A stretch of DNA of 64,000 nucleotides from positions 4,748,109 to 4,812,108 of the forward strand of contig JABAKD010000024.1 of NCBI GenBank assembly GCA_012845835.1, read 5' to 3'. This DNA is from Undaria pinnatifida (taxonomy: Eukaryota; Sar; Phaeophyceae; Laminariales; Alariaceae). A program made the translations under genes and the position numbers. How positions within the stretch are numbered: the stretch's first letter is position 1; each line of letters opens with the position of its first letter. This document shows positions 1-64,000 of the stretch, in pieces. The notes beneath the pieces were generated by a model. It saw only the letters and a list, made by a program, of their open reading frames with translations. It ran no database searches and was not told the origin of the DNA.

Positions 1-2334
1 GAAGCCGGTACCGCCCTACTTCCCGACTGTGGCTGTTCAAAGAGTGGGAGCGAGGCTTCTCGCATCAGTGCCGCCCCCGAAGGGATGGTTACCGCACCCC
101 CCACCGCGGCTTCTACTCTGTTCTCGGCCACGTCGGAGACCACACGCATCAGTGACGACCTGTCAAGGGCGGCTGGCACCTGCTGCAGCGTCGGCGTCCC
201 TGCCGACGGTGGTACGGGAAGCTCGACTACCGCGGTCACTATCGCTTGCACGGTCGGCCTGCCCAGCGCTTCCGCCGACGGGGTCGATGACGCCCCTTCC
301 ACCGCGTTTTCTTCCCCTTGGCGAGACTCCTCGCGGGCCGCACTCAGCAGTGGAAGCCCGACAATGTCGGGAGGCGCCTGCCGCAGCGCCAGTGTTCCCG
401 CCGACGAGGCGACCGCCGTATCGACCAGTGAGGCTTGGGTCGCCTGGGCCGCCTGGGCTCCCCTTTGTTCCGACTGCGGCTGTTGTGCTTGCGCCGCCGG
501 GGTCGCTGCTCCCCCCCCCCCCGGCGTTTCTGGCGCCTGGTAGGATGTCTCGGCCACCGAAAGCGGTAAGGACGACCTGCCAACGTTATCAGGCCTCGGC
601 TGTAGCGTCGGCGATTCTATCGACGGGGTGGTGACCGCCCCCCCCATCCCGGCTATCGCCTGGCCAGGCACATCGGCAGCCGCGTGCGGTAGTGGGATCC
701 CGTCAAGGTCCAGTAGGCATCAGCTGCCTCGTCGGGATTCCTGCCGACGGTGACGTTGGAGACTCGATCACCGCGGTCACTACCGCTTGCACGGTCGACC
801 CGCCCAGCGCTTCCGCCGACGGGGTCGCTGACGCCCCCTCCACCGCGTCTTCTTCCCCTTGGCGAGACTCCTCGCGGGCCGCACTCAGCAGTGGAAGCCC
901 GACAATGTCGGGAGGCGTCTGCTGCAGCGCCAGTGTTCCCGCCGACGAGGCGACCGCCGTATCGACCAGTGAGGCTTGGGTCGCCTGGGCCGCCTGGGCT
1001 CCCCTTTGTTCCGACTGCGGCTGTTGTGCTCGCGCCGCCGGGGTCGCTGCTGCCCCCCCCCCCGGCGTTTCTGGCGCCTGGTAGGATGTCTCGGCCACCG
1101 AAAGCGGTAAGGACGACCTGCCAACGTTATCAGGCCTCGGCTGTAGCGTCGGCGATTCTATCGACGGGGTGGTTTACTGCACCCCTCCACCGCGGCTATC
1201 GCCTGGCCAGACACATCGGCAGCCGCGTGCGGTAGTGGGATCCCGTCAAGGCCAGTCAGGCATCAGCTGCCTCGTCGGGATTCCTGCCGACGGTGATGTT
1301 GGAGACTCGATCACCGCGGTCACTACCGCGTGTACGGTGGATCCGCCCAGCTGCGGCGGTGGTGAGGATGGTAGCGAGGCGTCAAGCGTTGGCGTTTCCA
1401 CTGATGGGGTCGCTGACGCCCCCCCCACCGCGTCTTCTAGCTCCTGGTCAGACGCCTCGTTAGCCATAATCAGCAGTGGGAGCCCGCTAATATCGGGAGG
1501 CGCCTGCTGTAGCGTCGGTATTCCCGCCGACGGGGCGACCGGTGTCTCCACCAGTGAGGCTGGGGTCGCCTGGGCTTCCCGTTCTCCCGACTGTTCATGT
1601 ACCGGAGGAGGGACAATGTTTGTGTCATTTATAGGTGGTATCTGCGCGGGACCAGGCGCAGAGTAGAGATGGTGACTTCTTTGAATGGGAGTTGAGGGTG
1701 CCGCGCGTGGGTCGCCTAAAAGCTCCCGAACCGGATCCCTACAAGGATCAGCGAAAATAGCGCACGTTTCAAACGTGTCGAAATCGCGGCAAGATATGAC
1801 AGGGATCGAAGCCGGTGCGTAGCTACCACGCATGAATGCCGCCATATCGCCACAAGCGTGTTACACAACGACCAGGGAGACACTTGTGAGAGCTACAGAG
1901 TTTGGCCTTAAACCATTGCTGGAATACGCTTTTTTCGGGGCATGTCCGTAGCCCCACATAACAATAGCGGTACTTATCAATATACCTTGAAATATTCACA
2001 TGTATGCGTGTCTCTTTTCGGTGCCGTTGGGGTTGGGGAAACTTCCCCGCCGACTCAATCGCGCGCGAATTTTCATGCAGCTTGTCACCTTTTTTCTGGT
2101 CCTTTGGCGGAGATACAGCGATCGTACCACCCAAAGAAAGACCGCCAACGCCACCAGAACAAGCAACATAGCGCCGGAGGGATTGCTGAGCCCCAGCACG
2201 TTTGCCTGCGTAGAGGCGGCGGTACCATGGACGGCGTTAGCCAATGCCCACCGGGTTTGGGCTGTTTTTTTTACATCAGTGCATGGCGTTGCACGCTCGG
2301 CGCCACCAGTCAGTACCCTGTGTGTGAGAAGCAC
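1..2334 (-). CDS. Partial gene: N-terminal TM segment plus Pro/Ala/Ser-rich repeat protein
   Basis: Family not recognised. The gene reads leftward and runs off the window. A first exon (about 2334-2089) encodes a hydrophobic stretch, AMLLVLVALAVFLWVV, at 2175-2125, followed by basic residues (RSLYLRQRTRKK). It ends at a possible donor (AAG|GTGACA at 2088). A second open stretch (1845 to the left edge) is rich in Pro, Ala, Ser, Thr and acidic residues and is built from repeats of 541-543 bp. A TATA box lies upstream. A TM segment near the N-terminus followed by a long low-complexity region suggests a signal-anchor (type II) surface protein, but this is inference. No in-frame ATG precedes the TM segment in the first exon, so the true start is unknown. 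Part of the repeat region changes frame, so it may be decaying. Confidence 0.4.
219..1560 (-). repeat. 541-543-bp coding tandem repeats (2+ copies)
   Basis: CGCGGTCACT and its surroundings recur at 231, 772 and 1315, giving spacings of 541 and 543 bp. The minus strand encodes Pro/Ala/Ser-rich sequence with recurring TPSAEALGGSTV and PPDIVGLPLL-type motifs. Copies 2 and 3 share the same one-base offset near 710 and 1255 relative to the copy-1 alignment. The change therefore probably preceded the duplication. Confidence 0.7.
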
Positions 2335-2398
2335 AACCGATCCTATGAAAGGTGAAAACCTGTTTTCTGTGTTTTCTATGCGGTGGTTGAAGCCCTAC

Positions 2399-2406
2399 TT
2401 TATATA
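2399..2406 (-). promoter_or_regulatory. TATA box of the leftmost minus-strand gene
   Basis: The minus strand reads TATATAAA, about 65 bp upstream of the open frame that carries the transmembrane segment. Position and orientation fit a core promoter; no other elements were identified. Confidence 0.45.
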
Positions 2407-2643
2407 AGCGCTACAGATAACAGCTACCAGATATTAGGTCAACCGAGTTTGCCGTGGGGGGTATTTATGAGGGAATCAGACTAGATGTACACCGAAGCCG
2501 TGAAGCCTGTTGATGCCACGGGCTCCCACATCACTACACAGGCCAGCAGCTTACAGCTGTGTCTAAACTTGGTCATAAAACGCTTTGCACACAGCATCTG
2601 CGCCTCGGGGCGCCGTGTCGATCATGTACAACTTAGACAAAGC

Positions 2644-3209
2644 CGTAACTCGCTAACCCGTGTAGTGAAGGGCGAGGCGTGCGGCGTAGAGGATTGTCAC
2701 AGTTGCGATATACGTCAAGTCCTGACACCTTTGAGCAGCCCCACTGTACGGTCGTGAGGGGTACGCTCGTGGTGCTTCGATTAGGATTGGTATTGAGACC
2801 CGTCTCGCTAATCCACGCTGTGTCCGCCAGGTTGTCTCTGCGGACCCCGCGAAAGAGAAGCAAGGTTTGGGCGAACGGGAGACCGACCTCCCCCCCATTC
2901 TGGGTTAGGGTCTTCGGTCTCCCGCTTGTGCGCTTCTCGCCAACCCCCTAGCCCAGGATGGGAGGGGTTCGGTCTCCCCTTCGCCTAAACCTTGCTGCTC
3001 TTTCGCGGAATCCGCGGAGACGACCTGGCGGACACAGCGTGGTTAGCGAGACGTGTCTCAATACCAATGCTAATCGCGTCACCACGAGCTTACCCCTCAC
3101 GACCATAGAGTGGGGCTGTTCAAGGGTGTCGGGCTCGACGTATGTCGCAACTCTGATACCTCTCTACGACACGAGCCTCGCCCTTCACTACACTGGGTTA
3201 GCGAGTTAC
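2644..3209. repeat. Long inverted repeat (arms about 265 bp, spacer about 38 bp)
   Basis: Left arm 2644-2910 matches the reverse complement of right arm 2949-3209. Paired landmarks include GTAACTCGCTAACCC / GGGTTAGCGAGTTAC and ACCTGGCGGACAC against its complement. Arms are imperfect. U2 and U3 each keep a single arm, in opposite orientations. Confidence 0.8.
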
Positions 3210-3510
3210 TGCTGTGTCTAAGCTTTTGGTCATTAAGCGCTTGACGAACAGCATCTGCGCCTCCTGGGCAACGTATCAACTACGTGCGATCGACATACAC
3301 GACGATACGAATGCATGCACAACGACTCACACTTCCAGAAACCAGTCGGGATGCTTCTCTCCAACGGCAACCGGCGACCAAATCGGTAATCATGGATCTC
3401 AAACAAAGCAAGCTTGAACCCTATCAATGGTTTCATTTCGGCCATTCTCCTCCTGGATTCGAGGTACGCATGGACGCTTGGACAGTCTCCCGGATCAACG
3501 AGTGAACCAC

Positions 3511-3720
3511 CTACCTTTGAGTGTAGCGCAACAACCACACGGGTTAGAGGTCTTTGGGGGCACGTCTCTGTCGACTTGTGGTCGCCTCCGCCCTCTAGGA
3601 AGTAGCTCGATGAGCTGCGAGCTACTTCCTATAGGGCGGAGGCGACCACAAGTCAACCGAGAGCAGCACCCACCGACCTCAACCCCGTGTGGCCGTCGCT
3701 CTACACTCGCAGGTGGGTGG
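3511..3720. repeat. Inverted repeat in U1 (arms about 100 bp)
   Basis: GTGGTCGCCTCCGCCCT on the left pairs with AGGGCGGAGGCGACCAC on the right. The centre is GTAGCTCG-ATGAGCTG-CGAGCTAC near 3602-3625. Confidence 0.8.
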
Positions 3721-4323
3721 GTCACACACGTCTTGATCTCCCGTGCCCATCAGGGTATACCCACTTCGAACAGATAACACACACCAAGAGCGCGAGATGG
3801 TGCCATGATCCTCAAGCCAGCCAAATACAAGCAGTCTTACCAACCGTGCCATGGGAGCGCGAAGCAGTACAACTCGTATCAAATTCCGCACAGGTACAAG
3901 ATATCTTGCATATTATAATCCGGGTGTATCTCCTACTTCAGCAGCCTGAGTTGGTTCGTATGGACGATGCTATACTCGTCACTTGCATTCGATTTCGTTT
4001 CCCCCTTGAAGCCCCAAAGGAGTTACAGATATCAATAGGAGCACTACACCCTACCCATACCCCACCGTCCGTTCTGAGAAAAAACATCGCAGCCGCAAAG
4101 TTTGTTTCCAAGAGAGGAAAGTAACAAAAAACGAGCAGTCTCGTCGCTATTCCGAAACACTTGTAACCACCAAAACCTTACCAGGGTATTCCTTTTACTA
4201 CTGCAACTACGTGATCACGTAGAACTCCATGTGTGTTGACTCCGAACACCGGGGGGTCAGTTCTAAAGGGGAAAACACTCGGCCACGCACGAGCGGCATC
4301 AGGGTACGTGCTGCAGTACTTAC

Positions 4324-4413
4324 CGAAGGAAGCGGCAGGTCTTCGGCAGCAGATGGCATAGACGCTTCTCCGGAAACAACTGGCAACGGAACGTCGAGGG
4401 CGGCGATGAACAA
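4324..4413 (-). CDS. Exon W, copy in U1
   Basis: Minus-strand candidate exon ending at the strong donor CCTTCG|GTAAGT in phase 0. Its peptide (DVPLPVVSGEASMPSAAEDL) resembles the C-terminal half of exon P in the B blocks, so U and B exons probably share an ancestor. The upstream acceptor is not certain; the start given is the limit of the open frame. Confidence 0.4.
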
Positions 4414-6304
4414 CGGACACGTTTGTCACTACATAGTGCAAGTACAGTATACGATCCGGGTGGTAATTATTCCCAAACCCCAAAACGACCATCCACTGCT
4501 GTATCACTCGGGGTACGTTGTATATCACCCCCCCCACACACAATACCACTCCGGGCGATAAAATCAAGAATCCAATATACTGTCACCGGGAGTGTGTAAT
4601 ACAATGCAACATACGGCATGGTACGCACTCGTTCACATGTGGAAGTGTTGTTACTTGTACCCCCGCAATACAATACTTGCAAGGGTGTGTCTAGTACGGT
4701 GGGTAGTTTCGCGAGTATGGCATTGGGGTCAATACTAAGAGTACCCGACTACCCGGGTAAGCAATCAAAAATACTCGTTACCCACTATGGAGACGGGTGT
4801 GGTGTTGGGGGGCTGTACTATCGGTAATATATACCCGTTCGCAAGGGCTAACATACCCAGCTCTAGTCGGGTAAACAATGGGGGGCAAGCGGGTGCAAGG
4901 AAGGGGCACAGCCTTCGGGCTTGGTTGACCATCCCGCCGACCATCTTAAGCTGTCGTGGAGGCGTTACTTGTACATCAACAATACGATACTTGTATAGTT
5001 GTGCCCTCTTGCCCCGCATGATCCGAAGACATCAGGACAAGGAGAGCAACGTAACCTCTTCGGAACTCCAGAGGAAACAAATGTCGAAAAAGTGGCGACT
5101 ACTGCACCGGCCACACGAAGCAGACCGGGCTGCAGGGGTAGGGGACGAGCGTGGGGGACACATAGGATACGTGCGCGGCATGTTGGTACTTGCAATGCTG
5201 CACACGCTTCCTAGATGGTCGATGAGACCGCACGTGTCACCTTTCAGGGCGCTACACCTCGGTCCCAAAGGGCTGCTTGTTAGAACACGTCCTCAAACAT
5301 GGCCACAGTAAGGGCTGTGAAAAGGCGGTAAAACGGGTCGTCTGAACAGTAATCTGTTAGCGAACAGGGTCAGAAACGCCTGCAGCCATTTTCGGCATGG
5401 AACTGGAAAACACACACTCTTGAAAAACACACTCGAAAACGGCATCGAAACGCCTGCGGCATGTGCTTGTGGTTCTCACATTAATTCATCGCCCGAATCT
5501 AGCCTGTCGTCTCCAGACAGGCTTCAATAGCTCTAGAGCGGAATATTACCTCAGAAAAGAACTAAAGCAAACGCAAGCTGAAGCAAGGCGTATACCCCAG
5601 ACAATGGTATCTAAGTGAAGTCATATATCATTAGTAGCATCCGCGACATTGGGCCAAGAAAACAAGTATAGCAGACACCATGGAGGTCAGCAGTGACAGA
5701 CGGTATCCTGGGGATCTGAAAATGCTAAATAAACCAAACCCGATTCCGGCGACAACAACGTTCATGATGATTTCGAGAACTCACAAAGATTATTCCTTTC
5801 ATGCCAAAACGTATGGTTATCACAAGTACTCGCACACTTGAAAAGCGCTTTTATGGCATGTAAAAACTCAGAAGGTGAGCACTATTGGTCGCCGCAATCC
5901 GAGATGAACAAAACAGAATACTCAACACGGCGGGCTTTGCACCGTGTGGCCCTGCCCCTGAGTGGGTACAGAAAGTCAACGACCACGCAAATACAACTGT
6001 TTCAAATATATGCCGACAACACGTTCCTCTTCCGATTTTCCCCCGCTTCGCACAACCTAACTTCACCGACGAGATACCACCGATTCCCAAAGGCCAACTC
6101 GATCCATTATCCCAAAACTTCCAATAAAAACCAGACGCGTGCCGGACGAAACGGATTCCGAAAGGCTAACTCGACTAACTCTACGAGCACTTCAAGCTGC
6201 CCGCGAAAACACCACACAGCAGGCATAAAGGACAAAAAAATCAAAACAACAAGGTAGGCACACAAGGCAAAACTAAAAACAGCTTTGCTGCAGCAGTCTC
6301 TCAC

Positions 6305-6425
6305 CGGGTGCGTCTAGGGACACCGAAGTGGGTGGTAGGTCCACATCCGCGCAAGGCATAGCGCCTTCGGCATCGATACCTCCGCTCGCGGCCGGCGCAG
6401 ATACCGACATGTCAAGGACCCCCCC
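6305..6425 (-). CDS. Exon V, copy in U1 (121 bp)
   Basis: Candidate internal exon on the minus strand, with acceptor ACACTCAG|GGGGG and donor CCCG|GTGAGA. The same 121-bp length, splice sites and peptide theme (DMSVSAPAASGGIDAEG) occur in U2, U3 and U4. It begins in phase 0 and ends in phase 1. The encoded stretch is rich in Ser, Ala, Pro and Asp and has no recognised domain. It may be part of an extracellular stalk; function unknown. Confidence 0.5.
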
Positions 6426-6777
6426 CTGAGTGTTGGCACGCCGCGAGCGAAAGCGTGTACCAGGTACATGATGAACGATGCTATTTCAATTTCTGTCAGG
6501 GGCTCGCCCATCACTACACGCGCTAGCGAGTTACGGCTTCGTCTAAACTTGTTCATTAATCGCTTGACACACAGCATTGTGCCTCGCGGGCGCCGTGTCA
6601 ATAACGTACGAACGACAAGCACGATGGTACGAATGGCGCACAGCGACTCGCGCTTCCAGAAACCAGTCGCAATGCTTCTCTCCAACGGCAACCAGCGACC
6701 AAATCGGTAGTCATGGGTCTCAAGCATAGCAAGCTAAAACCCTATCAATGGTTTAATTTCGGCCATTCTCCTCCCGT

Positions 6778-7112
6778 ATTCGAGGTACGCATGAACGCTT
6801 GGATCGTCTCTCGGATCAGCGTGTGACCCGCCTACATTTGAGTGTAGCGCGACAACCACACGGGGTGGAGGTCGTTGGGCGCCCGTCTCTGTCGACTTGT
6901 GGTCGCCTCTGCCCTCTGCGGAGTAGCTCGATGAGCTCCTCCGTAGAGGGCGTCGAGCTCCTCCGTAGAAGGCGGAGGCGACCACAAGTTGACAGAGACC
7001 TGCGCCCAACGACCCCCACCCCGTGTGGTTGTGGCGCTATACTCAAAGGTGGATGGGTCAAACGATGACTCGGGAGACGATCCAAGCGCTCATGCGAACC
7101 TCGAAAGCAGCG
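6778..7112. repeat. Inverted repeat in U2 (arms about 150 bp)
   Basis: Homologous to the U1 palindrome but with longer arms (6778-6930 and 6966-7112). ATTCGAGGTACGCATG on the left pairs with CATGCGAACCTCGAAAG on the right. Confidence 0.75.
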
Positions 7113-8197
7113 CACAACGGGGGGCCGAAGGCCCTAGCCAAGGCTGGGAGGGGGGGTCGGTCTCCCTTGCGCCTAAACCCTGTTGGTTTTTCGCAGGATT
7201 CGCAGAGACGACCTGGCGGATACAGAGTGGTTAGCGAGACGTAGCTCAGTATCAACAATCGAAGCACTACGGGATTATCTTCGGCACGCCGATCAGCGGG
7301 AGACCTCCGGAACGTACGGTCGGACGCACGTCTAACGGGCAACGTCTTAATGTCATGTGGTTGCCTTAGAAATGGTCGGGGGGGTTACGCAATAACATGA
7401 TGAAACCCGAATGGTGTCCCAACCACATTGGGTGGTTCCTCAGTTGAGGAGGTCCGTCGGTCAGACACAGCTGGGCCAACAAGCGCCAACTCAATCGTAG
7501 CACGCGTCTGTATTAAGGCAACAAAGTGATTAGCAGATTAAAGGCAAGGAGCGCATATGGCCAGGCAGGCTTGTTTGATAGTCACATGTCTTGATCTACG
7601 TCTTCCGGAGTCGTCCCGTGCCCCATCAGGGTATACCCACTCCGAACAGATACCACACCGAGAGCGCGATATGGTGTCATGATCCTCAAGCCAGCCAAAA
7701 ACAAGCCTTCTCACCAACCATGCCATGGGAGCGCGAAGCAGTACGACTCGTATCATAATCCGTACAGATACAAGATACCTGTATCTTGTAGTCCGGGTGC
7801 ATCTCCTACTTCAGCAGTCCGAGTTGATTCGTGTAGCCGATGCTGTAATTGTCACTTGCATTCGATTTGGTTTCCCCCTTGACGTCCCAAAGGAGACTCT
7901 ATTAATAATATCAATAGAAGCAATACACCCTACCAATACCCCACCATCCGTTCTGACAAAAATCATTACAGCCACAAAGGTTGTGTCCAAATGAGGAACG
8001 AAAAACGAGCAGTCTCGTCGCTACTCCGAAACACATCTAAGCACCAAAACCTTACCAGGGTGTTCCCTTTACTACTGCAACACGTGATCACATAGAATTC
8101 CAAGTGTATGGACCCCCACAATTGGGGGGTCAGTTTTAAAGGGGGAAACACTCGGCCACGCACGAGCGGAATTCATGGTACGTGCTGCAGTACTCAC

Positions 8198-8296
8198 CGA
8201 AGGAAGCGTCAGGTCTTCGTCAACAGACGGCAGAGACGCTTCTCCGGAAACACCTGGCAACGGAACGTCGGGAGAGGCCACGAACACGTTTACCAC
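8198..8296 (-). CDS. Exon W, copy in U2
   Basis: Ends at CG|GTGAGTACT in phase 0. The peptide includes ASPDVPLPGVSGEASLPS. The acceptor is unresolved. Confidence 0.4.
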
Positions 8297-9228
8297 CGAA
8301 TATCGCAGGCAAAGTTACGGCCCAGGTGGTAATTGTTCCAAATTCCCAAAACGACCACCCTCCTTCTCACTCGAGATTAGTTGAATATCATCCCGCCCCA
8401 CTATATCGCCCCGGGTGATAAAATCTATAAATTCCAAGATACTGTCACCGTGGGTGTGTAATACGCTGTCATCTACGGTATGGCATTCACTCTTTTACAC
8501 GTGGAGGCGTTACTTGTACCTCCGCAATAGGATACGTGCAAGGGTGTGTTTAGTACGGTGGGTAGTTTCGCGAACATGGCATTGGGGTCAATACCAAGAG
8601 CACCCGACTACCCGGGGATGCAATCCAAAAACACTCATTACGTAGGATGGAGACGGGTGTGGTATTGGGGGGCTGTGATAGCGGTAATATATACCCGTTC
8701 GCAAGGGCTAACATACCCAGCTCTAGTCGGGTAAAAGATGGAGGGCAAGCGGGCGCAAGGAAGAGGCACAGGCTTCTGGCTTGGTTGACCATCCCACGGA
8801 CTATCTTGATCTGTCGTGGAGGCGCTACTTGTACATCCGCAATAGGATACTTGTATAATTGTGCCCTCTGGCCCCACACAATCCGAATACATCAGGGCAA
8901 GGAGAGCAACTCAGCCTCTTTGGGACTCCAGAGGAAAAATATGTCGAAAAAGATGTGGCGACTATCGCATCGGCCACACAAAGCAGACCGGGCCGCAGGG
9001 GTAGGGGACGAGCGCGGAGCACAACGAGAGGACACATACAATACGCCCGCGGCATGTTGATACTTGCACTGCTGCACGCGCTTCCTACAAGGTTGATAAA
9101 ACCGCACGTGTCGCCTTTTTGGGGCGCTACACCTCGGTCCCAAAGGGCTGCTTGCCAAAACACATCCCCAACTAGGGCTACAGTAAGGGCGTCGAAAAAG
9201 CGGTAAAACGTGTCGTCTGAACAGTCAC

Positions 9229-9277
9229 CTGTTAGCGAATAGGGGCAGAAAGGCGTGCACGCATTTTCGGCCTGGAA
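9229..9277 (-). CDS. Possible 49-bp micro-exon in U2
   Basis: The minus strand reads TGTTTTCCAG|TTCCAGG...GCTAACAG|GTGACTG. The acceptor is kept in U1 and U3 (about 5.39 and 12.32 kb). The donor is kept in U3, but in U1 the GT has become AT. No protein family is identified. The flanking 150-codon open frames in U2 and U3 are Cys-rich but unconvincing, because several frames are open there. Confidence 0.25.
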
Positions 9278-10147
9278 CTGGAAAACACACACTTAAACAC
9301 ACTCGAAAACGGCATCGAAGTGCCTGCCGCATGAATGTGTTGTTCTGACATTAACTCATCGCCAGCAGGCTCTACTAGCTCTAGAGTGGCCTCAAAAAAC
9401 AACTAGACCAAACGACACACATGCAAAGCTGAAGCAAGTCGTACACTCCAGACAACGAACTTTACCACATATCAGCAGTAGCATTCGCGACATTGAGCGA
9501 AGATATCGAGCATAGAAAACAAGCATAGTAGACAACAAAGAGGTCAGCAGAGGCAGCCGGTCTTCTGGGCATCACCTACTACTAAATTTACCCAACCTCA
9601 TTCCAGTGACAACACCGCTTATAACGATTTTAAGAACTCATCAAACATGCACCTTTCATGCAAACTTAATTACCACACGGACTCGCACAATGGGAAAGCA
9701 ATTGTATGGCATTTCATAACCCCACACGTGAGCACTATTGATCCCCGCAATCCGAGCCGAACAAAGCAGAATACCGAAAACAGCGGGCTCTGCACCGTCC
9801 GGCCCTGCTCCTGGGTGTGGGCAGAATGTCACCGACCACGCCAATACAACCGTTTCGAATAGATTTAGACGACACGTCCTCCCCCGCTTTCCCCCGCTTC
9901 GCACGGCCTAACTCAATCGACGAGATGCCACCGATTCCAAAAGGCCACAACTCGATCAATTCTCCCAGCACTTCCAACAAAACCAGAAGAGAGGCCGGAC
10001 GTGACGATTCTGAAAAGGCTACCTCGACCAATTCTACGAGCACTTCCCGCTACCCGCAACAAAACCAGACGGCAGGCATATAGGGCAAAAAACAAAACCA
10101 CTGGGTAGGCCCACATAAAACAGAACCAATTTGCAGCAGCCTCTCAC

Positions 10148-10268
10148 CTGGCGCGTCTAGGGATACCGAAGTGGATGGTAGGTCCACATCCGTGGAAGAC
10201 ATAGGGCATTCGGCATCGATACCTCCGCTCGCGGCCGGCGCAGACACCGGCATGTCCAGAACCCCCCG
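10148..10268 (-). CDS. Exon V, copy in U2 (121 bp)
   Basis: Same boundaries and phase as the other three copies (acceptor ACACTCAG|CGGGG, donor CCAG|GTGAGA). The peptide has diverged in the middle (DAECPMSSTDVDLPS) while its ends are kept. Confidence 0.5.
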
Positions 10269-11247
10269 CTGAGTGTTGGTACGCCGCAAGCAAAAGCGTA
10301 TACCAGGTACACGATGAACGATGTTATAGCAATCTCTGTCAGTGGCTCGCAAATCACTATACGGACTAGCGAGTTACGGCTGTGTCTAAACTTCGCCATT
10401 AAACGTTCGACATACAACATCTGCGCGTCGCCTTCGCCGTGCCCATCGCGTACGAACGACGAACACGATGGTATCAACGGCGCACAGCGACCCGCACTTC
10501 CAGAAACAGGTCGGAATGCTTCTCTCCAACGGCAACGGGCGACCAAATCGGTAGTCATGGATCTCAAACAAAACAAGCTTAGACCCAATCAATTTCCACC
10601 ATGGAGCCACGTCTCGCTAACCACGCTGTGTCCAACAGGTTGCCTCCGCGGACCCCGCGAGAGAGCAGTTTGCGAGAGAGCAGCTTGGGCGCAGGAGAGA
10701 CCCCTCCCCCCATTCTGGGCTAGCGTCTTCGGTCCCCTGTTGTGTATTGCTCGGGATATGGACAGTTCATCGAGCTACTCCGTAGAGGGCGGAGGAAACC
10801 ACAAGTCAACGGAGAGGAGCGCCCACCGACCTCGGTCCCGTGTGGCTGTCGCTCTGCACTCAAAGGTGGGTGGGTAACACGCTAATCCGGAATACGATCT
10901 AAGCGTCGACGAGTGTCTCGAGTACGGCAGGAGAATGGCCAAAATGAAGTACTCGTTCTATTCAGCATTACAATGTTTGAAGGGATACCTCGCCAGCTAT
11001 GGTTAGGATGATGATCAAATGGTCGGCAACTTTGTTCGTTAGCGATGCATTGCGGGAATGTCTCGTCGCTATTTCGAAACACGTCTAAGCAACCAAAACC
11101 TTACCAGGGTATTCCTTTTATTACTGCAACACGTTACCACATAGAATTCCAAGTGTGTGGATCCCCAAAAACGGGTGGTTGCAGTTCTAAAGGGGTAAAC
11201 ACTCGACCACGCACGAGCGGAATCATGGTACGTGCTCCAGTACTTAC

Positions 11248-11352
11248 CGAAGGAAGCGGCGGGTCTTCCGCAAAAGACGGCAGAGACGCTCCTCCGAAAA
11301 CACCTGGCAACGGAACGTCGGGGGAGGCCACGAACAGCGACACGTTTGTCAC
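11248..11352 (-). CDS. Exon W, copy in U3
   Basis: Ends at CTTCG|GTAAGT in phase 0. The peptide includes ASPDVPLPGVFGGASLPS. The acceptor is unresolved. Confidence 0.4.
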
Positions 11353-13492
11353 CGGTACAGTGTACGACCCGGGTAGTAATTATTCCCAAATCTCAAAACG
11401 ACCGCCCACTGCTGTTTCACTCGGGACACGCGGTGTGTCACCCCCCCCACACACAATTTCACCCGGGGCGATACAATCTAAAATCCACGATATTGTCACC
11501 GGGGGGGTGCAATACAATGTCAAATACGGTATGGTACCCACTCGTTTAGATGTGGAGGCGTTACTTGTACCCCCGCAATATAATACTTGCAAGGGTGTGT
11601 TTAGTACGGTGGGGAGTTTCGTGGGTATGGCTTTGGGGTCAATACCAAGAGTACCCGACTACCTGGGTATGCAATCCAAAAATACTGATTACGTAGTATA
11701 GAGACAGGTGTGGTATTGGGGGGCTGTGATATCGGTATTATGTACCCGCTCGTAAGGCCTGACACACCCAGCTCTAGTCGGGTAAACAATGGGGGACAAG
11801 CGGGCGCAAGGAAGGCGCACAGGCTTCTGGCCTGGTTGACCACCCCCCCGACTATCTCAAGCTGTTATGGAGGCGCTACTTGTACAACAGCAATACGATT
11901 CTTGTAGAGTTGTGTCCTCTCGCTCCACATGATCCGAAGACATCAGGGCGAGGAGAGCAACGTAACCTCTTCGGGACTCCAGAGGAAAAAAATGCCGATA
12001 AAGAGGTGGCGACAACTGCATCGGCCACACGAAGCAGACCGCGCTGCAGGGGTAGGGGACGAGCGCGGAGAACATCGAGAGGACACATACGACACGCGCG
12101 TGGCATGTTGAAACTCGCACTGCTGCACGCGCTTCCTACAAGGTCGATAAAATCGAACATGGAGCTTTTTAGGGCGCTGCACGTCGGTCCCAAAGGGCTG
12201 CTTGTTAGAACACGTGCCAAGGACAGGGTCACAATAAGGGCGTCGAAAAAGCGGTAAGACGTGTAGCCTGAACAGCACCTGTTAACGACAAGGGGTAGAA
12301 AGGCCTTCAGACATTTTCGGCCTGGAACTGGAAAACACGCACTGAAACACACTTGAAAAAAGTATCGAACGCCTGCGGTATGTATTTGTGGTTCTCACAT
12401 TAACTCTTCGCCAGAATCTAGCCGGTCGTCTAACGATACGCTCCAATAGCTGTAGAGCGGAATATTACCCCGGAAAAAAAAACTACGAGAGCAGACGACA
12501 CACATGAAAATCTGAAGCACGTCGTATTCTCCAGACAGTGAAAACTAAGTGAAATCACATAATATATCAGCTGTAGCATCCGCGACATTGGGCCAAGAAC
12601 ACAAGTATGGCAGACAACATAGAGGTCAGCAGTGGCAGACGGTATCCTGGGCATCACCTACCACGAAATAAACCCATCCTCATTCCCGCGACAACACCGC
12701 TCACAACGATTTGAGAATTGACGCGCTGCTACGATAGAGGTAGCACTTTTCGGGTGAAATGTTTTCTGAATGGCGGGGGCTCCTTAACCCCAAATCGTCG
12801 GAAGCAGGTCCATGTGTTTCGTGCGATTGTCGTCGTGTGCCTAGGCCGTAGGATTTTACATCCGGTAGAAGGGTTATTTTTTCTCCAAAGAATCAGTTTT
12901 TGGGAAAGGTCTAAGCTCCGAAATTGAGGAAACCTCAGAAAAAACGGTGCACCTCTATCGTAGCACGCGTCAATTCACAAAACATACACGTTTCATGCGA
13001 AACGTATTGTATCACACGTATTCGCACAATGGAAAAGGATTTTATGGCACGTCAAAACTCAAAACGTGAGCTGTATTGGTCCCCGCAATCCGAGCCGAAC
13101 AAAGCATAATACCCAAAACTGCGGGCTTTGCACCGTGCGGCGCTGCCCCCTGGGTGTGGGCAGAATGTCGCTGACTACGCCAATACGACGTTTCAAATAA
13201 TGTGGACGACACATTTCTCCTTCCGCTTTCCTCCCGCTTCGCACGGCCTAACTCCTCCGACGATATGTCACCGATTCCAAATGGCCAACTCGATCAATTA
13301 TCTCAGAACTTCCAATAAAAACCGGAGAAAGGCCGGACGAAACGGGTTCCGAAAGGCAAACTCGACTAGCTTGACGAGCACTTCTCGCTCTCCACGACAA
13401 AACCAGACGGCAAGCATACAACGCAAAACCAAAACACCACAACATAGGTACAGGGCGAAAAACAAAACCGATTTGCTGTAGCAGCCTCTCAC

Positions 13493-13613
13493 CGGGCGCG
13501 TCCAGAGACGCCGAAGTGGACGGTAGGTTCACATCCACAGAAGGTATAGCGCCTTCGGCATCGATTCCTCCGCTCGCGGCCGGCGCAGACACCGACATGT
13601 CAACGACGTCCCC
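13493..13613 (-). CDS. Exon V, copy in U3 (121 bp)
   Basis: Acceptor ACACTCGCCAG|GGGGAC and donor CCCG|GTGAGA. It encodes a Ser/Pro/Asp-rich stretch including IPSVDVNLPSTSASLDAP. Confidence 0.5.
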
Positions 13614-14353
13614 CTGGCGAGTGTTGGCACGCGGCAAGCAAAAACGCATACCAGGTACGTGATGAACGATGTAATTGTAATTTACGTCAGGGGCTCGCTA
13701 AATTGGTGAGCTGGGCAAAGAAAAGTCAGCGTAGCCAAATAGACTGTAGCGTACACGAAGAACTGTTTTTTCTCTGCCACTTCGGCCGCTTTCAAAGTTA
13801 ACCTTGACGGGGAAAGACACAATGTCGACATCACCACGTGTACGAGTGGCGAGCAGCAACACATTGGAGCAAAACAGTAACAGGTATTAGGTAGCAAATC
13901 AATAACTCTATTGGAATTTGAGAGTTTACAGAGGAAAAATTTCAACAAAACGAAACCATGACAGCATCGGCCCCAGCTTGGTTGGGGATGATTAATTTGC
14001 TGTCCGACCCACAATGCGAGGAGTCGGTATTACATGGCACGGCCGTAGCAATATCCTACTCGTACTGGTTTTGAAATGAAAAGCTAATGCAGCGGGAAAA
14101 TATATCGTAACGAGAAGACATGTCTACGATCTAGGGTCAAACGCTACCGGGCCTCTCAAAAGAAAGAGCGGCTCAATAAACCTAACCAAAACAATTCGGG
14201 GAAACAAGAAATTCGATATCTGTTATACTAAAGTTAGTGTAGGACACGACCTTCGTCAATAAAGAAGTCTAGCCTAAATCAATATATCGGTTATTATTGA
14301 GGGCAGGTAATGTAGTAGTCTACATTGGGCAAAACATGATCGTGATAACTCAC

Positions 14354-14539
14354 CTGAGTGGACGACAGAAGTTCACCGGGAAACGGCAAAGACCCCTCCT
14401 CCGATGCATCAGGCAACGACACGTCGGGAGCAGCCGCGGACACCTCTCGAGGTGCATCGGAATCATCGCTGCAGTAGGAATCCACGTCCAGATCCTGACA
14501 CACAGCATCGACATCCGGGTCCAGACACAAGGTGAATGA
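14354..14539 (-). CDS. Exon P in B1 (186 bp, phase 0-0)
   Basis: Acceptor GGCTTTGCAG|TCATTC and donor CACTCAG|GTGAGT give a symmetric 62-codon exon. Its first half is acidic with spaced cysteines (DPDVDAVCQDLDVDSYC). The second half carries the shared theme (DVSLPDASEEGSLP). The Asp/Cys spacing loosely recalls calcium-binding acidic repeats, but no domain is assigned. Confidence 0.5.
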
Positions 14540-14840
14540 CTGCAAAGCCAATGCGAAGAGTCTCGGCGATTGATCAGCTAAACATGCATTTTTCGGAGGC
14601 GAAGAAGATCTAATTGAACTTGTATAATAATATATTATCACCTGGGGTAGTCCCAGCCTCGATCTAAATTCCCCCCCTGTTCTTTCCCCTAGGGCGACGT
14701 GCTGCTCGCTGTGTTCTGGTGCCCTCGTGGTCTTGTTTGGATGTGAGATTTGTCTTGGTCAGAAAACAAAAAGGTCGTCGCATTGTGGGATGCATGGAGA
14801 TCTTCCTCTCCAGAAGATTACAAAACAGAAGATCTAACTT

Positions 14841-14924
14841 CCACAATAGTAGAGACAAAACAAAAGCAAGCAAGACCACGGCAACGAACCAGATGAAACA
14901 GCCTAACCGGCGTCGGGGCAGCAC
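14841..14924 (-). CDS. Transmembrane exon candidate in B1
   Basis: The minus strand encodes CFIWFVAVVLLAFVLSLLLW, followed by KLDLLFCNLLERK. A related hydrophobic run (FIWFIVVFLLAFVLSLL) is kept at about 23785-23850 in B2 despite nearby indels, which suggests past selection. It lies upstream of exon P, so the product would be N-terminally anchored. Exon boundaries are not resolved and no ATG begins this frame. Confidence 0.4.
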
Positions 14925-15427
14925 CCAAACTGGGTTCCGAATGTAACTACTAGAAGGGTAGGAACATCACATTACACTGAGCTTTCCACCGAAACACATC
15001 CAGCACAACCAGTGTCCGTGCTGATGCCTCCTTTTTGAGCGACGATTTGTGTGGTCACAAACTACAAGAGAGAGATACATACACATCCCAAGTACAGTAA
15101 GGGGATCTGCCTATGCAATGCCAAACACAATCAAAACGAAGGGGGAACATAACCACCCTGGCATAACCCGAAGAAGGCTCTTAATCGGGTACCTCACTGT
15201 ACCTGGACCATGAATACGTGTTTATAAAAAAAAAACTGTTTTTTCCACAAACTTCAGTAGATATAATATAGAGCTCTTCGAATGTGGGTTAGATGGTTGA
15301 TTAACTGCCAGATGACTGGTACTCTATGGTACGATACAGTATCATATCATATAATATACTCCGTCTGGCGAAAGCGATTTGGTTGTTGAATATTTCGGCA
15401 TTTCCGAAATGGACTACTAGATCATAA

Positions 15428-15525
15428 TCAAGTATCTCTGGTGATTACTCACAAGTATCTCTGGTGATTAGTCACACAAGTATCTCTGGTGAATAGTCAC
15501 AAGTATCTCTGGTGATTAGTCACGG
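15428..15525. repeat. Minisatellite, about 25 bp x 4
   Basis: Four copies of CAAGTATCTCTGGTGATTAGTCA-like sequence. The paralogous position in B2 (about 24362) has a single copy, so the array expanded after the B1/B2 duplication. Confidence 0.75.
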
Positions 15526-16689
15526 CTATATATAGTTTCAAACAGCCACGACCTCGGTGATTAGAGCATGATTGCGAACAATCAATCGCATAATTGACCC
15601 AACTTGTACGTCGGTTATGTGTGTTGGTTGTCAGCACTACGGTCGTATGTGTTGATTACTTCCGACTTAAAAATAGATACTTGGTCGAGCGGTCAGTACG
15701 GTGGTTTGATTAATATATCTTTGACTTGAGACTATTGCCAACAGCCAGCAGTATATAATGGACTGAATCGGTATAGTGGAAGCCATTGTGTTGAATTCAT
15801 GCACTTGAGGGTTTGAGCAAGTGCTGTCAACGTTTTGGGATTTTTTCCGTGATTGTTCGCCGAGATCAGTGAGCAGGACCGCGAACTTCCCATTAGAGGC
15901 ATGTGTCATTTACGGACGTACCGCCGCGAGCGCGTGGCCGTCGGGGTCCTTGGCGAAAGTTATCAGCCGCGGTAAACAAAACGTGTAATAACACTGCGGT
16001 CAATAAAAAATAGCCGTCTGAGAAATAGCCAAAACAGAAACTGCACCCTAGAGCGATGTCGAACATCGGATTTCTTACAAGAAAATGCTAAACTGGTTTG
16101 AACAACAACTACAACGAAGCGTCGCGGTACACATTGGACTGCCACGTGTGTTGGCCGTAAACATTTCTCGGAAGGGTGAGCCAATTAATGCCGCGGGAAC
16201 AAATGGCGTCAATGAGGCATCGAATAGTTTGTTTGCTCGGTGTAACGGTAAAACCAAACGCACAGCGGTATTGAAAACGCGATGACAAAAAATAACCATG
16301 GCAGCATCGGCCCCTGCTTGGTTGGGGATAATAAATTAGTTGTCCGACCAACGACGCGAGGACTTGCTATGATAGGAACGGGCGCAGCACCATCCTACTC
16401 GTACTAGCTATAAACTGAAATGTATTTGCAGCGGAAACAGGTCTCATAACGGCAAGACATATCTACGACCTAGGGCAATACACTACCGCGAGTCTCAGAA
16501 AAAAGAGGGGCACACGAAACCTAGGAAAACCAAACTGCGGGGAGACAACAAATTCGGTAGCTGTTACACTAAAGTAAATGCAGGACACGCCCTTTTTCAA
16601 CAAATAATCCAGCCTAAAAGCAACACATCGCTTTCTTGTCGAGGGCCGGTACTGTGCATAGTAGTCCATATTTGGCAACACATGGCCGT

Positions 16690-17046
16690 TAGACCCGGAT
16701 GAGGATACGATGCCTGAAGACCCGGGCGGGGACGGCTACTGCGATGACTTTCCCCATGTGTCTCGAGAGGTGTACGTGGCTACCCCCCAAGTGTCGTTGC
16801 CTTGTGCCTCGGAAGAAGCGTCTCTGCCGTCTGCCGGCGAAGACCAGTCGTCCACTCACCGGGTGAGTGGGTGAGTGGACGACTGGCCTTCACCGGTAGA
16901 CGGCAGGGACGCTTCTCCAGAAGCACCAGGTATCGACACTTCGGGGAGAGCCGCGGACATCTCTCGAGACACATCGGGATAGCCGTCGCAGTAGCCGTCC
17001 ACGCCCGGGTCTTGGCATCGTATCCTCATCCGGGTCAGGACACAAA
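16690..17046. repeat. Inverted pair of exon-P-like segments
   Basis: The plus strand at 16696-16862 encodes an acidic/LP-rich exon-P-like stretch (EDPGGDGYCDD, CASEEASLPSAGED). The minus strand at 17046-16868 encodes its counterpart (DPGVDGYC, GASGEASLPSTGE). The centre near 16865 is the palindromic CCACTCACCGGGTGAGTGGG. This is another fold-back duplication of the same exon. Confidence 0.7.
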
Positions 17047-17554
17047 GCATCCACGTCCGGGTCCTTACACTCAGTATCCCCCTCCGGGTTCTGACACGCG
17101 CCAAATCACCGCAAAGTCAATGTCCCGTCGACCGTACAGCTAAAAAAAAGCTTCTTGGAGGCGGAGCAAGTTTATTCAAACGTGATTTATACCTCACATT
17201 TCATAGACGAAAACGATAAACTGTTTTGAACGGTAAATAAAACGAACCGTCACGGTACACATTTGACGGCCACCTGGTTTGGCGTTGAAAGTTTCTCTTA
17301 AAAGGTAAACCAATAATGTCTCGGGAACAAATAACGTCAATGAGGCGTCGCCGTATTTGTTTGTTCGACGTAACACCGAAACCAAACGTACTGCGGTATT
17401 TGGCAGCAACTTGTCATCGCAGTAGACGTCTGCTCTGTGACGCTAAATTAACATTTGCTCGATAAGCTTTTGCCCAAAGACTGTGTATCAACATTTCTTC
17501 GGTAGGATGCTGCTCGATATCAAAATATTAATATAAACCAACAGTCAAACTGCC

Positions 17555-18300
17555 CATAATATGAACAGTTCGAGAGACATGGGTGAATACAGTGCACAAC
17601 ACCCTGAAATAAAAAAAAGTTAAAGAAAGGTATCCTGAGGTTGACATCCTGAGATTAACAGAAAATGATCAAAATAAATCGGGAGCCGTGTACTGAACAT
17701 AGTGTGGGACATACTACTACTGTGTACCAGTAGCCCTCTATTTTCATTTTAACTGCGCCAAAGAGATTTGAGTTAAATCGACACACGACGCGTATGAAAA
17801 TACGTGGAAGTGTGGTTAGCTTAACCTTTATTTTTCCCCATCCGCCGGAGGATAAAAAAACAAAAAACAAAAAAGCAAAAGAGATTATTACTCCAATTCC
17901 CACGTAAATTGTTCCCTGGAGAAAGGTACAGCTCTAGTGGGGTTAGTACCAGTGGCCAACGGATACCCGCCAACCTTGGGGGGAAAATACCGCGGTGCTC
18001 GCGAGCATTTTCGGATACTTTGGACGTACACCCGGGTACCCGTGTACCCGGGATTTTATTTGACCTTGTTTGGTCCATAAAATTGCAACGAACAGAGGGT
18101 TGGTAGGGCAGGGGTATCATGACACAACGTTCGACAGGGCAATTACCACAATGGTTTCAATACTCCGTACGTACATCTTACGTACAAACGGAGCCAATAC
18201 AAGGGATTCAACGCGCTACTGGCCCGCATTCGCTGCGCATACACCCCAAACCAATTGGATATGGGGACGTATGTTTGTGTGTGCGAGGGATAGTATTCTA
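17555..18300. repeat. Dispersed repeat, copy 1 (pair with 51.77-52.41 kb)
   Basis: Matches 51.77-52.41 kb, including AATCGGGAGCCGTGTACTGAA, GTGGCCAACGGATACCCGCC and ACCCGTGTACCCGGG. It carries the retroposon at 17769 that copy 2 lacks. No coding frame is supported. Confidence 0.75.
17769..17877 (+). mobile_element. Poly(A) retroposon (SINE-like), 5'-truncated, with 9-bp TSD
   Basis: The sequence TGAGTTAAATCG...CCGGAGGATAAAAAA ends in an A-rich tail and is flanked by AAAGAGATT at 17760-17768 and 17878-17886. The paralogous locus at 51976-51984 has a single AAAGAGATT and no insert, so it is an empty site. Two longer copies occur at 22389 and 51005. Confidence 0.8.
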
Positions 18301-18419
18301 AGGGTTTCCTGCAGACTGTGTACGGCATGCCGCCCAGGGAACGTGATTAGAGGATGGCACGTTTCGTCTCCAGGGAATCACCTGCGTTCCCACGGCCCAA
18401 TTGGGCGGATCGGTAGCGC

Positions 18420-18904
18420 AACGAACCCCGCGGGATTGTGATTCTTCGAGTGTGTGAGAGAAAGAGGTGTACCAAGTCTGTACTCATCAATTTCGAGGGC
18501 GGGGAATACCTTGGTACTCGCCGGTATTTCGGCTCCGCGTACCCGGATACTGGTCATTTTACTCTGGAAACCCCGGGGATGCCAATTTATTGTTCCCTAC
18601 ATGACGTCTCCTATACATTGTTTATTGTTCGTGTTTTTTTGCGGCATTTTTTGAATTTGAGGCCACGTCGACGGCTGCTTGGGGAGCTCTCGCCTTCGCC
18701 CGCCTTCGAAGTCGATCCTTGCCTGCTACTGCTGCACTGCTGCTGAACTGCTGTTGCGAGCTCCATGCGCTACGTGTCCGGCACAGTATTGGATACGTTA
18801 AAGTTAGTGCGGGTCGTGTGACGTGTGTGCGAGGGAGGATGCTTTTTGGCAAAATACCCAGACCCTCGCGTGTACTCGGGACGCGGGTAACTGGGTACCC
18901 CATG
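18420..18904. other. Unique spacer between B1 and U4
   Basis: No gene or recognised repeat. It holds a CTGCT-rich stretch near 18720-18770 and a segment rich in GGGTAAC/GGGTACC near 18880-18902. Confidence 0.5.
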
Positions 18905-19499
18905 TGTTGTCTTGATATATGTCCTCCGGAGTCGTCCCGTGCCCCATCAGCGTATACCTACCCCGAACAGATAACACACTGAGAGCGCAAGATGGTATCA
19001 CGGTCTTCAAGCCAGCCAAAAACAAGCAGCCTTGCCAACCGTGCCATGGGAGCGCCAAGCAGTACGACTCATATCATACTCCGCACAGGTACGAAGACAT
19101 CTGTATATTGTAGTCCGGGTGCATCTCCTACCTCAGCAGCTCGAGTTGGTGCGTGTAGCCGATGCTGTAATCGTCACTTGCGTTTGATTTGTTTTTCCCC
19201 TTGAAGCCCCAAAGAAGGTACTCATATAAATAGAAGCACTACACCCTACCATCCGTTCTGAGAAAAAAAACGCAGCCACAAAGGTTGTGTCCAAGAGAGG
19301 GACGCAAAACGAGCAGTCTCGTCGCTATTCCGAAACACGTCTGAGCACCAAAACCTTACCAGGGTGTTCCTTTTTCTACTGCAACACGTGATCACGTAGA
19401 ACTCCAAGTGTGCTGACCCCAAAACCGGGGAGTCAGTTCTGAAGGGGGAAACACTCGGCCCCGCACGAGCGGAATCGGGGTACGTGCTCCAGTACTTAC

Positions 19500-19652
19500 C
19501 GAAGGAAACGGCAGGTCTTCCGCAAAAGACGGCAGAGACGCTCCTCCGGAAACGCCTGGCAACGAAACGTCGGGAGAGGCCACGAACAACGGACACGTTT
19601 GTCGCCGTACAGCACAGGTACAGTATACGACCCGGGTCGTAATTATCCCCAA
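19500..19652 (-). CDS. Exon W, copy in U4
   Basis: Ends at CTTCG|GTAAGT in phase 0. The peptide includes ASPDVSLPGVSGGASLPS. The acceptor is unresolved. It lies just left of the LINE-disrupted part of U4. Confidence 0.4.
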
Positions 19653-19714
19653 ACCCCAAAACGACCACCCACTGCTGGATCACTCGGGATTCGTTGTATA
19701 TCACCTCCCCCACA

Positions 19715-20190
19715 CACAATGATGTAATGCTGGACGGGGACATATACAAACATGTGAATATTTCACAAGTAGTTGCACAGGGATGTACACTATCACCCGA
19801 TCTATTCAAGGTATATATTAATGACATGATAGTAGCAGTCGAAGCAGCAAAGCAAGGAGTCATGACGGGGGGAAGATATACGGTGTCGGGGTTGATGTTT
19901 GCGGATGATTTCGTGGGGATATCAGAAACACCCGAAGGATGGCAGAAACAGATAGAGAAAGCACCAGAGTACACTAGGAAATGGAGAGTGACAGCGAACG
20001 TGAAAAAATGCGCAGTAGTCATATGTAACGAAGACAGGGGGAACCCGGTAAAATTCAAACGTAAGTGGGGAGAAGATGAACTACCGATCGTAGACCAGTA
20101 TACGCTCCTTGGCGTAGAGACCTCAAAGGACTGCTCTTGGGACGCACACAAAAACGAAAGTAATAGGGAAGGGTAAATCACAAGTAGGCA
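19715..20190 (+). mobile_element. LINE reverse-transcriptase fragment
   Basis: The plus-strand frame encodes the core of a non-LTR reverse transcriptase. It has the QGCTLSPDLFKVYINDMI block, then the catalytic FADDFVG block near 19910, then the KCAVV and LLGVE blocks. It is truncated at the 5' side (no endonuclease seen) and stops shortly after KSQVGKMDAIL. It breaks into U4 directly after CCCACACACAAT. Confidence 0.85.
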
Positions 20191-20339
20191 AGATGGATGC
20201 AATCCTAACTACCGATCAAGTAACGCTTCCACATGTAATTGAGTGCATATGTGGCAGTGTATTACACCCCCCCAGTGACAACGTCTTGGATTTTAGATTT
20301 CATCGCCCGGGGTGACATTGTGTGTGGGAGGGGAAGGGG

Positions 20340-21432
20340 AGGGGGCGTACTCATTTGTTGCTTGCCTTAGTCATTTGACCATTTACGCATCCCTTTCGAG
20401 ACGGAGCACCGTTCCTACTCCTAATAGCGACACCTCCAACGTTTGGGCGCTCATTACGTTTCTTCCATATACTAACTAAAAACTGTTTGCTTATTGTATC
20501 CCCGTCCTGGTTCCCCGCCTGCGGCCACCATCTATCTCCTAGTATAGCGATCATTTTTTTATGTTACTCTCAATTCTACCAACCTTTTCCACGTCACATA
20601 CGTCTATTTTCCTAATCTCCTCTAACGCATCCCGTTCCTCCTTGCATATTTCACATTCTCTTACTATGTAAATCCTACTCTCTATTGTTGTGCGACACGG
20701 GCACATGTTTGTAGCCACGTCTTCCTCCTTCCGACTACTGGTATATCTCTTTCTTCTTTCTGGTAGGTCCAGGTCCCCTACACGAAATCGCAGTTTCAGC
20801 ATTTTCGCGTGGTCCATTGGGCCGTGCAGATAAGTTTTCATTCCAATGTCTTCCCTCAACCCCCCGTATATCTCTAACTACTTCTCCTATTTCACCTTAT
20901 TTCTTAGCGCTAGCCTTTCCCGTTCTTTTATTGATTTTACTTCTTTTTTTTTGTATCGACCAAACTTGTCTATGGACAGTACCCCTTCCTGGTCTCCCCC
21001 TAAATCGTTCCATATTTTCTCGACTACGTCATTCCATCTTATTCCAGCTCCCCCTTTTGTTTTTTCTCCCATATCAACTATGGCTGGCAACCTCTTTTCT
21101 GGCATGTTCTTTGCTTTGTATTGCCATTTCATCTTTCTCACGTCTCTGATTGTTTTAAGTGGGTACATTCCTAGTGCTGCTCTTAATGCTATATTGCTCG
21201 TCGTATTTGAGCTCCGTAGTATCTTTTTGGCTGCTGTCATCTGCACTGTTTCCAGTTGTTTTACGAACTTCGCGTTTCCTTCCCATACTTCTAGTGCATA
21301 CTCTAATTTTGGTACAATCGCATTAATCAGAAAGTATATTTTAATCCTAATGTCAAGGTGGGGGTCTTGTAGGATCGCATCCATCTGGCCCACTTGTGAT
21401 TTATCCTTTCCTATTACTTACGCTATGTAGAG
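20340..21432 (-). mobile_element. LINE 3' part (post-RT region to the end of the ORF)
   Basis: The minus strand encodes the region after the RT domain, starting KSQVGQMDAILQDPHLDIR, then PKLEYALEVWEGNA. A Cys-rich C-terminal segment follows (MCPCRTTIES...VRECEICKEERD). It ends near ERPNVGGVAIRSRNGAPSRK. Several in-frame stops and frame changes show decay. Its 5' edge overlaps by about 15 codons with the 3' edge of the plus-strand fragment, with small differences, so these are either two copies or one rearranged copy. Confidence 0.8.
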
Positions 21433-22215
21433 CGAAATATGGCCTCACAAAATAACTAAGCAAACGACACACATGCAAAATTGAAGCAAGTCGTACACCC
21501 CAAATATCGAAGTTTAAGTGAAATCACGTATCAGCAGTAGCATCCGCGACATTGGGCCAAAATATCAAGCATAGAAACAAGTATGGCAGACGCGACAGAG
21601 GTCAGCAGTAGCAGACGGTGTCCTGGGCATCAGTCACTACTAAATAAACCCAACCTCATTCCAGTGACAACACCGCTCATAATAACTCGAGAACTCACCA
21701 AACATACACCTTTCGTGCTGAACGTATTGTATCACACGTACTCGCACAATGAAAAAGCGCTTGTGTGGCATGTCAAAACTCAAAAGGTGAGCACCGTTGA
21801 TCCCCGCAATCAGAACCGAACAAAACAGAATACCCAAAACTGCGCGTTTTGCACCGTGCGGCCCTGCCCCTGGGTATGGACAGAATGTCACCGACCACGC
21901 CAATACAACCATTTCAAATTAGTGTGGACGAAACGCTTCCTCCTCCGTGTTCCCCCGCTTCGCACGGCCTAACTCCTCCGACGAGATGCCACCGATTCCC
22001 AACGGCCAACCCGATCAATTCTCCCAACACTTCCAACAAAACCAGAAGGCAGGCCGAACGAAACCAACTCCGAAGAGGCTAACTCCACCAACTCTACAAG
22101 CACTTCCCGCTCCCACAACAAAACTAGACGGCAGGCATACAATGGAAAACAACAAAATCGCAAGGTAGGCACACAGGGCGAAAAGAAAATCCGATTTGTT
22201 GCAGCAGCCTCTCAC

Positions 22216-22336
22216 CGGGCGGGTCTAGAGACACCGAAGTGGATAGTTGGTCCACATCCGCAGAACGCTTAGCGCCTTCGGCATCGATACCTCCGCTCGC
22301 GGTCGGCGCAGACACCGACATGTCAACGATTTCCCC
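22216..22336 (-). CDS. Exon V, copy in U4 (121 bp)
   Basis: Acceptor ACACTTGTCAG|GGGGAA and donor CCCG|GTGAGA. Length and phase match the other three copies. Confidence 0.5.
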
Positions 22337-22388
22337 CTGACAAGTGTTGGCACGCAAGCAAAAACGCACACCAGACACATGGTGAACA

Positions 22389-22515
22389 AGCTAGCGTTGG
22401 GCTGCGAAAGCAACTGAGTTAAATCGACACACGACGCGTATGAAAATACGTGGAAGTGTGGTGAGCTAAAGCTTTATTTTTCCCCATCCGCCGGAGGATA
22501 AAAAAAAAAAAAAAA
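22389..22515 (+). mobile_element. Poly(A) retroposon, longer copy
   Basis: Starts AGCTAGCGTTGGGCTGCG and ends in about 17 A residues. It interrupts sequence at the end of U4. No internal Pol III box was recognised with confidence, so a tRNA, 5S or mRNA origin is open. Confidence 0.65.
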
Positions 22516-22529
22516 TGCAATTTCTGTCA

Positions 22530-25240
22530 GGGGCTCGCTAAATTGGTGAGCTGTGCAAATGAAAGCCGGCGCATCCAAATAGACAACAGTGTACTCGAAA
22601 AATGTTTTTTCCTGCCACTCCGGTCATCCAACAACGCTTTCAGACCACCCAACAACGCTTTCAGGGTTAACCATGACGGAGAGTAACTCAATGTCGACAA
22701 TCACCACGTGTACGCGCGGCAAACAGCAACATTTTGGAGCATAGCAGTAACAGGTACCTGGTATTAGGTAGTAAATCATTAACCCTGTTGGGACTTCAAA
22801 CTTTACAGGGAAAAATTGACAACAAAACGAAAACATGACAGCATAGGCCCCAGATTGGTTGGGAAAGATAAATTTGCAGTCCGACCTACAATGCGAGGAG
22901 TCGATATTATATGGCACGGCTGCAGCACTGTCCTACCCGTACTAGTTTTGAAATGAAATGCTTTCGCAGCGGGAATAGGCCTCATAACGACAAGACATGT
23001 CTACGATCTAGGGTGAAATGCTACCGGGCCTCTCAAAAGACAGGGCGGCTCAAGAAACCTAGCCAAAACAATTCGGGGAAACAAGAAGTTCGATGGCTGT
23101 TATACTGAAGTTAGTGCAGGACACGACCTTTGTCCATAAAGAAGTCTAGCCTAAATCAATATATCGATTTATCATCGAGGGCCGGTACTGTAGTAGTCTT
23201 CAACGGGCAAAACATGATCGTGATAACTCACCTGAGTGGACGACAGGAGTTGACCGGTAGAGGGCAGAGACGCCTCTTCCGAGGCACCAGGCAACGGCAC
23301 GTTGGGGGCGGCCGCGGGAAACCTCTCGAGGTGCATCAGAATCATCGATGCAGTAAAAATCCACGTCCAGATCCTGACACACAGCATCGAAATCCGGGTC
23401 CAGACACAAGGTGAATGACTGCAAAGCCAATGCGAAGGGTTTCGGCGACCGATCAGCTAAACATACATCTTTCGGAGGCAATGCAAGTCTAACCGAACGT
23501 GTATTATACCATATAACCGCCTGCGGTAGTCCCAGCCTCGAGAAAAATTCCCACCCTGTTCTTCCCGCTTACGCAATGTGCTGCTCGCTGTGTTTTGGTG
23601 CTCTCGTGTGCTCATTGGATTGCCGAGGCTCCTCTCTTCAGCAAACCGTATGACCTTGTTTGGATGCGAGATTTGTCTTGTTAAAAAAACAAAAAAGGTT
23701 GTCGCGTGGTGGGATGCATGGAAATCTTCTTTTCCAAAAATGCTACAAAACAGAATATCTAACTTTTGTGCAATGCTTCAGTAGAGATAAAACAAAAGCA
23801 AGCAAGAACACGACAATGAACCAAATAAAATGAAACAACCTAACCGGTGTCTGGGCAGCACCCAAACTGGGGTCCGAGCGAAACTACTAGAAGCTTAGCA
23901 AGCACATTAGACTGAGCTTTCCACCCAAATACACCCAGCACAACAAGTTTCCGTGCTGATGCCTCCTTTTTGAGCGACGAGCTGTGTGGTCGCCAACTAC
24001 AAGAAAGAGATACGTACACATCCCAAATACGGTAAGGAGATTTGCCGATGCAATGCCAAACGCAATCAAAACGAAGGTGACAATATAACCAGCCTGGCAG
24101 AACCCCCAAAAGGCCCTTAATCGGATACCTCACTGTACCTGGGCCATGAATACGTGTTTCTTATAATATTAAACTGCTTTTCCACATACTTCAGTACACA
24201 TAAGATGGAGCTCTTCGATTGTGGGTTGGATGGTTGATTGACTTGCAGATGATTGGTTCTTATGATACGATACAGTATCATATCGTATAGCATACTCCGT
24301 CTAGCCGAAGCGATTTGGTTATTGAACATTTAGCATTTCGAAATGGATCAATTGACAATAATCAAGTAGCTCTGGTGAGTATTATCGTCACGGCTACAGA
24401 TACTTTCAAACAACGATAACCTCGGTGATTACTGTATGATTAAAAACAAGCAATGGCACAATTTACTCAACTTGTACGTTGATTATGTGTGGTAGTTGTC
24501 AGCACTACTGTCGTATATATTGATTACTTTCAACTTAAAAATAGATACTTGGTCGAGCCGTCAGTATCGTGGTTTTATTTGTAAATTTTTGACTTGAAAC
24601 TATAGCCAATAACCGCCAACATAAAGTACAATGCTCCAGAATAGTGGGAGCAATTGTCTTGAATTCAGGGACTTTAAGGCTTGAGCACGCGATGTCGACG
24701 GATTAGGACTTTTTCCGTGATTGCTCGCCGAGATAAGCGAGCAGGACTGCGCGACTTCCCAATTGGCGGCAAGTGTCATTTACGGACGTACCGCCGCGAG
24801 TGCGTGGCCGTGGGGTCCTCAGGCAGAAGTTATCAGCCGCTGTAAACAAAACGTGTAATAAAACTGCGGTCAAGAAAAAACATCCGTCTCAGGAATTGCC
24901 AGAAACTACAACCTAAAGCGATTTCGAATATCGGAATTCTGAGAGGAAAAGGCGAAATTGGTTTGAGCGGTAAATACAACGAAGCGTCACGGTACGAATT
25001 TTACTGCCACGTGTGTTGGACGTAATTATTTCTGGGAAACGGTTGAGCCAATAATGTCGCGGGAAAAAATGGCATTAATAAGGGGTCGCAGCATTTGTTT
25101 GCTCGGTGTAACCGCAAAAGCGAGCGTATCACGATATCAACAACGCGACAACAAAAAAAAAATCATGACAGCATTGGCCCCTGCTCGTGTGGGGACAAAA
25201 CGTTTGTTGTCCGACCTACAATGCGAGGAGTGGATAGTAT
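22530..25240. repeat. Block B2, left portion
   Basis: Aligns with B1 13.69-16.2 kb. Shared landmarks include the palindromic GATACAGTATC stretch (about 24269; 15336 in B1) and ATAGATACTTGGTCGAGC. It carries a TM-like run and the frame-disrupted exon P. The rest appears to be intron or intergenic sequence. Confidence 0.7.
23232..23418 (-). pseudogene. Exon P in B2, frame disrupted (187 bp)
   Basis: Same acceptor (GGCTTTGCAG|TCATTC) and donor (CACTCAG|GTGAGT) as the B1 copy, but one base longer. The acidic N-terminal half and the LPGASEEASLPSTG half therefore lie in different frames. Probably a decayed copy. Confidence 0.5.
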
Positions 25241-25564
25241 ATGGAACGGGTGCAGCATTACCCTACTCGTACTAGTTTCCAACTGAGTTGTTTTTGCAGC
25301 GGGAGCAGACCTCGTAACGACAACTCGTATCTAGGTTCTACGATGATTCGCTACAGCACCTCTCAGAGAAATATCAACTCGAGAAATCTAGCCAAACAAG
25401 TACGGGGAAACAAGAAATTCGATAGCTGTTATACCCAGGTTCGTGCAGAACACGCCTGTTTTCAATAAATAATCGAACCTAAAATCAACATGTCGTTTCC
25501 TTATCGTGGGCCGGTACTGTGCATCGTAGTCCACATTGGGCAAATTTCGATCGTGAGAACTCAC

Positions 25565-25801
25565 GTGGGTGGACGACTGGTGTTCGCCCGCAGGCGGCAG
25601 GGGCGCTTCTGTGGCACCAGGCAACGAGACGTCGGTGGCAGCCGCGGAGATCTGTCGAGACGCATCTGGTACATCAACGCAGTAATCGTCCATGCCCGGG
25701 TCTTGGCACACCGTGTCCTCATCTGGGTCAGGAAACACAGCATCTACATCCAGATCCTGACACTCAGCAGCCTCCTTCGGATTCTGATTCGCACCAAAAA
25801 A
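25565..25801 (-). CDS. Exon P copy a (237 bp, phase 0-0)
   Basis: Acceptor ATTGCCTTTGCAG|TTTTTT and donor CCACCCAC|GTGAGT bound 79 open codons. The peptide has an acidic Cys-containing half (DPDEDTVCQDPGMDDYC) and an LP-rich half (TDVSLPGATEAPLPP). Being symmetric, the exon could be included, skipped or repeated without changing frame. Function unknown. Confidence 0.5.
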
Positions 25802-25892
25802 CTGCAAAGGCAATGCGAAGAGTCTCGTCGACCCTATAGCCAACACAACAATTTCTGGAGGCGAAGCAAGTCTATTCGAACGTGATTTATAC

Positions 25893-26058
25893 CTCGGATT
25901 TCTCAGACGAAAACGAGAAACTGTTTCTAAACGGTAAATACAACGAAGCGTACATTTGACAGTCACGTTGATTGGCGGTGAACTTTTCTCTTACAACGTA
26001 AGCCAACAATGTCTCGGGAACAAATGACGTCAATGAGGCATAGCAGCATTTTTGTTTG
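25893..26058 (-). CDS. Exon Q copy a
   Basis: The candidate acceptor follows a poly-T run (ACATGGAG|CAAAC) and the donor is CCGAG|GTATAA. The peptide ASLTSFVPETLLAYVVREKF is recognisable in B1 at about 17.2-17.35 kb (ASLTLFVPETLLVYLLRETF) despite DNA divergence, which supports coding history. The donor overlaps a TATAAA string, so a promoter reading is also possible. Copies recur at 26894-27059, 27895-28060, 42133-42298 and 43128-43293. The copy at 28896 is cut by the 12.2-kb insertion. Confidence 0.35.
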
Positions 26059-26565
26059 CTCCATGTAACAGCAAAAAAAAAAAATGGCCACGGTATGCGG
26101 CAGCAACGTGTCATCGCAGTGAACCTTTGTAACGCTAAATCAACACTTGCTTGATGGACGTTTTCTCAATGGGTGTATATCAACATTTCTTCGGTAAAAT
26201 GCTGCTCGATAACATGTATAATGCGAGGAGTGGATAGTATATGGAACGGGTGCAGCATTACCCTACTCGTGCTAGTTTCCAACTGAGTTGTTTTTGCAGC
26301 GGAAGCAGACTTCGCCACGATAACTCGCCTCTAGGTTCTACGGTGATTCGCTACAGCGCCTCGCGGAGAAAGATCAACTCGAGAAAACCTAGCCAAACAA
26401 GTACGGGGAAACAAGAAATTCGATAGCTGTTATACCCAGGTTCGTGCAGAACACGCCCGTTTTCAATAAATAATCGAACCTAAAATCAACATGTCGTTTC
26501 CTTATCGTGGGCCGGTACTGTGCATCGTAGTCCACATTGGGCAAATTTCGATCGTGAGAACTCAC

Positions 26566-26802
26566 GTGGGTGGACGACTGGTGTTCGCCCGCACGCGGCA
26601 GGGGCGCTTCTGTGGCACCAGGCAACGATACGTCGGTGGCAGCCGCGGGCATTTGTCGAGACGCATCTGGTACATCGACGCAGTAATCGTCCATGCCCGG
26701 GTCTTGGCACACCGTGTCCTCATCTGGGTCAGGAAACACAGCATCTACATCCAGATCCTGACACTCAACAGCCTCCTTCGGAACCTGATTCGCACCAAAA
26801 AA
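26566..26802 (-). CDS. Exon P copy b
   Basis: Same length, phase and splice sites as copy a. Variant RQMPAAATDVS. Confidence 0.5.
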
Positions 26803-27566
26803 CTGCAAAGGCAATGCGAAGAGTCTCGTCGACCCTATAGCCAACACAACAATTTCTGGAGGCGAAGCAAGTCTATTCGAACGTGATTTATACCTCGGAT
26901 TTCTCAGACGGAAACGAGAAACTGTTTCTAAACGGTAAATACAACGAAGCGTACATTTGACAGTCACGTTGATTGGCGGTGAACTTTTCTTTTACAACGT
27001 AAGCCAACAATGTCTCGGGAACAAATGACGTCAATGAGGCATAGCAGTATTTTTGTTTGCTCCATGTAACAGCAAAATAAAAAACGTGCCACGGTATGCG
27101 GCAGCAACTTGTCATCGCAGTGAACCTTTGTAATGCTAAATCAACACTTGCTCGATGGACGTTTGCTCAATGGGTGTATATCAACATTTCTTCGGTAAAA
27201 TGCTGCTCGATAACATGTATAATGCGAGGAGTGGATAGTATATGGAACGGGTGCAGCATTACCCTACTCGTGCTAGTTTCCAACTGAGTTGTTTTTGCAG
27301 CGGAAGCAGACTTCGTAACGACAACTCGTCTCTAGGTTCTACGGTGATTCGCTACAGCGCCTCTCAGAGAAAGATCAACTCGAGAAAACCTAGCCAAACA
27401 AGTACGGGGAAACAAGAAATTCGATAGCTGTTATACCCAGGTTCGTGCAGAACACGCCCGTTTTCAATAAATAATCGAACCTAAAATCAACATGTCGTTT
27501 CCTTATCGTGGGCCGGTACTGTGCATCGTAGTCCACATTGGGCAAATTTCGATCGTGAGAACTCAC

Positions 27567-27803
27567 GTGGGTGGACGACTGGTGTTCGCCCGCACGCGGC
27601 AGGGGCGCTTCTGTGGCACCAGGCAACGAGACGTCGGTGGCAGCCGCGGAGATCTGTCGAGACGCATCTGGTACATCAACGCAGTAATCGTCCATGCCCG
27701 GGTCTTGGCACACCGTGTCCTCATCTGGGTCAGGAAACACAGCATCTACATCCAGATCCTGACACTCAGCAGCCTCCTTCGGAACTTGATTCGCACCAAA
27801 AAA
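27567..27803 (-). CDS. Exon P copy c
   Basis: Same length, phase and splice sites as copy a. Variant RQISAAATDVS. Confidence 0.5.
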
Positions 27804-28567
27804 CTGCAAAGGCAATGCGAAGAGTCTCGTCGACCCTATAGCCAACACAACAATTTCTGGAGGCGAAGCAAGTCTATTCGAACGTGATTTATACCTCGGA
27901 TTTCTCAGACGGAAACGAGAAACTGTTTCTAAACGGTAAATACAACGAAGCGTACATTTGACAGTCACGTTGATTGGCGGTGAACTTTTCTCTTACAACG
28001 TAAGCCAACAATGTCTCGGGAACAAATGACGTCAATGAGGCATAGCAGCATTTTTGTTTGCTCCATGTAACAGCAAAAAAAAAAAATGGCCACGGTATGC
28101 GGCAGCAACGTGTCATCGCAGTGAACCTTTGTAACGCTAAATCAACACTTGCTTGATGGACGTTTTCTCAATGGGTGTATATCAACATTTCTTCGGTAAA
28201 ATGCTGCTCGATAACATGTATAATGCGAGGAGTGGATAGTATATGGAACGGGTGCAGCATTACCCTACTCGTGCTAGTTTCCAACTGAGTTGTTTTTGCA
28301 GCGGAAGCAGACTTCGCAACGACAACTCGTCTCTAGGTTCTACGGTGATTCGCTACAGCGCCTCGCGGAGAAAGATCAACTCGAGAAAACCTAGCCAAAC
28401 AAGTACGGGGAAACAAGAAATTCGATAGCTGTTATACCCAGGTTCGTGCAGAACACGCCCGTTTTCAATAAATAATCGAACCTAAAATCAACATGTCGTT
28501 TCCTTATCGTGGGCCGGTACTGTGCATCGTAGTCCACATTGGGCAAATTTCGATCGTGAGAACTCAC

Positions 28568-28804
28568 GTGGGTGGACGACTGGTGTTCGCCCGCACGCGG
28601 CAGGGGCGCTTCTGTGGCACCAGGCAACGATACGTCGGTGGCAGCCGCGGAGATCTGTCGAGACGCATCTGGTACATCGACGCAGTAATCGTCCATGCCC
28701 GGGTCTTGGCACACCGTGTCCTCATCTGGGTCAGGAAACACAGCATCTACATCCAGATCCTGACACTCAGCAGCCTCCTTCGGAACCTGATTCGCACCAA
28801 AAAA
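28568..28804 (-). CDS. Exon P copy d
   Basis: Same boundaries. It combines nucleotide variants of copies a/c with those of copy b, so it looks like a conversion mosaic. Confidence 0.5.
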
Positions 28805-29051
28805 CTGCAAAGGCAATGCGAAGAGTCTCGTCGACCCTATAGCCAACACAACAATTTCTGGAGGCGAAGCAAGTCTATTCGAACGTGATTTATACCTCGG
28901 ATTTCTCAGACGGAAACGAGAAACTGTTTCTAAACGGTAAATACAACGAAGCGTACATTTGACAGTCACGTTGATTGGCGGTGAACTTTTCTCTTACAAC
29001 GTAAGCCAACAATGTCTCGGGAACAAATGACGTCAATGAGGCATAGCAGTA

Positions 29052-29218
29052 AAATCGTTTTCCAGAAAATGAGACATCGATGGTACGGAGGTGGCTCCAT
29101 GATTTGGGAGCGGTGAATTACTTGGAGAATCTAGGCCACATCGATCATTGTGCATGTTTCCCACGAACCCAAAGCCAGAGAACATACGTTGAAGGAGAAA
29201 TACTGAGGAAACGAGGAG
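29052..29218. repeat. Left-end sequence of the insertion, copy 1
   Basis: About 165 bp from TTTCCAGAAAATGAGACATCG to GAGAAATACTGA match 40668-40828 almost perfectly. Confidence 0.85.
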
Positions 29219-29219
29219 A

Positions 29220-30980
29220 TTGTCGTCCGCGTCGTCCCAGGCGGCTCTGTCGTTGGGGTTGACTGCCGCCGCTCTAGCCGTGGAGTGGACTTCGCGGACT
29301 CCCCGTTTTGCACAATTCCAAATACGAACCTGCACCAATACGACAGCTTTCTTCGGAGCAGGAAGGAGCACAAGACCCAAGGAACTTGGGGAGCCGCGTG
29401 TATGGGACTTATCTCGGGGGCTAAACTCCGTGGCGTCAACTGGCGTGTACTGTGACATGAGTACCCAGGCGGGGCTCGCAGGTTTGCTTGCCTCCGTTTA
29501 CGCAGTAAAACTCACTCGTAGAGGTCTTATGGCGTTATGATCGCACTGAAATATGGGAGAAAGCTGACATGGGTGGATGCGACCAGATGGACAGCGTGGA
29601 GAAGAAGTATACAAACCACTTATTATCCTTCGAGCTACAACTAACATGTAGCTGACGTTTTCGCACGCACCTCGTACATACAGCAGTAGTACCGTATTCA
29701 TATACCAGGCATACAGCAGGATTTCCACCAGCAGATTGAGCACACCACCAATGAATAGCAGTCGTTTCCCGTGGCCTCTGCTGTGTCGAGCGACTGTTTC
29801 TGTTGCGTCGCTCTTCTAGTGCTGATGATGGCACTGCTTCTTCTATCTATTCATAAATATGTAGTTTCACGAACAGAAAAGAGGCCTTCGGGCAAGTAGT
29901 CGGCATGGGGGTTGGTCGGGCACGATATTACACTACAACGTACGAACAACTGCCCCGTAGTGCGTGCTCACAACAGCAGCCAGGGATATCGGGTGTTTTG
30001 ACCTTCTCTATACCAGGTATACCCTAGAATACCTAGCGCACAACGAACGTACCGGTACTGCTGTACATGGTGGTGGGCCCTTCCATAACAAGATCGTAGA
30101 GCAAGTCAACCCGGATCAGACATGTTTCCATGATTTGAGATCCAATAATACAAGGAATATGACACCGCCCCTCAGAAGCATTGTTTTCATCAGGATAGTC
30201 CGTAGGCTGCGGGACCTACTTAGTATACTATAGCCAGGCCGCCAGGCGAAAGGCGTTGTCTGGGGGGCGTGGGTTGCATGCTGCCCTGTCCTGTGCCCTA
30301 CGAGTATTGCACCAGGATACACGGCCCTAGCTACGAGTTTAGGCACCAGGATACGACGTACCAGAGGCTGCTGGGATGCACGGTTTGATGTAGACATGTT
30401 TAGTTCCACATATATCTGGTACCTTCCATTTACCAGGTATGTTGTTTTATTTCCTTGTTTTGGAAACAATCAGCAGTACCAACGTCGGTACTTGTATGTA
30501 TCCGAAGAGACCACGCCTTACACTTCAGCCAAGTACCAAGCACGGCTGTACAGGATGTGGTGTCCAGATATTATTTTGCCTATTTTGTATGATCTGCTAT
30601 ATCCAGCCACACCCCATGCCTGATGAGTAGTACCAGGCTCCGTGCTACTGAGGGCGTTTCGCGCATGACATTGCTGGTATTTCGTGTATGATATGGAACA
30701 ATACTCGGGGATTCTGCGTGGTAACTCCTGATGTAGGTTGTGGCTCATGACTGACCACGCCCTGTTACTTTGCTGGTGGCTAGCTGCTGATGTACGCTTT
30801 GCTGGTCGCGGTTGATATATCGCTCTTGTTTTGGAAACGATTTGCAGTACCAACCTCGGTACTTGTACAACCTCGATACTTGTACTTATCTGATTAGACC
30901 ACGCCTTACCCTTCCTAAAGTACGAAGCACGGCTATACAGCAGTGTGACGTATTGCCGACTTCATTTTATTTTACATGAT
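29220..30980. other. Insert interior, no recognised gene
   Basis: A 106-codon plus-strand open frame (29220-29540) is Ala-rich at its start and lacks a recognised domain or an ATG start. Two copies of a roughly 120-bp segment (TTGGAAAC...CAGTACCAAC...ACCACGCCTTAC) lie at about 30460 and 30831. The rest holds nothing identifiable. Confidence 0.4.
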
Positions 30981-30984
30981 CTGC

Positions 30985-33900
30985 TCGCTAGTAGCTGCTG
31001 ACATACGCTTTGCTAATCGCGGATGATTTACCGATCTGATCGACGCGGCTGTGTGGTCCAGGCGTGCTTTCGGCTCTGCTGCCCATTGTTGATATACGGA
31101 CGTGCTGGCTATGTTGCATATGTCTGCGGGGCGGTGCCTGAGAAGGGTTTGCTGTGCTGATTGCTGTTGGTATACAGCTGCGCCAGAAAAGCTCTCCGTT
31201 CGCTGATCGCGGTTGATAGACCGTGCTGGTGATATACAGCTACGCCGGATATGCTGTTGCTTTGCTGATACACCACCCTGGTCGACACCGCTGCGCCAGA
31301 CATGCTATAGCTTGGTCGGTGTAGATACCGCTGCGTCAGACATGATTTCGCTTTGATCGCGGTTGATAGAGTGTGCGTCGGACATGATTACGCTTTGATC
31401 GCGGTTGATAGAGTGCGCTGGTGATATACAGCTGCGCCAGAGATGCTTTTGCTTTGCTGATCGCGGTTGATACACCGCCCAGGTCGACACGGCTGTGTCG
31501 TCCAGAAGTGCTTTCGCTTTATTTATTTTTATTTTATGCTGTTGATATACAGCTATACCGCGCTGGTGATATACAGCTGCGCCAAAGATGATTTCGCTTT
31601 GCTGATTGTGGCTGATACACCGCCCAGGTCGACACGGCTGTGTCGACCAGAAGTGCTTTCGCTTCAGTTTTGATTGCTGTTGATATACAGCTCGCGCGGT
31701 TGATACACCACCCTGGTCGACACGGCGGTGTCGTCCAGAAGCGCTTTCGTTTTATTTATTTGTATTTATTGCTGTTGATATACAGCTATACCGCGCTGGT
31801 GATATACAGCTGCGCCAGAGATGCTTTTGCTTTGCTGTTCGCGGTTGAGGCACCGCCCAGGGCGACATGGCTGTGTCGACCAGAAGTGCTTTCGCTTTCG
31901 TTCTTAATTGCTGTTGATATACAGCTTTCGCGGTTGATATACCGCCCTGGTCGACACGGCTGTTTGGTCCAGGAATGCTTTCGCATTTATTTCTGATGGC
32001 TGTTGATATACAGCTATACCGCGCTGGTGATATTCTGCTGCGCCGAATATGCTCTTGCTTTGCTGATAGCGGTTAATATACCGCCCAGGTCGACACGGCT
32101 GTGTCGTTCAGAAATGCTTTCGCCATTATTTTCGATTGCTGTTGATATACAGCTCAGATATGCTTTCGCTTTGCTGATCGTGGTTGATATACCGCGCTGG
32201 TGATATACACTTGCGCCAGATATGTTTTTGCTCTGCTGATCGCAGTTGATACCGCCCTGGTCGACATGGCTGTGTCGTCCAGAAGTGCTCTCGCTTTCGA
32301 TTTTGATGGCTGTTGATATACAGATACACCGCGCTGGTGATATACAGCTGCGCCAGAGATGCTTTTGCTTTGCTGATAGCGGTTGATACACCGCCCGGGT
32401 CGACACGGCTGTGTCGTCCAGAAGCCCTTTCGCTTTAGTTTTATTGCTGTTGATATACAGCTATACCGCGCTGGTGATACGCAGCTGCGCCAGAGATGCT
32501 TTTGCTTAGCTGATCGCGGTTGATACACCGCCAAGGTCGACACGGCTGTGTCGTCCAGAAGCCCTTTCGCTTTAGTTTTGATTGCTGTTGATATACAGCT
32601 ATACCGCGCTGGTGATATGCAGCTGCGCCAGAGATGCTGTTGCTTTGCTGATCGTGGTTGATACACCGCCCAGGTCGACACGGTTGTGTCGATCAAAAGT
32701 GCTTTCGCTTCGGTTTTGATTGCGGTTGATAATACAGCTCTCGCCATTGATACACCGCCCAGGTCGACACGGCTGTGTCGTCCAGAGATGCTTTCGCTTT
32801 AGGTTTATTTATTGCTGCTGATATACAGCTGTACCGCGCTGGTGATATACAGCTGCGCCAGAGATGATTTCGCTTTGCTGATCGTGGTTGATACACCGCC
32901 CAGGTCGACACGGCTGTGTCGACCAGAAGTGCTTTCGCTTCATTTTTGATTGCTGTTGATATACAGCTCTCGCGGTTGATATACCGCCCTGGTCGACACG
33001 ACTGTGTCGTCCAGAAGTGCTTTCGATTTATTTATTTGTATTTATTGTTCTTGATATACAGCTATACCGCGCTGGTGTATACAGCTGCGCCAGATATGCT
33101 TTTTCTTTGCTGTTCGCGGTTGAGACACCGCCCAGGTCGACGCGGCTATGTCGACCAAAAGTGCTTTCGCTTTCGTTTTTGATTGCTGTTAATATACAGC
33201 TTTCGCGGTTGATATACCGCCCTGGTCGACACGGCTGCGTGGTCCAGAAATGCTTTCGCTTTTATTTCTGATGGCTGTTGATATACAGCTATACCGCGCT
33301 GGTGATATACAGCTTCGCCGGATATGCTGATAGCGGTTGATATACCGCACTGGTCGACACGCTGTGTCGTCCAGAGGTGCTTCGCCATAATGTTCGATTG
33401 CTGTTGATATACAGCGCAGATATGCTTTCGCTTTGCTGATCGTGGTTGATATACAGCTGCGCCAGATATGTTTTGCGTCGTTGATCGCGGTTGATACCGC
33501 CCTGGTCGACATGGCTGTGTCGTCCAGAAGTGCTTTCGATTTCGATTTTGATGGCTGTTGATATACAGCTACACCGCGCTGGCGAAATAAAGCTGCGCCA
33601 GAGATGTCTTTGCTTTGCTGATTGCGGTTGATACACCGCCCAGGTCGACACGGCTGTGTCGACGAGAAGTTCTTTCACTTCAGTCTTCTGATCGCTGTTG
33701 ACATACAGCTTTCGTGGTTAATATACCGCCCAGGTCGACACGGCTGTGTCGTCCAGAAGTGCTTTCGCTTTAATTTGGATTGCTGTTGATATACAGCTAC
33801 ACCACGCTGGTGATATACAGTTGCACCAGAGATGCTTTTGCTTTGCTGATCGCGGTTGATACACCGCCCAGGTCGACACGGCTGTGTCGACCAGAAATGC

Positions 33901-36900
33901 TTTCGATTTTGTTTTTGATTGCTATTTATATGCAGCTCTCGAGGTTGATATACCGCCCAGGTCGACACGACTGTGTCGTCCAGACGTGCGTTTGCTTTGG
34001 TTTTTGATGGCTGTTGATATACAGCTATGCCACGCTCATGACGGACAGCTGCGCCGGTTATGCTCTTGCTTTGCTGATAGCGATTTATATACCGCACTGG
34101 TCGGCGCGGCTATGTCGTCCAAAAGCGTTTTCGCTTTAGATTTTGATTGCTGTTTATATACAGCTCAGATATGCTTTGACTTTGCAGATCACGGTTGATA
34201 TACAGCTGCGCCAGATATGTTTTGCTTTGCTGATCGCGGTTGATACCGCCTTCGTCGACATGGCTGCGTCATTCAGAAGTGCTTTCGATTTCGACTTGGA
34301 TGCTTTTGTATGCAGCTATATTGCCCTGGTGACATGCAGCTGCACCAGATATGGCTTAGCTCTGCTGATCGCGGTTGATATACAGCGCTGGTGAAATACA
34401 GCTGCGCCAGATATGCTTTGGTTTTGCTGATCGGGGTTGATATACCGCTCTGGTCGACACGGCTGCATTTTCTAGTAGTGCTTTCGCTTCAGGTTTTGAT
34501 TGCTGCTGATATACAACTACACCACGCTGTTGATTTACATCTGCGCCAGATATTTTTCTGCTTTGCTGATCGCGGTTGATATATTGCTCGACACGGCCGT
34601 GTCGTCCAGAACGGCTTCGCTTCAAGTTTTTGATGCCTGTTGACGTACAGCTATACCGCGCTGGTGACATACATCTGCGCCAGATATTTCTCTTCCGGCT
34701 GATCGCGGATGATATACCGCTCTGGTCGACACGGCTGTGTTGTCCAAAACGGCATCGCTTAAAGCTTTCGATGGCTCTTGATATACAGCTGCGCTATATA
34801 TGCTTCCGCTATGCTGATTGCGGTTGATGTTCCGCGCTGTTGACACACAGCTGCGCTCTGGCTGCCACGGGTGTGTCGTCCAGAGTGGCTTCGCTTTAAG
34901 TTTTTGATTGCTGTTGACATACAGCTATACCGCGCTGGTGACATACATGTGCGCCAGATATGTTTCTTGCTGCTGATCGCGGTTGATCTATCGCCCTGGT
35001 CGACGCAGCTGCGTCGTCCAGAACGGTTTCGCTTTAACCTTGTGATGGCTGTTGATATATAGCTGCGCCAGATATATATGCTCCCGCTGTGCTGATAGCG
35101 GTTAATGTTCCGCGCTGTTGATATACAGCTGTGCCAGATATTATTTCCCTTTGCTGATCGCGGTTGGTATACCGTGGTGTTGATATACAGTTGCGCCGGG
35201 TATGCTTTTGCTTTGCTGATCGCGGTTGATATACAGCGCTGGTCGGCACGGCCGTGTCGCCCAGCGGTGCTTTTGCTTAGTATTGTGATTGCTGTTGATA
35301 TACGGCTGCGCCAGATATGCTTTCGCTTTGCTGACCGCGGTTGATATACCGCGCTGGTGATGTACAGCTGCGACAGATATGCTTTTGATTTACTGAACGC
35401 GATTGATATACCACTCTGGTGATATACAGTTGCGCCATATATGCCTTTGCTTTGCTGATCGCGGTTGACGTCCTGCCCTCGTCGGCTGCGTCGCCCAGCA
35501 GGGCTTTCGCTTAAAGTTTCGATTGCTGTTGATACACAGCTATACCGCGCTGCTGGTGATATACGGCTGTGCCAGATAGTGCTAGATATGCTTCGCTTCG
35601 CTGATCGCAGTTGATATACCGCGCTGGTAATACGCAGTTGCGCTAAATAGACATTTGCTTGGCTAATCTCGCAGTTGATATTCCGCCCTGGTCGACACGG
35701 CTGTGTCGTCCAGAAGCCCTTTCGCTTTAGTTTTGATTGCTGTTCGTATGCAGCTATACCGCGCTAGTGATATACAGCTGCGCCAGATATGCTCTTGCTT
35801 TGCTGATTGCGGTTGATACACCACTCTGGTCAACACGGTTGTGTCGTCAAGAAGGGTTTTCGCTTCAGTTTTCTGATTGCTGTTGAATCCGGCGCGCCAG
35901 ACATTATTTTGCTTTGCTGATCGCGGTTTATATACAGCGGCACCAATTGCGTTTTGCGTTGCTGATTGCGGTTGATTTACGGCGCTGGTGATAACAGCTG
36001 TGTCATAGATGTCTTTGGTTTGCTGATCGCGGTGAATTTACCGCTCTGGCAGTCACGACCGTGTCGTCCAGCAGCGCTGTCGCTTTGGTGTCCTGACCGC
36101 TGTTGATATATTGCTACGACAATATGTTTTCGCTCGGCTGATCGCGGTTGATACACCGCACTTTAATATGCAGCTGTGCCAGATATACTTTCTTTCTGTG
36201 AATCGCAGTTGATATACCGCTCTGCTCGACACGGCAGTGTGGCCCAGAAGTGCTTTCGCTTTCCTGATCGTAGTTGATATACGACTGGATTAGTTATGTT
36301 TTCGCGTTGCCGATTGGTTATGCCGCAGTGGGGACATACACACTTCATGGCCGGCTGGGCCAAACGTGCTTTCGCTCTGCTGATCACCATGGATGTACGG
36401 CTATGCCAGATATGCTTTCGCGCTGCTGACCGTGGTTACATCGCTCTGGTCGACACGACTGTCGCCCAGCAGCGTTTTCGCTTTGCTGCTCGGGGTTGAT
36501 ATGCAGCTGTGCCTTTTGTACTTTCGCCTTGAAAAAATCGCGGGCGCGGGTGTGCCTGAGGGAGTTGGTTTTGCCGATCGCTGTTGATATACAGGGGTCG
36601 CAGTTATTATTTCGCTTTGCGGATCGCGGGGATCTACCGCTCTGGTCGACACGGTTGTGGCGTCTTGAATGGCCTTCGCTTTGCTGTTTGTTGACATACG
36701 ACTGGGCTGGGCGTATTTTGCTTTGACGATACGCGTCTAGGCGATCTCGCTGGGCCGATCGCGGTTGATGTGCCGCCCTGGTCGACTCATCGCGGTTAAT
36801 GTACCGCCCTGGTCGACACGGCTGCGTCGTCCAGCAGTGCATCTGCTTCCTTGCTCACGGTTGATACACGGCTGGGTTAGTTGTATTTTGCTGTGCTGAT

Positions 36901-36930
36901 TAGTTAGGCTGCTCATTGACATGGTGGTAT
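30985..36930. repeat. Satellite array, about 137-bp monomer (over 40 copies)
   Basis: GTTGATACACCGCCC recurs at spacings of about 137-138 bp (e.g. 32382, 32519, 32657). Each monomer is a dimer of related roughly 68-bp halves, one with CCCAGGTCGACACGGCTGTGTCGTCCAGAAG and one with ATACCGCGCTGGTGATATACAGCTGCGCCAG. Monomers become more divergent and shorter from about 34 kb rightward. Long open frames on both strands are a by-product of the stop-poor monomer. Confidence 0.9.
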
Positions 36931-39320
36931 TACGGTTGCTATCGGTTGCTATTGTTTCGCTCCTCGCTAGCAATATATCGCTTCCATAGGCACGGCGGTG
37001 CCAGCGGGCTTTGCGTCGCTGACGTCGGTACGGCAGTAGCAGCGGTTTTTTGTTCCGCTGGCCTCGGTACGTTGTGCTGCCAACTCTCTGGTCGCTGGTT
37101 GGGTGTAGTGGATATACCACCATCGCTGGATCGGCTTTGCCGGGGGTATGTTGTCTTTCCAGTTGCTGAGGTACACAGATGGTTCGGCTGTCTTCATTGC
37201 CGCGGCTGACTTCGGATCGCGGCTGAGATACAGCTATGGCGGACATGGGTCAGCGTTGCGACTGCTATACCACTCGTTACTGTCGATATACACTTCATGC
37301 TGACGCAGTTTAATCAGAGGCGACTGCGTGTGTCGCGGGTTGCGGGGTTACACAGCTAGGGTTGGTGTGCTGACAACGCCGTTGCAGTCGATACGGCATA
37401 TATCTCGGATGCCGATGCCGCTGCTCCCTTGTCTTCTCACCGACGCGCGCGGGTTACGGTTTAATAATGGGCGGGGTTACCATGTGGCAGGTTAACCCGC
37501 TTCTGCTGCGAGAGATAGAGACTTTGCGAAACAAGATCGGAACGAACTCATGGTCTAACTTCGCTGGTTGCTGGTTGGTTGCGGTTAGCACACGTATCTT
37601 GCTGGTTGTTGTGTTCATCCAGATGTTGACAATTATCTTCGTGCCGCTACTGATTCACGAGTCGCGGTTGAGACACAGTTGTTGGTGACATGGGTCAGGG
37701 TGGCGACCGCTATACCGACCGCTATACCGACCGCTGTACCTCTCTTTACTGTGGATATACAGTTCATGCTGATGCAGTTTCATCAGGGATGGCTGCATGT
37801 TTCGCTTGTTGCGGTGGTTACACAGCTATCGTTGACGCGCAGATCGAACAGTTATCACTGGCTCGGCTGCACCAGATGCTTTTGCTTTGCGGATTGCTGT
37901 GGGTACTAATACCCCCTTTGGGACTTCGGAGAGCAACGTTGACGAATATAACTGGCAATTGCAGGGTCAGCCACACGACGTTACACGGGGTGCTAGCTTA
38001 AGGAGTGGGAATTTTCATGTGCGACTCCAACGCAAGAAGCTGCGCGATACGCGCGTAGCATGACACACCGTGTGCTACGCACTCATGCTATGACGATGAC
38101 CGCCTTTCTTACTTGTTTTATCGCTATGCGTGGGCTCCGAAAGGGGTAATGTCGGTATTAATGTGTGTCGCTGACACACGGCTGTGTGGATATGCAACCA
38201 TCATTGGCACTGTTGTGCCAGAGATGGTTTCACTTTGCTGATCACTGTTGATATACAGCTGTGCCAAAAGTACTTTCGCTTTGCGGGTTGCTGCTAACAT
38301 ACAGCTATTGCCCACACTGATGTGTTGTCGCTGTTGCCTCGCTAGTCGCCGTTGATAGTCGTTGATCACTGTCGCTGTTGATATACAGCGGTTGATGGCA
38401 CAGCTGTCATATTGGCTGTTTCGTCGCTGATTGCTGTTATACGACGATCTCCGGCGCGGGCTATTGACTGTTGCTTCGCTGATCAATGTTGGTATACAAC
38501 AATCTCCGGCGCAGCCGTGCCGGAGCTGCTTTGCGTGACTGCTGACGTGGCTGGGGTATGGTTGCGGTGGCTTCGCTAGTCGCTGTCGGTATACAGCAAT
38601 CACGAGCACGGTTGTGCCAGAGGCTCTACTTCGCTGACCTCGGCGTGGCAGTGCCAGAGGCTTCTGGTTGGCGGATCTCGGCCCGGCGGTGCTGGAGGCT
38701 TTGTTTTTGCTGATCTCTATAGATATACAGCTATGACTGGCACGGCGGTATTATCTCTGGGCCGCTGCAGTTGATTTGCTTGTTGCTGATGATAGTTTCT
38801 GGGTGCTGTATCAATATATAAAAGCCATCGATCACACGACTGTGTCCATACATAATGGCCGCTGCTTCGTGGATTGAGAATGTTGTACCATCATCGCTAT
38901 CACGGCGGTGCCGGAGATGCTTTTGCCTAGCTGATTGCTGATGTCAAACAGATACTGACGCCTGTCTTCGTCGCCGCTATTGCTTCGCAAGTCGCGGTTG
39001 ACAGACAGTTATGGCTGACATGGGGTCAGAGTTGCGCCCGCTATACCGCTTGTTACTCTGTCAATATGCATGTAATGCTTACGCAGTTTTATCAGAGGTG
39101 ATAGTGTGTATCGCTGGTGGCAGTGAATACACATCTATGGTTGATGTGCTGACAACGTGCTTACAGTCGACACTGCATACATTTCAACGGATACCGAGAC
39201 GGCTGCCCCCATGTCTTCCTACCTACGCGCGGGGGCTACGGTTTGATAACGGGCGGGTGTCGCGGTGTGGCGGGTAAACCCGCTTCTGCTGCGAGGACTC
39301 GACACGCTAAATACAGCTCG
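36931..39320. repeat. Degenerate satellite-derived region with larger duplications
   Basis: Satellite words (GATATACAGCTGTGCCA, GCTTTGCTGATC) persist but in poor order. Segments near 37.2, 37.65 and 38.96 kb resemble one another (GTCGCGGTTGA...GACATGG...GCTATACC). 37.43-37.53 and 39.22-39.31 kb share AACCCGCTTCTGCTGCGAG. No gene is supported. Confidence 0.6.
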
Positions 39321-39329
39321 TCCACAACC

Positions 39330-39620
39330 CAGTACAGGTACCTTTCGACGGCCCCATCCCCGGGTCCCTCTCCACGTGAATTGGGCGTACATGCACCGGC
39401 AGGGTGTACGCCGCGACGGGTGGGTGGGCGCATCGCTGACCCAGCAGCCCCCAACCCCCCTCGATCTGGGCGCTGCGCGGATAAGAACGCAACGCCCGCG
39501 CGCCAGGGGAGTTGGAGGTCGGGACGGGGTCGGGGTCGCCGGGAAGGCGGCGACCGCGGCCTACTCGCTTCTCCTACCATTTCGCCGCCCGCCCCCGGTC
39601 CGCCCGGGCGATAGCTGAGC
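39330..39620. other. GC-rich patch
   Basis: About 290 bp of markedly GC-rich, CpG-rich sequence unlike its surroundings, open in several frames on both strands. Composition alone explains the open frames, so no gene is called. Confidence 0.4.
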
Positions 39621-39979
39621 GGGCTGACTATAAATCTCGGCTGCAGGCCCTGTTTAATTTTCATTTTTATTTGATTTTTATCTTCTTTTGCTAGCTACTG
39701 ATAGTATCGCAGACACATGCGTGACTCATGGCAGCTGTTCCTATTTCGTTACATCATAATTTGGCTGTTAGGTAATGGTAGGTAGGAGTGGCCCGGAGTC
39801 GCGCTGTTAGTGTCTGTGCTACCGTCAGGTTTTCTCGATGGGTTGGCTGGACACACAGCATCACTTCGACGCTCGCTTAGTTGTTTAGCAGAACAAGGGG
39901 CGTAAAATGTTTCCCCCCGGTTCTAACGTACGATGCTGTGTATTGACATTCAGATAGTCTTGTATTGGCATTCGCGGTA

Positions 39980-40320
39980 GGTGGGCGCGGATGAATGGCT
40001 CTGGCACCTAAATCATCGCCAGACTGGCGTGCGGCCTATTCTACCCTCAATTCCACAGCTTTCCGCCGAACATCGGTGGGGGGACACATGGGCGATTCTC
40101 AACCCCTCGCCCACATTGCCTGTTTCGGCAGACGTATTTAGGGACCCGATGCAATGGCCGCTCCGACGGTGGTCGTGGCATGCCCCGGCGTAGGACGCCG
40201 GCGCGGGGGGGTGCGCGTTTGTGCCGGGTTTCGTGCGCAAACACGAAGCGGTTTGGGACGAACTCGTCCTGCAGGAACACCCACTCCGTGACGAGCTTAC
40301 ATCATGCTGATGCTTGGAAC
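39980..40320 (+). other. Possible retroelement polyprotein fragment (fossil)
   Basis: The frame contains protein-like sequence (FVRKHEAVWDELVLQEHP) reminiscent of the region before the RT in YR-type retroelements. This is only an impression; the fragment is short and broken. Confidence 0.2.
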
Positions 40321-40627
40321 ATGGAACAAGCAGTACCGAGGTACCATGTATGTTTTACGGTGACTACTGCTGCTCTTACGGGGAGCACCTATCAAACCAG
40401 TGACGGTGCTTCTAAGCGAACGCAAAAGTAGGCTAATCCTAATTGATTTACCACACCCGCCGGTCCTTCGCCTCGTGCACGCCACTGTATGAAAACAATT
40501 TTTAAGAAGTTTGGGTGAGGCGACGACCCCAGTCCGGTAGCCAATGCAGAGTATAAGAAGCAATGGAAGTATGGGTAGGCCCATCGGCTGGGGGAGGAGG
40601 CCTCATCTAATCCAAAACTTACTTTAA

Positions 40628-40806
40628 ATGATCAATGAAGCTGCAGAAGAATACTGCAGTATAATCGGGTTTCCAGAAAATGAGACATCGATGGTACGGA
40701 GGTGGCTCCATGATTTGGAACCGGTGAATTACTTGGAGAATCTAGGCCACATCGATCATTGTGCATGTTTCCCACGAACCCAAAGCCAGAGAACATACGT
40801 TGAATG
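40628..40806 (+). CDS. Short ORF spanning the head-to-tail junction
   Basis: A 59-codon ATG-initiated frame (MINEAAEEYCSIIGFPENET...) reads through the internal GCAGTA junction. Its first 10 or so codons are repeated at the right end of the insert (41255) and the rest at the left end (about 29056). Only the joined arrangement gives the whole frame. No homologue is recognised. It may simply reflect the ancestral sequence before circularisation. Confidence 0.25.
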
Positions 40807-41804
40807 AGAAATACTGACCATCCCACCCACCCAGCTTATGCATGCAATAGTTTCTTGTTTTACAACCTTTGCGGACCGGAGAAGTCTGCGAGCGCCTTGC
40901 CACACTCAGCCCCGTGCGGAAGCAACCAGAGATGTCTTCAAATGGATCCAAGATTAGAACAAAGCTGTTGGTTCCGGCCTACTTGAGCCTATCTGAGGCA
41001 CAGTACCGGAGCCACAACCATTGTCTTCAACCCCCGCCCAACGGGCAAGAACAAAAGGAAGCAGAAACCATTTCGGACCACCCTAGACATCCTGCGTGCT
41101 GAGTAGCTGCTGCGCCGTGTTTTGTTAAGTTTATTATATTTATTTTATTTTCCAGGATTACAGCCGCGCTGAGCGCTCAGCGCGAAGGTACATCCCGGGC
41201 GAGGCCCTCCTGCTTCGGGGCAGGAGGCCTCATCTAATCCAATAATTACTTTGAATGATCGGTGAAGCCGCAGAAGAATACTGCAGTATTTTTGTTTGCT
41301 CCATGTAACAGCAAAATAAAAAACGTGCCGCGGTATGCGGCAGCAACGTGTCATCGCAGTGAACCTTTGTAACGCTAAATCAACACTTGCTCGATGGACG
41401 TTTGCTCAATGGGTGTATATCAACATTTCTTCGGTAAAATGCTGCTCGATAACATGTATAATGCGAGGAGTGGATAGTATATGGAACGGGTGCAGCATTA
41501 CCCTACTCGTACTAGTTTCGAACTGAATTGTTCTTGCCGCGAAACAGACCTCGTAACGACAACTCGTCTCTAGGTTCTACGGTGATTCGCTACAGTGCCT
41601 CTCAACGAAAGATCAACTCGAGAAAACCTAGCCCAACAAGTACGGGGAAACAAGAAATTCGATAGCTGTTATGCCCAGGTTCGTGCAGAACACGCCCGTT
41701 TTCAATAAATAATCGAACCTAAAATCAACATGTCGTTTCCTTATCGTGGGCCGGTACTGTGCATCGTAGTCCACATTGGACAAATTTCGATCGTGAGAAC
41801 TCAC

Positions 41805-42041
41805 GTGGGTGGACGACTGGTGTTCGCCCGCAGGCGGCAGGGGCGCTTCTGTGGCACCAGGCAACGAGACGTCGGTGGCAGCCGCGGGCATTTGTCGAGA
41901 CGCATCTGGTACATCGACGCAGTAATCGTCCATGCCCGGGTCTTGGCACACCGTGTCCTCATCTGGGTCAGGAAACACAGCATCTACATCCAGATCCTGA
42001 CACTCAGCAGCCTCCTTCGGAACCTGATTCGCACCGAAAAA
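41805..42041 (-). pseudogene. Exon P copy e, acceptor lost
   Basis: The open frame is kept, but the acceptor CAG has become CTG (42042-42044), giving LPLLFFGAN instead of LPLQFFGAN. Unless another acceptor is used, this copy should be skipped in splicing. Confidence 0.5.
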
Positions 42042-42799
42042 CAGCAAAGGCAATGCGAAGAGTCTCGTCGACCCTATAGCCAACACAACAATTTCTGGAG
42101 GCGAAGCAAGTCTATTCGAACGTGATTTATACCTCGGATTTCTCAGACGAAAACGAGAAACTGTTTCTAAACGGTAAATACAACGAAGCGTACATTTGAC
42201 AGTCACGTTGATTGGCGGTGAACTTTTCTCTTACAACGTAAGCCAACAATGTCTCGGGAACAAATGACGTCAATGAGGCGTAGCAGTATTTTTGTTTGCT
42301 CCATGTAACAGCAAAATAAAAAACGTGCCACGGTATGTGGCAGCAACGTGTCATCGCAGTGAACCTTTGTAACGCTAAATCAACACTTGCTCGATGGACG
42401 TTTGCTCAATGGGTGTATATCAACATTTATTCGGTAAAATGCTGCTCGATAACATGTATAATGCGAGGAGTGGATAGTATATGGAACGGGTGCAGCATTA
42501 CCCTACTCGTGCTAGTTTCCAACTGAGTTGTTTTTGCAGCGGAAACAGACCTCGAAACGACAACTCGTCTCTAGGTTCTACGGTGATTCGCTACAGTGCC
42601 TCTCAGAGAAAGATCAACTCGAGAAAACCTAGCCAAACAAGTACGGGGAAACACCAAATTCGTTAGATGTTTTACTCAAGTTCGTGCAGAACACGCCCGT
42701 TTTCAATAAATAATCGAACCTAAAATCAACATGTCGTTTTCTTATCGTGGGCCGGTACTGTGCATCGTAGTCCACATTGGGCAAATTTCGCGAACTCAC

Positions 42800-43036
42800 G
42801 TGGGTGGACGACTGGTGTTCCCCCGAAGACGGCAGGGGCGCTTCTGTTGCAACAGGCAACGATACGTTGGTGGCAGCGGCGGGCATTTGTCGAGACGCAT
42901 CTGGTACATCGACGCAGTAGTCGTCCATGCCCGGGTCTTGGCACACCGTGTCCTCATCTGGGTCAGGAAACACAGCATCTACATCCAGATCCTGACACTC
43001 AGCTGCCTCCTTCGGAACCTGATTCGCACCAAAAAA
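42800..43036 (-). CDS. Exon P copy f
   Basis: Canonical acceptor and donor with a 237-bp length. It is the most diverged array copy (TNVSLPVATEAPLPSSGE). It is the last copy before the YR insertion. Confidence 0.45.
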
Positions 43037-43481
43037 CTGCAAAGGCAATGCGAAGAGTCTCGTCGATCCTATATCCAAAAAAACAATTTCTGGAGGCGAA
43101 GCAAGTCTATTCGAACGTGATTTATACCTCGGATTTCTCAGACGAAAACGAGAAACTGTTTCTAAACGGTAAATACAACGAAGCGTACATTTGACGGCCA
43201 CGTGGATTGGCGGTGAACTTTTCTCTTAAAATGTAAGCCAACAATGCCTCGGGAACAAATGACGTCAATGAGGCGTAGCATTATTTTTGTTTGCTCCATG
43301 TAACAGCAAAATAAAAAACGTGCCACGGGATGTGGCAGCAACGTGTCATCGCAGTGAACCTTTGTAACGCTAAATCAACACTTGCTCGATGGACGTTTGC
43401 TCAATGGGTGTATATCAACATTTATTCGGTAAAATGCTGCTCCATAACCTTTTTTTCAAGTAAACTAACACTAAGAACTGC

Positions 43482-44400
43482 CTTTTGTTGTATATATCTT
43501 TCGAATTGGGTTGTATACGACCAGATACCATTTCCTGTGCCTTGGGAGGGAGAGCAGCTTGCTGACATGTCTACCACTGTATCCAGCTCTGCCTCATACC
43601 CACGTGTCTTTGCTCATGAACGCATTCCCCCCCATTCCACTGTCTGGGTTCTACTGTGCAACTTGTTCTCGACGACTGAGACAGGCAATGGTCCAACACC
43701 ATTAACTCCTCCACACAACTCCTTCGAGGAAACAGATACCGTGATATAAACCCTCGCATGCCACTGAAAAAAAGTAAAAGAAAATAAGTGCATGTACTCT
43801 CATATATACGAGAATAATACCTACATCCCCATAATATCTCCGCCCCCTCGCCATCGACAGAAAAAGGGTGGGTGAGCGGGAGAAATCACGAATTATCTGG
43901 TCCAGTGAGCGACCGCTGTTCAGTTGTAAACAACAGCTCTGCCTGTTCGCGTGTTCACCAGTCTGCCAGCACCGTCCCGTGCGGTGTCAACTTGGTATCT
44001 CCACAAGCGCGATCAACCAAACAATGCCAGCTGCTGCTGTCAAAGTAAGCAACGACGTACTCCGCCAAAAAAAACTATGAGCCATAACGTCGAATTATCT
44101 CTATGAACCACAAACAACATATCATTCTCATCGGTTCCCGATTCTTGATAATATTTCTCTTTGTTGTATGTATCTTTCGAATTGCATTGTATATTATCAT
44201 TCTCTGTGGCTTGGGAGGGAGAGCAGCTGGCTTGACATGTCTACCGCAGTATCCAACTCTGCCTCATACCCACATGTATTTGCTCATAAACACATCTCCC
44301 TCCCTCCACTGTCTGGGTTCTACTGTGCGAATTCTCGGACGACTGAGACACCGAATGGTCCAACACCATTGACTCCTCCACAACCGAGGTTACTCCGAGG
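43482..44400 (-). repeat. B1-A2-B2 terminal repeat cluster of the YR element
   Basis: B1 44159-44400 and B2 43482-43729 share TTGGGAGGGAGAGCAGCT and GTCTGGGTTCTACTGTGC. A2 43882-44157 shares GCACCGTCCCGTGCGGT and AACAATGCCAGCTGCTGC with A1 at 51.5-51.77 kb. A2 and B2 are separated by about 150 bp rather than directly joined. Confidence 0.8.
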
Positions 44401-44462
44401 CTTCTACAGTTGACCCCATACAGTATCTTGACCTGGCTGTCTTTGAAAACCTTTGCCAGCTG

Positions 44463-45352
44463 CTAGTTTACGAGACGCCTGTCGTGCATCGTCCGCATTA
44501 TTCCGGGTATGCACCTTATATGCATCGGACTTCCACCTTCCTTCTCGCTGTATGACCCGTTCCGACACTCACCTCTAGCCGCAAGCATCGAGGCACTTCC
44601 TATCCTCAGCGAGTACAGAGCGTACTCTTCGGGTTTTCGCCCCGACTTTTTAACCATCTCTCTCGACGCTCATAACGCCTGACCATATCCCCACACTCTT
44701 ACTTGCCTCCCTGAACGGTACGAGGAAAGTGGCGCGTGTCCAGGTAGAGCTCCAAAGCATGACAGTAGTGCTACCATAAGAGCGACGGCTCCATCACCTG
44801 CACCCAACTCAGAACACGGGCCCCGAAACTCGCTCCGGGTACGTACTATGACGTTTCCAACTTGAGCCTGGTCGCCTGTATGGCCGCGGAATCGCACCTC
44901 AACCCGATCGGCATCACCCCATTGAAGACGCCTCAACTGTCTGTCGCCAGAAAAAAAAACGCAACGTCACTTCGCGTGAGACAATGCGCCGGGTTCACCA
45001 CACCTGAGCCATTGGCAAATACCTCATCGGACCGGGTTAAGAAAAAGTAGCTCATGCCCAGACAAACCCAAAGCACTCTACCCCCAGAACCTCAGGGAGA
45101 TATCAGTCCCTGCCCCTTGATCAACATATCCCACGATATAGGGAGCCGAACCCATGGCCGTATTCCCGCCAATGTATGCGATCGTGAGATACCTTGCAAT
45201 ACATGCTTGATCAACGGCGACCGGATCGACAGCTCGATGCCAACATCAACCCGATGGATATATTGAATCGCAGCTAGCTTACTCGAAGTAGATCCGGCTT
45301 GATTGTCCTGCAACGCCCAACACCAAGCAGCGAAATCAATCAAAGCCCACAC
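44463..45352 (-). mobile_element. YR integrase region (fossil part)
   Basis: Minus-strand segments resemble the core-binding and catalytic parts of tyrosine recombinases of the algal/oomycete YR-element type, including GHTGDQAQVGNVI and SLRIGSASMLAARG. It is broken, with a few interruptions. Confidence 0.6.
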
Positions 45353-45399
45353 TTTGGCCTCCTCCGACTCACATGGTCGCAGATACCGGTCCTGAGCGG

Positions 45400-46943
45400 T
45401 TAACCCACGAAAAGTGCACCAAGACCGAAAACCCGACGCTTAAGTTCTTTCAGACGATCTCGCAACTGATCGACGGAGGTCTTTTTTTTGGTGCCCAAAA
45501 CTCCTGTACAAAGATCTGCACCCGCTTGCCCCAACTTCTGCTCCTGGTTGAGAAAACGACGCCAACCTCGGCCGTACAAGCAGCGCGTCGTCCGCTGAAA
45601 TCCGAGCTCGTTCGGTCGCCAAAGTTGGCTCCGCCAGCTGAAGAAGCCCGCACCCTTGTTCGTCGTCACCCTTGGACGATTTAGCGGAGCTTCCACCTTT
45701 TCCGCTCCCGCCTCCGTCTCCCGACGCGGAAGCGCTCGGTACCGTGCGAACACCAGCCTTGTGTTTCTTGTGTGCGGCCCAACCGGCGCCTCCATCGCTT
45801 TTCCTTCTGTTCCCGGTATTTGTCGGTCGGTTCGTGGCGGTACTTGCACGGCTCTCCCTTTCGCTCGAACCGGCATCCCCCCGGGAGGCCCAACCGAAGC
45901 ACGGAAGCTGAGCGGAGTCTTCATTCTTAGGCGCACGTTTGACCGCACGCTCTCCTTTTTCACGAGGTGCGACCGGTTCCTTGTGAATGTCGACGTGCTC
46001 CAGCCCACCAGCGTCAATATATATGCCAGTCTTTACCCAGGTGAGAACCACCGCTCCTGGCAATTCGTAGATCTCCGGCGGCTCGTGCCAGTCAAAATTA
46101 GCGGAGAGAGCTGCGTCGTGAATTGCGGTTGACCAATCCTCTGGATCTTTGTTGATGAAGCGGGCTATCCTCACCTTGTGGACCGGAATTTGAATCGCTT
46201 GGTGGTTAGCTTCGCGTGTGATGTCACCATGTCGACACCGTCCTGGAATGCCGCGCGTAGCTCCACCCGCGCCTTTTCCCCGACCGAAGTAATGTCCCGC
46301 CCGATGACGAGAAGAAACACCTTCGCCAGAATGGCGAACTGCTTCTCGATGTCGATGGCGCCAGCAATGCCCGTAAAAGGGTTGACCTGTTCCACTACCG
46401 CAGAAAATGCCAGGGCGGTATTCTTGAATACCCCTTACAGCTGGACCCGCGACAATTCACACCCCTTTGGCTTCTCACCGCAAAGTACCCAAAACGCTCG
46501 AAGGTCGGGTTCTTCCAAGCCGTGATCCTCTCCTTCAGCCATAACTTATCTGACATGCTACCGCGAGCGGAAGCCGCACCGTTATGCTGCCCCTGGTCAC
46601 TGTTCGGCCCGTCAGCGTCTTGGTTGGCTTGGATGTAATCCAGAACATTCTGGAGGTGCCCGAGCATGTCCTCAATCTTTTCGAGCCGCCCCCCGGTCTG
46701 GGCCGTACTATCCTCAATATTTTCCAGCCGCCCCCCCGTTCTCGGCCGCATCGGCCTTGATCGCGTCAAGCCGATCGTTACCGCCTCGCGGTGCACAGCG
46801 TATTCAGCTTGACGGACTGAATGTTCGCCCGCGTTGCTGCTAGCACCACCCGACCGGCTGCACCACTCGACTTGCCGCTCACCGTGGTCGTCTCTGGTCA
46901 CACCGTGTCCTTGAGTCGAAATCAACCTCTTTTTGATAAACAA
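45400..46943 (-). mobile_element. Gag-like region of the YR element (fossil part)
   Basis: Minus-strand frames show a repeated heptad-like stretch (GGRLEKIEDMLGHLQ), a WLKERITAWKNP segment and a basic region with a CCCH-like cysteine cluster. They lie upstream of the integrase. Assignment as gag is by position and composition; the region is broken. Confidence 0.45.
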
Positions 46944-46999
46944 ATCAACCCCCGAACGTTATACGAGGCCAGCATTCATAGTGAGTGCAAGTTGTAAAA

Positions 47000-48190
47000 G
47001 GCCGGCTAGAACTTTGCAGGGGGCCACAACTTCGCCTGTGGAACCAAGGGTGGCTCGTCGTCACTGTTTATGCGGAAATAAACCGCACTTCTGGTTAGTT
47101 TCGCTTGAGCAGCCAGCACGGGCACACACGCATATGTTACTCCTTTGTTCATCAGGCGAATTGCTCGATTGTTATCACTGCCTTGTTTGCGAACTGGTGT
47201 TTCAGCGCAGAAGACAGTCAATTCGATTCAGAATATCCAGAATTTTTGCGCCCCATCACAAACGCGCAAGGGGTGTCCGCAATATTACTTATATTTCCTG
47301 TCTGACAACTACCATCAACAAAAGGTAAACCATATCGAGAAAAGCAATCGTACTGCAATTCCATCGTCGTCTTGCCAAGACGTCGACATCACATGTATGC
47401 ATGTACCTGCTCCGTTGCTTTACGGGCCCAAAATAATTGATCACACTTTTTTTTTTTCACGTATGCCTTTTTTGTTTTCATACTGCTGCTCAGTTAGGAA
47501 ACAGTGTGTACATATTAATCTCCGCCCCATCGCAACCGCGTGAGAGGTACCAGCAAGATTATCCAGTGACACTGCACAGCTATTTAAGTCGAGCAAATAC
47601 GTACTGCTATTCAGTAGAAAAAACAATGTGATCATTCTAAAACATTGTGCGCCCCATCGCGACCGCACCAGGGGTGACCAGCCAGAATATAGATTTTCAA
47701 TTTACCCAGCCTCATTTTAGCGCTGTAAGATTTTTGTCGCGTTGCCGCGATCTGTGAATTATGCCACTCACTTTCTTCCACCTAACAAGACGCAATTTCC
47801 GCCCTTGCGGTTGACTATGTACAAGTATCCACGCTCAAGACCTCTCGAGTGTTTGGCTGTGAAGATTGACTCTCACACAGCAGTCCGCATGGAGAATCAC
47901 TCGTTCAATATGACACATAATATGCCTGTTGTATTTGGCAATATGTATATCTTTCTTATAATTAGCGATGTCAGAAAATAATGGTATCTACATGATTGTA
48001 CCTATCGATTGAAATATTCTATCTTTCGATCCATGAACAAAAACAAAATTATGAAGCTTTTAACACGTTGTTTACTACACCTAAAAACTGGGTTGCATAC
48101 ATGTAACATCAAATCTTCTAGAATAAACATTACCAGGCGGGTGATATAAAGAGGTGTCTTCTTGCTACAACCGTCAAATTCGTCCCCTTT
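47000..48190. other. YR element interior, no recognised gene
   Basis: Contains a recurring CGCCCCATCRCRA motif (about 47247, 47521, 47650, with a further relative near 50233), twice with AGAGGTACCAGCAAGA-like sequence next to it. No supported coding frame. Confidence 0.4.
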
Positions 48191-48199
48191 AAGGGTTTG

Positions 48200-49150
48200 T
48201 AGTTTCCGCCGCACATATTGAAATGCCCCCCCCCCCCCCCCCCAATCCCTCTTGTTTAAACGCCCCACCTAAAATCAAAATCTACCAGAGTAGTAAACAC
48301 TACCGGCCAGCTGATATCATCTCGTTATCCTTCTAGCCATCCATGCCGTAGTTTCAACTCATCTTCGCCCTCCCCCCCCCCCCCCCCCCCTTTTTGTTCC
48401 CCGCCCAGTTCGTTCAAACGCCCCACTTACAATCGAAATCGGCCAGAGTAATAAACACTTCTACGCAATTGATATCACGTCATTATCTTTCTAGCCATCC
48501 ATGACGTAGCTTTCATTCATCCCCCATCCCCCCCTCTAACGCCCCCTCCTTCCCCACACCCCGCACGATCGCCTAGACCCAGCATCGCACGTAAAGCAAG
48601 CCCCTACATATATGATAAATACGCGCGATCGGAGTATCACACACAATGATGCCAAGATGAGTTTCGACCAAATTCTTGATCTTATAGCTGGAGTGTATTT
48701 TAATATTATATGTGACCTAAATCTCTTGAAAACGCTTCCCCCCCCCCCCCCCCCCCCCCCCCGCTTTTTTTTTTCCTCGCTCTCCCTTGCTCAAACGCCC
48801 CACCTAATATCAAAACCCGCCAGAGTAATAAACACTTCCACGCCCTGGATATCACGTCATCATCTTTTTAGAGCCGTCCATGCCGCAGCTGCAATTCCCA
48901 ACCCCCTCCCTGCCCCCAACGCCCCCTCCTTCCCCACCACCCGCACCATCGCCTAGACCTAGCACCACGCGTATAGCAACCCCCTACATCTATGCGACCT
49001 AAAGCCCTCCCCCCCCCCGCACCCCACTTTCCCTCCCCCTCCCCTACAAGAAGGATTTATAGTTTCCACGCACAAATTTAGCTGCCCCACCTGTCCCTCC
49101 CCCCCTTCCCCCCCTCCCGCCCCCTTGTTGATCGAAATCAGGCCCCCACG
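48200..49150. repeat. C-tract minisatellite inside the YR element
   Basis: Three or more degenerate copies begin AACGCCCCACCTAA, continue CCAGAGTARTAAACACT and GATATCACGTCATYATCTTT, and are separated by long runs of C (e.g. 48740-48762). The C runs may vary in length or be assembly-sensitive. Confidence 0.7.
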
Positions 49151-49453
49151 TCCTTAAAAACTCCGCCCTCCCCTTACCGATTATTCGACTTACAGTATTC
49201 AATTGATAAACTGATGCATTTCCTTCAACAGCTGTTAGATTTTGCCCCCCTCAGAAACGGCTTTATAGTTTCCGCGCACAGACTGCCTAACATCACCCTG
49301 TTGACCCTGATAGCTACGCTGTAGTTGCAAGGGGAGTCGCCGACCTATATCCTTAACGAGGACACACAACCCGTAATACGCGCGATCGGAGTATCACACA
49401 CAGCTTGCGAAGATGAGTTTTAACACAATATTCGATCTCACAGCTGGAATGTA

Positions 49454-50169
49454 CAAGCTGGGCCGGCCAAGACGCTCAAAACAAACCAATATCGCTGTGC
49501 CCCGCTCAGTTTTTCGAGTTCGGACCTGAAATTTTGACAAGCAATTTAGAACAGGCTCGCCAAGACATTACTTGGCGAGCTCAAAAAACAAAATGAAAAT
49601 CCGTTGACTTTTCGTCCATTTCATGACCATGAAAAACTTTTAGCAGGCCGTATGTCGGCAGCTTTTTTTTTCTTCTTGAGCTCGCCAAGTACTGTTTTGG
49701 TGAGCTTGGTCCAAATCACGTGTCAACGTTTCAGGTCCTAACTTCAAAAATTGAGAGGTGCATGGCCAAGTTTCCACCGGAGTGCCTCTGCATACAAATT
49801 TACATATAATTCAGGGATTCCTCCAAATCGTTCGAACGGAAAGGACCCATGAAATGAAAAGCATATCTCCCTATTCCTCGTCCCAAGATGTACATGCCCA
49901 GAAAATTAAGCCAATTCCATCCACTTTGTATTTCGAGCAATTTTAGAAAAAGCAACACAAACAAATCATGAAAAAAAAAGCTCAAACTAGGAAACGTGAG
50001 TGGCAAACACTTTTTTCGGCGCCAGCTTCGCAGATTCTCAAGCTGGAGGGCTTAAAATGACCACCGCATCTAGCTGATTACGAGGATATGCTCAGTTTGC
50101 AGTGGGTCACTGTCGTTCAAAAGATATGCCCGGCTGACGGATTATGGGTTTCTTGGCCGGCCCAGCTTG
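49454..50169. mobile_element. Tc1/mariner-like MITE, 716 bp, TA target duplication
   Basis: Terminal inverted repeats CAAGCTGGGCCGGCCAAGA (49454-49472) and its complement (50151-50169) are flanked by TA at 49452-49453 and 50170-50171. The paralogous sequence at 48650-48710 (GCTGGAGTGTATTTTAAT) has one TA at 48696-48697 and no insert. Internal short palindromes of GCTCGCCAAG/CTTGGCGAGC occur. It encodes no transposase. Confidence 0.85.
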
Positions 50170-51004
50170 TATTTTTTTTTTTATAATAATATATATCGTG
50201 CACGTACACGTCGACCTGAAACTTTTAATTTGCACCCCACCGCGAAAGCGCGACAGGTACCAGCAAGAATTTTTCAGTTGCTCGGGATGAGCAAAATATT
50301 TTACACGTGCAATATTTTTGCGACGCCTTGCCGAAACGTTTGAGCTCCATTGCAATCATGGGTATAGTATGTCATCACGACTCACCCAACAGCAGCGATG
50401 TAGAGCGGACTTTGCGGTCAACTTACAGAATATATGAATTAGTCTGCGTCCAACGTGATGTGAACCCATATTCAGTTGAGACACCAACCGCCTGCTGCTG
50501 GAACTTTTTTCTTTTTTACTGCTACGTGTGATCGAATTGCGGTAATATCGCTGACGTTTCAACCAACATCAATCCAACGCGTTCGTCTGCGGGTCTTTGC
50601 GTTCGAACACAACTTGTACGTTTCAACCAGCAGCAACCCAACGCATTTTTCTGCGGGTCCTTGTGGTCAAACAGACAATGTACGATATAGTCTAAAAAAG
50701 TAAAAATTTGGCACCAAAGATTTTTCGTTTTTTTCCTGATGAACTGCCCCAATGTGATACGAGATGCCATACGTATTCGAAATATCGTTGTGTACCCATG
50801 CCCAGGCCGCCGAGAGTACGACGAGACATGATCCTTTTCACGATTACGAGCATCATCGTATCTCTGCCTCGATCGGGGGGACAGGCTGGGTCGACATACA
50901 CACGCATCCGTTTACAACGGCAGCTTGCGCTGCCGGGGTTGTAACGAAGACCACTGACAGGGACAGCTTACGCTATACCTACAATGAGACCCGAAGGGTG
51001 CGCC

Positions 51005-51132
51005 AGCTAGCGTTGGGCTGCGAAAGCAACTGAGTTAAATCGACACACGACGCGTATGAAAATACGTGAAAGTGTGGTGAGCTAAAGCTTTATTTTTCCC
51101 CATCCGCTGGAGGATAAGAAAAAAAAAAAAAC
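51005..51132 (+). mobile_element. Poly(A) retroposon, copy inside the YR element
   Basis: Nearly identical to the copy at 22389 over the same length, which suggests recent activity. No clear target duplication was seen. Confidence 0.65.
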
Positions 51133-51769
51133 GATTGGGGGGAGAGTCCGATGATATCTCGTTGCCGCGATCTGTGATACGCATGTGCTTGATCATGATG
51201 TTGAATTTGTTGCTTTTCCCCCGCCTTTATCATGTTTGTTTTTGCACAAGCAGCACAACTCGCTCGAACCGTTTCCAAACGCACACACACGCCCTCGGCT
51301 CACCAGTATCGAGGATTGAGGAGACAAATAACAACCCGTATCTGCACGTAATATTATACCGGTCAAGGCGAGGCCCGTTGTCGACGCTTCCGCACTCACT
51401 TCCTGTGCCTCGTATGAAGCGCTTCGGCTTCGATGTTGCTTCTTGCTCTCGCTAAATCCCCGATTCGCCGTCTAGCGATGAACTCCAGAATCACGAAATC
51501 ACGAATTATCTGGTCCCGTGAGCGACCGCTGTCCAGTTGTGAACAACAGCTCTGCCTGTTCGCGTGTTCTACCAGTCTGCCAGCACCGTCCCGTGCGGTA
51601 TCCACTTGGTATCTCCACAAGCGCGATCAACCAAACAATGCCAGCTGCTGCGGTCAAAGCAAGCTACGTACATACTCCGCCGAAAACTATGAACCATATC
51701 GCCGAATTCTCTCTATGAACCACAAACAACATACTATTCTTATCCGTTCCTGATTCCTAATAATGTTTC

Positions 51770-52410
51770 CCATAATTTGAATAGTCCGAGAGACATGCCT
51801 AAAAACAGTGCAGGACATCTTCTAAGAAAACGAACACCAAAAAAGGCATTCTGAGGTTACCATTCTGAGATTAACAGAAAAAAATTAAAACAATCGGGAG
51901 CCGTGTACTGAAGTTAGCGTGAAACATACTACTACTGGGTACCGGTAGCCCTCTACTTTCAGCTTTACTGCCGCCAAAGAGATTACTACCCCAATTCCCA
52001 AGTAAATTTTTCCCAAAATAAAGGTACAGCTCTAGTGGTTAGTACGAGTGGCCAACGGATACCCGCCAACTTTGGGGGGGAAATACCGCGGTGCTCGCGG
52101 AAATTTTCCCGGATACTTTGGGCGTGCACCCGGGTGCCCGCCTACCCGACGGGGTACCCGTGTACCCGGGACATATTTGACCTCGTTTGATCCATTGAAT
52201 TGTGGCGAAGAGGAGGTTGGTAAGGCAGGGGTATCATGACACAGCATTCGACAAGACAATTACCACAATAGTTTCAATACTCCGTAGGTGTATCTTACGC
52301 ACGAACGGGGCCGATTCAAGGGATTCATTGCGTTACTGGTCCGGCACTCGCTGCGCATACACCTCGAACTAATTGGTTGTGGGGACACATGATTGTGTGT
52401 GAAGAACAGT
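51770..52410. repeat. Dispersed repeat, copy 2
   Basis: Paralogue of 17.55-18.30 kb without the retroposon. It begins directly at the outer end of the YR element, which supports that boundary. Confidence 0.75.
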
Positions 52411-52419
52411 GTTCTTCCT

Positions 52420-53490
52420 CTGCTGCTATCGCGTGGGTTTGAGATTGCTGTCAATTTCCTCGGATGAGCAAATTGAGACAAGCTGTATTTGGTATGTGTC
52501 TGCGTGAAACCCGCAACGGTAACACTGCTGTTATTGCAGTAGATATAATCTAACTCTCTGCTACTAACAAAAGTGACATTTGGATTGGTGCAAAATCCAC
52601 ACGATAGCAGTAGAGGAAGAACAGCGCACCACGTACCTGGTACAGTACCTGATATGCATCGTGAAGTCTTACATTTTCTTGAGTATTTACGTGGTTTCCT
52701 GCATTTCCATTATACACGACATCTTTGAGATATCGCATGCAGCAAGACAAGAAACGATTTTTTACTGCTGTATTCTTATATCCGATGTCTGATGTAAATT
52801 TGTAACTTTTTATCCAAGTTTACACCAGGTACCAAGAACATGTCATGCTTTGGTTTTCAGAGTTGGCGAATTATTTGGGTTGATCCCGTGAGCGAAATTA
52901 AAATCTGCGTCCTTTATCGTTTTTCGCTGGTAGCAACTGGATGGTAGACTTCGAGTTTGTTGTCGTGAAAGCAGAAATGGGCACTGTTTCGGTTTTGCAG
53001 ATTTGACTGGGTTTGGATTTTGATTTTTGTTCTTCGGGGTTGGTTGCAGCTGTCATGGAAAAGCGTTGTTGTTTTCTTCTCGACCTACCGCACAATGGGT
53101 AACTTGTCTAGTTGGACGCATTATTTTCGCCCAGCAGAAGGAGGAGAGTGAATGCATACTCGGCGTACGCTGCGACGAACGAACTGTGCCGAGCACGGGG
53201 GGGGGTCGATCGTGCTCGGGCAGAGATATTCCGTCGTAGATTATGGAATCTTGCATTTTGCGTTGTGCATTAGGGATGCGTTGGAGCTACGCCCGAGCTC
53301 GTTGGATGCTGTTTGCCGAGCAGGGGAGGGCGTCTTGATACTCGACGTGCACAGCAACCAATGGATTCGTGACGTACATGGCAACCAATAGTATGTGTGT
53401 GATAGGTTGCAAGGGGGAATATAACCCGCTCTTATGGTAGGAGTGCCCAGAGTGTCCCGCTTGCTAACTGGTCTGTGATTTGACGCGACT
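52420..53490. other. Region without a recognised gene
   Basis: A small local duplication (GACGTGCACAGCAACCAATGG / GACGTACATGGCAACCAATAG) lies at about 53345-53392. Open frames of 60-105 codons overlap on both strands without a recognisable domain. Confidence 0.4.
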
Positions 53491-53499
53491 TCTAGGGTG

Positions 53500-54020
53500 A
53501 CTGACCTTACGGGAACTGGCATGTTTCCCGGCACAGCATGCGAGATTATTACGACCATATATCAAATGCGTGTGCGGTGTCTATCATTGATTGGCAAATG
53601 TTTACGGAGGCCACGATTTGAGCAATCGGCATTATGTTGTTCTGTCTTAATATGCATTGATATAGTAACGGTGTTACATTTCGGAGGGATAGGAGTAGTG
53701 GAGTTCAACTTGGACTTATACTTGAATGCGAACAATGCACACAAAGCTACTTGTCGGAGGTCTACCTCTGGTGGAGTTGTGATGTGTGGTGGTGCCTGGT
53801 GCCTCGTTTTTGCCTAGGACGCAGGCATGCGTTACGCTTTCGTATTTGGAAATGGAGTGTGGGCAACGGGGAGTTTGATTTTTCCCACGCGCTTCAGCAG
53901 AGTAACATGCCGATTATCTCACCAAACCGTTGCATTCGGAGGCTTTTTGCCGTTTGCATTAGCTCATGGGGAGTATCTAGCAGGGAGGCTGCTAGATTTA
54001 GATTTGAGTGGTTCGATAGG
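53500..54020 (+). mobile_element. Copia-type LTR retrotransposon fragment (fossil)
   Basis: The plus strand carries the end of a Copia polyprotein, with the RNase H signature RRSTSGGVVMCGGA near 53755 and a HADYLTKPL-like motif near 53907. No LTR pair was identified. It is broken, with several interruptions, and looks old. Confidence 0.6.
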
Positions 54021-54239
54021 AGCTGTTTTTCTGTCGGAGACGTACTGTTGTTTGCTCTTTCCAACAGAGTACAAGCGCAGGGGGGGCGATGTCATTATCG
54101 ATGGGATTTTATGGCAAGACAGGTGTTGTTAGTTATTTTGTTTGAAAGTTTTCCCAACAGATTCTTGTTTGTTGGATTTTCCCTTCCCATAGTTGTTGTC
54201 CTTGTTTTATATGGGAGATTTATGCTGAACCTGAGGTTG

Positions 54240-54540
54240 AGACATTTTGATAATGAGATTGCCGTTTTACCCGGGCAATTCTTAGCTTGATGCATTAACA
54301 TGCATTCAATTGTGTTGACAAGCTCGACAGTGAAAGAGCACATCGATTGTAAGGACGTTTCACTGCACAAGCTTGAGTTAGGAGATAGCCTAAGCGTAGG
54401 ATTTCCTGGTAACAATATTCGCATTCAGATTGCCGTTTTACCTTAGCAATTATTGATGATGGAATTTGAGATTGCCGTTTTACCCTGGCGATGGCCTTTG
54501 TGATGGAATTTGGGACGCGACGTTTTACCTGGCCATCTGT
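54240..54540. repeat. Short degenerate tandem repeat (GATTGCCGTTTTACC)
   Basis: GAGATTGCCGTTTTACC-like units at about 54255, 54427, 54469 and 54515, interspersed with TGATGGAATTTG. It lies just downstream of the Copia fossil. Confidence 0.55.
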
Positions 54541-54549
54541 GTTGAGTTG

Positions 54550-55140
54550 TTCTGGACCTATCGTATCATGTACCCAGTAGGGGGGCTGTTCGTGGTTCTA
54601 CGGTGATAGATACTGGTCTGCAGATTGTTGGGGTTTCCTATATTTTGGGGAAGCGTTCTTGATATGCGTTTGAGTGTTGTTGAGGTGAATGGCTTGCTTC
54701 ACGAGGCAGTCGACGATGATAATGATACGACCCGGGCTTTGATTCAATGATACTGCCCGTACATATGTGCGAGTGCTGCCGATGACAATTTTGGTACGGC
54801 CTACTCCTTCCTGTGTGGTTTATAGGTGAGGCCTCGGCAATCAGGTACTGGCTTCTGTGTGTTTATGGATACAAGAGTGTATTATACTTTCCTCTTTTAT
54901 GCGGTATAGGGGCAAGCTGCGCAACAATACCGCTTGCGTCATCTACAGCAATATATAACAACAGCCTCCATTTTTTCCCTCTCAAACACTAACTTTAAGA
55001 TAGTCTTCTTTCCGGATCGCTGAGCGGGCTCAGATGTCTCAAATAGAGCTCCTCAGAGCATTCCCTCCTAAACAACGACGTGTTTTGCACGTTGAAAGCT
55101 GGCTTATCTTTTTCTTGCTTACGAAGATATCATAATACCA
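54550..55140. other. Region without a recognised gene
   Basis: No repeat, domain or splice pattern was recognised between the GATTGCC repeats and the long inverted-repeat element. Confidence 0.4.
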
Positions 55141-55142
55141 TC

Positions 55143-55990
55143 GCACAGCAGCACTAGCTCAGCAGAGCAGCGCCTTGCGGTGGCGGCCATGCCGTGCGGT
55201 GCGGTACTCTGTGCGGCGCTTTGCCGTGCGTTGCCGTGCTGCGTGCTGTGCTGTACTTTATCGCACATACCAGGTTTCATGTGACGAAAAAACATCCAGC
55301 AGTACCGAGGTACACCACACCAGGTCTGTACCATTAATGCATTATTGGACCACATTAAATGCTCCCAGCACAATTCGACGCGAGTCGACCAGGGAGGAAA
55401 ATGCTGAATTATTCTCGCGACAAAAATGAAGGCACGTACCGTAGAGGGGAGGAGGGCCCGCTATGGGACCCCGGATCTGAAGTGACCCCTGGATCTGAGT
55501 TTCCACCGGGAGGGAGGGCGAGAGTAGTGCGAGGATCATAAATGGAATGAAAAAGAGAAAAAAAGACAAACTCAGCTCAGCTCTCTATTATAGCTCAGCA
55601 GCGCGCAGCGCAGCGCCGTACGGTGCCGTGCGGTACCTTGCCCAGCGGTGCGGTGCAGAGCAGCGCCGTGCGGAGCTGTGCGGTGCCGTGCCCTAACGTG
55701 CGGTGCAGTGCTGTGCGGTGCTGTGCCGTGCTGCGTGCTGTACTGTACTTACTCTTTCGTACATGCGAGGTCTCATTCGACGAATCATCCACCAGCACCG
55801 AGGTATAGCACACCAGGTTCGTACGTACTACATTGTTGAATCACATTAAATGCTCCCAGCTCAGCTCAGCTCAGCTATAGCTTAGCAGTGCCGTGGGGTG
55901 CCGTGCGGTGCCGTGCCTTGCCCTGTGGTGCGGTGCTGTGCCGTGCTGCGCTGTGCGTTCTTTGAAACACACAGTACCGTACACGGTATG
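55143..55990 (+). repeat. Tandem terminal segments rich in GTGCGGTGCCGTGC
   Basis: Three successive segments begin near AGCTCAGCAG (55155, 55590, 55880) and run through GTGCGGTGCCGTGC-type simple repeats. The first two end near CACATTAAATGCTCCCAGC (about 55355 and 55844). The third matches the inverted copy at 60.8-60.94 kb. Confidence 0.65.
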
Positions 55991-56217
55991 AATGCGCGTA
56001 TTCGTATTTGTTTTTTCATTGATTGTCCTCCCTCTCAGCCCTCTTCGCGTCCCCCCCCCCCCCGCAAATTTCGCCCGTACTGCCGATCGGAATGGGGCAT
56101 CGTCAACAAGCACACAGCACAGCACAGGGCAACCCTCTCTGCACAAGTACCTCTTAGCATTATCAAATCGCCAGTTGCGCCAAATCATGGGCCTACTATT
56201 TCTGCCCCCTTCACATT

Positions 56218-58343
56218 AGTTGAAATCTTCCTTGCGCGATCGTAGCGGGAGGCGTCAGCCGCCCGCGGAGCGGAGCCCTTGTAGCTACATACCAACCTGA
56301 TATATTGGCATGTAGGATGACTAGATAATATAAACAGTTGGGCTGCTATTCTATTGAACAGGTCGTCCGTGGTTTAAATCCGGCATGCTTTTATTTTTGC
56401 AAGATTTCCCTTCTTGTGTTCCACTATAAAAATAAAAGAGCAGACGACATAAAGCGGTAAACCGCAACCATGCGCGCCACCGGGCGGTACTGCAGAATAC
56501 ACCTAGGTTTTGGACCCCGATCCGCGACGCTGATTGTCAAACCAGCCTCGTACTGTTTTTTGACACCAACTCCTTGCGGTACATCGTACGGCGGCTTTTC
56601 AGCTCGGCCGTCGCCGCTTACTGACGTGGCCCGTATCGCTTTCTGTCGGAAAATATGAAAATCTACCCTGCGAACCGACTTTGCCCGAGGCTCTTCACGC
56701 CCCGCACCCTTTCAAATTCCGACCGAATCTCAACCATGGGTGCCACATCATGTAGCATGCATAGAACTGCGTGCTGTCATATTTCGGATTCCTCAGAGCA
56801 ACAATTCCATCACCCCTTCGCACACAGCACGAACCGCTGCTCAACCATAGACAGCTCGCACACCCCACGTACACGTACTGTATGTATCGATGAAAAATCG
56901 ACGAGCAGTGGGATTGCTGAACCCTATGCGCGATAAAAATTGAAGGCAAGAACTGGGGGGGAGAAGGGACGACACCTGTGACCACGGCTTGTCCAGAAGC
57001 TGGAAAGTAGAAGTGTGAGCAAAAATAAAATAAAAATGAATGAATGGCGGAGAAAGGGGTGGGACAAAGGAACAAAGGAGGAGTGACAGTCCCGTTACAC
57101 GCGTACGACCCTCTTGGCCCACACATACATCACGTCGCGTCCGCCTTGCGCGTTCGTACACCACATTCTGTTGAAATCCTCGCTACCGATGGCGCCACCA
57201 TCGACCCTGACGATGCATACACACTGCTCTCGCGTCCGCCTTGCGTAATCGTACACCGCATTCTGTTGAAATCCACGAAGGGAGAGGACGCCACCACTTA
57301 ACCTTGGTAGTTAAGAACTTGGGCTCACTCGAGACGCCCGGAAAATAACCTATAATACACTACGCATACACTTGAACCTATAAAGGATGCCCCATTGAAA
57401 AATAAGAAGAGTGGTCTAAGAATAAGAAGAGTGGTCTAAGAACTGAGCCTCGGGCAAAAAAAGATATCCTCAAGTGATAGCGCCATCTGTAGTCGTACAC
57501 TGCTGGTTACAAGGTATGTACGAACCAACGGCTTCTTCGACTGTTGGACCGTGGACCTTGAAAATATGGGGAGCATATTACATGTAGTCTTGTACATGGC
57601 CTTCTACATGTAGTCTCTTGTAGCCATGCAGTCTACATGACGTGGCGCCCATGGTTGAGATTCGGTCGGAATTTGAGAGGGTGCGGGGCGTGAAGAGCCT
57701 CGGGCAAAGTCGGTCCGCATGGCATATTTTCCGACAGAAGACGATTTGGGTCACGTTAGAAAGCGGTGACGGCCGCCGTACGATGTACCGCATGGAATTG
57801 GTGTCAAAAACCGGTACGAGCCTGAGTTGACCAATCAGAGTCGCGGATCGGGGAAAAAAATCTAGGTGTATTCTGCAGGACCGCACGGTGGCGCGGAATG
57901 GTTGCGGTATATCGCTTTCTGTCGTCTGTCCGAAATAAAAATATGCACGATGTTCGAGGTGCAGTCTGTGCAATCTAGGAATACCAGTAGATTTTTTTTT
58001 TTGTCGGGCGCCGTGTGTGGAGACAACAACTGGTGGTTAGAAGGTAGCTTGCAGTCCTTGAGAGTATAGGTCGTAGATTCGGTTTCCGGAATGCTTCCAG
58101 TTTTCTGTTTGTTGCCTGCCGTGTTTTTTTTCCATATTTTTTGCCGGGCACCGTGTGTAGTAAATACAACACAGGCAGCTCGCAAAGTTGAGTTTTAATC
58201 ATTCAATCGGTCGTACTCACAGCTTATTTTTTTCATTTTTTCTATAAAAACACAAGGTACATGAACCCGATATAAATATTAAAGCGCTCCGATCCGCGGG
58301 CGGCTGACGCCGCCCGCTACGCTCGCGCAAGGAAGAATGCAAC
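56218..58343. repeat. Nested inverted repeat (about 2.1 kb)
   Basis: The outer arms share CTTCCTTGCGCGA...GCGTCAGCCGCCCGCGGA (56228 and the complement ending at 58335). The inner arms, 56462-56770 and 57630-57905, share CGACTTTGCCCGAGGCTCTT and ATTCCGACCGAATCTCAACC. It lies within the larger inverted-repeat element. Frames in the arms are open on both strands and not assigned. Confidence 0.75.
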
Positions 58344-58464
58344 TAGAACATGTAAAGGGGCGAGGGCGCACAAGAATTATTTTTCGACACCTACGTACCA
58401 ATTTCCCATCCCCCCCCCATTACGCCACATAATTTCCTATGCAAAGAACCCTCATTCTAAATCC

Positions 58465-58475
58465 TATATAATAAA
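58465..58475 (+). promoter_or_regulatory. TATA-like box
   Basis: TATATAATAAA lies just upstream of the plus-strand open frames at 58.5-60.2 kb. Confidence 0.3.
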
Positions 58476-58608
58476 GGGGCAGTGACCTTGCAGCGACAGG
58501 TATTAGACTATATAGCAGACACGCAGCCCGCTGGTCGCGCAGCAGCAGCCTGCGTACCAGCTACGCACAGCGCAGAGCAACGGAGAAGAAGGGAGAGAGC
58601 AAGAGAGA

Positions 58609-58815
58609 GTGGTCACAACGAGCACAGCCTCCACGGTGAAGGGACCCCTGCTACAACTCTCCTTCAACAAGACAGCTTGGCTACAAAGCGTCTGCGGAAA
58701 GCCAGCCGATGGCGAGGACTTCATCTGCTGCTGCGGGGCCAACTTCGGTGACGGTTCAGGATTGGACGAGGGCCAGGCCATTGAGCATGAGTGTTCGGCA
58801 CAGCACAGAGAGTGA
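58609..58815 (+). CDS. Possible BED-like zinc-finger exon
   Basis: The open frame contains AWLQSV...DFICCCGANF...HECSAQH, which loosely follows the W/F-C-C-H-H pattern of BED-like fingers of transposase-derived proteins. Cysteine spacing is not canonical and no ATG starts the frame. Low confidence. Confidence 0.2.
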   Translation: MVTTSTASTVKGPLLQLSFNKTAWLQSVCGKPADGEDFICCCGANFGDGSGLDEGQAIEHECSAQHRE

Positions 58816-59115
58816 GTGGAGATGCATAGGGGCTGTAGTGTGATATTGGCGAGTATCGTGTACCTCGCAGCAGCAGCATCGGCAAGCACTGGGAAGTCAA
58901 AACTGTGGTTCATCATATGTAACAGTGCGTACCATCGAGCAGTGTGTCGTTCTGCCTCCTCCCCAATAACTGACAACATCAGCAGCAACAGAAGCCTAGC
59001 CTTGGCAGCAGCAGCAGCAGCAGAGCAGCAATACCAGAAGCCGTAGCCGCATGATCAAAATCGCCAAAATAAACAGGCACGAAAAGCGAACCAACTAGGT
59101 TAATCCGCGTCCCTG

Positions 59116-59298
59116 TTGGTCCCTGCACGCCTTTCGCATGCTGCGAGCAGAGAACTTTCGCCTATCGGAAAAATCGCCGCGAAGACCAGCAGCGGCAACT
59201 GGGTGTGCAAAAAGTGCAAGCGCGATTTCGGACGCAATATAGAGCAACTGAGGCGGACCCACGTGGAGACTCACGAACACTTGCTCCAACACAAGTGA
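59116..59298 (+). CDS. Possible C2H2/BED-type zinc finger exon
   Basis: The open frame ends WVCKKCKRDFGRNIEQLRR followed by THVETH, a Cys-x2-Cys...His-x3-His pattern. An aromatic residue before the first Cys and a Phe between the pairs suit a C2H2 or BED-like finger. It begins with GTG, so it would be an internal exon. It may be the DNA-binding part of a transposon protein. Confidence 0.35.
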   Translation: MVPARLSHAASRELSPIGKIAAKTSSGNWVCKKCKRDFGRNIEQLRRTHVETHEHLLQHK

Positions 59299-59620
59299 GG
59301 ACTTGTGAGGACAGCAGTTGTTGCATTCGCTAGCACAAGCAGTTTCGATAAAAAGTTGAAAACGTCAGTTGTGAGTACGACCGATTGAATGGTTTAAACT
59401 CAACTTTGCAAGCTGTGTGGTACGTTAGATCTATGTTTTATTTATGATATGGTGTTTGTGAAATATACCTGGTTGTTGATACACTGCTTCACAATATTTA
59501 CGGGAGGTCGTTCGCGCGTGTTTAGCAGTTTGGGAAGTGCCACGCTGGACGTATTTTAGTGGCGCAGTGTATGAGGCTGCAGGCCTTGTCGATGTGTGTA
59601 TGTGAAAAGCAGGAGCAAAT

Positions 59621-60178
59621 TTGTATTTTCGTTCCGCGGCTGATCAATTGCTATTGCTCATGTCGCAAGTTGCATGTCGACCAACGTGTGTCGACAGGGG
59701 TGCTGGTGCCGCGGCGGCGGTGGGGAGCGGGCGCACATTGCTGGATTTTTTCAAACCGAAGAGCGCCACGGACGGCGCGAAGGAGTCGCCGGTGTTGATG
59801 AACAGTAGTAGCGGCGGGGGCGCAAGCGGTGACGCTGACGTGGTGGCGACGGGAGTTGTGAACAGGGGTGAGGGTGGTGCGGGCGCGGGCAGTGACGCCG
59901 ACGTGGTTGTGACGGTAGTTGTGAGCAAGGGTGAGGGTGGTGCGGGCGCGGGCAGTTTCGCTGACGTGGTTGCGACGGGAGTTGTGAACGCCCTTCCGAT
60001 ATTTCTCTTCCCCCCGACCTTCGGGCAAGTTTGGACTGATGATATGATGTCTCCAAGCAGAACTAAACTATTTTGTTGTCTAATATGTTTTTTTCGCGCT
60101 TGTTCCGCGCACTACTGTATCGACGGTGGTCGCAGAAGTAAGTTGGCAGAAGCAAGCCGACGCGTTCGTCAGTCCTGA
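59621..60178 (+). CDS. Possible PIP-box protein fragment with 21-residue repeats
   Basis: A 185-codon frame carries GRTLLDFFKP (residues 37-46), which fits the hydrophobic-x-x-F-F core of a PCNA-interacting motif but has Gly in place of Gln. Three repeats of DADVVATGVVNRGEGGAGAG type follow at residues 71-123. The DNA repeat is stop-poor on both strands, so coding status is uncertain. Similar FFKP motifs occur near the N-terminus of some transposases (general impression). Confidence 0.3.
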   Translation: MYFRSAADQLLLLMSQVACRPTCVDRGAGAAAAVGSGRTLLDFFKPKSATDGAKESPVLMNSSSGGGASGDADVVATGVVNRGEGGAGAGSDADVVVTVVVSKGEGGAGAGSFADVVATGVVNALPIFLFPPTFGQVWTDDMMSPSRTKLFCCLICFFRACSAHYCIDGGRRSKLAEASRRVRQS

Positions 60179-61279
60179 GACGATGTGGGGGCAAGTTGGA
60201 GGGGGTTTTGTGCCCAAGCGCGGCGCTTGCCCACCATCGATTATTTCCGACTACATTGACCACCTTGTATTGACGCAAGGATTTACATACCTAAAAAACC
60301 CAAAGTACAGTTTGCCATCCCTTGCTCTTGCAATATTGGCTTGCTTGCCAAGCCTATTTGTTAACGCAAGAGTGTGCAGTAAACCATCCATAGCGGCAGA
60401 GCCACAAACGAACCTCCAAGCAAGCAAACAAAGCAAAAAAAAAATTTGAAAAAAATATATACGGAGTATAATTTTTTTTTCGGGCCTCGGGGGGGGGGGT
60501 AGGTGTGCGGGATAACTTTGCTTGTGCGCCCTCGAAAGGGGGCAGAAAAAGAGGCCCATGATTTGGTGCGAACAGCTATTTGATAATGCTAAGAGCTGCT
60601 TGTACAGAGCAAATGTGCCCTGTGCTGAGCTGTGTGTTGTTGGTGGTGTTACGTTCTGATCGGCAACACGTCACGTTCTGATCGGCAGTACGGGTGTAAT
60701 TTGCGTGTGGGGGGAAACATGGGGGACCGAGAGATATTAAACGAAGAAAAATAAAAAATAAGCGTACACAACAACACGTATTATACCTGGTACTGCTCTA
60801 TGTTCGAAATGAAGCACAGCGCAGCGCGAAGCAGCACCGCAGCGCAGGGCAAGGCGCGGCACCGCACCGCACGGCACCGTACGGCGCTACGCTGCGCTGC
60901 TGGGTTATATATAGCTGGACTGATCTGAGCTGGGCGTGCATTGTGATCCAACACCGTAGTACCTGGTATGTACAAACCTGGTGTAGTAGTACCGGTACGT
61001 ACGTGGTAAAAAATTGAAAAACGTCGGCTGTGAGTACAACCGATTGAATGGTTGAAACTCAACTTGCGTGGAATGATGTTGAATATCGAAAAAAAAAAAA
61101 AAAATCGAGAAGCACTGAGAAGCGCTGTTTCGGGCATCCGAGCCCCGTTTCGGGCATCCGAGCCCCCCGCTCAGCCGTCCGGAGAGGAGAATATCTTAAA
61201 CTTAGCGTGGGAAACAAAAAAACATGGAGGCCGCTCAGGAAATCGATACTATTTGTAAGTATAGGTATAAAGGGCTGCC

Positions 61280-62035
61280 CACTAGACCACAGAGTCACTG
61301 CTGTGACTTTGTTGGTCTGGCGGATAGACTATCCGCTTCTAACTTAAGCCTGATGTGCGTGAGTTCGAGTCCCGGTGTCATCGAGCAAAAAAATGACTAA
61401 TAAAAAAAAGCATTTACAGTGCTTGTACAAGTATACACATATAAAATAAAATAAAAAAGGAGACGGTTAGAAGCGCTGAGAAGAACATCACAGAGTCACT
61501 GCTGCTGTGACCTTGTGGTTTTCTAGTAGATAGACTGTCCGCTCATGAGCCCAGTGTTCGTTGGTTCGAATCCGGGTGTCCTCGAAAAAATAAAATCCTC
61601 TTAAAAAAGACATTGATTCAGTCGTCCGGAGAGTAGAATGCCTCAAAGTTAGTGTGGAAAATGGAGGCCTCATAAAAAAGCATTGATAGTATACTCATAA
61701 AAAAAGAGGCGGCGAGAAACGCTGGGACGAACACCACAGAGTCACTGTGACTTTGTGGTCTAGAAGATAGACTCTCTGCTTATGAGCCTGGTCTTCGTTG
61801 GTTCGAATCCGGGTGTAATCGAAGAAAAAAGTATCCTCCTAAAAATCGTTTTTTGTAACAAAGTAAGTCTATACAAAAACAAATAAGGTGTGATAGTATA
61901 CTCATCAAAAAAGGAGACGGTGAGAAGCGCTGAGATGACCACAGAGTCACTGCTGTGACTTTGTTTACAATAGTAGATAGACTGTCCGCTTATGAGCCTG
62001 GTCTTCGTTGGTTCGAATCCGGGGGGTGTCATCGG
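61280..62035 (+). repeat. Four tRNA-related repeats with a common leading hairpin
   Basis: Each unit starts with CACAGAGTCACTGCTGTGACTTTG (about 61290, 61490, 61731, 61940), which can fold into an 11-bp stem. GATAGACTNTCCGCTTATGAGCC-type sequence follows, then a B-box-like GGTTCGAATCC (61563, 61800, 62010; GAGTTCGAGTCCC at 61361), then A- or T-rich tails. Spacing is about 200-240 bp. These look like tRNA-derived SINEs or tRNA pseudogenes; no complete cloverleaf was established. Confidence 0.6.
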
Positions 62036-62289
62036 AAAAAACATGATCCTCATTAAAAAATCAATATTTATTTTGTTATTTTTTTTTTGACAAGGTGGAG
62101 CAAGAATTCAAAGAATAGCTGGACCGTCCCGCAAGTAATGGATGGAGGCGGTGTCCAAGTGGGACCCCCGGAGATGCCAGGGATGAACCAACCGAGCACT
62201 ATCAGCAGAAAGGTAAAAATATGTATTTCTATACTACTGTACGCGGCTGTACGTTGTGCGAGTATGTACATACGTGGATATACCAGTCA

Positions 62290-63500
62290 TGTATTTTTGC
62301 TGCTGCCTACCCTGCTGTTGCTACCCGTTGTTGCTGCAGCTGCAGTGCTGCTGCTTGCTGCTGCGGCAGCTGCTGTCTTGCAGCACTGCAGCTGCTGCTG
62401 TTCGTCATTGTGCGCCGGATGGCGCAATTGTTTGTGTGGTTTATTGCACCTGATTAACACGAGTTGTTTTTAGTGTACCCCTTGGCAGTACTGTAGAATG
62501 TACAGCCTCGATTCACGTATGTAATCCTCTCGCGTTCATAATACATACCATGCAACCGCGAAAATTGCGGGCATGCGCGGAGCCAAAGCGGGCGGCAGCC
62601 CGCCGGGGCGAAGCCCTACATAAATATGTTGGTGCTTGCACGAGAGTAGCCGAAGGGTCTGATTTAGACCAGGTTTTGGGGCCGTCATCGAGATAACTCG
62701 AGCTGAGGTCCACCTCTCGGCACGCTGATTGCCGGACATGCCTCACCTTGTTCGCCCCTCCCGACCCTGCCGGGGACGGCCTCGGCCATTCTCCCCTGGT
62801 GGCGTGACAGCTGGCGCAAATTAGTTTTTTTGCAAAAATTTTGTAGCGAGAGGTCGAGTGTGTCGTCGTAGGTACAACAACACAAAGTTTTGACCCCGCA
62901 GTAGTTGTGCAACAGGAGTTTGAGGGGTACTGCCGAACGATTGTTAATCGACTAGGCGCGAGTTCGAATCTAGATCAATTAACTTCTATTTTTCAAGCTT
63001 GTTTCTTTGTTTTATGTTCTCTGGGTTCGAGCCTCAGTGTGTGCATTGTCCGATACTCCTTTACTTTTTGCTTTTTTCCCCTTTTTTTATGTTCATGTAC
63101 CCGCTGAAAGCAAAGTGAAAACATTATTGTACACACATTATTATACTGGAAATGCTGCTTTCTGTTGTCGAACTGCCACAGCTGCCGCTCCTGCTGTTGC
63201 TGAAATCACACGCACATAATAAGAATTGCGCAGGGGCTGCTGCTACTGTTGTTCGTCATCGTGTGCCGGGTGACGCAGTTTCTTGCTGCAGGTTATTGCA
63301 CCTGATTCCAGCGTTTCGTTCTCTTTATTCAAACATGATTATTTTTTATGTACCGCTTGGCAGTGTTGTCGCATGTACAGCCTCCATTTACCTACTATCC
63401 TATACTCTTAATACATCAAGTCTTGCATCCTCGAAAATTACGGGCATGCGCTGACCCAAGGAGGGCAGCAGCCCGCCGCGGCGAAGTCCCCTGGTATATT
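62290..63500. repeat. Direct repeat pair of about 350-400 bp
   Basis: 62.29-62.66 and 63.15-63.50 kb share TGTTCGTCAT, GCACCTGATT, CTTGGCAGT, ATGTACAGCCTC and the GCGGGCATGCGC...AGCCCGCC segment. Roughly 500 bp lie between them, including a tRNA-Asn-like stretch near 62.93 kb. Left copies are preceded by CTGCTG-rich sequence. No LTR features (primer site, coding region) were found between them. Confidence 0.65.
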
Positions 63501-63649
63501 CTATCTTTTCTTCCTGAGCGAGAGTAGCAAGCGGCGAATTCCGCCCGCGATGAGAAGCGCCTTGTACACACCAGAGTATAAACACAAGGTTTTGTTTGTC
63601 AGCAGACAACTACTCGCGCACAGAGTGGGCGGCGCCAGCTCCCGCCCCC

Positions 63650-63865
63650 GAGTACAGCGGTAGAGTTGAACGGAGTCTATGAGAAGGATTTTCTCCCACC
63701 CCCGCATACACAGTAGAGGTGAATGGAGTGTGGAGTGCATGAGGAAGGCTGTGTCCCGCCTTCGCTTACACTAGAGCTGAAAGGGTTGCATGAGGAGGGT
63801 TTTCTCCAGCCCTCGCCTACGGTAGAGAACCGAATGAAGTACACAAGGAGGATCGACCAAAATCG
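63650..63865. repeat. Degenerate minisatellite, about 50-60 bp
   Basis: GTAGAG(T/G)TGAANGG...ATGAGRAGGRTTTTCTCC...CGCNTACA recurs about four times. The overlapping plus-strand frame is repeat-derived. Confidence 0.5.
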
Positions 63866-64000
63866 ACAGCCCCAACCTCTCCGAGTCGAGGAGACTTGTC
63901 CCCTGCCGCGCGCTTGGTGTCGTCAAGCGGTTTGCGCTCGTGATCACGGCGCCTGAGCACCCCCATGAAACGTTGAGAGGTTAGCTTCGAGTTCATGTGT

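Follow-up and report, generated by a model that had tools for sequence, protein, structure and literature searches.

The window, a 64,000-nucleotide stretch of contig JABAKD010000024.1 from Undaria pinnatifida, contains a host satellite array (repeat length ~1.0 kb) that is interrupted in phase by a 12,237-bp element on the plus strand. (All positions are those of the window; no strand is assigned to the array.) The left part of the array is at 25217-29048 and the right part, which begins with GTATTTTTG, is at 41286-43448. In a self-comparison, 41283-43448 resumes the array of 25217-29051 at 93-97% identity. The array also keeps an exact empty site: two repeats leftward of the insert, an intact satellite unit (27036) reads GAGGCATAGCAGTATTTTTGTTTGCTCCAT, which is the left flank plus the right flank, exact over 30 bases. 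Without the insert, the unit at the insertion site would read GCATAGCA followed by GTATTTTTG, while other satellite units have GCAGC (26035 and 28037) or GGCGTAGCAGT (42275) at the target position.

An earlier note, made from the sequence alone, had described an insertion at 29046-41288 that splits the array in phase at GCAGTA. The insertion and the in-phase split are real, but the element itself spans 29049-41285, beginning with GTAAAATCG and ending with GAATACTGCA. These limits are supported by the empty site and by 55 left and 75 right distinct junction rows from across the genome (see below). GCAGTA is found at 29046-29051, 40656-40661, and 41283-41288. We interpret the repeat at the insertion's ends as a GTA core next to a GCA that is there by chance, and not as a 6-bp duplication: the six-base match arises because the target happened to read GCA/GTA (a slash marks a junction). 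The earlier note was also correct that the right-end and left-end sequences are joined through another GCAGTA inside the insert. The right-end sequence recurs just before 40656, where it is joined to the left-end sequence, and the true right end lies 627 bp later; 29046-29206 and 40656-40817 are 96.3% identical.

Anatomy of the element

The element's ends have the layout A1 ... B1-A2 ... B2, that is, split direct repeats. A1 (29049-29206) matches A2 (40659-40817), which directly abuts B1 (40589-40658) and stops at CTGA/CCATCCC. B2 (41217-41285) forms the right end. Both B repeats end with GAATACTGCA. (These features, and those described below, are on the plus strand.) The end repeats are direct, unlike the inverted terminal repeats that accompany internal complementary regions in DIRS1-like elements.

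A1 is followed by a 5' non-coding part (29207-31300). Within it, 30090-30192 is a second A-like stretch, 78% identical to the A repeat of an autonomous-looking relative (described below). Since this counterpart of the relative's A body is found 1.04 kb in from the left end, we considered that host DNA was captured at that end; the alignment would also allow a strongly diverged A and an internal duplication.

The region at 31300-36300 is a tandem array of short palindromes (GCTGT-TGATAT-ACAGC, GCGGT-TGATAC-ACCGC, and CGACAC-GGCT-GTGTCG). The earlier note's satellite-bearing insert does contain a tandem array, but the array is the element's own: in the self-comparison, it did not match the host array. 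We counted 98 perfect hairpins with 5-bp stems in this region, versus 26.3 +/- 4.5 in 20 dinucleotide shuffles (z = 16), although the count is inflated by tandem copying, as one hairpin that was copied many times is counted many times. The host satellite (19 hairpins versus 23.8 when shuffled) and the relative's 5' part (28 versus 33.4) showed no excess, and six further stretches gave z scores of 1.0 to 3.2. Two of the array's hairpin types are set apart by a swap of G-C to T-A in the stem. As RNA, a 552-base piece of the array folds better than shuffled sequences on both strands (z = -5.6 for sense and -4.0 for antisense), so the folds do not point to one strand.

To the right of the array are fragments of genes. 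The start of a gag-like frame (37298-37604) is 71.8% identical by blastn to positions 834-1091 of the relative's locus L079, and matches residues 3-46 of its gag-like protein in tblastn (E = 7e-7). The middle of the gag-like frame (39176-39648) matches L079 934-1057 and 1406-1746 at 68-73% (tblastn to gag residues 118-165, E = 9e-8). Finally, 39702-40303 is 80% identical to L079 3025-3632, and comprises the sequence before the reverse transcriptase (RT) frame along with its codons 1-109 (tblastn E = 2e-28). Neither blastn nor tblastn reported a match to L079 3633-7297, which holds the rest of the RT frame and the tyrosine recombinase (YR). The coding set of gag, RT/RNase H, and YR is thus present only as fragments, so the window's copy is non-autonomous. 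Of the 53 stop-to-stop frames that were listed, ten were given to Pfam: nine that lie within the element or at its edge, and one in the satellite. This gave two weak matches below the cut-offs, to LAGLIDADG_3 and Pept_S41_N_bact, which we judged to be due to chance. Rfam at its gathering cut-offs found nothing in 28000-43000.

A dispersed family

We searched the genome (511,146,479 bases in 68 contigs) for the element's parts. As the earlier note had suggested, we looked for the joined sequence at the internal junction: the B1-A2 joint motif was found at 161 places with at most two mismatches, as compared to none for the reversed control, and 100 of these places were listed individually. The joints recur at many loci, so we reject chance or misassembly as explanations for the window's joints. 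The exact right-end motif followed by GCAGTA had 43 matches in the genome, including ten pairs (the window's own among them) that were spaced 626-627 bp apart. Searches with A1 and with B2 each gave at least 40 scored matches (the best 40 of 319 and of 680 first-look candidates, respectively). In 68 cut-out loci, which overlap in part as some places were fetched more than once, a script found 51 B1-A2 joints, 53 right ends, and 15 left ends. Each of these left ends is an A start without B before it, beside its own flank, for 15 different flanks at 15 loci.

The copies are similar to each other. A copy on contig C20 is 93.3% identical to the window's copy over 10,082 aligned columns, with the tandem array included. 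Across 34 distinct copies, the A2-B2 piece (~0.63 kb) has a median pairwise identity of 97.4%, so the family is fairly young. The A2-B2 spacing in these copies is nearly constant, at 617-656 bp.

We paired left and right ends that were 0.5-16 kb apart, and 13 of the 15 pairs measure 9.3-13.3 kb. The other two appeared to be solo A-B copies of ~0.67 kb. One of these (L089) is a true solo copy; the other (L090) was rejected, as it is a normal B1-A2-B2 end whose joint contains a few additional bases. Another solo A-B copy (L068; 625 bp, 96%) is one of the 15 loci with an A start. In L053, which like the C20 copy contains the palindrome array, an internal deletion removed B1 and A2. Also, L091 and L092 are A-B miniatures of ~0.3 kb, below our limit for pairing. 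The solo and miniature copies fit with a non-autonomous YR retrotransposon.

As a separate observation from the genome search, the EsV-1-7 family is very large in this genome: all 150 candidates that were scored, of 2163, were over the cut-off. This family is expanded in brown algae. The available text of a study that included Ectocarpus states that the EsV-1-7 domain has proliferated (PMC12477816).

Ends and target site

To describe the target, we collected junctions with patterns that required an exact 14-base anchor and barred one base at one flank position. (The reversed control gave one match on each strand.) At the left end, GTAAA lies beside the fixed anchor in 42 of 55 distinct rows, where the denominator includes some non-terminal sequences (from a tandem repeat on contig C1). 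Flanking bases further out are nearly evenly mixed, except for an excess of A (26/55) at the first base outside. At the right end, TRCA follows GAATAC in 57 of 75 distinct rows, of which at least four are not termini, with an A start downstream. TRCA is followed by GTA in 32 of the 57 rows (a mutated internal joint, C20:1467273, is counted among these), by GTT in 6, GGA in 5, GAA in 3, and others. So the core at the right end is not strictly GTA: 25 of the 57 rows differ.

Across copies, GTA or part of it is all that the two flanks have in common, which does not agree with the 6-bp target duplication in the earlier note. The junction rows and the empty site instead show integration at a short core, without a long target duplication. 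In the autonomous-looking relative, the left end is GTATT and the right flank is likewise GTATT, so bases of the target may come to lie at both ends.

Of 34 distinct copies, 30 have the same core base R at the internal joint as at the right end (15 GG and 15 AA; the others are 2 AG and 2 GA). This agreement, together with the A borders that are shared with the relative, fits a cycle in which the internal joint and the ends serve as templates for one another. The agreement at R could also be explained by inheritance within two subfamilies.

An autonomous-looking relative

For at least nine of the 100 listed B1-A2 junctions, a YR match lies on the same strand and no more than 3 kb upstream, and six of the gaps are exactly 170 bp. 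(Nine is a lower bound, as the best 84 of 873 YR candidates were scored, and the other 91 count as junctions, not one by one as 12-kb non-coding copies.) Positional controls, downstream or on the opposite strand, gave zero. Some of the nine YR matches are partial or contain stop codons, but three (on contigs C22, C55, and C56) span the full 515 residues and are free of stops.

The copy on C22 (loci L079 and L080) is ~12.85 kb and comprises A1 (located in L080), a ~6-kb 5' part, gag-like, RT, and YR frames, and then B1-A2-B2. The gag-like frame has 303 amino acids and a CX2CX4HX4C knuckle; it matched no family in Pfam or NCBIfam. The RT frame has 767 amino acids and contains YLDD. It matches PF00078 with E = 1.2e-5 (25.6 bits, which is below Pfam's curated cut-off of 29.6), and its matches in the PDB are reverse transcriptases (best E = 0.003). 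The frame extends well beyond RT. A methyltransferase domain after RNase H would mark a PAT element as against Ngaro; Pfam matched no methyltransferase there, and an RNase H was read by eye, with no family match. The YR frame (515 amino acids) on its own has no match in Pfam or NCBIfam, but its identity to P0001 is 34%, and P0001 passes PF00589. The two share the residues R ... HSFR ... W ... Y. R315, H429-R432, and Y464 of the relative's YR are among the residues that are conserved with P0001, and we take these to be the catalytic residues.

How is this copy linked to the window's family? Its 22-bp B1-A2 junction is the exact junction of many family members, and the window's own joint is one base off, beyond the R position. 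The B repeats of the window's copy and the relative are about 86% identical. In contrast to the B repeats, the A repeats are strongly different (A2-B2 from the window's family is at most 59% identical to L079), and all nine YR-linked copies that were examined have the other type of A. The link to this helper is therefore supported by the 22-bp junction, the similarity of the B repeats, and the remnants of gag and RT. Despite the different A, the window's copy and the relative have the same A2 border (CTGA/CCATCCC), and A1 leaves the repeat at CTGA/GGA in both. From these sequences, we propose that the L079-type copy is an autonomous-looking relative and a candidate helper. We also considered L071-L078, which were found by using PF00589, as helpers, but these were rejected, as their 3.3-3.5-kb stretches gave no match to the element's end motifs. 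L071 belongs to a different family of YR retrotransposons, with its own B1-A2-B2.

Interpretation

We conclude, with a probability of roughly 93%, that the insertion is a large YR retrotransposon that is non-autonomous, has split direct repeats, and landed at a GTA in a host satellite unit. The layout with A1 at the 5' end, B1 joined to A2, and B2 at the 3' end is found in the window, in the family, and in the relative, and the copies lie in many unrelated flanks.

The earlier note proposed an extrachromosomal circle that derived from the satellite, carried GCAGTA, and was re-integrated by homology at the array's GCAGTA. The permuted ends do look like those of a circle, and GCAGTA is present at all three joints. 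But the inserted DNA does not match the host satellite, it contains remnants of gag and of an RT frame, and the dispersed copies in many unrelated flanks, which the note itself had named as evidence against a circle, are what we found, so a satellite-derived circle is extremely unlikely. The note was right in kind about a circle that recombines at a short shared sequence, as this is the published model for YR retrotransposons; it is the satellite origin that gives way to a dispersed family. The note's other proposal, in which an unknown DNA transposon is present as a head-to-tail pair and has duplicated 6 bp of its target, would account for the joint of the two ends within the insert and for the six identical bases at the flanks of this copy. 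Yet the second unit measures just 0.63 kb, a spacing that is repeated throughout the family, the left target bases are nearly evenly mixed, with GTA or part of it alone shared between flanks, and the relative has the frames of a retroelement. We give this proposal almost no weight.

Could a Crypton-like DNA transposon, which is excised and integrated by a YR without an RNA stage, have picked up the RT and gag remnants as passengers? The YR-type ends and the GTA core would fit, the window's copy itself lacks RT, and the solo A-B and 0.3-kb copies are also compatible with movement at the DNA level. However, in the relative, whose junction is the same, the gag-like, RT, and YR frames follow each other in that order and B1-A2-B2 lies 170 bp past the YR; parts of those genes are kept in the window's copy. 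This makes a Crypton-like element very unlikely.

If the insertion is a non-autonomous YR retrotransposon, then it was probably mobilized in trans: it would have been transcribed, reverse-transcribed, and closed to a circle by the relative's proteins, with B1-A2 serving as the template for joining its two ends. Recombination by the relative's YR between the circle junction TRCA/GTA and a GTA in the chromosome would then give an insertion that lacks a long target duplication. On the simplest reading, the circle junction would be GAATAC-TRCA/GTA-AAATCG, with the element's GTA remaining at the left and the target's version at the right.

More tentatively, the family might be the counterpart of LARDs among YR retrotransposons, that is, 12-kb non-coding parasites, which may well be more numerous than the relatives that carry a YR. 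The amplified palindrome array would perhaps be a structured RNA or DNA module, for packaging or for resistance to silencing, and A1 and A2 would be rewritten together. A very different A in both places with the same CTGA/CCATCCC border is what one would expect if every cycle used the ends to re-template the internal junction.

The explanation is largely ordinary, as YR retrotransposons are a known class. The unusual points are the element's size, the palindrome array, and an apparent excess over YR-bearing copies (at least nine of the 100 listed joints have a YR match). YR retrotransposons are comparatively little studied, and circle closure by split repeats is largely a model. The candidate helper, the dozens of readable target junctions, and the exact empty site make the models of a GTA core and of re-templating directly testable. 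The locus also illustrates that an insertion with permuted ends in a satellite need not be a re-integrated circle but can be an ordinary transposon.

We provisionally consider the large non-coding variant to be novel. A search of titles and the starts of abstracts in the open-access literature (with subscription journals, supplements, and Repbase outside its scope) did not find a ~12-kb non-coding YR element among the papers listed, and phrase searches there for non-autonomous DIRS, Ngaro, or YR elements matched only "DIRS-derived." The available part of PMC3783388 has no passage on non-autonomous, solo, split direct, target site, or circular.

Comparison to known elements

LARDs are large non-autonomous derivatives of LTR retrotransposons, with a long non-coding body between functional-looking ends. 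The window's element shares the long non-coding body, but it has YR-type ends instead of LTRs and integrase.

Among YR retrotransposons, the A1-B1-A2-B2 layout is described for PAT, Ngaro, and VIPER elements in the accessible portions of PMC4157794, PMC8547959, and PMC6681497. In Ectocarpus, 15 families of Ngaro and 5 families of PAT-like elements are mentioned in the available text of PMC12477816. We place the window's element at the level of PAT/Ngaro (order DIRS). It resembles Ngaro and PAT-like elements in its A1-[ORFs]-B1-A2-B2 arrangement, its short core without a long target duplication, and, in the relative, the order of gag-like, RT, and YR frames; it differs in that the window's copy is non-coding, is 12.2 kb, and has a palindrome array.

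SIRE, as described in the available part of PMC6681497, is a small non-autonomous derivative of VIPER. Thus it too derives from a YR retrotransposon with split direct repeats, but SIRE is a ~0.4-kb A2-B2 piece, while the ~12-kb form in the window keeps A1, B1, A2, and B2. SIRE-like solo A-B copies are present in this genome as well (L089 and L068). For DIRS1 and other YR retrotransposons, the published model has a circle integrate by recombining at a short shared sequence (PMC3266345, PMC5633606, both as excerpted). In the DIRS1 model, the circle integrates at a matching trinucleotide and without a target duplication (same excerpt of PMC3266345), and DIRS-1 circles are reported as verified (same excerpt of PMC5633606). 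The window's element resembles DIRS1, so described, in that the circle junction would recombine with a matching trinucleotide without a target duplication, but DIRS1 has inverted terminal repeats, while the repeats of the window's element are direct.

Host satellite and internal features of the element

The satellite that hosts the element has a unit of about 1.0 kb and occupies positions 25,217–29,048 and 41,286–43,448 of the window, with diverged relatives at about 13.9–17.5 kb and 22.8–25.1 kb. Both of the units listed contain an open frame of 200 amino acids on the minus strand, for which Pfam gave no match.

Within the element, positions 31,300–36,300 hold a tandem array whose building blocks are perfect palindromes, each of them short, with the stems GCTGT/ACAGC, GCGGT/ACCGC, and CGACAC/GTGTCG; two of these palindromes are related by a compensating stem change. 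The 5' part of the autonomous-looking relative (L079) lacks a comparable excess of hairpins. By eye, we also noticed that the right-end repeat, B2, opens with a GC-rich inverted repeat (CCTCCTGC...GCAGGAGG, 41,200–41,235), and that B2 of L079 starts with a similar one. This repeat is possibly a 3'-end signal.

Related elements in the genome

A second family of tyrosine-recombinase (YR) retrotransposons comprises L071 (contig C1) and its near-identical copies L073–L078 (at least 99% identity). Its YR frame of 534 amino acids, which is broken into two in L077, includes a match to an ALOG-type N-terminal domain (PF04852). This family has a B1-A2-B2 end of its own, with a junction unlike that of the window element's family. 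An additional match to PF00589, in a frame of 146 amino acids (L072, contig C26), is perhaps another type of YR element; sequence comparison found no similarity to the L071 family.

The window element's family also includes solo A-B copies of 0.63–0.66 kb (L068 on contig C55 and L089 on C26) and A-B miniatures of about 0.3 kb (L091 on contig C28 and L092 on C12). All of these copies start with GTAAAATCG, and the flank differs from copy to copy. These solo copies and miniatures are comparable to SIRE, the small non-autonomous derivative of the split-direct-repeat YR retrotransposon VIPER.
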